Below the pieces are notes generated by a model that did not search any database, was not told the DNA's origin, and saw nothing but the letters and a program-made list of their open reading frames with translations. Source: Methanolobus sp. (GTDB lineage: Archaea; Halobacteriota; Methanosarcinia; Methanosarcinales; Methanosarcinaceae). From it: 43,038 nt of DNA. The DNA lies in the NCBI GenBank assembly GCA_021767785.1, contig JAASSR010000008.1, positions 1 to 43,038 on the forward strand, read 5' to 3'. Positions 1 to 43,038 of the stretch are shown piece by piece. The first letter of the stretch is position 1; each line of letters starts with the position of its first letter. The position numbers and the translations under genes are program-made.

Positions 1-2
1 GA

Positions 3-794
3 AGAGAAGCTGAAAGAGCACTGAACCAGTATGCTGAAGATCTTGCCAGGGCTAATGAAGAGCTTAAATCACTTGACAGAATGAAAGATGAATTCATTTC
101 CAACCTGAGGCATGAGCTAAAAACTCCGTTGATACCTATTAAGGGATATAGCGAACTGATGTATGAAGGATCTCTTGGAGAGCTGAACGAAAAGCAAAAG
201 GATGCGGTGGAAAAAATGATGCTCAGCTCCGAAAGGTTGAAACGTTTGATAGATTCCCTTCTCTATGTCAGTATAACAGAGGGTGGAAATGTAGAATATA
301 CTTTTGTACCCCTGCGTATAGACGAGGTAATAGATTCTGCATTACATGATAGATCCCCGGAACTCACAAGTAAAGTTCATGAAGTCGAGAAGTCGATAGC
401 TTGCGACCTACCTCTTATAGAAGGTGATCTTGATTATCTTGAAGAGGTGTTCATTAATCTTATAGATAATGCAATTAAGTTCATGCATGAAGGTGGCAAA
501 ATAAAATTATCTGTTTCTCTGCAGGATAATCAAAAAGTACACATCAAAATAAGTGATAATGGCATCGGCATTTCCGAAGAGAATCTGCCACATATATTCA
601 ACAGGTTCTATCAGGCTGATGGCTCATCAACACGCAAATACGGCGGCAACGGTCTTGGTCTGTATATATGCAGAAAGATAATTGAAGCTCACAACGGTGA
701 AATATGGGCAGAAAGCAAAGAAGGATCAGGAACAACTATGCATATTACACTGCCTGCAAAGTCATCTAATAATGCAGGTATTTCCAAAAAGTGA
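3..794 (+). CDS. Sensor histidine kinase, C-terminal part (5' end outside window)
   Basis: This is the end of a two-component sensor kinase. The reading frame is open from the first bases of the window, so the true start lies upstream and the ATG at 81 is internal. Visible parts in order: a charged, probably coiled-coil linker; the dimerisation/phosphoacceptor H-box (NLRHELKTPL, with the His that is autophosphorylated); then a HATPase_c domain with an N-box (FINLIDNAIKF), G1 box (DNGIGI) and G2 box (GGNGLGL). The kinase core therefore looks intact and active. The input domain is not visible, so the signal is unknown. No response regulator is encoded next to it in the window. The 3' end overlaps the convergent downstream gene by 29 bp. 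Confidence 0.93.
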   Translation, partial: REAERALNQYAEDLARANEELKSLDRMKDEFISNLRHELKTPLIPIKGYSELMYEGSLGELNEKQKDAVEKMMLSSERLKRLIDSLLYVSITEGGNVEYTFVPLRIDEVIDSALHDRSPELTSKVHEVEKSIACDLPLIEGDLDYLEEVFINLIDNAIKFMHEGGKIKLSVSLQDNQKVHIKISDNGIGISEENLPHIFNRFYQADGSSTRKYGGNGLGLYICRKIIEAHNGEIWAESKEGSGTTMHITLPAKSSNNAGISKK

Positions 795-1479
795 TAAGTG
801 ACAGTGATGTTGTATTGATGTCGCCCCCTTCTTTACCCCACGAACCATTATCATTCCTTTTTTCCAATAACCATCTTACAGACTCTGAAAGCTCATCCTT
901 ATATCCGGCAAGAATAAGTGACTGGATCACAAGATTACTTGTTGCCTGTGTTTTCCAGGCCCCGTTTTCATCTTTTTTTGATATTAACCATCTTGAACGT
1001 TCCTGTACAAAGTCGGCATAAATATTTTTTTCTGTAAGTTTTTCCTGTTTAATAAGTGCACTTATGATAAGTGAAGTAGTTCCGGGATGCTCCCATTTAG
1101 CTCCATAGTTCTCAATAAGCCACCGGCATCCTTCTGGATTATAAGAATCCATGTCTGCAAGTGAACTAAGGACATAGGCGGTGTCATAGACGTTTTCATT
1201 CCAGGCACCATCGGATTGCTTTGAAAGTATCCATCTTTCAGTATTATGACAGACAGTCCCATCATGTGCAAGGGCTGAAACCGCACGTGCTGTATCTCTT
1301 ATATCAAGGTTCCATGAATTTCCGCTCTTAAGGGAAAGAAGCTCTTTCCTGTATTTGTTCTTTTCATTCCAGAGATAACTCGCCTGAACTATCCGTGCAA
1401 GGTCCTTGACCTTTTCTAACTTTTGTGAATAAAGCCATTTGAACGACCTTTCACTCTTAAAATCCATGTTGTTCCACAT
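766..1479 (-). CDS. Prenyltransferase/squalene-cyclase-like repeat protein
   Basis: This 237-residue protein has repeated motifs of the terpenoid cyclase/prenyltransferase alpha-alpha toroid fold. Three QW-like segments are visible (KQSDGAWNE near residue 90, KKDENGAWKT near 170, KRNDNGSWGK near 210), each followed by a hydrophobic helix. There is no signal peptide, membrane segment or obvious DxDD cyclase motif, and at 237 aa it is far shorter than a squalene-hopene cyclase (about 600 aa), so an enzymatic cyclase role is not supported. It may be a stand-alone toroid scaffold or binding protein. ATG codons at 1479 and 1467 are both possible starts; neither has a strong ribosome-binding site. 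It converges on and overlaps the histidine kinase by 29 bp. Confidence 0.75.
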   Translation of the reverse strand: MWNNMDFKSERSFKWLYSQKLEKVKDLARIVQASYLWNEKNKYRKELLSLKSGNSWNLDIRDTARAVSALAHDGTVCHNTERWILSKQSDGAWNENVYDTAYVLSSLADMDSYNPEGCRWLIENYGAKWEHPGTTSLIISALIKQEKLTEKNIYADFVQERSRWLISKKDENGAWKTQATSNLVIQSLILAGYKDELSESVRWLLEKRNDNGSWGKEGGDINTTSLSLITFWKYLHY

Positions 1480-1610
1480 GTTCCGTGTACTTATCTATCT
1501 TTCCGCATGCGATATTTTTGTTGTATAATCGAGAAAAGATGAACAATAAAAAAATAAAATGAAAAAAAGGCTCTATAGAAATCCAGATCTTCAAAGAGTT
1601 TCAAGTCATT

Positions 1611-2444
1611 TCATTCATTGAACTTCTCTACTGAATCAACGATCGAAGCGAAATTCTTCCCCCAGAGCATATCTTCGTTGATATCTGTGTGGACCTTTCC
1701 ACTGTCTTCTATCTCTGCAATTTTCGGATCCATGGGCAGCTCACCCAGAACAGGTATATTAAAGTCGGCTGATGCCTTCTCTACTCCTCCTTTTCCGAAC
1801 AGGTCAATCTTCTCATCACAATGCGGGCAGATAATTCCGGCCATATTCTCAACGATACCGATAACAGGTACTTTAAGGATCTCTGCAAATTTGATGGATT
1901 TTCTGACGCTTATAAGTGCAACATCCTGTGGTGTTGTTACTACGACTGCACCTTCCATTTTTTCGATGAGCTGTGCAATGCTGAGAGGCTCATCACCGGT
2001 TCCCGGCGGGAGGTCTACGATCAGATAGTCCAGTTTGCCCCAAGAAACATCTTCAAGGAACTGTTTGATAGCTGCCATCTTTGCCGGTCCTCTCCATATC
2101 ACCGGGGCGTCCTTATCCTCAAGAAGGAGTGCTACTGACATAACTGTGAGGTTATCTGTGACCTGGAGGGGAACGATCCCATTCTCATCAACTGTAGGTC
2201 TGGTATTTTCGATGCCGAACATCTTTGGAATGCTTGGTCCGTGTATATCGGCATCAAGCAGTCCTACTTTATGCCCTCTTTTAGCGAGCTGAGTAGCCAG
2301 GTTCGCTGCAATGGTACTTTTGCCAACTCCTCCTTTTCCGCTCATTACCATTATTTTTTTCTTAATGGCTCTCATGTTCCTGACAAGTTTTGATTCCTCT
2401 GGTTTTTTTAAAAGATCGTCTGAACTCTGAATATTCTGTTTCAT
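1611..2444 (-). CDS. Mrp/NBP35-family P-loop ATPase, Fe-S cluster carrier
   Basis: This is a 277-residue member of the Mrp/ApbC/NBP35 family, which carries and transfers Fe-S clusters in the cytoplasm. A deviant Walker A motif (MSGKGGVGKST) lies near residue 35, a Walker B/DLPPGTGD motif near 145, and the family CxxC pair (IICPHCDEK) near 205, which in homologues binds a bridging [4Fe-4S] cluster between two subunits. A ribosome-binding site (AAAGGAGA) sits about 6 nt before the ATG. It follows the DUF134 gene on the same strand with a gap of about 52 bp, so the two are probably co-transcribed. With the MinD/NifX genes downstream it suggests a metal-sulfur cluster maturation locus. Family call is secure; the client proteins are unknown. 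Confidence 0.93.
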   Translation of the reverse strand: MKQNIQSSDDLLKKPEESKLVRNMRAIKKKIMVMSGKGGVGKSTIAANLATQLAKRGHKVGLLDADIHGPSIPKMFGIENTRPTVDENGIVPLQVTDNLTVMSVALLLEDKDAPVIWRGPAKMAAIKQFLEDVSWGKLDYLIVDLPPGTGDEPLSIAQLIEKMEGAVVVTTPQDVALISVRKSIKFAEILKVPVIGIVENMAGIICPHCDEKIDLFGKGGVEKASADFNIPVLGELPMDPKIAEIEDSGKVHTDINEDMLWGKNFASIVDSVEKFNE

Positions 2445-2496
2445 ATGGGTCTCCTTTGATAAATTATATACTGTATAGAACCGACAGTCGTTTGAA

Positions 2497-2802
2497 TTAA
2501 TCCTTATATATGGGCTCTTTGCCTACGATCTCAATAGCTTTACCTTCAATAAGGGCTAAAGCGACTTTTTCTCTTGCATTCTGAAGATCCTGCCAGAAAG
2601 CTCTTCTTGAGATACCCATGCTAATAGCTGCTTCTTCCTGTTGCAAACCTTCAAGGTCTGCCAGACGCAGGGCTTCGAGTTCCTCTATTGTAAGAGATAC
2701 TGTTTCAAGCTCTTTTAATGGTACTCCCCGTGGTTTAAAATAGAGTACATCAGGTGAGCATTCAACTCTTCTGGGTGATCTGGGTCTTCCTCTGCAAGTC
2801 AT
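2497..2802 (-). CDS. DUF134 (UPF0251) DNA-binding protein
   Basis: This 101-residue protein matches the DUF134/UPF0251 family. It starts with a basic, Cys-containing segment ([13 protein letters not shown]) and has the family motif [23 protein letters not shown] followed by [20 protein letters not shown], a helix-turn-helix resembling sigma-70 region 4. It probably regulates transcription. In many anaerobes DUF134 genes sit beside NifX-like and MinD/ParA-like ATPase genes, as here, so local autoregulation of this cluster is a reasonable inference. The ATG is preceded by no good ribosome-binding site, but an AT-rich box (ATTTAAATAATAC) about 30 nt upstream would fit a leaderless mRNA. Mrp follows directly. 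Confidence 0.9.
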
Positions 2803-2897
2803 TGTTATGCACTCATTTAATATTGTATTATTTAAATCTTGTCAGCAAATTATATATATTTTTTCTCTTTTGAGTCAAATTTTGTCATTATAAATTT

Positions 2898-3695
2898 TCA
2901 TACAAAATAAGCCAGAATACTAATGATTCCAAGAACAATGCAGAATTTAGAGAAATCAAATTTTTTGGCTGCTTTGATGAAGACATCAATGGTAATTATC
3001 CCGAATATAAATGCAAATATCAACGCAAGAACAGAATTTGCATCAAAACTCAGGAGCCCCATGAAACCAATTCCCACATCCGCAGCAATAACTGCCGGTA
3101 TGCTCATGAGAAAACTGAGTCTAAGTGCCTGTGATGCTTCTATATCCCTGAGAAGCAATGCTGATACTGTTATACCGGATCTGCTGATGCCCGGAAGTGC
3201 TGCAAATCCCTGTGCAACCCCGGTAATAATCGAATCGGCTATAACCGGTTCTTCTCTTTTTTTTGCTCTTTTTGAAGCTGATATCTGCAAAAGGCCGGTG
3301 ATTATTAGAAGTGCTCCTATGATGGCTGTTGCAAGTTTGCCTGAGAAGTTGTTCATTCCGGTGGCAAAAATAATTAAAGGAAGACCTATGATTCCTGTAA
3401 TTGCCGTTGCTATAATCAAAAAGGTTATTATACTATTCTTTTTTGTTTTTGTTTCCCTGCTTTTGAGGTATGGCGGGATTTCGTTCAATATTTCTTTAAT
3501 GTCATCTCTGAAGTATACCATGGCTGAAAGAAGTGTGCCGGTATGTAACCATATGGCTATGGGCAATGCATCCTGGAGTGTTTTACCGAAAATATTGAGC
3601 ATCACAAGAGTTGTCATTCCCTCACTGCTGATGGGTAACCATTCGGCAATTCCCTGAACTATCCCGAGTATGATCGCTTCAAAAACCGTTAACAT
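2898..3695 (-). CDS. uppP: Undecaprenyl-diphosphatase (UppP/BacA) family membrane phosphatase
   Basis: This 265-residue integral membrane protein belongs to the BacA/UppP family, which removes one phosphate from polyprenyl diphosphate so the lipid carrier can be recycled for surface glycan assembly. The family's first conserved motif (GIVQGIAEWLPISSEG, near residues 12-27) holds the catalytic Glu and Ser. The second (ALPGISRSGITVSALLLRD, near 170) holds the SRSG arginine. About eight hydrophobic helices are visible and the length is normal. In an archaeon the substrate is probably dolichyl-type diphosphate used for N-glycosylation of surface proteins. The gene starts at an ATG with no clear ribosome-binding site. 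It is transcribed towards the DUF134 gene with a gap of about 95 bp. Confidence 0.92.
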   Translation of the reverse strand: MLTVFEAIILGIVQGIAEWLPISSEGMTTLVMLNIFGKTLQDALPIAIWLHTGTLLSAMVYFRDDIKEILNEIPPYLKSRETKTKKNSIITFLIIATAITGIIGLPLIIFATGMNNFSGKLATAIIGALLIITGLLQISASKRAKKREEPVIADSIITGVAQGFAALPGISRSGITVSALLLRDIEASQALRLSFLMSIPAVIAADVGIGFMGLLSFDANSVLALIFAFIFGIITIDVFIKAAKKFDFSKFCIVLGIISILAYFV

Positions 3696-3792
3696 CGGTG
3701 CTAATTTAGCTCTTTTTGTATATATACAGGGTGGTTGTTTTCTGTATTTTTTGTTGAGTTCATCAATTCAAATAGCTTCCTTATCAGGGATA

Positions 3793-3820
3793 TCTTTATA
3801 TATTTGTTCTCATATGTGAG
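3793..3820 (+). promoter_or_regulatory. Promoter region with small inverted repeat before the NifX-like genes
   Basis: A TATA-like box (CTTTATATATTT) starts near 3794. Just downstream, CTCATATGTGAG at 3809-3820 has CTCA/TGAG arms. Its position between the TATA box and the start codon at 3853 would suit a repressor site. Seen by eye only; the regulator is unknown. Confidence 0.35.
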
Positions 3821-3852
3821 TATATCAAGACTTATTGAGAAGGAGATTTATC

Positions 3853-4239
3853 ATGAAAATATGCGTAACAGCAAATGGTTCAGGTCCAGAGGCAGCTGTA
3901 GATAAGCGCTTTGGAAGATGCAGTCATTTTGTAATAGTAGACCCTGATACCATGGAATCTGAATCCATGGAAAATAATAATTCTTCTGCTTCAGGTGGTG
4001 CAGGTGTCCGGGCAGCACAGGATGTAATAGGCAAAGGTGTAGATGTACTCATAACGGGAAATGTCGGACCTAATGCCTTTGATCTGCTTTCATCCGCTGA
4101 TGTTGACATGCGCATGTCCTCTTCCGGCTCGGTGCTTGAGGCTATTGAAGCTTACAGGTCAGGTTTACTTGATGCTATTAATATTGCAAATTCACCAGGC
4201 AAACAAAATGCCAGGAGAAGACAGAGAGGTTCAGGATAA
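3853..4239 (+). CDS. NifX/NafY-like (dinitrogenase iron-molybdenum cofactor family) protein
   Basis: This 128-residue cytoplasmic protein is of the NifB/NifX/VnfX-type family, the fold that includes methanogen MTH1175 and the Desulfovibrio orange protein. Visible signatures are MKICVTANGSG at the start, DKRFGRCSHFVIVD near residue 20, the AQDVIGKGVDVLITGNVGPNA core near 65, and a basic C-terminus. Family members bind FeMo-co precursors or other metal-sulfur clusters. An in-frame TTG lies at 3835, but the ATG at 3853 is preferred because AGGAG sits 7 nt before it and homologues begin with MKI. It is first in a run with the second NifX-like gene and the two MinD ATPases. The exact cofactor is unknown. 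Confidence 0.9.
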   Translation: MKICVTANGSGPEAAVDKRFGRCSHFVIVDPDTMESESMENNNSSASGGAGVRAAQDVIGKGVDVLITGNVGPNAFDLLSSADVDMRMSSSGSVLEAIEAYRSGLLDAINIANSPGKQNARRRQRGSG

Positions 4240-4307
4240 TACAGATATTCGGATTAATTTTAAAAAATAACAGTTTAATGAAACCAATTGAATTAAGAGG
4301 TGTAAAA

Positions 4308-4697
4308 ATGAAATTGTGTATTCCAGCAATGGGTGAAAATGGATTGGAAGAGATAGTAGGACAGCATTTTGGAAAAGTTCCTTATTATACAGTGTATGAT
4401 ACGGATACTAAAGAAGCTACAGTTATTCCCAATACAAGCGAACATAATGGTGGAACAGGTCTGCCTCCTGAAATAATGGACAGAGAAGGAGTTGATATTA
4501 TGCTCTGCGGAGGACTTGGCAGGAAAGCCGTCGTTATGTTCGAGCAGTATGGTATAGATGTCTTCATTGGCGCAAACGGCACCATCAGGGAGGCTATCAA
4601 CTCATGGGAGGCATGCGAACTTACAAAGGCCACGCAGGATAATTCTTGCAGTGGACATGGTCACGATCATAGTCACACTGAGGGACACTGCCATTAA
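4308..4697 (+). CDS. NifX/NafY-like protein with histidine-rich tail
   Basis: This second NifX-like protein has 129 residues. It has the same fold signatures as the gene before it (MKLCIPAMGENGLEE, GQHFGKVPYYTVYD, EGVDIMLCGGLGRKAV) but ends in GHGHDHSHTEGHCH, a metal-binding tail absent from its neighbour. The core Cys-Gly-Gly (LCGGLG) replaces the TGNVG of the first protein. The two are therefore divergent paralogues, not a recent duplication. An ATG at 4278 is in frame, but the start at 4308 has a ribosome-binding site (AGAGGTG) and gives the normal N-terminus. It precedes the first MinD-type ATPase by 25 bp and is probably co-transcribed with it. A role as metal or cluster carrier is inferred. 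Confidence 0.88.
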   Translation: MKLCIPAMGENGLEEIVGQHFGKVPYYTVYDTDTKEATVIPNTSEHNGGTGLPPEIMDREGVDIMLCGGLGRKAVVMFEQYGIDVFIGANGTIREAINSWEACELTKATQDNSCSGHGHDHSHTEGHCH

Positions 4698-4722
4698 ACT
4701 TCTATTTCCAGGTGCATGATAC

Positions 4723-5577
4723 ATGAAAATAGCTATTGCAAGCGGCAAAGGTGGTACCGGGAAGACAACAGTAGCTGTCAACCTTGCCCTTGCAATGGGC
4801 AATGCTCAGCTCCTGGATTGTGATGTGGAAGAGCCAAATTGCAATCTCTTTCTTGGTTTTGAACTTGAAAAGTATGAAGATGTTACAATAACAATTCCTG
4901 AGCTTGATCCACAAAAATGCACACTTTGTGGCAGATGTGTGGATTTTTGCCAGTATAATGCGGTAGCTAAACTTCCTGAAAGTATAATGTTTTTCCCTAA
5001 GCTGTGCCATGGTTGCGGAGGGTGTGCTCTTGTCTGTCCCGAAGATGCCATTATGGAGAAAAAACGTCCGATAGGTAGACTTGAAAAAGGAATTGACGAT
5101 CGATTCAATATTGAACTTTTACAGGGAACTCTGGACATAGGAGAACCCATGGCATCTCCTGTAATTAAACAATTACAGACGTATATAGATCAAAGCACAG
5201 TTGCGATCATTGATTCTCCTCCGGGAACTGCCTGTCCTGTAATAGCATCAGTTGCGGATATGGATTTCTGTTTACTCGTAACAGAACCAACTCCTTTTGG
5301 TCTGAATGATCTTTCTCTTGCAGTTGAAGTTATCAGACAGCTTGATATTCCGTTCGGAGTTGTCATAAATCGTCATGGTACAGGTGATGGAAGGGTTGAA
5401 GAATACTGTAAGAAGGAAAAGATACCTATACTTATGAAAATTCCTTATGACAGGGAAATAGCCGTTCTTTACTCAAAAGGTATACCTTTTGTCCAGGAGA
5501 TGCCGGAATGGAAAGAGAATTTCCGGGAACTTTGCAGAAATATTCATAAATTCATATCATACCGGGAGGTTTTCTGA
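4723..5577 (+). CDS. MinD/ParA-superfamily ATPase with inserted 2[4Fe-4S] ferredoxin domain (first copy)
   Basis: This 284-residue protein is a MinD-superfamily P-loop ATPase interrupted by a ferredoxin domain. The deviant Walker A motif (SGKGGTGKTT) is at residues 7-16. A ferredoxin insert at about 63-112 has two clusters of cysteines (CTLCGRCVDFC and CHGCGGCALVCP) for two [4Fe-4S] centres. Then follow the DSPPGTACP switch/Walker B region near 165 and the rest of the ATPase. Proteins of this type occur as tandem pairs in methanogens and sulfate reducers, next to NifX/orange-protein genes. It is immediately followed by its paralogue (stop TGA abuts ATG). A role in ATP-dependent cluster or electron delivery is inferred. 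Confidence 0.92.
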   Translation: MKIAIASGKGGTGKTTVAVNLALAMGNAQLLDCDVEEPNCNLFLGFELEKYEDVTITIPELDPQKCTLCGRCVDFCQYNAVAKLPESIMFFPKLCHGCGGCALVCPEDAIMEKKRPIGRLEKGIDDRFNIELLQGTLDIGEPMASPVIKQLQTYIDQSTVAIIDSPPGTACPVIASVADMDFCLLVTEPTPFGLNDLSLAVEVIRQLDIPFGVVINRHGTGDGRVEEYCKKEKIPILMKIPYDREIAVLYSKGIPFVQEMPEWKENFRELCRNIHKFISYREVF

Positions 5578-6441
5578 ATGGTATTTCAGATCACGGTCAT
5601 CAGTGGCAAGGGAGGGACCGGAAAAACCACTGTTACTTCTTCTTTTGCCGCACTTGCTGATGATGCGGTTGTAGCAGACTGCGATGTTGATGCAGCGGAC
5701 ATGCATCTGATTCTAAGTCCGGATACATTTGAAACAAATGATTTCTACGGATTGAAGGTTGCACATATCAATAAAGAACTGTGCACGAATTGCGGACTAT
5801 GCGCCGATCACTGCAGATTCGATGCTATTGATCCCCATAATGTGGTTGATACTTTCAAATGCGAAGGATGTGCGGTATGTGAGTATATCTGCCCTGAAGA
5901 TGCGGTGCAGATGATCGATAAAAAGGCCGGGGAATACTACTGTTCCAATACAAGGTTTGGTCCCATGGTCCATGCAAAACTCGGCATAGGAGAAGAAGCC
6001 AGCGGAAAACTTGTTTCATGTGTAAGAAGAAGGGCCTCCGGCCTTGCAGAGGAAAATGGTAAGGACATGATCATTATTGATGGTCCGCCGGGGACCGGTT
6101 GTTCCGTGATCGCTGCAATTACGGGGGTTGACCTTGTTCTTATTGTTACGGAACCTACTATCTCAGGTATACATGATCTTGAGAGGGTTGTCAGTGTAGC
6201 CCGACACTTCAACATCGATGTTATGGTATGTATCAATAAATATGATATTAATTCCGAGCTGTCTGATTCTATCACAGAATACTGTAAAAAAAACGGAATA
6301 TCCATTGCAGGTAAAATCCCCTATGATAAAGTCACTGTTGAAGCAATGGTAGAAGGTAAGACAGTAGTAGAGTATTCAGATCACAAACTGTCCTCTCAGA
6401 TCAGATCGATATGGGATGAAGTTGTTTCATCTGTAAAGTAA
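5578..6441 (+). CDS. MinD/ParA-superfamily ATPase with inserted 2[4Fe-4S] ferredoxin domain (second copy)
   Basis: This is the 287-residue paralogue of the gene before it. Walker A (SGKGGTGKTT) lies near residue 8. The ferredoxin insert is near residues 64-105, with CTNCGLCADHC and CEGCAVCEYICP. The switch region DGPPGTGCSVI lies near 165. The pair probably forms a heterodimer, as P-loop ATPases of this class dimerise with the nucleotides at the interface. It starts directly after the stop of the first copy, so translational coupling is likely. It has an extra segment after the insert compared with its partner (around YYCSNTRFGPMVHA). It ends the plus-strand run; a hairpin follows before the convergent surface-protein operon. 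Confidence 0.92.
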   Translation: MVFQITVISGKGGTGKTTVTSSFAALADDAVVADCDVDAADMHLILSPDTFETNDFYGLKVAHINKELCTNCGLCADHCRFDAIDPHNVVDTFKCEGCAVCEYICPEDAVQMIDKKAGEYYCSNTRFGPMVHAKLGIGEEASGKLVSCVRRRASGLAEENGKDMIIIDGPPGTGCSVIAAITGVDLVLIVTEPTISGIHDLERVVSVARHFNIDVMVCINKYDINSELSDSITEYCKKNGISIAGKIPYDKVTVEAMVEGKTVVEYSDHKLSSQIRSIWDEVVSSVK

Positions 6442-6464
6442 AGATCCGGTATAATATATAAAAA

Positions 6465-6496
6465 ATAAGAAAGGTCAGTAGCAAATAAATGCTACT
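6465..6496 (-). terminator. Candidate terminator hairpin of the surface-protein operon
   Basis: AGTAGCA (6477-6483) and TGCTACT (6490-6496) form a 7-bp stem with a 6-nt loop. On the minus strand the hairpin is followed by a T-rich stretch, which fits the end of the convergent minus-strand operon. Confidence 0.45.
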
Positions 6497-6509
6497 TACC
6501 TAAGTGCTT

Positions 6510-7955
6510 TTACTTTTCTTTTCTATGGAACATACAGGCAATGACAAACATTGCAACAAGTGTCAGAGCTTCAAATCCGGGAAGGCTGCCGGAAGTTTCT
6601 TCCTCAGCACCATCTGTCTGAGATTCACTCGTTTCCACGCTTTCATCATCGCTCTCTGACACAGTTTCTTCATCGATATCTGCTTCTGACACTACCTCAT
6701 CTTCCTTGATAACGATTGCAAACGGGGAGAATCCGGGTGTTGATGCAGTGAAGTAGAAGTACTCATCATCTTCATCTGTAACAGATGTATCAATCTCGTC
6801 CCATTGTTCTGTGTACCGCATAAGTCTTACATCAGCAGGATCCACACCATTTTCATTAATCCATGATTTTTCTATGGAAAATGAGATCTCAGGTTCGGAT
6901 ATTGTGTCAGAGCTTGCCCATCCGGTCTTTCCAACCCATATATTCATTTGCCTGTAGATCTTGCCTTCAGGTTCTTTATTTGCAAAACTGGATTTATCAT
7001 GCAATACTTCAATGGTCACGTCAGTATATCCTGCATTGACCTTTGGCATAAATGAAACTCCTTTAATAGGGTTTTCTGCCTCAGGGAATTCATACTCTGT
7101 TTTCACATCCTTCTGAACATAGACCTTTTTTACATCTTTGTAAGCGATATTCTCATAATCTTCGCCGGTGGCACCACCGCCACCACCACCGCCTCCACCA
7201 CTGCTTGATGTTGTAGTGGTTGTGCTGGAAGATGGTCCTGTAACAGAAGAGGTAGTTGTAACGCTACCTCCGGGTATTGTAGAGGTTACAGTAAGTGTAA
7301 AGGTGTTAGTTGCTGAAGGGCTGTCAGCACTAACGGTCCAGGAACCGGAACTTGATGCAGTAGGGGAAATAGTTCCAAGTGATGTCGGACTGCTTCCAGT
7401 GCTCAGGCTCCATCCGCTTGGAAGTGAAAGAGCCACTTTGACATTTGTAGCGTCGGCTGCTCCTTCTGAGGCACTGTTTGAGACAACATAACTGAGTACT
7501 ACATCATCTCCTGAACTTACAGAGGACACATCGGTACTGGAGTCGATTGTCAGAACCGGCCTGTCTTTTACTGTAATTGCGGAAGAGGATGTTTTTGCAG
7601 TACTGCTGTCATCATCGCCGGAAGCTGATATTGTAAATGGCGATGAGCTTGTGCCTGTGGACGTAGCTGTAACAGTCCAGGATACTGATTTTGTTCCGTC
7701 ACTTGTGAATTGCACCTGTTGCGTGGGACTTGGTATTGTGAACTGTTCTGAATTATCAGTCAGTGTCACATCTACTGTCAGTGTACCTGATACACTTGCA
7801 GCTGTAACAGTTGATGTTATGGTGATACTTTCATCCTTTACAACAGAGGTGTCGTAGTTAATACTACCTATGTTAAGAGACGCTGCAGCAGAAGCAGTCG
7901 GGATCATCCCGGCTGCTATCAACATGATAAATAAGACAATGGCTATCTTTTTCAC
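6510..7955 (-). CDS. PGF-pre-PGF domain surface protein with PGF-CTERM-like anchor
   Basis: This 481-residue exported protein starts with a signal peptide (hydrophobic segment ending near SASAA-like PTASAAA, residue 24). Next come Ser/Thr-rich Ig-like (CARDB-type) repeats to about residue 245, a nine-glycine linker, a PGF-pre-PGF-type domain (about 265-420, ending with PGFSPFAIV), an acidic Ser/Glu-rich stalk and a C-terminal LPGF + hydrophobic + RKEK tail. That tail is the PGF-CTERM signal processed by archaeosortase A, so the mature protein is probably lipid-anchored outside the cell. It starts at GTG, overlapping the stop of the upstream 2012-aa gene by 4 bp (GTGA), with an exceptionally strong ribosome-binding site inside that gene. 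The two proteins probably act together. Confidence 0.9.
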   Translation of the reverse strand: MKKIAIVLFIMLIAAGMIPTASAAASLNIGSINYDTSVVKDESITITSTVTAASVSGTLTVDVTLTDNSEQFTIPSPTQQVQFTSDGTKSVSWTVTATSTGTSSSPFTISASGDDDSSTAKTSSSAITVKDRPVLTIDSSTDVSSVSSGDDVVLSYVVSNSASEGAADATNVKVALSLPSGWSLSTGSSPTSLGTISPTASSSGSWTVSADSPSATNTFTLTVTSTIPGGSVTTTSSVTGPSSSTTTTTSSSGGGGGGGGGATGEDYENIAYKDVKKVYVQKDVKTEYEFPEAENPIKGVSFMPKVNAGYTDVTIEVLHDKSSFANKEPEGKIYRQMNIWVGKTGWASSDTISEPEISFSIEKSWINENGVDPADVRLMRYTEQWDEIDTSVTDEDDEYFYFTASTPGFSPFAIVIKEDEVVSEADIDEETVSESDDESVETSESQTDGAEEETSGSLPGFEALTLVAMFVIACMFHRKEK

Positions 7956-10900
7956 AGGTAGTCACCTCCTCCGCCTCCTTCAGCCATGGGGCCTTCTTCT
8001 TCATACATTCCCATCATATCCTGGTTCACCCTGAAGAAATTCATCTTCAATGTTTCTGTTTCACCTGAACCCTTCTCGATATCCACAATGGCTGTGAACT
8101 CGCCGAAGTCATAGTTTATTTCTCCCATTTCTTCCGGTAAGATCTCAAGTACACCTTCTCCATCGACAAGTGTGGCATTGATCATTTCAGAGCTCATGTC
8201 CCATGATACTGGCAGACCTTCAGCTGGTCCCTCTTCAAAGGTTCCTCCGAAGGTCATCTTCAATGACTTGAGTTCTGCAATACCGTCAACAGGTGTTCCG
8301 TCGAACTCCCGTGCAGTAATGTATATTGTGATGCTTTCATTGACATCGAAGTCATAAACAGGTGCAAATGATTTCAAGGTCGCAGAATTCTCACTTTCAT
8401 TTATGTTAAGACTTGGGAAAGCAAGAGGCCAGCTATCCATGTTACCGGTGCCGATATCCCATGCTTCTCCTTCAGACATATTCACTGTAACTATGGTATC
8501 TTCAAGGTAATCCGGTATTGAATCACCATATCCGCTTTCATTGGTGTACAGATCATAGATAGCATTTGTATCCATGTAATTCTCCCAGTCCCTTAACGTT
8601 GTGAGGTCCGCATCGTCATCATAGACTGCCTGGTTTGGCATATTCACCCCATTCGCGAGAGTGTCAGTGAGCAATATATGATAGCGTTCATCAGAACTTA
8701 TATTTCCTACTCCTTCAGGTAGTTCATCTTCATCATACATGTCACCACCTGCAGTTGCAAGGTCCAATCCCAGATCAGCATCACTGAACTTTCCTGTAAA
8801 GAATATCGGTTCATCTGAGGTCCATTCGGGAATCGGATATACCTGAGTTACGCTTCCATTGAGGAATATGAACCTTCCTCCCCATCTGGATACTGAAGCT
8901 GCATAGTAATTGTTGAACTCACTGATGTTCTCACCGATGCGATACGTATTTGCATCACTGGGATCACTTGAATTCACTACAAGTATGCAATCCTTTGTTT
9001 CAGGGGGCTGTTGAGGCATAAGATCATACATTGTACCAGCTGCATCTTCGTAGCCGAATACATAGTAATCCTGTCCGTTGAACTGTACCTCTGTAGCAGA
9101 TCCTGAATAAGTTGTCATCTCACCATTGGCTGTATTACTATCCATCAGCGAGTCGACAGCTTCCATTGATATAATTATCAATGGATATCTCAGGCTAAGT
9201 TCAACACTGTCGTTGTTGATGGCACTGACGTTGAAATCATATCCTCCCATCCAGTATTCTTCTCCGAGGGAGAAGGTCTGGGTTTCCGGACCAGAATTAC
9301 TGTCGTATCCTGCTATTGTCCAGGGCCATCCCTGATATGACATGGCTATCGTTGCTGATGTCCCCTCTGTGCAGCTTACAAGGGTAAAGTTCCAGAGGTC
9401 ACCATAGAAAGTTGTACTTTCACTATGGTTCAGAGTTATTGTGTCACCGGTGTTGTTCGCCTGGATGACTGTATAATCCATTGAAAGACCTGAACGGCTT
9501 GAGTTGATAGTTGCACCGACACCGATCTCTCCTGTTTCAAGGGTTGCTCCGTCTGTAGAATAATTGAAAGAACCGGTTGTACTGTTATAGTACCACTCAT
9601 CAAAAGGCCAGTTCATGTTGTACAGATCCTCTTGTGGTCCGAAGTTATATCCGGAGACACCTCTCTTGAACTCAACTTCATCACCGTATGCAAGGAGCAT
9701 GTTATTTCCTGGCATTCCGTCGCCTGCATTATCATCGCTCAATCTTATGAGATCGATATCTCCCGGTGTTCCAAGTGCTCCCGAGACTACGAAGTTACGT
9801 AGTTCGAAGCGATTGAGCTCCCAGAACATTTCCTCATTTGCAGCTGCATACTCGTCTCCGATGGTTACATTATAATGTATCATCCATGAACCGGTTGGTA
9901 TGGTAGTTTCTGAGGTGTTGATCTCGATGAGTGCCAGTCCGCTGGAAGTGGTGGTTGCATTGATATTCTCAAGGCTTTGAACATTTTTACTTTGATCTAT
10001 CAGGTAGTCAATTTTAACTTCCTTGTTTGCAAGAGGTTCTCCTCCCGGAGTTGTGACAAGGAATGGTATCTTGATCGTTGAACCATTCTGGAACGTTCCG
10101 ATATTCATTCCGTTCCAGCCTTCTTCATAGGTACTGAATTCCAGATTATAGGCTGAAGACAGGTATTTGTTGCTGAGCAGGTATATCGGATCGCCACCGA
10201 AATGGATAGGTTCTCCTGCGCTTGCATCAATGTATCCTGCGGAGAAGTTGTATGAGTTACTTATGAGCACTTTATCATACTGTCCTGCAGTAGTTGAATC
10301 TGCCATCAGTATAATATAATTATCCTCAAAGTACTCCCCATCTCCGTCAAGATCGATGTTCCTCCACTCTTCATCATAGAAGTTGCTTATGAGGAACTTT
10401 CCTGACTTACTCATTGCCATTATACTTTCATTCAGCAGAACACCGTTATTTAAGGTGTTCTGACCTTCAAGCTTAATGGTTCCATCGGATTTTATCTCCG
10501 TGATATTCCATGTCCTTCCTGTATAGTCTGTAAATGAGGATCCTTCAGATGCATTGAATACCTGTGTGGTAGTGCTGTTGGAAAGATTACCAACAGGTCC
10601 CTGTCCATCCTGGTCTTCATACTCAATATACACTGTATCATGTATGGTATCGATCACGGCCATTGCATAGCATGGTACGAACGTGTGGTTCCATGAATCA
10701 TCACCCATGATATCATAACTGCTTGAAATAGGTATGATATTATCTCCGCCAATTACCAATCCACTTATCTTTCCTGCACTCACATTACCAATACTTTCCA
10801 GCTGATTCTGTTTTGTGAGTATATCAGTAGTGGCATTGATGGATGTCGCATTTGTATAGTACTGTGCATCACTGACAGTTATTCTCATCGGATCTGTCAT

Positions 10901-13900
10901 GCTTACACTTGCAAGTTCAAGCCGGAACCAGAAATCAGTGTAAACTTCACTGCCTTCTTCGTCTGTGACCTTGAGTGTCATCATATAGGCCCCCTGTCCC
11001 CATCCGCTGGTGTTGATGGATACGTTTATCTCATTTGCACTATCTCCGGCTTCTGTGGTAGTGATTCCGGCCATCTGACTCTTTGTCTTGTAGCTGGTCA
11101 TCCACATGCCTTCCTGCATAACTTTTTCCACAGTCACATTTGTAATATTATGGGAACTGCTTCCCCACATTTTATCATCGGATGCTTCTACAGTGAAGTT
11201 GATGAAGCCGTTTGTCGGGAATTCATATTTCCATCCGGAGTCAACCCATGCAACAAAAGCTGTTGTATGCACCCATGCTCTGCCAACTTCAGTTGAGTTA
11301 CCATCTGTTGCTTCGAATACAAATTCGAAATTTCCACCCCTTGAAAGTCCCGGGTGTTCATAGAAACCTGATCCGTTGATGGTCCCGATCTCAACATCAG
11401 TGTCATTGTACATGGTCGGAGGTGTCATCATATCCCAGTCACCCATTGAAATGATCTTTGTCAGGGTAACGTTCACTTCCTTCTGGTCAAAGTTGCTGTC
11501 AAAAGCATTCAATGTGAAGTTTATAGGCTGGTCGATACCGACTTCCCATGAATTGGAATTCGGATAGAATATGAAGTTACTGACCTCGAACCATCCGTTT
11601 CCGTAATCAACTACTCCGTCCTGGGTTGTCATCTTTATCCTTACATTATAGAATCCGGACTTCAGACTGTTTTCAGGTGAGATCGATAGTGTGGCATCTC
11701 CGTTAGAGTCTGTTGTAACCGATGTTGACGAGTCTGTTACAGAGATCGTTTCCCCGGTCATTCCGAATTTCACATTTTCAACATCAATAGAAGCTGTGGA
11801 TACATTGTTTCCGCTTATATCCTCTACATGCACTGAAAGTTCAATGTTATCGTTGGAACCGAATACTTTGAACATGTTAGTATTGTCGTTGAAAACGGGT
11901 TTTGCTTTGATCCTGTAGAGTTTCTCATCGAACCAGGCATCGCCCATTACCATTTTCGGAGTTCCGTCAACAGTTGCATTTACCCAGAATTTAACATAAT
12001 GGAAACCGAGATATGAATCTGTAACATTGAATTTTAGCACTTTCCTGTCTCCAAGGAAAGGAACATTCACTGTTTCTATCACCGGATCTTCCATGTACTC
12101 GGTTACAACTTCCGAAGCACTGTCACTCCATACTTCAACGAGTCCTGCTTCATGGATGTCAGATGCAGGGATCTCAGATCCGGTTGACGGATCGAATGCG
12201 GTGATCATTATCCTTGCGGTGGCATTTGGAGCTACTGTGGGACTGAACCATCCCATTTTATTGACAGGTTCCCCGTGCACAAAGAGATCCTGTACGGTAA
12301 TACTCCTTCGTGCATTGTTCCATTGGGATATGTTAACTTTCACAAGAACATCATATACACCGTTATGGTCCGGAGCAGTGAAATTCATCACAGCAAAAGT
12401 GGTACCAGTAGTCTGTTCTACTTCATCCTGTATATCAGTTGGAACTTCCAGGTAATCGTAGAATGTGCTGGAGTTCATCAATGACCATGAAGATGTGACG
12501 TCGTTGCCCTCTCTGTCAGTGATGTTCAGGCTGAATTTTCCATTTTCAAGTCCTGTGGCTGATTCAAAATCAATGTTTTCTCCATTGCTTAGATTGGTTC
12601 CGGCAATAACAAGGAAACCTTCTTCGCCTGGAGCAAAACCATCGCTTTCACCGTCCTCCTTTGAAACGATTTTCAAAAAGATGTCATGTGATTTGATCTT
12701 GTAACTTGTATAAGCTTTCTGTGTCTGACTATTTGTGACAGCCTGATATTCCACATAATATGTATCTATTTCTTCATCATCCGGAATAGTATAATTTGCT
12801 GTGTAAGCGCCAATACTGCTGTCATAGTTAAGCTCAAGTTCGTTCAGGTATGATTCATTGTTCTCGCTTGTGACAGTAGCTGTTACTGAAGCATTTGTAA
12901 GTGGCTCTCCTGAACTGAGGTTATTAAGATATACTGCAGGGACCATTACCTCGCCAAGAGCAAAGGTGTGTTTCGGAGTATTTTCAGTTGATAGTATGTC
13001 TCCGAACATGTTCATGGTATTTACAACAAAAGAGATGTGCCCGATATCATCTGCAACAAGGTGATATGTTCCTGCATTATTTCCAATCTCTATTTCTGTT
13101 GTGTTGAGTCCCTGTGAACTGGTAATAAGTTCTGTTGAATTTATTTCAGCACCATTTTCACTCAGATAATCAAGAGTAATTGTGTCCTGCACAGGATATC
13201 CGCTGGAATTCAACGCCAGGATAGTTACATTTGCAGATTCTCCTCCATTGAATCTAGGGGATATAGTTTTTGCAAGTACTAAACTGGTTTCGTTGTTTAT
13301 ACTGACAAATTTGTAAGTAACTCCATTGAGCTTTATTTTCGATCCTTCTACGAGATTCCCTATAACACTCATGCCTGTGCTGTCAGATCCTGTCTGCATG
13401 TCAGAATCATCATCAACATATGCTACTTCTTCGTCAGATACAAGGAAATAATATGTAGTGCTTCCAAGAAGTACACTTCCACCGGATTTGCTTTCGTTCA
13501 GTGATCCATTGATGGCATGATTTTCCGAAAGTGGTACTGTGACAATATTTCCTTCAGTGAAGAGTACTTTAATTGTCTGTGCATCTTCCATGCCTACTAC
13601 ATTCATGTATAGATATGGTGAAATGACGCCGCTTTCAATATCTACTGCAACTATAGTGTAGTCCCCTGCATCTCCAGGAGCACTTATTGTTGTAGAAAAA
13701 ACCCCTTCTGAAGCTGTTATAGTTTTATTAGAGGTTTGGTTTCCAGGGCCGGTGAATTCATCTCCGGTGGGCCAGATTATTATTTTAACTTCTCCCGAAC
13801 TATTACCGTCCTGTATTTCGCCGGTTACACTTATCGTATCGCCGGATCCATATGTTCTTCCGTCAATGCTGAATTTCTGAATAGATGTTGCCGAAGCAAT

Positions 13901-13990
13901 AGGATTCATCAGCAACATTATTATTAGTACCAATAATACCAGAACCCCTCCTCTGGTATACTTTTTCAAATAATGTTTATTTTCATTCAT
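7952..13990 (-). CDS. Giant (2012-aa) multi-domain surface protein with Ig-like repeats
   Basis: This is a very large exported protein. A signal peptide or signal anchor is seen at residues 15-34 (VLVLLVLIIMLLMNPIASA). The rest reads as a chain of beta-sandwich, Ig-like/adhesin-type modules with many N-x-S/T sequons, suggesting heavy N-glycosylation. Calcium-type Asp-rich stretches occur (DLDGDGEYFEDN near 1200). The C-terminus is EGGGGGDYL with no membrane helix, PGF motif or sorting signal, so it is not anchored by itself. A ribosome-binding site (GGATGTGA) is 6 nt before the ATG, and a TATA-like box (TTTATATATAATC) lies about 70 nt further up. It is translationally coupled to the PGF-CTERM protein. 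I did not recognise a named family; S-layer-associated or adhesin function is an inference. Confidence 0.85.
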   Translation of the reverse strand: MNENKHYLKKYTRGGVLVLLVLIIMLLMNPIASATSIQKFSIDGRTYGSGDTISVTGEIQDGNSSGEVKIIIWPTGDEFTGPGNQTSNKTITASEGVFSTTISAPGDAGDYTIVAVDIESGVISPYLYMNVVGMEDAQTIKVLFTEGNIVTVPLSENHAINGSLNESKSGGSVLLGSTTYYFLVSDEEVAYVDDDSDMQTGSDSTGMSVIGNLVEGSKIKLNGVTYKFVSINNETSLVLAKTISPRFNGGESANVTILALNSSGYPVQDTITLDYLSENGAEINSTELITSSQGLNTTEIEIGNNAGTYHLVADDIGHISFVVNTMNMFGDILSTENTPKHTFALGEVMVPAVYLNNLSSGEPLTNASVTATVTSENNESYLNELELNYDSSIGAYTANYTIPDDEEIDTYYVEYQAVTNSQTQKAYTSYKIKSHDIFLKIVSKEDGESDGFAPGEEGFLVIAGTNLSNGENIDFESATGLENGKFSLNITDREGNDVTSSWSLMNSSTFYDYLEVPTDIQDEVEQTTGTTFAVMNFTAPDHNGVYDVLVKVNISQWNNARRSITVQDLFVHGEPVNKMGWFSPTVAPNATARIMITAFDPSTGSEIPASDIHEAGLVEVWSDSASEVVTEYMEDPVIETVNVPFLGDRKVLKFNVTDSYLGFHYVKFWVNATVDGTPKMVMGDAWFDEKLYRIKAKPVFNDNTNMFKVFGSNDNIELSVHVEDISGNNVSTASIDVENVKFGMTGETISVTDSSTSVTTDSNGDATLSISPENSLKSGFYNVRIKMTTQDGVVDYGNGWFEVSNFIFYPNSNSWEVGIDQPINFTLNAFDSNFDQKEVNVTLTKIISMGDWDMMTPPTMYNDTDVEIGTINGSGFYEHPGLSRGGNFEFVFEATDGNSTEVGRAWVHTTAFVAWVDSGWKYEFPTNGFINFTVEASDDKMWGSSSHNITNVTVEKVMQEGMWMTSYKTKSQMAGITTTEAGDSANEINVSINTSGWGQGAYMMTLKVTDEEGSEVYTDFWFRLELASVSMTDPMRITVSDAQYYTNATSINATTDILTKQNQLESIGNVSAGKISGLVIGGDNIIPISSSYDIMGDDSWNHTFVPCYAMAVIDTIHDTVYIEYEDQDGQGPVGNLSNSTTTQVFNASEGSSFTDYTGRTWNITEIKSDGTIKLEGQNTLNNGVLLNESIMAMSKSGKFLISNFYDEEWRNIDLDGDGEYFEDNYIILMADSTTAGQYDKVLISNSYNFSAGYIDASAGEPIHFGGDPIYLLSNKYLSSAYNLEFSTYEEGWNGMNIGTFQNGSTIKIPFLVTTPGGEPLANKEVKIDYLIDQSKNVQSLENINATTTSSGLALIEINTSETTIPTGSWMIHYNVTIGDEYAAANEEMFWELNRFELRNFVVSGALGTPGDIDLIRLSDDNAGDGMPGNNMLLAYGDEVEFKRGVSGYNFGPQEDLYNMNWPFDEWYYNSTTGSFNYSTDGATLETGEIGVGATINSSRSGLSMDYTVIQANNTGDTITLNHSESTTFYGDLWNFTLVSCTEGTSATIAMSYQGWPWTIAGYDSNSGPETQTFSLGEEYWMGGYDFNVSAINNDSVELSLRYPLIIISMEAVDSLMDSNTANGEMTTYSGSATEVQFNGQDYYVFGYEDAAGTMYDLMPQQPPETKDCILVVNSSDPSDANTYRIGENISEFNNYYAASVSRWGGRFIFLNGSVTQVYPIPEWTSDEPIFFTGKFSDADLGLDLATAGGDMYDEDELPEGVGNISSDERYHILLTDTLANGVNMPNQAVYDDDADLTTLRDWENYMDTNAIYDLYTNESGYGDSIPDYLEDTIVTVNMSEGEAWDIGTGNMDSWPLAFPSLNINESENSATLKSFAPVYDFDVNESITIYITAREFDGTPVDGIAELKSLKMTFGGTFEEGPAEGLPVSWDMSSEMINATLVDGEGVLEILPEEMGEINYDFGEFTAIVDIEKGSGETETLKMNFFRVNQDMMGMYEEEGPMAEGGGGGDYL

Positions 13991-13996
13991 TCATTA

Positions 13997-14063
13997 TCAC
14001 ATCCAACCCTTGTAAGGTGATCAGATTGTGCTACAGTATATATTATTGATTATATATAAACAA
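13997..14063 (-). promoter_or_regulatory. Promoter and ribosome-binding site of the giant surface-protein operon
   Basis: On the minus strand a TATA-like box (TATATATAATC, around 14050-14062) precedes the gene. GGATGTGA (13997-14004), one mismatch from the perfect GGAGGTGA, lies 6 nt before the ATG at 13990. Two other ATGs (13994, out of frame, and 13986, out of frame) crowd the start, but only the one at 13990 opens the long frame. Confidence 0.5.
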
Positions 14064-14205
14064 TTTGAATATTATCAAAAAATGCACACATGTTTATATA
14101 ATCTACATTATTGTTTTGTTTTTTTATGCTATGAAAGCAACAATTACCATTTTAATAAAATCTATCAATAAATGAACGTAGTGTTTATTATAATCAAAAA
14201 TCATG

Positions 14206-14217
14206 ACGAATATTCGT
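14206..14217. promoter_or_regulatory. Perfect 12-bp palindrome upstream of small membrane protein
   Basis: ACGAATATTCGT is identical to its reverse complement. It sits next to an AT-rich promoter-like stretch (TTATATTTTTATTG) and about 45 nt before the start codon at 14262, where a dimeric regulator could bind. The binding protein is unknown. Confidence 0.4.
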
Positions 14218-14261
14218 TATATTTTTATTGTATTGAAGGAGACTTATAGATAGGTGACATA

Positions 14262-14450
14262 ATGGCCCACTCTGCAAATGGACATATGGGCTTTTTTGCC
14301 CATCTGGTTCAATCTCTGCCTGATTATTCAGAGTTGATCATAGCGCTGTTGATTTTGATATTGCTTTTAGTGTCTATAGATGAGATTATCAATTTCCTCT
14401 GTATGATAAAGGAAATTTTCACTTTCAGGAGTATGCCTTTTAATTGTTAA
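14262..14450 (+). CDS. Small single-pass membrane protein, unknown function
   Basis: This is a 62-residue open frame with a hydrophobic helix (ELIIALLILILLLVSIDEII, about residues 24-43) flanked by a His-containing N-terminus and a short C-terminus. A ribosome-binding site (AGGTGA, 14252-14257) lies 4 nt before the ATG and another GGAG lies further up, which supports translation. It has its own upstream region with a palindrome. No family recognised. It could be a small regulatory membrane subunit, but a chance frame cannot be excluded; codon use looks ordinary. Confidence 0.5.
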   Translation: MAHSANGHMGFFAHLVQSLPDYSELIIALLILILLLVSIDEIINFLCMIKEIFTFRSMPFNC

Positions 14451-14474
14451 AAAAATAAGAGTGAAAAAACTCTT
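14449..14474 (-). terminator. Intrinsic-type terminator of the MBL-rhodanese gene
   Basis: AAGAGT (14457-14462) and ACTCTT (14469-14474) form a 6-bp hairpin. Read on the minus strand it is followed by a run of seven Ts (14449-14455), just after the minus-strand gene that ends at 14481. Confidence 0.6.
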
Positions 14475-14480
14475 CCGGAT

Positions 14481-15890
14481 TCACTTATTCCTGAAAGGTG
14501 CCCAGGGCAGTACACACATGGGACATTCAGGGCCGTATCCTGCTGCTGCGTATCCTGTCATTCCTCCAGCTGCATTCTGGACATTTTTAAAACCTTTTTG
14601 CAACAGAAGACTGCATCCCATACTGGATCTATGGCCGGATCCGCAGATAAGTATATTCATTGAATCCTTTTCAAGTTCATCATATCTTTCCCTTAGTTCA
14701 TGCACCGGTATGTTCACTGATCCTTCGATGTGGAAATCTTCATACTCTGTGACTGCTCTGACATCAACTATTGTCATCTCATCTTCTGAATTGATCATTT
14801 CATGAAGCTCGGACGATGATATTTGAGGGACATGTTTTGCTGTCAGTCCTTCGGTCACCCAGCCGTACATTCCGCCTTCAAGATAACCTTCCACTTTGTC
14901 CATCCCAACCCGGTGTAACTGGTTACAGGCATCAAAAGCCTGAGAATAATTTTCTGCAACCAGTAGTATGTTTTTCTCCGGTGGTAAAAGCCAGCCTGCA
15001 TAAGTGGGGAAATTTGCGTTGATATCAATGCTGTAAGCTCCTGGTATGTGTTGTCCTCCAAAAGTCTCAAAACTGCGCACATCAAGTATTATTGCATTTT
15101 TCATCTTTTCACTGAACATTTCATTGTTCAGTGGTTCCGGACTATGGAGATCCTTAAGTTTTTTGGGCCCGGTACGATTTATGTCAGTGCATCTGCTAAA
15201 GTGGTCAGGTGCTTCAGGCATATTGTTGGTAAGTGAATCTATGAATGCTGTCCTGTCCTTGATCTCAAGTGCATAGTTGTAGTTCTTTTCATAACCCAGG
15301 GTGCTGCTTCTTTTGGAAGCCATTGCTCTTCCGCAAAGTGATCCGGCTCCGTGGGCAGGATATATCTCACAGAAATCCGGCAAATTAAGGATTTTTTTGT
15401 GGAGTGTATCATAAAGTGTTGAAGCAAGTTCTTCCGCTCTTCCGGGGAAAAGATCCGGTCTGCCGACATCTCCTACAAACATGGTGTCTCCACAGAAAAG
15501 AGCAACAGGCTCTTCACCTCTGGAAGAATCCGTAACGACGTAGGATATATGTTCTGGTGTGTGACCAGGTGTTTCCAGAACTTCCAGTTCAATATCTTCT
15601 ATTGAAAAGGTATCTCCTTCCTTCAGTGATACGTGCTCAAATTTACAGTTTGCTTTTTCTGGTACATATATCTGTGCCCCGGTCTTTTCTGCCAGATCCA
15701 TGTGGCCTGAAATAAAATCGGCATGAAGGTGAGTTTCAAGAATGTGTGTTATTCTGACGCCAAGCTCTCTGGCAAGTTCCAGATATATTTTTGTGTCCCT
15801 TCTGGGATCAATAACTGCACATGTATTGTTTCCGGATAAGATGTAGGAACTGTGTGCTATCTTTTCGGTGAATATCTGTTGTATTAGCAT
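14481..15890 (-). CDS. MBL-fold hydrolase with two C-terminal rhodanese domains (persulfide dioxygenase-like)
   Basis: This 469-residue protein handles sulfane sulfur or persulfides by family analogy. The N-terminal metallo-beta-lactamase domain (about 1-230) has the metal ligands THLHADFISGH, PGHTPEH, FCGDTMFVGDVGRPDL and YPAHG, like ETHE1-type persulfide dioxygenases. A first rhodanese domain (about 260-350) reads VAENYSQ where the catalytic Cys loop should be, so it is probably inactive. A second (about 370-455) keeps the Cys in ICGSGHRSS and is probably active. The C-terminus has a CPMC motif. It stands alone. The start is ATG at 15890; AAGGGG lies just upstream (15895-15902 region) as ribosome-binding site. 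Oxygen-dependent activity in a methanogen would be a detoxification role, inferred. Confidence 0.9.
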   Translation of the reverse strand: MLIQQIFTEKIAHSSYILSGNNTCAVIDPRRDTKIYLELARELGVRITHILETHLHADFISGHMDLAEKTGAQIYVPEKANCKFEHVSLKEGDTFSIEDIELEVLETPGHTPEHISYVVTDSSRGEEPVALFCGDTMFVGDVGRPDLFPGRAEELASTLYDTLHKKILNLPDFCEIYPAHGAGSLCGRAMASKRSSTLGYEKNYNYALEIKDRTAFIDSLTNNMPEAPDHFSRCTDINRTGPKKLKDLHSPEPLNNEMFSEKMKNAIILDVRSFETFGGQHIPGAYSIDINANFPTYAGWLLPPEKNILLVAENYSQAFDACNQLHRVGMDKVEGYLEGGMYGWVTEGLTAKHVPQISSSELHEMINSEDEMTIVDVRAVTEYEDFHIEGSVNIPVHELRERYDELEKDSMNILICGSGHRSSMGCSLLLQKGFKNVQNAAGGMTGYAAAGYGPECPMCVLPWAPFRNK

Positions 15891-15995
15891 TTTAACCCCT
15901 TTTCCAATCTGATTTTTACTTACTAATCATTTCTGGTTGTGTATTTGTGGATCTCTGCTTTTTATATTTGTTTAATTTCATATGATCCTTCATGT

Positions 15996-16010
15996 TTGGT
16001 ATATGTACAA
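15996..16010. promoter_or_regulatory. Candidate operator upstream of the DtxR-like regulator
   Basis: TTGGTATATGTACAA shares the pattern TTGGTATnnGnnCAA with a palindrome before the transporter gene (16528-16542, read on the opposite strand). It lies inside a larger inverted repeat CATGTTT (15991-15997) / AAACATG (16013-16019), about 65 nt before the regulator start. Autoregulation is inferred. Confidence 0.4.
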
Positions 16011-16076
16011 AAAAACATGTTTAAATTTAACCTGTTTCAAAAAACATATATATCTCTTGTTAATAATGGTTGTGTT

Positions 16077-16502
16077 ATGCAGGAAATCACAGGATTGGAG
16101 TTATCTCCAAAAAAGGTTGAATATCTGAAATTCCTTTTAAAAATAGGAGGATTGGTTAAAACCACTGATATTTCTACAGAGCTGAATGTCGACCCATCTA
16201 CTACTACGAAGACCATAAATGATCTTTCTGATTCTGGTTATGTGGATCATGTTCCTTATCGGGGGGTACGCCTGACGGATAAGGGCAAAGAATATGCTGG
16301 TTTTTTTGTGAACAGGCACAATATACTGAGTTTAATGCTAAGTCATTATGGTCTGTCTTCGGAAGAGGCATGTGTTGAAGCTGCAAGATTTGAGGCATTC
16401 GTGTCAAAATCTGCGATCGATAAGATATGTGGTGCCATGGGTCATCCGACAGTTAGTGTTTGTGGAAGGATCGGGCATGATTCCTGCAGGTCTGATGTAT
16501 AA
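16077..16502 (+). CDS. DtxR/MntR-family metal-dependent transcriptional regulator
   Basis: This 141-residue regulator has an N-terminal winged helix (KKVEYLKFLLKIGGLVKTTDISTELNVDPSTTTKTINDLSDSGYV) and a DtxR-type dimerisation/metal domain (RHNILSLMLSHYGLSSEEACVEAARFEAFVS...GAMGHP). It is followed by a ZnuABC-type transporter and probably represses it in response to a metal such as Zn, Mn or Fe. The usual Glu-His ligand pair reads Glu-Ala here (FEAF), so metal binding may differ. The frame is open further upstream (to 15939), but ATG at 16077 gives the normal domain start. No ribosome-binding site precedes it; a TATA-like CATATATATC about 25 nt upstream fits leaderless transcription. Confidence 0.85.
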   Translation: MQEITGLELSPKKVEYLKFLLKIGGLVKTTDISTELNVDPSTTTKTINDLSDSGYVDHVPYRGVRLTDKGKEYAGFFVNRHNILSLMLSHYGLSSEEACVEAARFEAFVSKSAIDKICGAMGHPTVSVCGRIGHDSCRSDV

Positions 16503-16527
16503 TTTCTGTTTGATCTATATTTTATTA

Positions 16528-16542
16528 TTGGTCCAATACCAA
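16528..16542. promoter_or_regulatory. Candidate metal-regulator operator before znuA
   Basis: TTGGTCCAATACCAA is an inverted repeat (TTGGT/ACCAA, 5-nt spacer). It sits just after a TATA-like CTATATTTTATT and about 53 nt before the start codon at 16596, where the DtxR-like protein encoded upstream could block transcription. Confidence 0.5.
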
Positions 16543-16595
16543 ACAATTTTGCTATAGTACAAATATATGACAATAAGGTAAGGTGGAGTAAAAAA

Positions 16596-17507
16596 ATGAA
16601 GAAAAATTTGATTGCTTTAATGATGCTTTTTTCAATAGCTATCATTATTTCGGCAGGTTGTGTTGATGAAGAAAACAATACAAATGCAACGTCTTCTGAA
16701 GATGATCTGATAGTTGTTGTTAGTATACTTCCTCAGGCAGAATTTGTTGAAAAGATCGCAGGTGATAATGTGAAAGTGGTCGTAATGGTCCCTCCGGGAG
16801 CAAGTCCCCACTCCTATGAACCTACACCAGGTCAGCTCACAGACCTCAGTAATGCAGAAATGTATGCAATGGTGGGGTCAGGTATAACCATCGAAGATAA
16901 TATGATGAGCAAGATAAGAGATCTGAATCCTGACATGATGATCGTTGATTGTTCGGAAGGTATCATACTTGATGAGATGGTAGTTAATGATCATGGGGAT
17001 GAAGAAGAGCATGACCATGCTGATATGGACCCACATATATGGACATCTCCTGATAATGCTAAGATCATGGTGGAGCATATCTATGAAGGACTTGTGGAGG
17101 TAGACCCTGAGAATGAAGAAGTATATCTGGAAAACAAGAATGACTATATTGCAGAGCTTGATGAACTGGATGAGGAAATAAAGACCATTCTTTCAGGTAA
17201 AGAAGGGAACAGCTTCATGGTCTATCATCCTGCATGGGGATATTTTGCAGAACAATATAACCTGACTCAGGTACCTGTTGAGATAGAAGGCAAAGAACCA
17301 AGTGTAAAGGACATGCAGAATGTCATTGATCTGGCCAGAGAAAAGGATATAAAGGTAATTTTCGTGCAGACAGGTTTTAGTACTGTTAGCGCAGAGGCTA
17401 TAGCAACTGAAATCGATGGTGAGGTTGTGGAAGTCGATCCACTGGCAAAGAATTATATAGATAATCTTTCAAAAGTAGCTATAGCATTTGAAAAAGGACT
17501 GTCTTGA
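16596..17507 (+). CDS. znuA: Metal ABC transporter substrate-binding lipoprotein (ZnuA/TroA family)
   Basis: This 303-residue exported lipoprotein binds zinc or manganese for import. It has a lipoprotein signal peptide with lipobox SAGC (residues 19-22), a cluster A-1 SBP fold with ligand signature SPHSYEPTP near residue 70, an acidic His-rich loop (HGDEEEHDHADMDPHIW) near 135-150, VYHPAWGYFAEQY near 210 and the terminal PLAKNYI. The His-rich loop is typical of zinc-specific members. GGTGGAG before the ATG serves as ribosome-binding site. It is the first gene of znuA-znuC-znuB; one base separates its stop from the ATPase start. Zinc is the likely substrate, but manganese cannot be excluded. 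Confidence 0.92.
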   Translation: MKKNLIALMMLFSIAIIISAGCVDEENNTNATSSEDDLIVVVSILPQAEFVEKIAGDNVKVVVMVPPGASPHSYEPTPGQLTDLSNAEMYAMVGSGITIEDNMMSKIRDLNPDMMIVDCSEGIILDEMVVNDHGDEEEHDHADMDPHIWTSPDNAKIMVEHIYEGLVEVDPENEEVYLENKNDYIAELDELDEEIKTILSGKEGNSFMVYHPAWGYFAEQYNLTQVPVEIEGKEPSVKDMQNVIDLAREKDIKVIFVQTGFSTVSAEAIATEIDGEVVEVDPLAKNYIDNLSKVAIAFEKGLS

Positions 17508-17508
17508 A

Positions 17509-18258
17509 ATGGAAGAAGTGATCGAACTTAAGGATGTATGGGTTAGCTATGATGGTGTCAATGTTCTGGAGTCGGTAGATCTGACAGTAAAGGACAGGGA
17601 CTTTCTTGCCATTTTGGGCCCGAACGGCGGTGGTAAAAGCACTCTTTTAAAAGTAATCCTTGGTTTGATCAAACCTGACAGGGGCACGGTGAAACTTCTT
17701 GGAGGAAAACCCAGTAAAATGAGACGTTATGTGGGGTATGTGCCCCAGTATCATTCCTCCAACCTTGATTTTCCTATAACAGTATGGGAAGTGGTGCTCA
17801 TGGGGCGCCTTAGTTACAAAGGTCCTCTTAAAAAGTACAATGAAGAAGATCGTGCTGCTGCACGTGAAGCACTCAAAAAGGTCGGAATGCTTGATTTCAA
17901 GGACCGTCAGATCGGTGAACTTTCAGGTGGTCAGAAACAGAGAGTATTCATCGCGCGCTCACTTGTAACAAAGCCGAAGCTGTTAATACTGGATGAACCA
18001 TCCACAGGTATAGATTCCAAAATGCAGAAAGATTTCTATGAGCTTCTCAACAAACTCAAATCAGAGATCGCCATTGTTATGGTGACTCATGATATAAGCG
18101 CGGTCTCTGTGTATGTGGATAAGATCGGATGTCTGAATCGCAGGTTCCACTATCATGATGAAAAGGAACTTAGTCCTCATGATCTTGAAGAATCCTATCA
18201 GTGTCCGGTGGAACTAATTGCCCATGGTGTGCCTCACAGGGTATTAAAGGATCACTGA
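17509..18258 (+). CDS. znuC: Metal ABC transporter ATP-binding protein (ZnuC-type)
   Basis: This 249-residue ABC ATPase powers metal import. It has Walker A GPNGGGKST near residue 37, Q-loop (VPQYHSS) near 80, signature LSGGQKQR near 140, Walker B LLILDEP near 160 and the H-loop THD. The ATG at 17509, directly after the znuA stop, is preferred to an upstream in-frame TTG within znuA, because homologues start at MEEVIELKDV. Translational coupling to znuA is likely. The C-terminal part (CLNRRFHYHDEKELSP...LIAHGVPHRVL) has the extra His-containing tail typical of Mn/Zn importers. Confidence 0.93.
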   Translation: MEEVIELKDVWVSYDGVNVLESVDLTVKDRDFLAILGPNGGGKSTLLKVILGLIKPDRGTVKLLGGKPSKMRRYVGYVPQYHSSNLDFPITVWEVVLMGRLSYKGPLKKYNEEDRAAAREALKKVGMLDFKDRQIGELSGGQKQRVFIARSLVTKPKLLILDEPSTGIDSKMQKDFYELLNKLKSEIAIVMVTHDISAVSVYVDKIGCLNRRFHYHDEKELSPHDLEESYQCPVELIAHGVPHRVLKDH

Positions 18259-18268
18259 GGTTGTCTGC

Positions 18269-19084
18269 ATGCTTGAGATACTCCAGTATGATTTTATGAG
18301 AAATGCACTTCTTGCTGCTATTCTGGCAAGTGTTGCCTGTGGGATAATCGGTGTATATGTGGTTGTGAAGAAGATCGTTTTCATAAGTGGTGGAATTACC
18401 CATGCATCCTTTGGAGGAATAGGACTGGGTTACTATCTGGGGATCAATCCTCTCTACGGTCTTATACCCTTCAGTCTTTTTTCAGCCGTAGTCATGGGTC
18501 TTGTGAGTAAACGTTCTAAAGTTGCCGAAGATACTGCCATAGGTATTTTATGGTCTCTGGGAATGGCTATAGGTATTATTCTTATCTACTGGACTCCTGG
18601 TTATGCTCCTGATCTCATGACCTATCTTTTTGGAAACATTCTGACCGTACCAATGTCAGATGTCTATCTGATGCTGGGACTTGATGTTGTTATTATCTTT
18701 GTCGTCTATGCGTATTATAAACAGTTCATGGCACTTTGCTTTGATGAGGAGTTCACAAAAGTTGCCGGACTTTCCGTAGAAAAACTTTACCTTATTCTCC
18801 TGTGTCTGATAGCATTGACAATAGTACTGTTGATAAAGGTCGTGGGAATCATTCTTATAATTGCACTTCTCACAATGCCGGCTTCCCTGAGCAGACACTA
18901 CACAAATGATCTTGGTAAGATGATGTATCTTGCAATGTTCTTCGGAATTATCTTCAGTGTGACGGGCTTATTTTTATCCTATCTTCTTGATGCTCCTTCG
19001 GGGGCTACGATAATTCTGGTGATGTCTACATTGTATATTGTGCACTTTTTGTATGATGGCATGAAACCAAAAATAGCATCATGA
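18269..19084 (+). CDS. znuB: Metal ABC transporter permease (ZnuB-type)
   Basis: This 271-residue permease of the ABC-3 family forms the membrane channel of the importer. Seven or eight hydrophobic helices are visible. Family motifs include VVKKIVFISGGITHASFGGIGLGYYLG near residue 30, AEDTAIGILWSLGMAIGI near 90 and TMPASLSRHYTNDLGKMM near 210. It starts 10 bp after znuC with weak ribosome-binding sequence. Its stop at 19084 abuts the convergent tfuA end with no spacer; the TGA of znuB and the tail of tfuA share almost no non-coding DNA, so transcription from both sides meets here. Confidence 0.92.
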   Translation: MLEILQYDFMRNALLAAILASVACGIIGVYVVVKKIVFISGGITHASFGGIGLGYYLGINPLYGLIPFSLFSAVVMGLVSKRSKVAEDTAIGILWSLGMAIGIILIYWTPGYAPDLMTYLFGNILTVPMSDVYLMLGLDVVIIFVVYAYYKQFMALCFDEEFTKVAGLSVEKLYLILLCLIALTIVLLIKVVGIILIIALLTMPASLSRHYTNDLGKMMYLAMFFGIIFSVTGLFLSYLLDAPSGATIILVMSTLYIVHFLYDGMKPKIAS

Positions 19085-19759
19085 TCACTTTGAAATGATC
19101 TTTTTTATTTTTTCAAGAACAAGGAGAGCATCTTCTCTTTTTACATCGGCCTCGTTCTCTGTGCAGAATCTAAGGAGTATTTTTGATGTATCATCACTAA
19201 TTATTCCTTCTATAGATGCTTCTTTTGTAATACCTAAGTAACTTCTTTCTGTATAATGTGTGCTCTTTGCAAGTTTAACTATATCTTTGCATTCGCCGGA
19301 ACTGATGATCCCTGAATTAGTTGCGGCTTTTAAGGTTTCTCTTATGTTTACCATGGGACTTGAGACCGGTTCGAATGTATCGGGATTTGTTGCAACAGCA
19401 ACTTCATCATCATCCTCTAACTCTCCGTCCCTGTACCATTCGTATATTTTCCCCACACCTGTCATGCCATGGATGTCAAGCTCGGATGCCCTCAGTGCTC
19501 CCATGCTGCAACCACCTACTACAGTGGCATTTTCCTGCATTGCTCTGATTATTTCTTTATGGCCCACAGCGGCTCTGCTGAAAAAAATACCGTCAATTAT
19601 ACCTATTATCCTGTAACCCTGATGCACAGCTTTTTCAATATCACCTCTGGATATGGGAGGTCGGTATGTTGCATCCAGAACCTTTGCAGCGTCTTCATGG
19701 CTTATGCTAGTACCTGCAAAGACAAGGACTTTTTTCAGGATAATTTCTTTTTCGTTCAT
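19085..19759 (-). CDS. tfuA: TfuA-related McrA-glycine thioamidation protein
   Basis: This 224-residue TfuA-domain protein is the partner of YcaO. In methanogens the pair converts a conserved glycine of McrA (methyl-coenzyme M reductase) to thioglycine. TfuA is thought to help deliver sulfur. Visible family features are KVLVFAGTSISHEDA at the start, YRPPISRGDIEKAVHQGYRIIGIIDGIFF near 30-60 and GGCSMGALRASELDIHGMTGVGKIYEWYRDGELEDDDEVAV near 85-125. It begins with ATGA overlap of the ycaO stop (4 bp), so the two are translationally coupled. Length is normal. This is a near-diagnostic methanogen (or methane oxidiser) marker. Confidence 0.93.
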   Translation of the reverse strand: MNEKEIILKKVLVFAGTSISHEDAAKVLDATYRPPISRGDIEKAVHQGYRIIGIIDGIFFSRAAVGHKEIIRAMQENATVVGGCSMGALRASELDIHGMTGVGKIYEWYRDGELEDDDEVAVATNPDTFEPVSSPMVNIRETLKAATNSGIISSGECKDIVKLAKSTHYTERSYLGITKEASIEGIISDDTSKILLRFCTENEADVKREDALLVLEKIKKIISK

Positions 19760-21057
19760 TTTCTGCGTCCGGTTCTCCAGGGTCTGTCCTTTGGAGCCAG
19801 TTTTTTCCTTTTTCCTGATTTAGCCCGTTTTCCGATACGTTCTCTGTCAAGTGTGTATACTTCAAATGAAGGTATCACTACTCTGACCACCGGAACAGGC
19901 ACGCTTTCTCTTGAAAGGTCAATGACGGCTGCAGAATCGGTGATATTCTTAAGTTGTTCTACGACAGTATCTATACTTTCTGAAGGACTGTTTTTTGACA
20001 GATCCTTAAGATCCTGCATAGATATATATTCCCCGTCCTCGTACCAGTATTTATTCATGCGTTTTATCCTGTCATATCCTATTTCCCTGACAAATTTCTC
20101 ACGCTCTGTATCTTCACGGGCACCATGTATCTGTACAACCCTTGACTGGGCTGCTTCGGTGAGTGCTCTTCTTACTGCTATCTCCGGTTTGAGGTGTGCA
20201 CCGGCACCCATTACCAGAAGTGCTGCATCTTTAAGCCTGATATCATCGGTTACTGCAACAACTGTTGTTATATCAGTATCGTGGTTCAATGCCCAGAGTT
20301 TGACATCAACTTCATTATCTATGAATTTATTCAGGGTCTTGTAATTTTCACCATCTTCTTCTGTGAGTATTAACTCCCTTCCTGGATCACGCTTGAATTC
20401 GGCAATACTCAGGGCATCCCTTTCAATAACTTCGAGTAATCCGTGGAGTATTGCTTCCTCTATTGTATTACCTGCTGCAAGACCGTTTGTATTGCTTCTG
20501 AAAAGTTTTGCAGTTCTGCCCGGTGCATCATAGGGATGGTATACTGAATTTGCAGGGACCAATGTTGCTTCGTTTTTGAAAAGATCCCAGCCTTCTATCC
20601 ATTCTATCAATGCCTGGAAATCATAATTTTCAGGTAGGAGAAGGCTCAGGGGATTGATTACACTCCTGTCACTTTCCTTTATGTTCTCATAGCTTTCTAT
20701 TATATGCCCGGCTTTGATATCTTCGCTAACATCAGTGTTCAGTCCGTTCCTTTCGGCAAGACAACGTTCAAATCCCTCCATCATTGCGGATATTCTTGCC
20801 TGGTTCTCAGTACTTCCTTTTCCTGAGTATACAGATATAGCACCTTCTGCAGCACTTGGTCTGATAGTAGAAAATACGGGTATTCCTACTCGATCAAGAT
20901 CTGTAATGCTGGCAAGTCTGGTAACACCTATCTTTTTAAGGTTCTTTTTTGTTCTTTCAAAGGTACTCTTTTCATCAAGTACCCTTTGTGTCCCATCAAT
21001 AAAGGTGATTGCTCTGTCAATGTTTATCTCTGGCATGAATAGCGAAAGTCTCTGCAT
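19756..21057 (-). CDS. ycaO: YcaO-related McrA-glycine thioamidation protein
   Basis: This 433-residue YcaO-domain ATPase activates the peptide carbonyl of McrA glycine by phosphorylation, for replacement of oxygen with sulfur. YcaO hallmarks are [26 protein letters not shown] (near 80-105, the ATP/Mg glutamates), [27 protein letters not shown]-like sequence ([29 protein letters not shown] near 185-215), [21 protein letters not shown] near 300 and the C-terminal PWRTGRRK. It is followed by tfuA with a 4-bp overlap. It is divergent from the P460 lipoprotein across an 80-bp gap that holds repeated palindromes. The start ATG at 21057 has no strong ribosome-binding site and could be leaderless. 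Confidence 0.94.
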   Translation of the reverse strand: [433 protein letters not shown]

Positions 21058-21091
21058 ATATTATATCTTTTACGACAAGTAGCTGTTCCAG

Positions 21092-21123
21092 TAACTGTTA
21101 TATAATAAATAGTAACACTGTTA
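21092..21123. promoter_or_regulatory. Divergent promoter with two TAAC...GTTA palindromes
   Basis: TAACTGTTA (21092-21100) and TAACACTGTTA (21113-21123) flank a TATA-like TATAATAAAT in the 80-bp gap between ycaO (minus) and the P460-like gene (plus). Each is an inverted repeat, and together they form an imperfect direct repeat. They look like paired operator sites; no cognate regulator is identified. Confidence 0.45.
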
Positions 21124-21137
21124 ATTGGGGTTATAAT

Positions 21138-21695
21138 ATGAAAATGAAAATATTCATGCTTTTAATCTTAGTGTCGATTGTTGCTATATCAGGTTGTGCT
21201 GATTATGGTGGCTCTGAAGATTCGGATCCTTTGGATGAGGGGGAAGAGACAACATCAGATGAAACTGCGGATGAAGAAATGGATACACAGATTCCAGAAC
21301 CGGATTCAGCAGCAATTTTTTCTGAAATAACAGATGTAGATAGCTATAGTGAATGGAGTATCTGGCCCGGCAAAGAAGCAATGGAAGAAGGTACAGGTGT
21401 ACATGGTGAATATGTAACTGTATATGTTTCAGACAATGCATTACCTGCAGCTGAAACCGGCGAAGAGACAATGCCTGATGGCACCATGGTTGTAAAAGAA
21501 GGATTCAACGGTGATGAAGAACTTACGGGAATCTATCTCATGTATAAAGTAGAAGGATATGATCCTGAAAATAATGATTGGTTCTGGGCTGCTTATTCTC
21601 CTGAAGGAAATATCAACGCTGAAGGTAAGGTGGACGGTTGCATCAATTGTCATGAAAGAGAACAGGATGCTGACTATCTATTTTTCAATACTTGA
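21138..21695 (+). CDS. Cytochrome P460-like heme lipoprotein
   Basis: This 185-residue exported lipoprotein has a signal peptide ending in lipobox AISGC (near residue 20), an acidic Glu/Asp/Thr linker to about residue 60, then a domain resembling cytochrome P460 with the heme-binding motif CINCH near the C-terminus (about 173-177). Typical P460 sequence surrounds it: VTVYVSDNAL, GTMVVKEGF and GCINCHEREQDADYLF. P460 cytochromes carry a lysine-cross-linked heme and oxidise hydroxylamine or detoxify NO in bacteria; here the role is unknown. It lies divergent from ycaO. A c-type heme protein anchored outside the membrane agrees with a cytochrome-containing methanogen. GGGGTT precedes the ATG. Confidence 0.85.
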   Translation: MKMKIFMLLILVSIVAISGCADYGGSEDSDPLDEGEETTSDETADEEMDTQIPEPDSAAIFSEITDVDSYSEWSIWPGKEAMEEGTGVHGEYVTVYVSDNALPAAETGEETMPDGTMVVKEGFNGDEELTGIYLMYKVEGYDPENNDWFWAAYSPEGNINAEGKVDGCINCHEREQDADYLFFNT

Positions 21696-21869
21696 TTCTT
21701 TTTTCCTTTTTTTTCTTACTACTTATCATAATATTTTTATATCATGAAATATAATGTATGTGTTTAGTCCGTGACGTGCGATAAAATATTATTAAATAGT
21801 ATATAATAATATTTGGTTATTGCTAACGCCCGGGCTTAGAATAACTAAATGAGAGACAGGAGGTTAAAT

Positions 21870-22010
21870 ATGAGAGAGACAAACAAAAAAAGATATGTGG
21901 ATATTTCCAGAGATTGCCATTCGGTGGTCGGGGGAATATCGACTGACAAATTAAACTCCGAGGAAATGGAGCTTTATCGCTTCATAGTAGGCGGAGTGCA
22001 GGCAAAATAG
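21870..22010 (+). CDS. 46-residue small protein of unknown function
   Basis: This short frame begins at an ATG preceded by a near-perfect ribosome-binding site (AGGAGGT, 21859-21865, spacing 4). It encodes 46 residues beginning MRETNKKRYVDISRDCHSV and ending GGVQAK, a soluble, charged protein with one Cys and no membrane helix. No family recognised. Its stop codon lies in the loop of a hairpin (21997-22016), and the cysteine desulfurase starts 40 bp later. It could be a leader peptide controlling that gene or an independent small protein. The strong ribosome-binding site makes translation likely. Confidence 0.65.
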   Translation: MRETNKKRYVDISRDCHSVVGGISTDKLNSEEMELYRFIVGGVQAK

Positions 22011-22033
22011 CCTGCAAAACTATTTTTATTTTC
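21997..22033 (+). terminator. Hairpin plus T-rich tract between the 46-codon gene and cysteine desulfurase
   Basis: TGCAGGC (21997-22003) pairs with GCCTGCA (22010-22016), loop AAAATA, and is followed by CTATTTTTATTTT. It looks like an intrinsic terminator or attenuator. The small gene's stop codon (22008-22010) lies at the loop/stem junction, so translating ribosomes could disrupt the hairpin. Confidence 0.55.
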
Positions 22034-22050
22034 TCCGCATACTGATTCCT

Positions 22051-23229
22051 ATGTATGATATTCCTACTGTCAGAGAAGATTTTCCGGTTTTAAAAGATGT
22101 GATCTATCTCGATAATGCAGCCACAACACAAACGCCTTCACAGGCTGTTTCGGCAATGCTTGATTATTTTTCCAAATATGCTGCAAATCATGGTCGAGGC
22201 GCCCACAGACTTGCAAGGCAGAGCACGGACCATTATGAAGATGCAAGGGAAAAGGTAGCTGCATTTTTTAATATGGATGTGGAAAAGACAGTATTTACTA
22301 AAAATGCAACAGAAAGTATTAATTTGGTCTCCAGGGGATTTTCCTGGAAAAAAAGTGATCATTTAATCGTTACGGTTGTAGAACATCATTCTAATCTACT
22401 TCCATGGATGCGCTTGAAGGAAAATGGCGTTGAAATTACTTTCATAACTCCTGATCTTCAGGGAGTTGTTGATCCTGATGATATAAAAACAGCCATAAAA
22501 GAACATACACGACTCATAGCTGTAAATCATGTTTCAAATGTTTTCGGTTCAATACAGGATATTGCCGGAATAATCAGTATTGGAAAACAGAATGGAGTGA
22601 AGGTCCTGATCGATGGATCACAGTCCGCAGGTAATATGCTAATTGATATTAAATCTCTTGATCCTGATTTTTTTGTATGTCCTGGACATAAGGGTTTGCT
22701 TGGTCCTCAGGGGACGGGCGTTCTCTATATCAAAGAACCGGAATCTGTCGAACCATTAATCCTTGGAGGGGGTATGGTGAATTCGGTTACGATTGACACT
22801 TTCAAAACAGAGCCAAGTCCGGCTAAATTTGAAGCAGGAACTCCTAATATTCCTGGTGTGATAGGTCTTGGAAGGGCAGTGGAATATGTGGAAGAACTGG
22901 GAGTTGATCTGATCGAGAAGCACGAGATCGGACTTGCAAAGGAAACTGCCTTGCGTCTCGGTGAATTAGAAGGTGTAGAGGTTTATGGGCCACAGAACAG
23001 GGCAGCAGTTGTATCTTTCAATGTGGATGGAATGAATGCCCATGATGTGGCAATGATACTCGACCAGACAAGGAACATTTGTGTGAGGAGCGGTTATCAC
23101 TGTGCAATGCCGGGTATTGATCATCTGGGTGTAAAAGGAACTGTAAGGGCATCTTTTGCCTTATATAATACTGAAGAAGAGGTTGAATCCCTGATAAAGA
23201 CGGTTTCTGATATTACTTCACTTGTTTAG
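22051..23229 (+). CDS. SufS-like cysteine desulfurase
   Basis: This 392-residue PLP enzyme of the group II (SufS/CsdA) cysteine desulfurase class releases sulfur from cysteine as enzyme-bound persulfide for Fe-S clusters or thiolation. Visible are YLDNAATTQTPSQAV near residue 20, TKNATESINLV near 80, VVEHHSNLLPW near 115, the PLP-lysine region CPGHKGLLGPQGTGVLY near 215-235 and the catalytic-Cys loop CVRSGYHCAMP near 345-355. Length is normal. The ATG at 22051 lacks a ribosome-binding site and lies 40 bp after the 46-codon gene. No scaffold (SufU/IscU) is adjacent. Use of cysteine as a sulfur source is otherwise uncommon in methanogens, so the substrate deserves care. Confidence 0.9.
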   Translation: MYDIPTVREDFPVLKDVIYLDNAATTQTPSQAVSAMLDYFSKYAANHGRGAHRLARQSTDHYEDAREKVAAFFNMDVEKTVFTKNATESINLVSRGFSWKKSDHLIVTVVEHHSNLLPWMRLKENGVEITFITPDLQGVVDPDDIKTAIKEHTRLIAVNHVSNVFGSIQDIAGIISIGKQNGVKVLIDGSQSAGNMLIDIKSLDPDFFVCPGHKGLLGPQGTGVLYIKEPESVEPLILGGGMVNSVTIDTFKTEPSPAKFEAGTPNIPGVIGLGRAVEYVEELGVDLIEKHEIGLAKETALRLGELEGVEVYGPQNRAAVVSFNVDGMNAHDVAMILDQTRNICVRSGYHCAMPGIDHLGVKGTVRASFALYNTEEEVESLIKTVSDITSLV

Positions 23230-23282
23230 GAGTAATTCATTTATTTACATTTCTCTCAGATCAAAAGCAAAAGATTATTATG

Positions 23283-23306
23283 CGCAGAAAATTATATTTA
23301 TCTGCG
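23283..23306 (+). terminator. Candidate hairpin after the cysteine desulfurase gene
   Basis: CGCAGA (23283-23288) and TCTGCG (23301-23306) form a 6-bp stem with an AT-rich 12-nt loop, followed by a T-rich stretch. It may end the desulfurase transcript. Confidence 0.35.
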
Positions 23307-23435
23307 ATTTGTATTTTGAACATACATCTATTATAAGGTTAGTACTTAATCCTGTAGTTACTAAAAAGTGAAAAGAAATTGATTCATATAGTTAGGTCAT
23401 ATTCATAAGGCAATTCAATAAAAGGAGAATTTTAA

Positions 23436-24548
23436 TTGAGCGAGGACATGCTTCTGTGGGATGAGACTCTTTTCAGCAACGGTGAAGTACTAGAGTTTGA
23501 TTACCTCCCGGAGTATTTTGAACACAGGGATTCCCAGATGCAGGCACTTCGTTTCAGCCTCAAACCTGTTCTGAGAGGTATGAGGCCTGTGAACTGTCTT
23601 GTAAAAGGTCCTCCAGGAACCGGAAAAACCACGGCTGTAATGAAAGTTTTCAATGAGGTAAAAGACTATACTGATAATGGTGCTTTTATAAAGGTAAACT
23701 GTCAGATGGATTCCAGCAGATTTGCGGTAATTTCAAGAATATATGAAAAACTCGTGCATATCACTCCTCCTTCTTCCGGGGTCTCATTCAGGCGCCTTTT
23801 TGAAAAAGTGATCAAACATCTTGTGGATTCCAATAAGACACTGGTGGTTGCCCTGGATGATATCAATTATCTTTTCCATGAAGGTCATGCAGATGAGGTC
23901 ATGTATTCACTTTTAAGAGCTCATGAACAGTATCCCGGCACCAGGATATCCGTGATAGCTATAATCAGTGATGTGGGAATTCCCTATAGTTTTGATCCGC
24001 GTGTAGGTTCTGTTTTCCTGCCGGAAGAGATTGATTTTCCGAGGTATGAGATAACAGAGATAGCTGATATTATTAACAATCGTGTACAGCATGCTTTCTT
24101 CAGGGATGTTGTATCAGATGAAGCACTGGACAGGGTTGTCTCTTATGTGGACAGGACAGGGGATCTGAGAATAGGTATTGATCTGCTGAAACGTTCGGGT
24201 CTGAATGCCGAAAGAAGAGCCAGCAGGACAATTTCTGTTGAAGACGTGGATAAGGCCTACGAGGCGTCAAGGCTTCTGCACCTGTGCCGCAATATTAGGT
24301 CGCTTTCCGATAATGAGAAGACATTACTTGGTCTGGTAGCAAAGGACAACAATCTTCAGATAGGTGAGCTCTACAAATCCTTCCATGAGATAACAGGACT
24401 CGGATATACCCGTTTTTATGAGATAATTGATAAAATGCATGCTTCAAGACTTATTGATGCTGATTTCTCTGGTAAGGGTATGCGTGGAAGGACCAGATAT
24501 GTTGCACCAGTCTATGATCCAAAAGATATACTCAAATGTCTTGAGTAA
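23436..24548 (+). CDS. cdc6: Orc1/Cdc6 family replication initiator
   Basis: This 370-residue AAA+ initiator binds replication origins and loads MCM. Walker A is GPPGTGKTT at residues 58-66, Walker B VVALDDIN near 140-147, sensor-type sequences lie further on (VIAIISDVGIPYSFDPRVGSVFLPEEI near 170), and a winged-helix DNA-binding domain closes the protein (IGELYKSFHEITGLGYTRFYEIIDKMHASRLI near 310-340). The start is TTG at 23436, chosen because AAGGAG lies 8 nt before it; the first ATG (23448) is 20 nt from that site. Upstream is an AT-rich 200-bp gap in which I saw no clear origin-recognition boxes. Archaea often carry several copies; this one may not be the origin-linked copy. Confidence 0.92.
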   Translation: MSEDMLLWDETLFSNGEVLEFDYLPEYFEHRDSQMQALRFSLKPVLRGMRPVNCLVKGPPGTGKTTAVMKVFNEVKDYTDNGAFIKVNCQMDSSRFAVISRIYEKLVHITPPSSGVSFRRLFEKVIKHLVDSNKTLVVALDDINYLFHEGHADEVMYSLLRAHEQYPGTRISVIAIISDVGIPYSFDPRVGSVFLPEEIDFPRYEITEIADIINNRVQHAFFRDVVSDEALDRVVSYVDRTGDLRIGIDLLKRSGLNAERRASRTISVEDVDKAYEASRLLHLCRNIRSLSDNEKTLLGLVAKDNNLQIGELYKSFHEITGLGYTRFYEIIDKMHASRLIDADFSGKGMRGRTRYVAPVYDPKDILKCLE

Positions 24549-24578
24549 TTGTTCTTACAAAAATCTATACATGTAGTT

Positions 24579-24621
24579 AAAAAAAGCATTTTTGCGCAGA
24601 ATGCATCTGATCCTGCGCAAA
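24579..24621 (-). terminator. Intrinsic-type terminator of the thermosome gene
   Basis: TTTGCGCAG (24591-24599) pairs perfectly with CTGCGCAAA (24613-24621), 9 bp with a 13-nt loop. On the minus strand it is followed by TTTTTTT (24579-24585). The thermosome gene ends at 24653 on that strand. Confidence 0.65.
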
Positions 24622-24652
24622 CGAGTTGTTAAAAGTTTGTTGTTCCGGATAT

Positions 24653-26320
24653 TTACATATCCATGCCTGGCATACCTGGCATTCCGCCTGGTGGCATGTT
24701 TGGAACCATATCTTCTGCGGAAGGTCCTTCAGGTCCCTGTTTGGATGCGATGATATCATCGATCCTGAGGATCATGACTGCGGACTCTGCAGCTGCGTTG
24801 AATGCCTGTGTCTTTATCCTTAGTGGTTCAACTACACCTGCTTCCCACATGTCGATTACCTGTCCTTCGTACACGTTAAGGCCTGCGGTCTTTATGCCAT
24901 TTTCGTGGTGTGAGCGAAGCTCCATGAGCATGTCTATCGGATCAAGTCCTGCATTTTCTGCAAGTGTCCTTGGAATTACTTCAAGAGCCTCTGCAAATGC
25001 CTTGACTGCGAGCTGCTCTCTGCCTCCGAGGGTTGCTGCATATTCCTGAAGTCTCAATGCAACTTCAACTTCAGCTGATCCGCCACCGGCTACTAGTTTC
25101 TCGTCTTCGATTGCTACACCGACAACTCTGAGTGAGTCGTTGAGTGCTCTGTCGATGTTGTCGATAACGTGCTCTGTTCCACCACGAAGAAGAATTGAAA
25201 CTGCCTTTGGATTCTCGCATCCTGTGACAAAGGTCATTGGGTCGCCGCCGATCTTTCTCTCTTCGACTGCTTCTGCGTGACCAAGGTCATCGTCAGTGAT
25301 CTCATCGACGTTTGTTACGAGTTTTCCGCCTGTTGCTCTTGCAAGTTTCTGCATGTCGCTCTTCTTAACACGCCTTATTGCAAAAATTCCTGCTTTTGCA
25401 AGGTAGTGCTGTGCCATGTCGTCGATTCCTTTCTGGCAGAATACAACGTTTGCACCACTGTTGACGATCTTGTCAACAAGGTCCTTGATCATCTTCTCTT
25501 CCTGGTCAAGGAAGGACTGAAGTTGTTCAGGTGATGTAATGGATATCTCAGCATCTACTTCTGTGTCTTTTAACTCGATTGCTGTGTTGAGAAGTGCGAT
25601 CTTCGCCTTATTTACTCTCTTTGGCATGTTGGTGTGGACACGTTCCTTGTCGATGATCATTCCTGTGATGAGCTCGGATTCCTCAATACGTGCTCCGACC
25701 TTTTTCTCGACCTTGATGTTGTCCATATCAACTTTGTTGTCCTCGTCTGCAATGCTTGCGATAGCATCGACTGAGATTTCTGCAAGGACTTCTTTTGTTG
25801 CTTCAGCACCTTTTCCGGTCATTGCTGTTCCGGCGATGTTGATAAGTACATCTCTATTATCTTTGGTAACTGACCTTGCGAGAGTCTTGATGAGCTCTCC
25901 GGCCTTCTCAGAAGCCATTCTGTAACCTGAGGCAATGATTGTTGGGTGCACGTCCTGCTCGATGAGTTCTTCTGCCTTCTTGAGGAGTTCTCCGGCAATT
26001 ACAGCAGCTGTTGTTGTACCGTCTCCGACTTCGTCGTCCTGGGTCTTGGATACTTCAACGATCATCTTTGCTGCAGGGTGTTCGATGTCCATCTCTTTAA
26101 GGATGGTTGCACCGTCATTTGTGATAACCACATCTCCGAGACTGTCTACAAGCATCTTGTCCATTCCTTTGGGACCAAGTGTTGTTCTGACAGCTTCAGC
26201 AACTGCTTTTGCAGCCATGATGTTGTTACTCTGTGCTTCTCTGCCTCTTGTTCTCTGACTTCCTTCTCTTAATATGAATATTGGCTGTCCAGCCATCTGT
26301 CCAGACATTTGTCCTGCCAT
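24653..26320 (-). CDS. thsA: Thermosome subunit (group II chaperonin)
   Basis: This 555-residue chaperonin subunit of the TCP-1/cpn60 family forms hexadecameric folding chambers in the archaeal cytoplasm. Signatures seen are [30 protein letters not shown] near 45-75, [19 protein letters not shown] near 92-110 (nucleotide/Mg), and [26 protein letters not shown] near 390-415. The tail is rich in Met, Pro and Gly ([14 protein letters not shown]), as in other methanogen thermosomes. The ATG at 26320 follows AGGAGG by 10 nt; a TATA-like CTTATATAGA lies at 26391-26400. Several paralogues usually exist; which subunit this is cannot be told. Confidence 0.95.
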
Positions 26321-26330
26321 AATTGTCTAT

Positions 26331-26400
26331 CCTCCTATGTATGAAATTAGAATGACATTTGCTTTCAGGTCGTTTTTTAATGTTTGTAGTTCTATATAAG
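26331..26400 (-). promoter_or_regulatory. Thermosome promoter and ribosome-binding site
   Basis: TATA-like CTTATATAGA (26391-26400 on the minus strand) would place transcription start near 26370, and AGGAGG (26331-26336) lies 10 nt before the ATG. A heat-shock regulator site was not recognised. Confidence 0.5.
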
Positions 26401-26446
26401 TGTATCGGGTCTCTGTAATTCGTGCAAAGAAAAGACGGTATGTACA

Positions 26447-26490
26447 GTATGCAAAAAAAACAAATTCCAAAAAAAGAATAAAAAAGAAAT
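26447..26490 (-). terminator. T-rich terminator region after the DUF5350-like gene
   Basis: Two runs of seven or eight Ts on the minus strand lie between the stop at 26510 and the thermosome promoter. AATTCC/GGAATT short arms flank them. Archaeal termination often needs only such T tracts. Confidence 0.4.
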
Positions 26491-26509
26491 TTGTGTGGAA
26501 TTGCTGAAC

Positions 26510-26683
26510 TTACTTTACTACTGACTTTGGCGATCTGCGAAGGAATCTCCTCTTGGCACCGGATGATGTGTATCTCTGTGCCGGGCCCGGATGAGCTTTC
26601 CCTTCCTTGCTCTTGGGAACTTTGATAGTTCTGCCTTTGCGTCCTTTCACTTTTACCCATTCGATGCTGCCTGTCTTACCCAT
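26510..26683 (-). CDS. Small basic protein (DUF5350-like)
   Basis: This 57-residue, very basic protein begins [20 protein letters not shown] and ends [14 protein letters not shown] recognise it, with moderate certainty, as the short DUF5350-type family of methanogens. The many Lys/Arg residues and ribosomal-protein-like composition suggest RNA or nucleic-acid binding; the function is unknown. AGAGGT precedes the ATG at 26683. A longer open frame overlapping it in another register (to 26226, running into thermosome) is a shadow. It sits upstream of the thermosome gene on the same strand but a T-rich region separates them, so they may be separate transcripts. Confidence 0.8.
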
Positions 26684-26946
26684 GATATAAACCTCTTGAA
26701 CAATTATTGAATTATATTATATTATTGTGAATTTTTTCGTAAATCTCAAATCTCATTTCAAGTTTTACTGTAATTTTCACTGCAAGTTTTTATTATCCAG
26801 GTTAGTTCATGCTTAACCAGGATATATATTTCCAGTCTTTGAGTTTTGTTCTAGACGTAATTCTTATTATTAAAACTTGCGGAAAAACGACCAAAATTAC
26901 TTTTAGAAAGCAATTATTATGGCAGTTATTATTACAGGAGTCGATC

Positions 26947-27645
26947 ATGGTAAGATCAGTAATTGAAAAACGGCTTGTGTCTGCAATTGAAGAACTGGAT
27001 GGGGTGCGCGATTATCCACATGAAGAATTGATATCTATAATAAAGGAAGTTGGTTTTGAGTGTAATCTCTGTGCACGCTGTTGCACACAGGAGTTCAATG
27101 ACCATGTTTTCCTTCTAACTAATGATGTAAAAACAATGAAAGAAGTTTCTTCTGATTGTCTTGAACCCGCCCCATATTACGAACTGTGTGATCAGCACGG
27201 ATATTTCTATGTTTCCGGTTATGCTCTTAAAACCAGAGATGATGGTTCCTGCATCTTTCTGGGCAATAAAAGATGTTCAATATATCAAAAGCGCCCGATG
27301 ATATGCAGGCTATATCCATATATGTTACACCGTGAGCCCGATGAAGACGGAAATGTGGGCTGGAGACAGATAAGCGGACTGGATAAGCACGGTTGTTACC
27401 ACACGGATATAAGCGATGAAGAAGCCGGAGAGATAGCTCTGCAGATAAAATCGTATGAGACTGCTTATCTGAAACAGTTGATAGCATTTTTCAGAAAAGC
27501 ACAGCAACATTTCAATAAAAACAAATTGAAACATGTACAGGGTGTTTATGACAGGGAAATACGTAAATTCAACAAAGGCGGAGAGATAACTGTTTTTGTA
27601 TATTTCGATGGATATTTCGTAGAACACAGGGTCAAAAAAGAATGA
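26947..27645 (+). CDS. YkgJ-type cysteine-cluster (CxxCxxCC) protein
   Basis: This 232-residue protein contains the YkgJ/UPF0153 zinc- or iron-chelating motif: CNLCARCCTQEF near residues 38-49 and CSIYQKRPMICRLYPY near 110-125. Such proteins are widespread and are thought to bind a metal; function is unknown. The rest (from about 170) is a charged helix-rich C-terminus. The frame is open upstream to 26809, but ATG at 26947, with AGGAG 6 nt before it, gives the normal start. Its stop overlaps the start of the MFS transporter by 4 bp, so the two are translationally coupled and probably act together. Confidence 0.85.
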   Translation: MVRSVIEKRLVSAIEELDGVRDYPHEELISIIKEVGFECNLCARCCTQEFNDHVFLLTNDVKTMKEVSSDCLEPAPYYELCDQHGYFYVSGYALKTRDDGSCIFLGNKRCSIYQKRPMICRLYPYMLHREPDEDGNVGWRQISGLDKHGCYHTDISDEEAGEIALQIKSYETAYLKQLIAFFRKAQQHFNKNKLKHVQGVYDREIRKFNKGGEITVFVYFDGYFVEHRVKKE

Positions 27646-28796
27646 AAGAAAAACTCAATCTTCCGTTGATCTGTCTGGTGGCTTTCTTTGCAATGTCAGC
27701 AGGAGCTTTGCTTGGGCCTGTACTACCATTTATGGTTGAGCCTCTGAATACATCACGTGAAGCTGTGGGAATGATACTTGGAATGTACACATTCTCTACT
27801 GCACTTTCAATGATATTTGTAAGTTTCATAACAGATCGCGTGGGGCGTAAAAAGATCCTCGTACCATGTCTTCTCATCAACGGGATCGCAGGTCTGGCCT
27901 GCTATTTTTCCACAGATATGACTACTCTTCTTGCTTTACGTTTTGTTCAGGGAATAGGCATTGCCGGCATGCTGCCAATAGCCATGACAATGATAGGTGA
28001 ACTATATACAGGCCTTGACAGGGTCAATGCAATGGGGAAGATGAGCATGACCACAGGTATTGGTGCTGTATCGGCTCCTCTTATAGGAGGTATCCTTGCT
28101 TCTTATGCATGGAACGTACCCTTCCTTTTCTATGGTCTAACTGTACCACTTGCAATTATTGTTCTATTAATTCTTCCTGAGACGAATCCTCATGAGACCA
28201 GGTCCAAAAAAAGAAATTCGATAATTAAAGCCCTCGCAGAATTTCGCATATTCTACACTATCATGCTGAGCTTTTCGATATTCTTCCTTCTATATACAAT
28301 GGTTATATATGTACCATTCATTCTAAAGGATGATTTCGGTTTTACAGCAAGTCAGGCAGGGCTTGCACTGGGACTTGAAGGAATAGCAATGGCAACAGTC
28401 TCATCCCGCGCCAGATCGTTCTCTGCAAGATTCGGCAAACAAAAACTGTTGATGACAGGTTTTTCTATTACAGGCATTGCACTTGGAGGTCTTATTTTTG
28501 CAGATTCTCTTTATCAGGTGCTCGGTCTCATATTCATCTTCGGAGCCGGCTTTGGTATGGTGCAACCCCAGCTCAACACTCTTGCAACCCAGGTGGCCCC
28601 TTCAGGAATGATGGGGAGTATCGTTTCGGTATTCAATATCATGAAATATGCAGGGCAGACAGCAGCTCCGCTTGTACTTGCTCTCGTGTTGCTTCACAGT
28701 GACCTGGGCATGGTATTCGCCACATCATGCATATTTGCATTCCTTGTAGCGTCATCTGCCTATTTCTTAAAGGATATCTACGAACTTCTGGATTAA
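27642..28796 (+). CDS. Major facilitator superfamily transporter
   Basis: This 384-residue, 12-helix transporter has the MFS loop 2-3 signature (SFITDRVGRKKILVP near 60-75), GLDRVNAMGKMS near 125 and a second half with the related SSRARSFSARFGKQKLL loop near 250. The substrate cannot be told; the family often exports drugs or small molecules. It overlaps the preceding YkgJ-type gene by 4 bp (ATGA), implying coupled translation. It converges on the radical SAM gene with a gap of only 6 bp, so the transcription ends are close. Confidence 0.9.
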   Translation: MKEKLNLPLICLVAFFAMSAGALLGPVLPFMVEPLNTSREAVGMILGMYTFSTALSMIFVSFITDRVGRKKILVPCLLINGIAGLACYFSTDMTTLLALRFVQGIGIAGMLPIAMTMIGELYTGLDRVNAMGKMSMTTGIGAVSAPLIGGILASYAWNVPFLFYGLTVPLAIIVLLILPETNPHETRSKKRNSIIKALAEFRIFYTIMLSFSIFFLLYTMVIYVPFILKDDFGFTASQAGLALGLEGIAMATVSSRARSFSARFGKQKLLMTGFSITGIALGGLIFADSLYQVLGLIFIFGAGFGMVQPQLNTLATQVAPSGMMGSIVSVFNIMKYAGQTAAPLVLALVLLHSDLGMVFATSCIFAFLVASSAYFLKDIYELLD

Positions 28797-28802
28797 TGCT
28801 TC

Positions 28803-29909
28803 TTATTCCCATGAACCCGTAGCCTTTCCGGTAAGTGCCAGTTTTCCCATGACTTTCTTGAAACGTTTGCTCACAGGTGTTGTTTCCACATCCGCAAAAG
28901 GAGTTCCCGGAAGCGGTGTCAGGTAATGTGAATGTATATTTCCGCCTTTTTTACATATCCATTGAATGAGCTCAAGACTCATTTCCTGTTCCTCTTCAGT
29001 CTCACCGGGAAATCCCACCATGAAATCCACCACAGGTGTGATTCCGTGGTCGAAACAGAGTTCAAGACTACGGACCACATCATCAACAGTATGTCCTCTG
29101 AGTATCTTCCTCAGGATACGATCACTTCCTGATTGTGCTCCAAGGCTCACTTTTGTATTGGTGCAGTATTTTGTGATAAGTTCCAGTGACTCATCCGTGA
29201 CAAACTCAGGTCTTACCTCTGAGGGAAAAGTTCCGAAGAAAATATTTCTTGCTCCTGTATCCTTTAGTGCCGACAGGAGTTTCTCAACTTTGTCAAAACG
29301 TGGATGTATACCATCACTGCCGTAAGCAAGTGCATTTGAAGATGTGAATCTCAGGTCTCTGTAATACCTGGAAAAATGTACTATTCTATCCATACTGCGA
29401 TGCCGTATTTTATTTCCGAAAATCCGGGGTGTCTGACAGTACCTGCATCTAAAAGGACATCCTCTGCTGATCTCAAGTGGAGCCCTTACAATATCCGGAT
29501 CAAAGCAGGGATAATTGTCAAGATCAACAGGCTCTCTTTTGTCAGTAATTATTGTTCTTCCATTCTTGTCTTTATAGGCTATTCCTCTAACGCCGCAGAC
29601 ATCTTTGCCTGAAATGATAGTGTTTATAAGTTCAGGTAAGGTATCCTCACCTTCACCTATGACCACATAATCAAAATGGTCCAGTGTCTCAACAGGCGCA
29701 CCGGAAGGATGCGGTCCTCCTGCGATAAAAATAGAATTAGTGTTTGCTTTTTTAACTTCCCTGATAACAGACTCTGACTGTCTGGTGGCAAAGCTGTATA
29801 TCATTATCCCGTCATGAGGTTCTTTGACCCTCAAAGCTCCCGGTACAAGTGGAGCCAGGGCTGCAAGACTGTAAGTGTTCTTCCTGTTCCAGCGAAAGCA
29901 GACATCCAT
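28803..29909 (-). CDS. B12-binding domain/radical SAM protein (MJ1487-like)
   Basis: This 368-residue protein has an N-terminal cobalamin-binding-like domain (HDGIMIYSFATRQSESV, SIFIAGGPHPSG, DYVVIGEGE) and a radical SAM core whose [4Fe-4S] ligands are CPFRCRYC, near residue 155. A SPASM-like or C-terminal extension is absent. It resembles the methanogen family typified by MJ1487; the reaction is not known. The frame is open to 29945, but ATG at 29909 avoids a 23-bp overlap with the upstream small subunit and starts with the typical MDVCFRWNRKNTYSLAALAPL. It follows the phosphomevalonate dehydratase genes on the same strand, 13 bp after the stop, so co-transcription is likely. Confidence 0.85.
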   Translation of the reverse strand: MDVCFRWNRKNTYSLAALAPLVPGALRVKEPHDGIMIYSFATRQSESVIREVKKANTNSIFIAGGPHPSGAPVETLDHFDYVVIGEGEDTLPELINTIISGKDVCGVRGIAYKDKNGRTIITDKREPVDLDNYPCFDPDIVRAPLEISRGCPFRCRYCQTPRIFGNKIRHRSMDRIVHFSRYYRDLRFTSSNALAYGSDGIHPRFDKVEKLLSALKDTGARNIFFGTFPSEVRPEFVTDESLELITKYCTNTKVSLGAQSGSDRILRKILRGHTVDDVVRSLELCFDHGITPVVDFMVGFPGETEEEQEMSLELIQWICKKGGNIHSHYLTPLPGTPFADVETTPVSKRFKKVMGKLALTGKATGSWE

Positions 29910-29922
29910 GAATTTGTCTCTG

Positions 29923-30327
29923 TTATTCTTTGTTGACCTCGACAAAGGTTTTGGTGCTGTTTACAACAATCCTGTCTCCGTTCTTCAGCACTTTGTATGG
30001 GTCCTTCTCAAGTCTGTCAACCAGTGGTATTTCAGATATTATAGCTCCAACAGCTACGATTGGCTCAGATTCCAGGTTGATCATTGCAGCAGGAGCAACT
30101 CCATTCTTGAAAAGCTGGTAGATTACATAAGAACCAACTGTGGAACCTTTTCCATGAGGGAAAACAAGTACCTTCCCTGCAATTGACTGTCCGTAAAGTT
30201 CATGCTGTGGTTCCACGACCTCTCCGCTCTTCGGATCAATATTACCAAGGAAAGATATTGCATCTCTTGTCAACATTACTTCACCTTCGGCAACACCTCT
30301 GGAAATAGTCCTGCATTTAATTTTCAT
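29923..30327 (-). CDS. Phosphomevalonate dehydratase small subunit (DUF126/AcnX small)
   Basis: This 134-residue protein is the swivelling-domain subunit of the aconitase X-type enzyme. It has the DUF126 hallmarks MKIKCRTISRGVAEGEVMLT, PHGKGSTVGSYVIYQL near residues 65-80 and GDRIVVNSTK near the end. In archaea this pairs with the large subunit to dehydrate mevalonate 5-phosphate to trans-anhydromevalonate 5-phosphate in the modified mevalonate pathway that makes isoprenoid lipids. The ATG at 30327 overlaps the large-subunit stop by 11 bp; an upstream in-frame start would lengthen the overlap with no gain. Translational coupling is likely. Confidence 0.9.
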   Translation of the reverse strand: MKIKCRTISRGVAEGEVMLTRDAISFLGNIDPKSGEVVEPQHELYGQSIAGKVLVFPHGKGSTVGSYVIYQLFKNGVAPAAMINLESEPIVAVGAIISEIPLVDRLEKDPYKVLKNGDRIVVNSTKTFVEVNKE

Positions 30328-31501
30328 CAATGACACCTGCCTCTTTGATGCAGTCCTCGATACTCGCATACTTCGCTGCTACCTTACACATACTTGGAAC
30401 ATAGGCAAATGCCTTTCCAGAATTCACGGTCATGGAAGCGTACCTGTTAGTGGCAGGTGAGACCACCATGCAGGTGTCGCACACAACCTTTGCACCGCTT
30501 TTTTCGATCCTCTGCACAAGATCCGGGTTCTTTTCAGCAACTTCCCTTGCAGTGCAGACCCATATCTCTTTTTGCAGTTTTTTTCCTTCAACCAGACCTG
30601 CAATTTCTTCCAGTTCTTCTACTGAACAGTGTGGGCATCCCACGGTTATGATCTCACTGGACAGTATATCCTTATTAGTTTCATATACCTCATCAATCTG
30701 TGTTCTTTCAACAGGGATGCCTTCATCAGGTCTTGTAAATTTGTTCCTGACAGCTTCAGGTGTTACACCTTCTATGTGATAGAGTGCCACAGCACCGGAT
30801 GCTGCAAGTGCTGCTCCAAGGGATTTCATCTCGTTCTTTGAAGGTTTGTTCTTCATGTAAAATATAGGTACTCTGCTACCTATTTCTTTGCCTGCAACGT
30901 AACCGAGAGCACCGAAGTCCGAGCCTGAAAGCTTGCAATCTACTTCCACAGCCACTACAGGTTCTCTCATTTCATCAAGGTGATATCCGTAGTTTGCGGT
31001 TTTTCCAACAAGTGCTGCAGAGAGTGCTGAAGGACCTCCTTCACGGTTTGTCCTTGCACCTATAACTGAGTTGGCATATGAAACTGCTGATGACTCACTC
31101 CAGGCAACATGATCGTCCAGCTTAACATCGAATCCTTCAAGATAATAAGGTGTACATGTGCACTTTGTCCGAATCCCTAATTTTGCATAAGCTTCAATTA
31201 TTTCCTGTTGTTTTTTTGCAAAATCAGGCTCTACTCCCATTTCTTCCCATCTGACGATATCCATGCCAGCAGGGTTGAGTACGGAAGGGATCTTCACTTT
31301 TCCTTCAAGGTCGGATATCCATTCCAGTCCTGCATCCCCAATTGTCTTATAAGATACTCCGGCTATCTGTGCACTCTTCACAGGTATGAGCCTTTCAGCA
31401 CCGTAGATATCTCCAAGTGCCACAAGTATTTCCATGGCTTTCTGAAGGCTACGACCGTATTCGCCGTCAAGTGTTTTCTCTTCTTCTGATGTAAGATACA
31501 T
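30317..31501 (-). CDS. Phosphomevalonate dehydratase large subunit (aconitase X catalytic domain, DUF521)
   Basis: This 394-residue protein of the aconitase X family (DUF521) carries the Fe-S cluster and active site. Cys ligands are visible in KCTCTPYYLEG (near residue 120), GCPHCSVEELEEIAG (near 290) and VCDTCMVVSP (near 345). Paired with the DUF126 subunit it dehydrates mevalonate 5-phosphate in the archaeal mevalonate pathway; other AcnX enzymes act on hydroxyproline compounds, but the UbiD-type partner gene directly upstream argues for the mevalonate branch. It starts 44 bp after that gene. Subunit overlap and order match known archaeal arrangements. Confidence 0.9.
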   Translation of the reverse strand: MYLTSEEEKTLDGEYGRSLQKAMEILVALGDIYGAERLIPVKSAQIAGVSYKTIGDAGLEWISDLEGKVKIPSVLNPAGMDIVRWEEMGVEPDFAKKQQEIIEAYAKLGIRTKCTCTPYYLEGFDVKLDDHVAWSESSAVSYANSVIGARTNREGGPSALSAALVGKTANYGYHLDEMREPVVAVEVDCKLSGSDFGALGYVAGKEIGSRVPIFYMKNKPSKNEMKSLGAALAASGAVALYHIEGVTPEAVRNKFTRPDEGIPVERTQIDEVYETNKDILSSEIITVGCPHCSVEELEEIAGLVEGKKLQKEIWVCTAREVAEKNPDLVQRIEKSGAKVVCDTCMVVSPATNRYASMTVNSGKAFAYVPSMCKVAAKYASIEDCIKEAGVIDEN

Positions 31502-31545
31502 TTTATCCCGTTGTTCTTTTCCTTGTTTTCAATTTATTCCGCAAT

Positions 31546-32805
31546 TTATTCCGGCATCTTTGCACGTTCGAAGTTCTGTGCCTCTTTCAGAACCTTGGTT
31601 GCATCAATGCCCATTTTGGTTGTGGTTCCGTCAGGTGCACCCCTTGGATCAAGTGAGCTCCCTCTCACATTTGGTATTATCATAACGTCCATGTCACCTT
31701 TCACTCTGGTGGCAATGGCAAATTCAACATCATGCAGGTCAAAGATGTCAATGTCATCATCAACTACAACCACATGCTTCAGGCTTGTATGAGCTGCAAA
31801 GGCTGCCATAATGGCGTTCTTTCCGTCACCTTCTGTCTGTTTCTCTATCTGCACAACAGCATGCAGGTAACAGCATCCGCCTTCTGTGAGCACCACGTTC
31901 TTGACAGTTGTGACCTCGCTGACAGCGTTGAAAATCCTTGGTTCGTATGGAACTCCCATCATGAGCAGGTGTTCAGGGCCTGCAGGGAGGATTCCGTGGT
32001 AGATCGGGTCTTTGCGGTGCAGTATTCTTGTGATGTGTATAACGGGTTCCTGTCTCACAAGGTCGTAGGTTCCTGTGATATCCACGAATGGTCCTTCATC
32101 GATCCTCTCAACAGGGTCGATGTAACCTTCAAGCACTATTTCTGCATGAGGGACTTTGATTCCGTTTGAGCATTCGAAGAGTTCCACGGGTCTGCCACGA
32201 AGTGCAGCAGCGTAGTTGAATTCCTTTCCAGCAGGAACACGTGTGGTTGATGCGAAGGTAACTGTGGGGTCTGCACCAAGAACTATTGCGATTGGAAGTT
32301 TTTCACCTTTATCAGATGCTTTCTTGTGCATGACGTAGCTGTGCCTTGGAGCTACAAGACGTGCTGCAAGTCTTGTTTTATCGACTACAAGGAGCCTGTG
32401 GATAGCTGCATTCATGACACCATCGTATTCTGTTACAACAACTCCGGCTGTAATGTATGGTCCTGCATCTTTTTCGAAGTGTGTCATTATTGGGAGTTTT
32501 GTGAGGTCTACATCATCCTCGATGACTTCCATAGTTGGTGAATTCTTTACAACAACGACCTCACCATCCGGTGATACTTCTGAGAGTCTCCTGATTATCT
32601 TGTCCTTGTCCACACCGAACATTGTTGCAAGCTCATCCCTTGAACCAAGCACGTTCATGATTGCTTTGTTGCCGTCAATGTCATGGAACAGCACCGGTCC
32701 GGGTGTTCTCTTTGCAATACGCGGTGCTTCGAACACCTTTGAAACAGGCTCTGTTACTTCTACGAGCTTCCCGTTCTTCCTGAGCTGGTCGATAAATTCC
32801 CTCAT
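31546..32805 (-). CDS. UbiD-family decarboxylase (anhydromevalonate phosphate decarboxylase)
   Basis: This 419-residue UbiD-family protein uses prenylated FMN to remove CO2. Family features are THFEKDAGPYITAGVVVTE near 135-150, HRLLVVDKTRLAARLVAPRH near 165, GADPTVTFASTTRVPAG near 205, EIVLEGYIDPVERIDEGPFVDITGTY near 245-270 (catalytic Glu/Arg region) and DDDIDIFDLHDVEFAIATRV near 350. Next to both phosphomevalonate dehydratase subunits it is most simply the anhydromevalonate phosphate decarboxylase that makes isopentenyl phosphate. The prenyl-FMN synthase (UbiX) is not in the window. GGATGA precedes the ATG. This is the first gene of the four-gene minus-strand operon. Confidence 0.9.
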   Translation of the reverse strand: MREFIDQLRKNGKLVEVTEPVSKVFEAPRIAKRTPGPVLFHDIDGNKAIMNVLGSRDELATMFGVDKDKIIRRLSEVSPDGEVVVVKNSPTMEVIEDDVDLTKLPIMTHFEKDAGPYITAGVVVTEYDGVMNAAIHRLLVVDKTRLAARLVAPRHSYVMHKKASDKGEKLPIAIVLGADPTVTFASTTRVPAGKEFNYAAALRGRPVELFECSNGIKVPHAEIVLEGYIDPVERIDEGPFVDITGTYDLVRQEPVIHITRILHRKDPIYHGILPAGPEHLLMMGVPYEPRIFNAVSEVTTVKNVVLTEGGCCYLHAVVQIEKQTEGDGKNAIMAAFAAHTSLKHVVVVDDDIDIFDLHDVEFAIATRVKGDMDVMIIPNVRGSSLDPRGAPDGTTTKMGIDATKVLKEAQNFERAKMPE

Positions 32806-32914
32806 GGTATCATCCGTGTAAAATTTATGATCAAAAGTTATAGTTTAGTAAATATATTGCTGCCTTAAATGGTTATCTAAGTATGAATCTAATATCAGCA
32901 GAAATGAAGTGCTT

Positions 32915-33721
32915 TCAGCACCAGGCATGATAATATCCTTTATCCTTACCAACCTCTACCGGAATACCAAATAATTCTGTCAGTTTCTCTGCAGTAAGAA
33001 TCTCCTCAATATCTCCGTCTGCAAAGATCCTGCCGTCCTTCAGAAGAACCGCACGGTTGATCTCAGGAACGATATCCTCAAGGTCGTGGGTTACAAGGAT
33101 AATGCTCTTTCCGGCAGCTGCTATCTTGCTCACAGTTTCCCTGAACTTGTGCTTGCTTTTCAGGTCAAGGCTGTTGGTGGGTTCGTCCAGCACAAGTATC
33201 ATGGGATCATGGATAAGTGCTCTACCTATGAGCACTCTTCTTGCTTCACCGGTTGAGAGTTGAGATATGTTCTTGTCTGCAAGATGTCTTATCTCAAGGA
33301 AATCAATGATATCTGCTGTTCTTTTCAGCATGTAAGGTTCGATTTTCAGATTAGGATAGATGCCAATGCTGCTGAAAAAACCGGAAAGTACCACTTCTAC
33401 TACTGAGATGTCCCTCATATAATCAAGTTGGAGGTCTCCTGAAACTATCCCAAGAAGCTTTTTGAGGTCTGAAATGATCCATCTGTCCTTTTTCAGTATT
33501 TTAAACACCATTTCCTCTGTGTCTGCAATGGGGCGAAGATCACCTGTAATTGTCTTGATTATTGAGGACTTCCCGGAACCATTGGGTCCTATTATGGCGA
33601 TATTGTCACCTTTTTTGACGTTGAAAGATATGGAATCAAGGATAGTTCTGTTATTTTTGCGGACCAGTATATTTTTCATTTCAATGAGTGATTCTGGCAG
33701 GTTTTCTTCTTTGTTATGCAT
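32915..33721 (-). CDS. Orphan ABC transporter ATP-binding protein (YlmA/ModF-like)
   Basis: This 268-residue ABC ATPase has Walker A GPNGSGKSS near residue 44, a signature LSTGEARR near 155 (LSTGE instead of LSGGQ), Walker B MILVLDEP near 175 and H-loop VTHDLED near 210. The STGE signature and the overall sequence resemble single-domain ATPases such as YlmA/ModF-like proteins. No permease or binding protein lies next to it, so the transported substrate or other role (for example translation-related) is unknown. It is divergent from the 155-aa gene across a 302-bp AT-rich gap. Confidence 0.88.
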   Translation of the reverse strand: MHNKEENLPESLIEMKNILVRKNNRTILDSISFNVKKGDNIAIIGPNGSGKSSIIKTITGDLRPIADTEEMVFKILKKDRWIISDLKKLLGIVSGDLQLDYMRDISVVEVVLSGFFSSIGIYPNLKIEPYMLKRTADIIDFLEIRHLADKNISQLSTGEARRVLIGRALIHDPMILVLDEPTNSLDLKSKHKFRETVSKIAAAGKSIILVTHDLEDIVPEINRAVLLKDGRIFADGDIEEILTAEKLTELFGIPVEVGKDKGYYHAWC

Positions 33722-34023
33722 TTATCTGTCTTCCGTTCTGTATGAGTATTTAATTTGTTTCTGCTGTTTGTACAAGTGATCTAAACTAAGCCAGGATTAA
33801 TAATATAATTCTTTTGTGGAAATTTTGAGTGTATCTGCAATATACAGTTCCATATTTATAGTACAGATTCTGTATTCACAGATTTTTGCTTAAATCTAAA
33901 AAACCGATCAAAAAAACAATGTTTATATAATTATTTAAGCATACCATTTATTGTCATCCAGGGTTGCGATATATATGGTAGGTGGTAGCATTTTCCATGA
34001 TCCGGATGTAAAGGAGGTTTTCT
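33722..34023. other. Divergent intergenic region (302 bp)
   Basis: No gene seen. On the plus strand TATA-like boxes occur at 33921-33930 (GTTTATATAA) and around 33969 (GATATATATG), and a strong ribosome-binding site AAGGAGG is at 34011-34017. The minus-strand side is AT-rich without a clear ribosome-binding site for the ABC gene. Confidence 0.5.
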
Positions 34024-34491
34024 ATGGAAGACGAAGTGATCGGTATAGTACCAGATATGAAAAAAAGCAAGATGTTAGGTTTATCCTATGATTCTTTCAC
34101 ACTTGTAGCAACAACTGATAGTACAATATTTGCCAAAGTAACAAATGATGTTATGAAGCAGGTTGTAAAAGAGTCCCGTGAGCAGGCTAAAGCCGAAGGA
34201 AAAGGCTTTTTCGGCCAATGGGGAGCTCAGATGAAGGGTTTTTCAAGATATGCTGAAAGGTATGCTTCAATGGGTGCTCAGGCTGTCCTGGCAGAGAATT
34301 CAGCAAATTTTGCTATTCCAAATTCCGGTATAAAGTCTATTAAGGTGAAGAACAAAAGTCGATCAGATGAAGATGGTTTTACTAACGAATGGGAAAGTAC
34401 TATCCATTCGGATTCAGGAAAACTTAAGTTCAAGACCGATTTTGATCCAAAAGAACACCTTCAGAAGATATATGGTGACAGGGTGAAATAA
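34024..34491 (+). CDS. Conserved-looking soluble protein, unknown function (155 aa)
   Basis: This 155-residue cytoplasmic protein has no signal peptide or membrane helix. An alternating beta-strand start (VIGIVPDMKKSKMLGLSYDSFTLVATTDSTIFAKVT) is followed by a helical segment rich in charged residues and Gln/Ala (MKQVVKESREQAKAEGKGFF...YAERYASMGAQAVLAEN) and a second beta region (NFAIPNSGIKSIKVKNKSRSDE), a pattern like small PH-domain-type proteins. The ATG is preceded by AAGGAGG, 6 nt away, so expression is probably strong. It stands alone before the large surface protein. No family recognised. Confidence 0.8.
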   Translation: MEDEVIGIVPDMKKSKMLGLSYDSFTLVATTDSTIFAKVTNDVMKQVVKESREQAKAEGKGFFGQWGAQMKGFSRYAERYASMGAQAVLAENSANFAIPNSGIKSIKVKNKSRSDEDGFTNEWESTIHSDSGKLKFKTDFDPKEHLQKIYGDRVK

Positions 34492-34639
34492 TTTTAACTT
34501 AATATTTTCGTTCGGTTGTTAGGGCTAGGATACTTCCAGATCTTCAATGCAGCGTTATAACATTAGAATGATTTCATGTTCAAGCTGAATTATTTTTTTT
34601 TAGTTGTTTTATTCGTATATCTATTCTGATATTTAACAA

Positions 34640-37600
34640 TTGAATAGCCCGGGTACATTTAAAAAAAGTGTTGGTGGTAAATTGAGAATATATGTTGTTC
34701 TGATTATGTTACTCATCCTGTTCTGTCCTCTTGTATCTGCCGGACAGAATGCCAGGATAGAAATGCCTGATAATGTGGTGTCAGGTGAAATATTTCAGGT
34801 AAAACTGGTTATTGATGATCCCATGTTACGGGAACTTACACATAGGATCAGTGTGGGCACTCATGGAAATATCAATTTAAAAAGAACTGGTGAAACTTCC
34901 AGACCAAACGAATTTGAATATTCAGGTGAGGATGAGATAGTTTTTGATGCTGTGATGTTTTCAGGTTTCAGGGAAGGAGATGAGCAAGCAGCCGTATCAT
35001 TCCAGTTTTACGGCGATGTTGAAGAAATGAAAAGCAAATATCCAGATTGGGGTATGTATATGGGTACAGTCGGAACTGTCTCAAAGGAAGTTCATGCTTC
35101 ACCTGTAAGCTTTTATGCGGATCTTCCGGACCTTCCCGATGGAGAATTCAAGACCGAATACTGGGATAAAGTAACTTATACTCCCAGTTTCGGCTACGTG
35201 AGGTCGCCCGATGTAAATTCAATTTATGATCCTATGCAGCGCTACATGGGCTCTTTCAGCAGGGGAGTATGTTACGGTCCTACAAATGATGAATATGTAC
35301 TGTGCAGGTTCATACCAAAAGAATATCTTGATTATCCGGAAGAAGGTATGGAAGTATCTGAATATAATTATGGAAACTTTGGAAATAAAGGTCCTTCCAC
35401 AGGTTACTACATGCTCACCGTGGATAAGTCAAAACAAACGCGCTACGATGATAATGGAGAACCGTATGATGAGTATTCGCTTTCTTTAGGCTATACATAT
35501 GAAGTACTTGTCAAAGATTTTGTCCTGTATAATGGCTGGATCGCGAAAGATATTCAGGGTGTAAGAGATGTTGATTCTGCTGTAAGTGAATCTCTGGATG
35601 AGTTCCATGCAATAGCAGAAAGTCAGTATTATACACCTGTTGGTACTTCCAGTGGTTCATATCCTTCTGTTTTTGAAACAGAATTACCTCTTGAAGAAGG
35701 GCCTGATACTCTGTACATAAGCGGTTCGGTCAGCGATGCCGATGGGAACCCACTATCATATGCAAAGCTTGAAGCAAGGGTAAAAGGCGAGGTATTTGAA
35801 GGTATAGCAGATGAACATGGCGACTTTCATATTCCTGTTACAGTAGAACTTGATGATGATGAGAAGAATGTTAAAGTGGAATTCTTTGTTATTCTTTCCT
35901 ACGAAAGGGATGATACGAACTATTTTATACTTTATGATCTGGATGGAGATACTTATAAAAGAGTCTGGTATTATCAGGAACTGACTATCGTTGATCAGGG
36001 AAATGTCGAAGCCCATATCAGGCTGGATGGCTCTCAGGGAAGGGATAAAGCCAGCAGTACCGGTAACCCTGAGGATATGAAAAGTCTGGGTGTGATCTAT
36101 GCTCATACTGCCGAAGCAGTTGATTTCTGCCTGTATGACCTTGGAGCCAGCATAGATTACAAGCTCCCGGTAGAGGTGCTTGTAGGTAATAACAATGATG
36201 ATACCCTTTATTCTCCGGGAAAATCTGTAATCCTTATATCAAGCAATGATGCTGGTTATTCCAATTCGAACAGACCTAAGAACCGTGAATACCATGAGTT
36301 CGCCCATCATCTGATGTATGCTAACTATGGCGGATGGACACTCGGAGGTAAGGAATCAGGAACAATAAACCATGATGGTTTCCTTAATCCCAATACAGCC
36401 GATTCTTTTGATGAAGGCTTTGCTGAGTTCATTGCACTTGTTATCTCGGACAAGTTCGGCGATAGCAATCCGGCTGACGGAAAGACAAAGTCGGATATCT
36501 ATGCATCTTTCGGTAGCCTTGAGAACAATTATCATCCCTGGGACTCCAAGGGATATGATGAGGAATTTGCAGTTGCCTCTGTTCTGTGGGATATGTATGA
36601 TAAGAAAAACGACAATGGTGATACTCTTTCCATGTCCCTTTATGATATGTGGTCCGTGCTTAAGGTTCAGAGAACAGATTTCTATGATTATTATGTTGCT
36701 TTCAGGGAAGCAAATCCCAGCAAATCTGCGGAGATAGATAAAATATTCATTGAACACGGTTTCTTTGCTGATACCACAGAAGGTAACGGCAAGCGAGATT
36801 CATTTGAAGGCTTCAGAGATGAAAATAACAACGGAGAGTATGATTCAGGTGAGTTCTTCTTTGATCTGGGATGTCTGAATTCCACTTCAGAGATCGAATA
36901 TAAGAAAAGCATGGTTATCGGAAAAGCTGCTAACTATGAAAGAAGTAACAGGAGCACTGCCGTAAGGATAGATGGTGCTTACCTGAAAGTAGAAGATGAT
37001 GAGATACGTCAGTATCTTGTAAAAGTACATTATCCGGATTCAGTATATGGTGATGACTATGAATACGTAGTCGACCTGCGAGATGGCCTTTTATATGTTC
37101 AGCCTCTTCCATCAGACGTTCCGGCACAGATCAGTATTGAACCTTACTCTGTGGAATACACTGCTGAAAAAATCTATACTATCAGTAATGATGAGCTGAT
37201 AAATGAACTGGAAGAGCCTTCAGAGTATTTCGATGAACATGAGTTCTCACTGGAAAGTACAGGTGTTACCGGTGACATGGAATATGTTGTGTATAATGAT
37301 GTTGAACCGACATATGCATATGAAGGTGATCTTGGTCAGGAAGTAGATGTAAAGTTATCAGATGATGAACTTGATGCCGATGATGACAGGGGTCTGTCAG
37401 TACTATGGTTGATACCGTTGATCCTTATCGGCTTTGTGGCCGGTGCAGGTTTTCTGGTCATGAAAAAGTCAGGAAATCTGGCAAATTCAGTGGATCTGAC
37501 AAAAGCACAGGGTAAGGCGCAGGAACTTATCAAAAAAGGGTCTCAGGAATTCAATGATAAAGGAATACCTGCTATAAGAGAAGCCAGTAAAAAAGCTGCT

Positions 37601-37735
37601 GATTACACTGCCAGAGGTACGGAATTTGCTGCACAGCATACCAGGGAAGGATACAAAAAGGCCAAACCTCAGATCAATAAGGCCCGGGAGGATATTAAGA
37701 GGAAGATCAATGAAACAAAGGAAAAGAAGAAGTGA
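34640..37735 (+). CDS. Large membrane-anchored surface protein with HExxH zinc-peptidase motif
   Basis: This exported protein of up to 1031 residues has a signal peptide (VVLIMLLILFCPLVSA), an extracellular region with a carboxypeptidase-regulatory-like Ig module (near 358-400), and a zincin-type site: HEFAHH (552-557) with a downstream Glu in DEGFAEF (591-597), as in gluzincins. A single membrane helix (about 918-941) is followed by a Lys/Arg-rich cytoplasmic tail of about 90 residues with helical repeats. The start is uncertain: TTG at 34640 gives the longest frame but has no ribosome-binding site; TTG at 34682, after GGTGG, gives a normal signal peptide. Protease activity is inferred from the motif alone. 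It stands alone. Confidence 0.88.
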   Translation: MNSPGTFKKSVGGKLRIYVVLIMLLILFCPLVSAGQNARIEMPDNVVSGEIFQVKLVIDDPMLRELTHRISVGTHGNINLKRTGETSRPNEFEYSGEDEIVFDAVMFSGFREGDEQAAVSFQFYGDVEEMKSKYPDWGMYMGTVGTVSKEVHASPVSFYADLPDLPDGEFKTEYWDKVTYTPSFGYVRSPDVNSIYDPMQRYMGSFSRGVCYGPTNDEYVLCRFIPKEYLDYPEEGMEVSEYNYGNFGNKGPSTGYYMLTVDKSKQTRYDDNGEPYDEYSLSLGYTYEVLVKDFVLYNGWIAKDIQGVRDVDSAVSESLDEFHAIAESQYYTPVGTSSGSYPSVFETELPLEEGPDTLYISGSVSDADGNPLSYAKLEARVKGEVFEGIADEHGDFHIPVTVELDDDEKNVKVEFFVILSYERDDTNYFILYDLDGDTYKRVWYYQELTIVDQGNVEAHIRLDGSQGRDKASSTGNPEDMKSLGVIYAHTAEAVDFCLYDLGASIDYKLPVEVLVGNNNDDTLYSPGKSVILISSNDAGYSNSNRPKNREYHEFAHHLMYANYGGWTLGGKESGTINHDGFLNPNTADSFDEGFAEFIALVISDKFGDSNPADGKTKSDIYASFGSLENNYHPWDSKGYDEEFAVASVLWDMYDKKNDNGDTLSMSLYDMWSVLKVQRTDFYDYYVAFREANPSKSAEIDKIFIEHGFFADTTEGNGKRDSFEGFRDENNNGEYDSGEFFFDLGCLNSTSEIEYKKSMVIGKAANYERSNRSTAVRIDGAYLKVEDDEIRQYLVKVHYPDSVYGDDYEYVVDLRDGLLYVQPLPSDVPAQISIEPYSVEYTAEKIYTISNDELINELEEPSEYFDEHEFSLESTGVTGDMEYVVYNDVEPTYAYEGDLGQEVDVKLSDDELDADDDRGLSVLWLIPLILIGFVAGAGFLVMKKSGNLANSVDLTKAQGKAQELIKKGSQEFNDKGIPAIREASKKAADYTARGTEFAAQHTREGYKKAKPQINKAREDIKRKINETKEKKK

Positions 37736-37829
37736 TCCTTGTTCATCTTTTTCTTTTTTACCTTTACTCCGGAAATCTCAATTTTTCTCAAAACAAATCT
37801 AATATAGATTGTTCACTTTTCATATTATT

Positions 37830-38696
37830 GTGAATAAAGAACCTGTTTCCACTCTGGATCGAAAAATCAACAGTTTCCAGTCCCTACCAGTAATCGAAGG
37901 ATATTATCTGGTACTGGGTGGCGGGAAAATAGGAAGTGATTTTGCCAGCTATGCAAAAGAAAAGTCATTTCCTTTTGTAGTTATTATCGATGTTGATAAG
38001 TCAGCCAATGCCGCCGACAATTCAATAAAAGTAAATCGTGAAGAACTTTTCAGTCTAATAAAGGATTTCCAAAAATCAAAAGCCAATTCGGGTAATGTTT
38101 ATTTCCATTGCATGGATGTCCGCAATGTTCCTGAGATACTTGAGGCTGGAATCCCTGAGTTCATAATTCCTGCTGTACCCACACATGCTGTTGTTAATAT
38201 GGTAATTGATATGCTTAGTTCGGCATCTTCGGATCATTTGATCTCAGACATCCATATAGATGATAAGGATGAAGAAATGAAGGCATATTTTAACAAGCTC
38301 CTGTCTCATTTACCTGGAAATATCGTTGTTTTCAGTTCCCTGAAAGACGGTGTGATCATGTTCTCATACGCAAAGCCGGGGGAGATATGCCCTGATTACT
38401 GCATGGGCCCCAAAGATTATTGCTACAATTTCAAGAGGGAAAAGCCCGAGACCATAACTGCATATGTCAGGAAATTGTTACCATCTTACAAAGGCTGGGT
38501 TTTTGAAAGCTGCCAGATGAAACCGGGAATTGGCGGGATAAAGGGAGTTGATTTCAAGGAATATATGCTCTCTTTGATGGAGCATGTGAAACGTGTACAC
38601 GAAAAAAGGTATTCCTCTTCGGTTGAGGATCGCGCTTTTTTTATTGCAACAACGTGTAATTGTCATGGTATCATGAATTTGCTTGAAGTTGTATGA
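37830..38696 (+). CDS. Rossmann-like, cysteine-rich cytoplasmic protein, unknown function
   Basis: This protein of 288 residues has an NAD(P)-type Rossmann start (YYLVLGGGKIGSDFASYAKEK then VVIIDVD), as in TrkA-N domains, and a second half with clusters of cysteines: ICPDYCMGPKDYC near residues 190-203 and TTCNCHGIMN near the C-terminus, a possible metal or Fe-S site. The family is unfamiliar to me; it looks archaeal and single-copy. A TTG at 37809 also opens the frame, but GTG at 37830 lies about 26 nt after a TATA-like TAATATAG, fitting a leaderless mRNA. No ribosome-binding site is seen. It stands between the surface protease-like gene and a small membrane protein. Confidence 0.78.
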   Translation: MNKEPVSTLDRKINSFQSLPVIEGYYLVLGGGKIGSDFASYAKEKSFPFVVIIDVDKSANAADNSIKVNREELFSLIKDFQKSKANSGNVYFHCMDVRNVPEILEAGIPEFIIPAVPTHAVVNMVIDMLSSASSDHLISDIHIDDKDEEMKAYFNKLLSHLPGNIVVFSSLKDGVIMFSYAKPGEICPDYCMGPKDYCYNFKREKPETITAYVRKLLPSYKGWVFESCQMKPGIGGIKGVDFKEYMLSLMEHVKRVHEKRYSSSVEDRAFFIATTCNCHGIMNLLEVV

Positions 38697-38797
38697 GATA
38701 GTTGCAAAAACCTGTGAACTTATATTGCAGGTATATTCTTTTCCAAAAGTGTTTTGTGCAGCTTGTTTAATAGTTCTTTTACTCAGGATGTGGTAGT

Positions 38798-39037
38798 ATG
38801 AAAAAAGAAAAAAAGGAATATCTTGTTCACAGGCAGATATATGAGGACACAGTTAAAAAGAACAAGAAATTAGGTATGGTAAATTTACTGATCTTCGGTA
38901 CGGGTTTGATGCTGAAATATGTAGGACGATCTGACCTGGGGACCCATTTTATCTGGCTTGGGATTGTGATTCTGATATATACTCTGGGTTCTAACATGAT
39001 GGCAAAGTATCAAATGAAAAAACATCAGTTGAAGTGA
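38798..39037 (+). CDS. Small two-helix membrane protein, unknown function
   Basis: This 79-residue protein starts with a charged cytoplasmic helix (KKEKKEYLVHRQIYEDTVKKNKK) followed by two hydrophobic stretches (LGMVNLLIFGTGLMLKYVG and THFIWLGIVILIYTLGSNMM) and a basic tail. GGATGTGG just before the ATG is a fair ribosome-binding site. No family recognised. It is upstream of the oppositely oriented tRNA-Thr gene. Confidence 0.7.
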   Translation: MKKEKKEYLVHRQIYEDTVKKNKKLGMVNLLIFGTGLMLKYVGRSDLGTHFIWLGIVILIYTLGSNMMAKYQMKKHQLK

Positions 39038-39094
39038 GTATTACAAAATACCAATTACTTCGTAAGTTGTATAATTCATAATAAGAGAATATGA

Positions 39095-39168
39095 AGCCCC
39101 GGGCGTGATTTGAACACGCGACCTAGTGATTACAAGTCACTCGCTCTGCCGGGCTAAGCCACCGAGGC
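39095..39168 (-). tRNA. tRNA-Thr (anticodon TGT)
   Basis: A cloverleaf can be folded on the minus strand. Acceptor GCCTCGG pairs with CCGGGGC with one wobble. The D arm is GCTTAGCCCGGCAGAGC. Anticodon stem AGTGA/TCACT holds loop CTTGTAA (anticodon TGT). The T arm is GCGTG-TTCAAAT-CACGC. The discriminator base is T (U). There is no intron and no encoded CCA. A TATA-like CATAAAAAG lies about 30 nt upstream on the minus strand. Confidence 0.95.
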
Positions 39169-39267
39169 ATCATGATAACGCATTCCACATCTTTTTATGG
39201 AAAGCATTCCCTTACATACCATAATAACAGATAAATTTTATGGTAGCAAAGTACGCGGAGATGGCAC

Positions 39268-39822
39268 ATGTGGCGTGAAATATCAAGGATCGGAAGAAAA
39301 CTTGTTGAAAGCGGACTGGTTGAGTCTCATTTCGGAAACATCAGTGTGAGACTTGGTAACCGTATGCTCATCACAAGAAGCGGTTGCGCTCTGGATGAGA
39401 TTACAAAGGACAGTGTAGTCGAAGTCAGTATCGAGGGTTCCTGTCCTCTGGATATTATTGCCTCCTCGGAAACCATAGTGCACAGGGCAATATACAGGCA
39501 AACACCTGCTCTTGCGATAGTTCACGCGCACTGCCCCTTTGCGGTAACAGTCTCTCTGCTTGCAGAAGCGGATAGCATCACTCCTGCAGACAGTGAAGGC
39601 CAGTACTTCCTGGGGGAAATACCTGTTGTAAAAGGCGGCATAGGTTCTGATGAGCTTGCCTGCAATCTTACTACGGCTCTTGCATCACACAAAACAGCTA
39701 TTATCTACAGTCACGGCACCTTTGCAACCGGGAAGGTTCTGGATGAAGCCTACGTTCTAACCACACAGGTGGAACATTCCTGCAAGATAAAATACTGGTA
39801 TGATCTTGCAAAGAAAAAATAA
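39268..39822 (+). CDS. Class II aldolase family protein (L-fuculose-phosphate aldolase-like)
   Basis: This 184-residue Zn-dependent class II aldolase/adducin-family enzyme has NISVRLGNRMLITRSG near residues 24-39, a Glu in SSETIVHRAIY near 68, zinc ligands IVHAHCPFAV near 85-92 and a third His in YSHGTFATG near 149. Methanogen homologues act as fuculose-1-phosphate aldolase and supply lactaldehyde for the coenzyme F420 side chain, so a similar role is plausible here, but other sugar-phosphate substrates are possible. Start ATG 39268 follows GGAG; it is divergent from the tRNA-Thr gene. Confidence 0.88.
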   Translation: MWREISRIGRKLVESGLVESHFGNISVRLGNRMLITRSGCALDEITKDSVVEVSIEGSCPLDIIASSETIVHRAIYRQTPALAIVHAHCPFAVTVSLLAEADSITPADSEGQYFLGEIPVVKGGIGSDELACNLTTALASHKTAIIYSHGTFATGKVLDEAYVLTTQVEHSCKIKYWYDLAKKK

Positions 39823-39929
39823 ATATCAAACTGTCTGTATTATTCTATCTTTTATCCTGAACTTCCTATTATTTGTTAAAAATTCAGGAAAACGTTAAAT
39901 CATAAAAATACTCATTGTGTACAATATCC

Positions 39930-40544
39930 ATGACATTCAATGCTCTAAGGCCAGTAGTATCAAAAATACTTGAACCCATGGCCAGGATAATTGCAGACAC
40001 CGGCATTTCACCGAATACAATATCAGTGCTATCACTTATTTTTGCGGTACTTGCAGGCCTGATCTATTATTATTCTGCTTTTGATCCCATTCTTGTACTG
40101 GTGGCAGGATTACTTGTTGCTGTAAACTCATTTTTTGATGCAATGGACGGGCTAATGGCACGTTACCTCAATGCTTCCACTGCAAGAGGGGATTTTCTTG
40201 ATCATATAATCGATCGTTATTCAGACGTCTTCATCATTTGTGGTGTCTTTTTCGGAGGTTATGTAAGCTGGCAGATAGGTGTTGTGACCATAGTTGGAGT
40301 TCTGCTCACCAGTTATCTGGGTACACAGGCGCAGGCTCTTCATATTGGAAGATATTATGGTGGGATAATAGGAAGAGCTGACAGGCTGGTACTTACAATC
40401 TTATCTTCTGTTGTCTATTTTGTTTATTCGGGGACTATCTATGGTTTCTCGGCACTCGGATGGATGATAATAGTGATAGGTATCGGTAGTCATATAACAG
40501 CTTTACAGCGTATAGTCCATATCTGGAAACAGCTTGGCCAATGA
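39930..40544 (+). CDS. CDP-alcohol phosphatidyltransferase (archaeal polar-lipid synthase)
   Basis: This 204-residue integral membrane enzyme transfers a phosphoalcohol head group to a CDP-lipid. The catalytic motif D-G-x2-A-R-x8-G-x3-D-x3-D is seen as DGLMARYLNASTARGDFLDHIID, residues about 71-93. About six hydrophobic helices are visible. In methanogens close relatives make archaetidylinositol phosphate or related archaeal phospholipids; the exact head group is not told by sequence. The frame is open from TTG at 39915, but ATG at 39930 matches the family and lies about 26 nt after an AT-rich box (CATAAAAATAC), suggesting a leaderless mRNA. Archease follows at 60 bp. Confidence 0.88.
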   Translation: MTFNALRPVVSKILEPMARIIADTGISPNTISVLSLIFAVLAGLIYYYSAFDPILVLVAGLLVAVNSFFDAMDGLMARYLNASTARGDFLDHIIDRYSDVFIICGVFFGGYVSWQIGVVTIVGVLLTSYLGTQAQALHIGRYYGGIIGRADRLVLTILSSVVYFVYSGTIYGFSALGWMIIVIGIGSHITALQRIVHIWKQLGQ

Positions 40545-40603
40545 TCTGATAATCAGAAGTATCCAGGCGGCTAATTTAATTACACTAAGACCAATTAAGG
40601 TTC

Positions 40604-41047
40604 ATGTCATCTGGTACAAACATGGACTTTGAGTATCTGGAACATACAGCCGATGCTAAATTCAGGGCATATGGTAAAAGTTTGAGTCAGGCTTTTGAAA
40701 ATGCTGCCCTTGCCATGCTCAATGTCATGGTTGATACTACGTCAGTGAATAACAGTTCATCTCTGGAAGTTGAACTTAGTTCTTCCGACCTTGAGGGTCT
40801 TCTATTTGACTGGCTCTCAGAGATCCTCTTTCTTTTTGAAGTTGAGGAAATGGTCTTTGGTGATGTGGAGATAAAAGAACTGGATATCAGCGATGAAGAA
40901 TGTTCTCTTTCTGCCACAATTTACGGAGAAAAGATTGATCATTCTTTACATGTATTTGATACTGAGGTCAAAGCAGCTACATATAATGATATGAGGATCG
41001 AAAAAATCGATAGCCTATGGATGGTCCAGGCAACAGTTGACACATAA
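40604..41047 (+). CDS. Archease (RtcB activator)
   Basis: This 147-residue protein is archease, which activates the RNA ligase RtcB by promoting GTP-dependent guanylylation and turnover. The hallmark N-terminus is MDFEYLEHTADAKFRAYG (residues 7-24), with the acidic core EGLLFDWLSEILFLFEVEEMVF and C-terminal EVKAATYNDMRIEK. The ATG at 40622 is also possible as start. It precedes rtcB on the same strand by 150 bp, the classic pairing. Confidence 0.93.
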   Translation: MSSGTNMDFEYLEHTADAKFRAYGKSLSQAFENAALAMLNVMVDTTSVNNSSSLEVELSSSDLEGLLFDWLSEILFLFEVEEMVFGDVEIKELDISDEECSLSATIYGEKIDHSLHVFDTEVKAATYNDMRIEKIDSLWMVQATVDT

Positions 41048-41200
41048 GATCTTTTAAGTCTACTTCTAACGTCTTTATCACTTTAAATTTCTCATTTTTA
41101 CTGATCCCTGGGGCATTTTCATGTTATCAATATATTCATACGATTAGAGCACATAGTTCACATTATAGATAATTGACAGAAATAAATTGACAGGAGAATA

Positions 41201-42670
41201 ATGATGTCAGAGAAAAATGAAACATCAGTTCATGATATTCTTACAAAGATCAATGATAACATATGGGAGGTACCGGAAAATTTCAAACCCGGAATGAATG
41301 TACCCGGCAGGATATTCGTTTCAAAACCACTTCTTGACCTCCTTGAAAGTGAAACGATAGATCAGGTTGCAAATGTAGCTTCTCTTCCAGGCATACAAAA
41401 ATATTCCATGGCGATGCCTGATGCACATCTGGGTTATGGTTTCTCTATCGGTGGAGTTGCTGCATTTGACAAAGACGAAGGTGTGATAAGTCCTGGTGGA
41501 GTTGGTTTTGATATCAATTGCGGAGTACGTCTCATACGCTCAAATCTCAGCGAGGAAGATGTTCGTCCGAAACTCCCTGAACTGCTTGACTCTTTATTTG
41601 ATGCAATACCTTCCGGTGTTGGTTCCAAGAGTCGTCTGAGGGTCAATGATAAAGAACTTGATGACATCTTTATGCACGGAGTACGCTGGGCTGTAAGAAA
41701 CGGATACGGCGTTGAAAAGGACCTGAGTCACTGTGAAAGCAATGGGATGATGCCAGGAGCGGATCCTTCTATGGTAAGTGTAAAAGCAAGAAAAAGGGGC
41801 AGACCACAGATAGGAACTCTGGGAAGCGGAAACCATTTTCTCGAAGTCCAGTACGTAGACAAGGTGTATGATAAGGAAGCAGCCGAAGCTTTCGGTCTTA
41901 AGGAAGGTCAGATAACTTTTATGATCCACTGTGGTTCCCGTGGAGCAGGTCATCAGATATGTACCGATCATCTCCAGAAGCTCACACAGGCTTCAAAGAA
42001 ATACAAGATTCCTCTTCCGGACAAACAGCTTGCATGTGCTCCTGCAGGTTCTGATGAAGCACAGAACTATTTCAAGGCAATGGTCTGTGCGGCAAATTAT
42101 GCATGGGTGAACCGCCAGGTAATAATGCACTGGGCAAGGGAGGTTTTTGAGAGTTTCTTCAGATCCGAACACGGTGATCTTGGCCTTGATCTGGTCTATG
42201 ATGTTGCTCACAATGTTGCCAAACTTGAGAGACATATCATTGCCGGTGAGGAAAAGGAAGTCTATGTTCACAGAAAAGGTGCAACAAGAGCTTTCCCTGC
42301 AGGTCATCCTGAGATCCCGCAAGACTATTCTGACGTAGGACAACCGGTGATAATTCCCGGAAGTATGGGCACTGCCTCCTATGTTCTTAAAGGAGGCCCT
42401 GCTGCACTGGAACTCACATTCGGAAGTGCCTGTCATGGTGCAGGAAGAGTAATGAGCCGCAGGAGTGCAAAGCGTGAACTTCGGGGTGAAAAGGTACAGA
42501 GCAAGCTGAGATCAGAAGGTATTATTGTCCGTGCCACCCAGCCTTCATTGATAGCGGAAGAGGCACCTGAGGTCTATAAATCCAGTAGTGAGGTCGTAGA
42601 TGTGGTGCATAATCTCGGAATAGCCACAAAAGTTGCGCGTGTATTGCCAATGGGAGTTGTCAAAGGTTAA
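41201..42670 (+). CDS. rtcB: tRNA-splicing ligase RtcB
   Basis: This 489-residue RNA ligase joins 2',3'-cyclic phosphate (or 3'-phosphate) ends to 5'-OH ends in tRNA splicing and RNA repair, with GTP and Mn2+. Conserved motifs are [17 protein letters not shown] near 75-90, [13 protein letters not shown] near 100 (metal Cys), [11 protein letters not shown] near 205, [10 protein letters not shown] near 245 and the guanylylated-His region [10 protein letters not shown]...[11 protein letters not shown] near 390-425. No intein interrupts it, although RtcB inteins occur in other archaea. ATG at 41201 and 41204 are both possible; AGGAG is 4 and 7 nt from them, so the second fits spacing better. It pairs with archease. 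Confidence 0.96.
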
Positions 42671-43038
42671 GTTTTACCTTAACTCCTTATTACTTCATAC
42701 AGTTATATTTAGCCATTATTGATTCAGAATTCAAATGAAGAACAAAGTTATCAATGATGATCATACACTGGTAAAATCGTCTGTTTGAATGTGTTTGAGA
42801 ACCAGAGGGATAGTGAAAAGAATTTTTGCTATGTAATTGAGCAACGAGGAAACGGGGACATGTTTGAGGGGATGAATGGTTTTGCTTGGTTACAGTTACT
42901 ATACCTTTGAATACAGTTACAAGCAGTTTGTTCCCGTTTCCTCAACTTATAATTAGTCATTATTATATATAAATCTGTTTGACATTCTTTATATATCATT
43001 TCCTTTAAACGCTTTAAATAATATTGGATATACTTTAA
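42671..43038. other. 368-bp non-coding region with repeats and inverted repeat (origin-like or structured)
   Basis: No gene longer than about 16 codons. It holds: four TGTTTGA copies on the plus strand (42782, 42792, 42861, 42976), the first two 10 bp apart; the inverted repeat GAGGAAACGGGGACA (42846-42860) / TGTTCCCGTTTCCTC (42929-42943), 15 bp with one G-U pair; two TACAGTTAC repeats (42891-42899, 42912-42920), 21 bp apart, inside the inverted repeat; and an AT-rich tail after 42950 with TATATATAAA- and TTTATATATC-type boxes. The arms contain GGAAACGGGG, resembling archaeal origin-recognition boxes. Interpretation open; see findings. Confidence 0.45.
42846..42943. repeat. 98-bp inverted-repeat element
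   Basis: Arms of 15 nt (42846-42860 and 42929-42943) can pair along their whole length with one G-U wobble, enclosing a 68-bp segment with two 9-bp direct repeats. No flanking target-site duplication was noticed by eye. Confidence 0.6.

Follow-up and report, generated by a model that had tools for sequence, protein, structure and literature searches.

The targets of few trans-acting small RNAs (sRNAs) of archaea are known, and the archaeal examples cited below each come from work on a single species. In staphylococci, RNAIII and RsaE use an exposed C-rich loop to pair with G-rich, Shine-Dalgarno-like loops in the leaders of their target mRNAs. Among the archaeal examples, Methanosarcina mazei sRNA162, which is 191 nt long and encoded at the MM2441/MM2442 locus, targets an ArsR regulator within a bicistronic mRNA and also acts in cis (PMC3510493). 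The same species has a trans-acting sRNA154, for which conservation in Methanosarcina and a link to nitrogen limitation have been reported; it has an anti-RBS loop, counts a regulator mRNA among its targets and stabilises some of them. A third sRNA, sRNA41, masks the ribosome-binding sites of polycistronic ACDS mRNAs by complementary sequence (both PMC5867862). In Methanolobus psychrophilus, dRNA-seq has yielded 195 intergenic transcription start sites (PMC5378194).

The locus presented here lies at the end of a contig (C43) in a Methanolobus draft genome of 2.33 Mb; the window, meaning the whole stretch of DNA that was analysed (43,038 nucleotides), is this entire contig and ends at 43038. 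The region that follows rtcB (41201-42670, plus strand; PF01139, E 4.7e-181) is likely to be the minus-strand gene of an independently transcribed, trans-acting sRNA with the leader of a regulator mRNA as its target, as judged from sequence comparison. Like sRNA162 (PMC3510493), it is intergenic, belongs to Methanosarcinaceae and has an unstructured segment complementary to the mRNA of a transcription regulator; in the case of sRNA162, such pairing masks translation initiation. With sRNA154 it has in common, comparing the two by description only, that it would act in trans on a regulator mRNA, and with sRNA41, again by description only, that it is complementary to a ribosome-binding region, although the target differs. 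The bacterial RNAIII and RsaE resemble it in mode alone. From sRNA162 it differs in its rtcB/PUA locus, in its predicted target by pan/uvrB, in having two leader hairpins as the predicted site and in giving no match in Methanosarcina-like genomes; because locus and target differ and the Methanosarcina-like genus g7 has no match, we do not place it in the sRNA162 family.

A block at 42816-42998 is conserved in all 26 genomes of the same genus, mostly with 89-97% identity, and is found 3' of rtcB where this can be read; the source genome holds no second copy of it. A covariance model built from 25 sequences matched 65 of the 112 Methanosarcinaceae genomes, spread over 8 genera, exactly once each; it had no match in the order's 74 remaining genomes and none in genus g7. 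Among 84,980 species, the exact core pattern occurred at 39 loci, all labelled Methanosarcinaceae (Methanolobus, Methanococcoides, Methanohalophilus, Methanosalsum, Methanomethylovorans, Methanohalobium, other Methanosarcinaceae and ANME-3), and it gave no match in viral contigs. Wherever the contig was long enough for the flanks to be read, the element converged with rtcB on one side and diverged from a gene with TGT_C2/PUA domains on the other. Immediately 5' of rtcB in the window is an archease gene, the two forming an RNA-ligase pair (40604-42670).

The earlier note had proposed, as one possibility, a structured RNA based on a 15-nt inverted repeat. The repeat (42846-42860 and 42929-42943, complementary at 14 of 15 positions) and the RNA reading both stand, with the transcript placed on the minus strand by the position of the promoter, the wobble asymmetry and a downstream T-rich tract. 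On both strands, the repeat with its loop folds better than 200 of 200 shuffles (z -3.4 for plus, -4.1 for minus). The core of the gene is 98 nt long (42846-42943, minus strand, the RNA running from the 42943 side) and matches the covariance model with 118 bits. Its TATA box TTTATATA (42966-42973, minus strand) corresponds to TTTAAATA in relatives, and in 37 of 39 genomes this box A, TTTAWATA, is found at a constant distance from the stem; the remaining 2 have the variant CCTTAAATA. Upstream is the BRE region TCAAACAGA (42974-42982, minus strand), in which YCRAACA is conserved. The centre of an archaeal TATA box normally lies near -26, and this spacing together with the box A distance puts the transcription start at about the first base of the stem. 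At the other end, the T-rich tract TTCTTTTC (42815-42822, minus strand) is a probable terminator, judging from the T-rich tracts 3' of the stem in most relatives. The whole transcript is therefore predicted to be about 128 nt long (42816-42944, minus strand), the 5' end being placed by the TATA spacing and the 3' end by the T-rich tract and the conserved block.

In the RNA, the basal stem P1 joins GAGGAAACGGGAACA (5' arm, 42929-42943) to TGTCCCCGTTTCCTC (3' arm, 42846-42860), and the inner stem P2 joins TGCTTG (42920-42925) to CAAGCA (42883-42888), all on the minus strand. Relatives show paired changes in P1: over 44 distinct sequences, both sides have changed in 5 of the 11 modelled pairs and 98% of cells are paired. 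For the consensus structure as a whole, 98.6% of cells are paired and 6 pairs have changed on both sides, which 0 of 500 shuffles reached; the alignment behind these figures was fitted to the model, and the unfitted alignment agrees in picture. In minus-strand stems, G-U outnumbers A-C, the mismatch that would read as G-U on the plus strand, by 16 to 5 in one count and 17 to 7 in another, an excess expected if the minus strand is the RNA. Between the stems lies the unpaired anti-target core AAACCATTCATCCCCTCA (42865-42882, minus strand), the reverse complement of hairpins in the regulator leader. Its invariant part, CCAUUCAUCCCCUC (CCATTCATCCCCTC), is unchanged in 43 of the 44 distinct sequences, and the mean predicted unpaired probability is 0.95 for AUCCCCUC versus 0.49 for the whole RNA. 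The locus has its own intergenic promoter and a conserved non-coding structure, as in archaeal intergenic trans-acting sRNAs. A plus-strand peptide was considered and rejected, its frame being broken in relatives (for example at L009). Rfam searches with the region, at gathering and at lax thresholds, gave no credible match; the sRNA would be a family not yet described there and would give Rfam a new one. It may also be among the 195 intergenic start sites of M. psychrophilus, in which case the transcript has already been seen, and the target and the conservation are what is new.

When the reverse complement of the sRNA core was searched for in Methanolobus, allowing at most one mismatch per site, all 23 genomes searched had a tandem pair of near-complementary sites at one other locus, and the reversed control pattern had 0 hits in the same search. 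In the source genome the pair lies at 2208-2258 of contig C118, before a gene whose start codon is at 2280, and tandem sites precede the same gene in seven other genera too. Other near-matches were sporadic or inside coding sequence and were set aside. A distance of 31-38 nt separates the two leader sites. From the end of the last one to the AUG there are usually 19-25 nt, and in nearly all genomes this interval holds a GAGG Shine-Dalgarno sequence. Each leader hairpin is built of a short outer stem, inner UCU/GGA pairs and a GAGG loop, and the outer stems covary (AUCCAU/AUGGAU; AUCCGU/ACGGAU in G097; AAAUCCCC/GGGGAUUU in G130).

The longest uninterrupted pairing between sRNA and leader, G-U allowed, is 12-21 nt (median 15), versus about 9 for shuffled leaders; these figures leave out G083, whose row is an artefact, and the lower end is set by G130, with only 12 nt. 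Duplex energies were of little help, as whole molecules were joined in the calculation. Site 1 of the Methanolobus leaders usually contains a C-A mismatch and site 2 is free of mismatches; likewise, in G091-G095 site 1 carries a mismatch and site 2 pairs without one. The reverse is found in G030 and G129, where site 2 is weakened and site 1 intact, and in G030 and G083 the motif is lost from the second hairpin with the first intact. By this pattern, the two predicted sites back each other up. The sole altered sRNA core, CCGUUC in G097, matches an altered site 2 (GAACGG), and site 1 of that genome still pairs by G-U. One leader position departs from complementarity: the C that precedes UGAGGGG is conserved, yet it does not pair with the A opposite it in the sRNA. 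A protein or the ribosome may constrain the leader hairpins, which have structure of their own in their inner UCU/GGA pairs and covarying outer stems, and this would explain the conserved non-pairing C.

The gene behind this leader codes for a protein of 200-380 aa. Its N-terminus is conserved (MKVRLEIIDDDG), its middle part is Q-rich, and it ends in a winged helix with a weak Pfam match to Penicillinase_R. Only the two end domains are well defined in its AlphaFold model, and a structure search returned a generic winged helix only. By sequence recognition we take its neighbours to be pan, which is divergent and codes for the proteasome-activating ATPase, and uvrB, which lies downstream. This Q-rich winged-helix regulator is lineage-specific and is absent from the Methanosarcina-like genomes searched. 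Across the 112 genomes of the family, RNA and protein occur together in 63 and are both missing from 45, with RNA only in 2 and protein only in 2; the four discordant genomes are drafts of 60-83% completeness, and the two with protein only (G060 and G061) still have two sites in the leader. Because the pattern follows genus boundaries, and so the phylogeny, these counts represent few independent events. The sRNA points, in methylotrophic methanogens and ANME-3, to an unstudied regulator encoded beside a proteasome ATPase gene.

We propose that the sRNA folds on its conserved basal stem and so would expose the invariant C-rich segment, which would then pair with one or both of the G-rich leader hairpins over the loop and the 3' arm (U-GAGGGGAUGAAUGG). 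As the second hairpin is just upstream of the Shine-Dalgarno GAGG, such a duplex would end beside the ribosome-loading site, and it would remove two Shine-Dalgarno-like GAGG loops, with less translation of the regulator as the expected result. From the complementarity and its conservation we infer that this pairing occurs in the cell, and probably the sRNA controls the winged-helix regulator gene. As for the direction of control, lower translation is the most likely outcome because the duplex adjoins the Shine-Dalgarno sequence and takes away the two loops, but its chances are perhaps even; the main alternative, by analogy with some targets of sRNA154, is that the regulator mRNA would be protected from decay. 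More tentatively, and with a little less than an even chance, the leader, with two tandem GAGG-loop hairpins at fixed spacing before the start codon that the one C-rich segment would read, may be a two-site sensor of sRNA dose, so that the sRNA and a single dedicated regulator mRNA would form a module shared by eight genera including ANME-3. As the sRNA and its predicted target site are conserved at the family level, they lend themselves directly to compensatory-mutation and deletion tests.

A different set of partners for a real sRNA is the alternative that survives best, although we regard it as unlikely: the RNA would be a general anti-Shine-Dalgarno element acting on ftsZ and other mRNAs, or would act through a bound protein, with the regulator leader one of many partners. 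The start of ftsZ has GAGGGGATGAA in every sRNA carrier where it was read, and some genomes have other hairpins with the same C-rich core in the loop. However, a Methanosarcina-like genome that lacks the sRNA has an ftsZ Shine-Dalgarno sequence of this type as well, with the Shine-Dalgarno-like GAGGGGAU preceding the gene, and the longer match, with AUGG and often UUU beyond the Shine-Dalgarno-like part, is found in tandem and in eight genera at the regulator leader only. Part of the match between sRNA and leader could reflect this shared Shine-Dalgarno type. As a dedicated target ftsZ was rejected, since it has GAGGGGAT even where the sRNA is absent. In the ftsZ starts collected (L175-L201), GAGGGGATGAA stands before GTG or TTG in carriers, and L199, from a genome without the sRNA, is of the same type; the ftsZ Shine-Dalgarno region is probably an ancestral trait and not a site of sRNA action.

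Considerably less probable is that the GAGGGGAU hairpins are a protein-binding motif, CsrA-like or autoregulatory, for which the locus would supply a plus-strand decoy with the same motif. The covarying stems and conserved GAGG loop of the leader hairpins would suit such a protein, and the plus strand of the locus does carry TTGAGGGGATGAATGG, but this copy is without the flanking CCAU/AUGG hairpin of the leader, the conserved promoter faces the opposite way, and the wobble counts favour the minus strand.

The earlier note had put forward a chromosomal replication origin or Orc1/Cdc6-binding region, which we now consider highly improbable. Archaeal origins are marked by repeats of the ORB or mini-ORB type, as a rule close to cdc6. 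The note's sequence features are real: the arms contain GGAAACGGGG, the tail is 82% AT from 42950 to 43038, cdc6 is 18 kb away, TACAGTTAC occurs at 42891 and 42912, 21 bp apart, and TGTTTGA occurs four times (42782, 42792, 42861 and 42976). The helical-turn spacings that it had taken as a sign of protein binding are present too but are weak evidence, because shuffles of the region give similar repeats (46% hold some 9-mer twice and 2.8% some 7-mer four times). They have a place in the RNA gene: both TACAGTTAC copies fall within the apical portion of the hairpin, one TGTTTGA coincides with the BRE region and one with the RNA loop, and the other two are in non-conserved DNA. Against an origin, no further ORB-like GGAAAC...GGGG sites were found in the window or by cdc6, the arms have diverged through paired changes of the RNA type, G-U among them, there is a single conserved hairpin in fixed rtcB/PUA synteny, and the GC-skew shows no local reversal up to the contig end. 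The likelihood of a MITE or other mobile repeat, which the 98-bp length and terminal inverted repeat had suggested, is negligible, because the genome searches found one copy per genome rather than dispersed repeats, with the same neighbours in all genera and no viral-contig match.

Elsewhere in the window, adjacent ORFs of 1031 aa (34640-37735) and 295 aa (37809-38696) have no Pfam match at E 0.001, and a minus-strand ORF of 2012 aa spans 7952-13990. In several relatives, further intergenic hairpins with unrelated stems carry the loop core CATTCATCCCCTCA, at L155 (G031), L159 (G097), L164 and L165 (G030 and G083) and L166 (G130). Most are followed by a T-rich tract, and they may be second sRNAs, or else hairpins of 3'-UTRs that share the seed.
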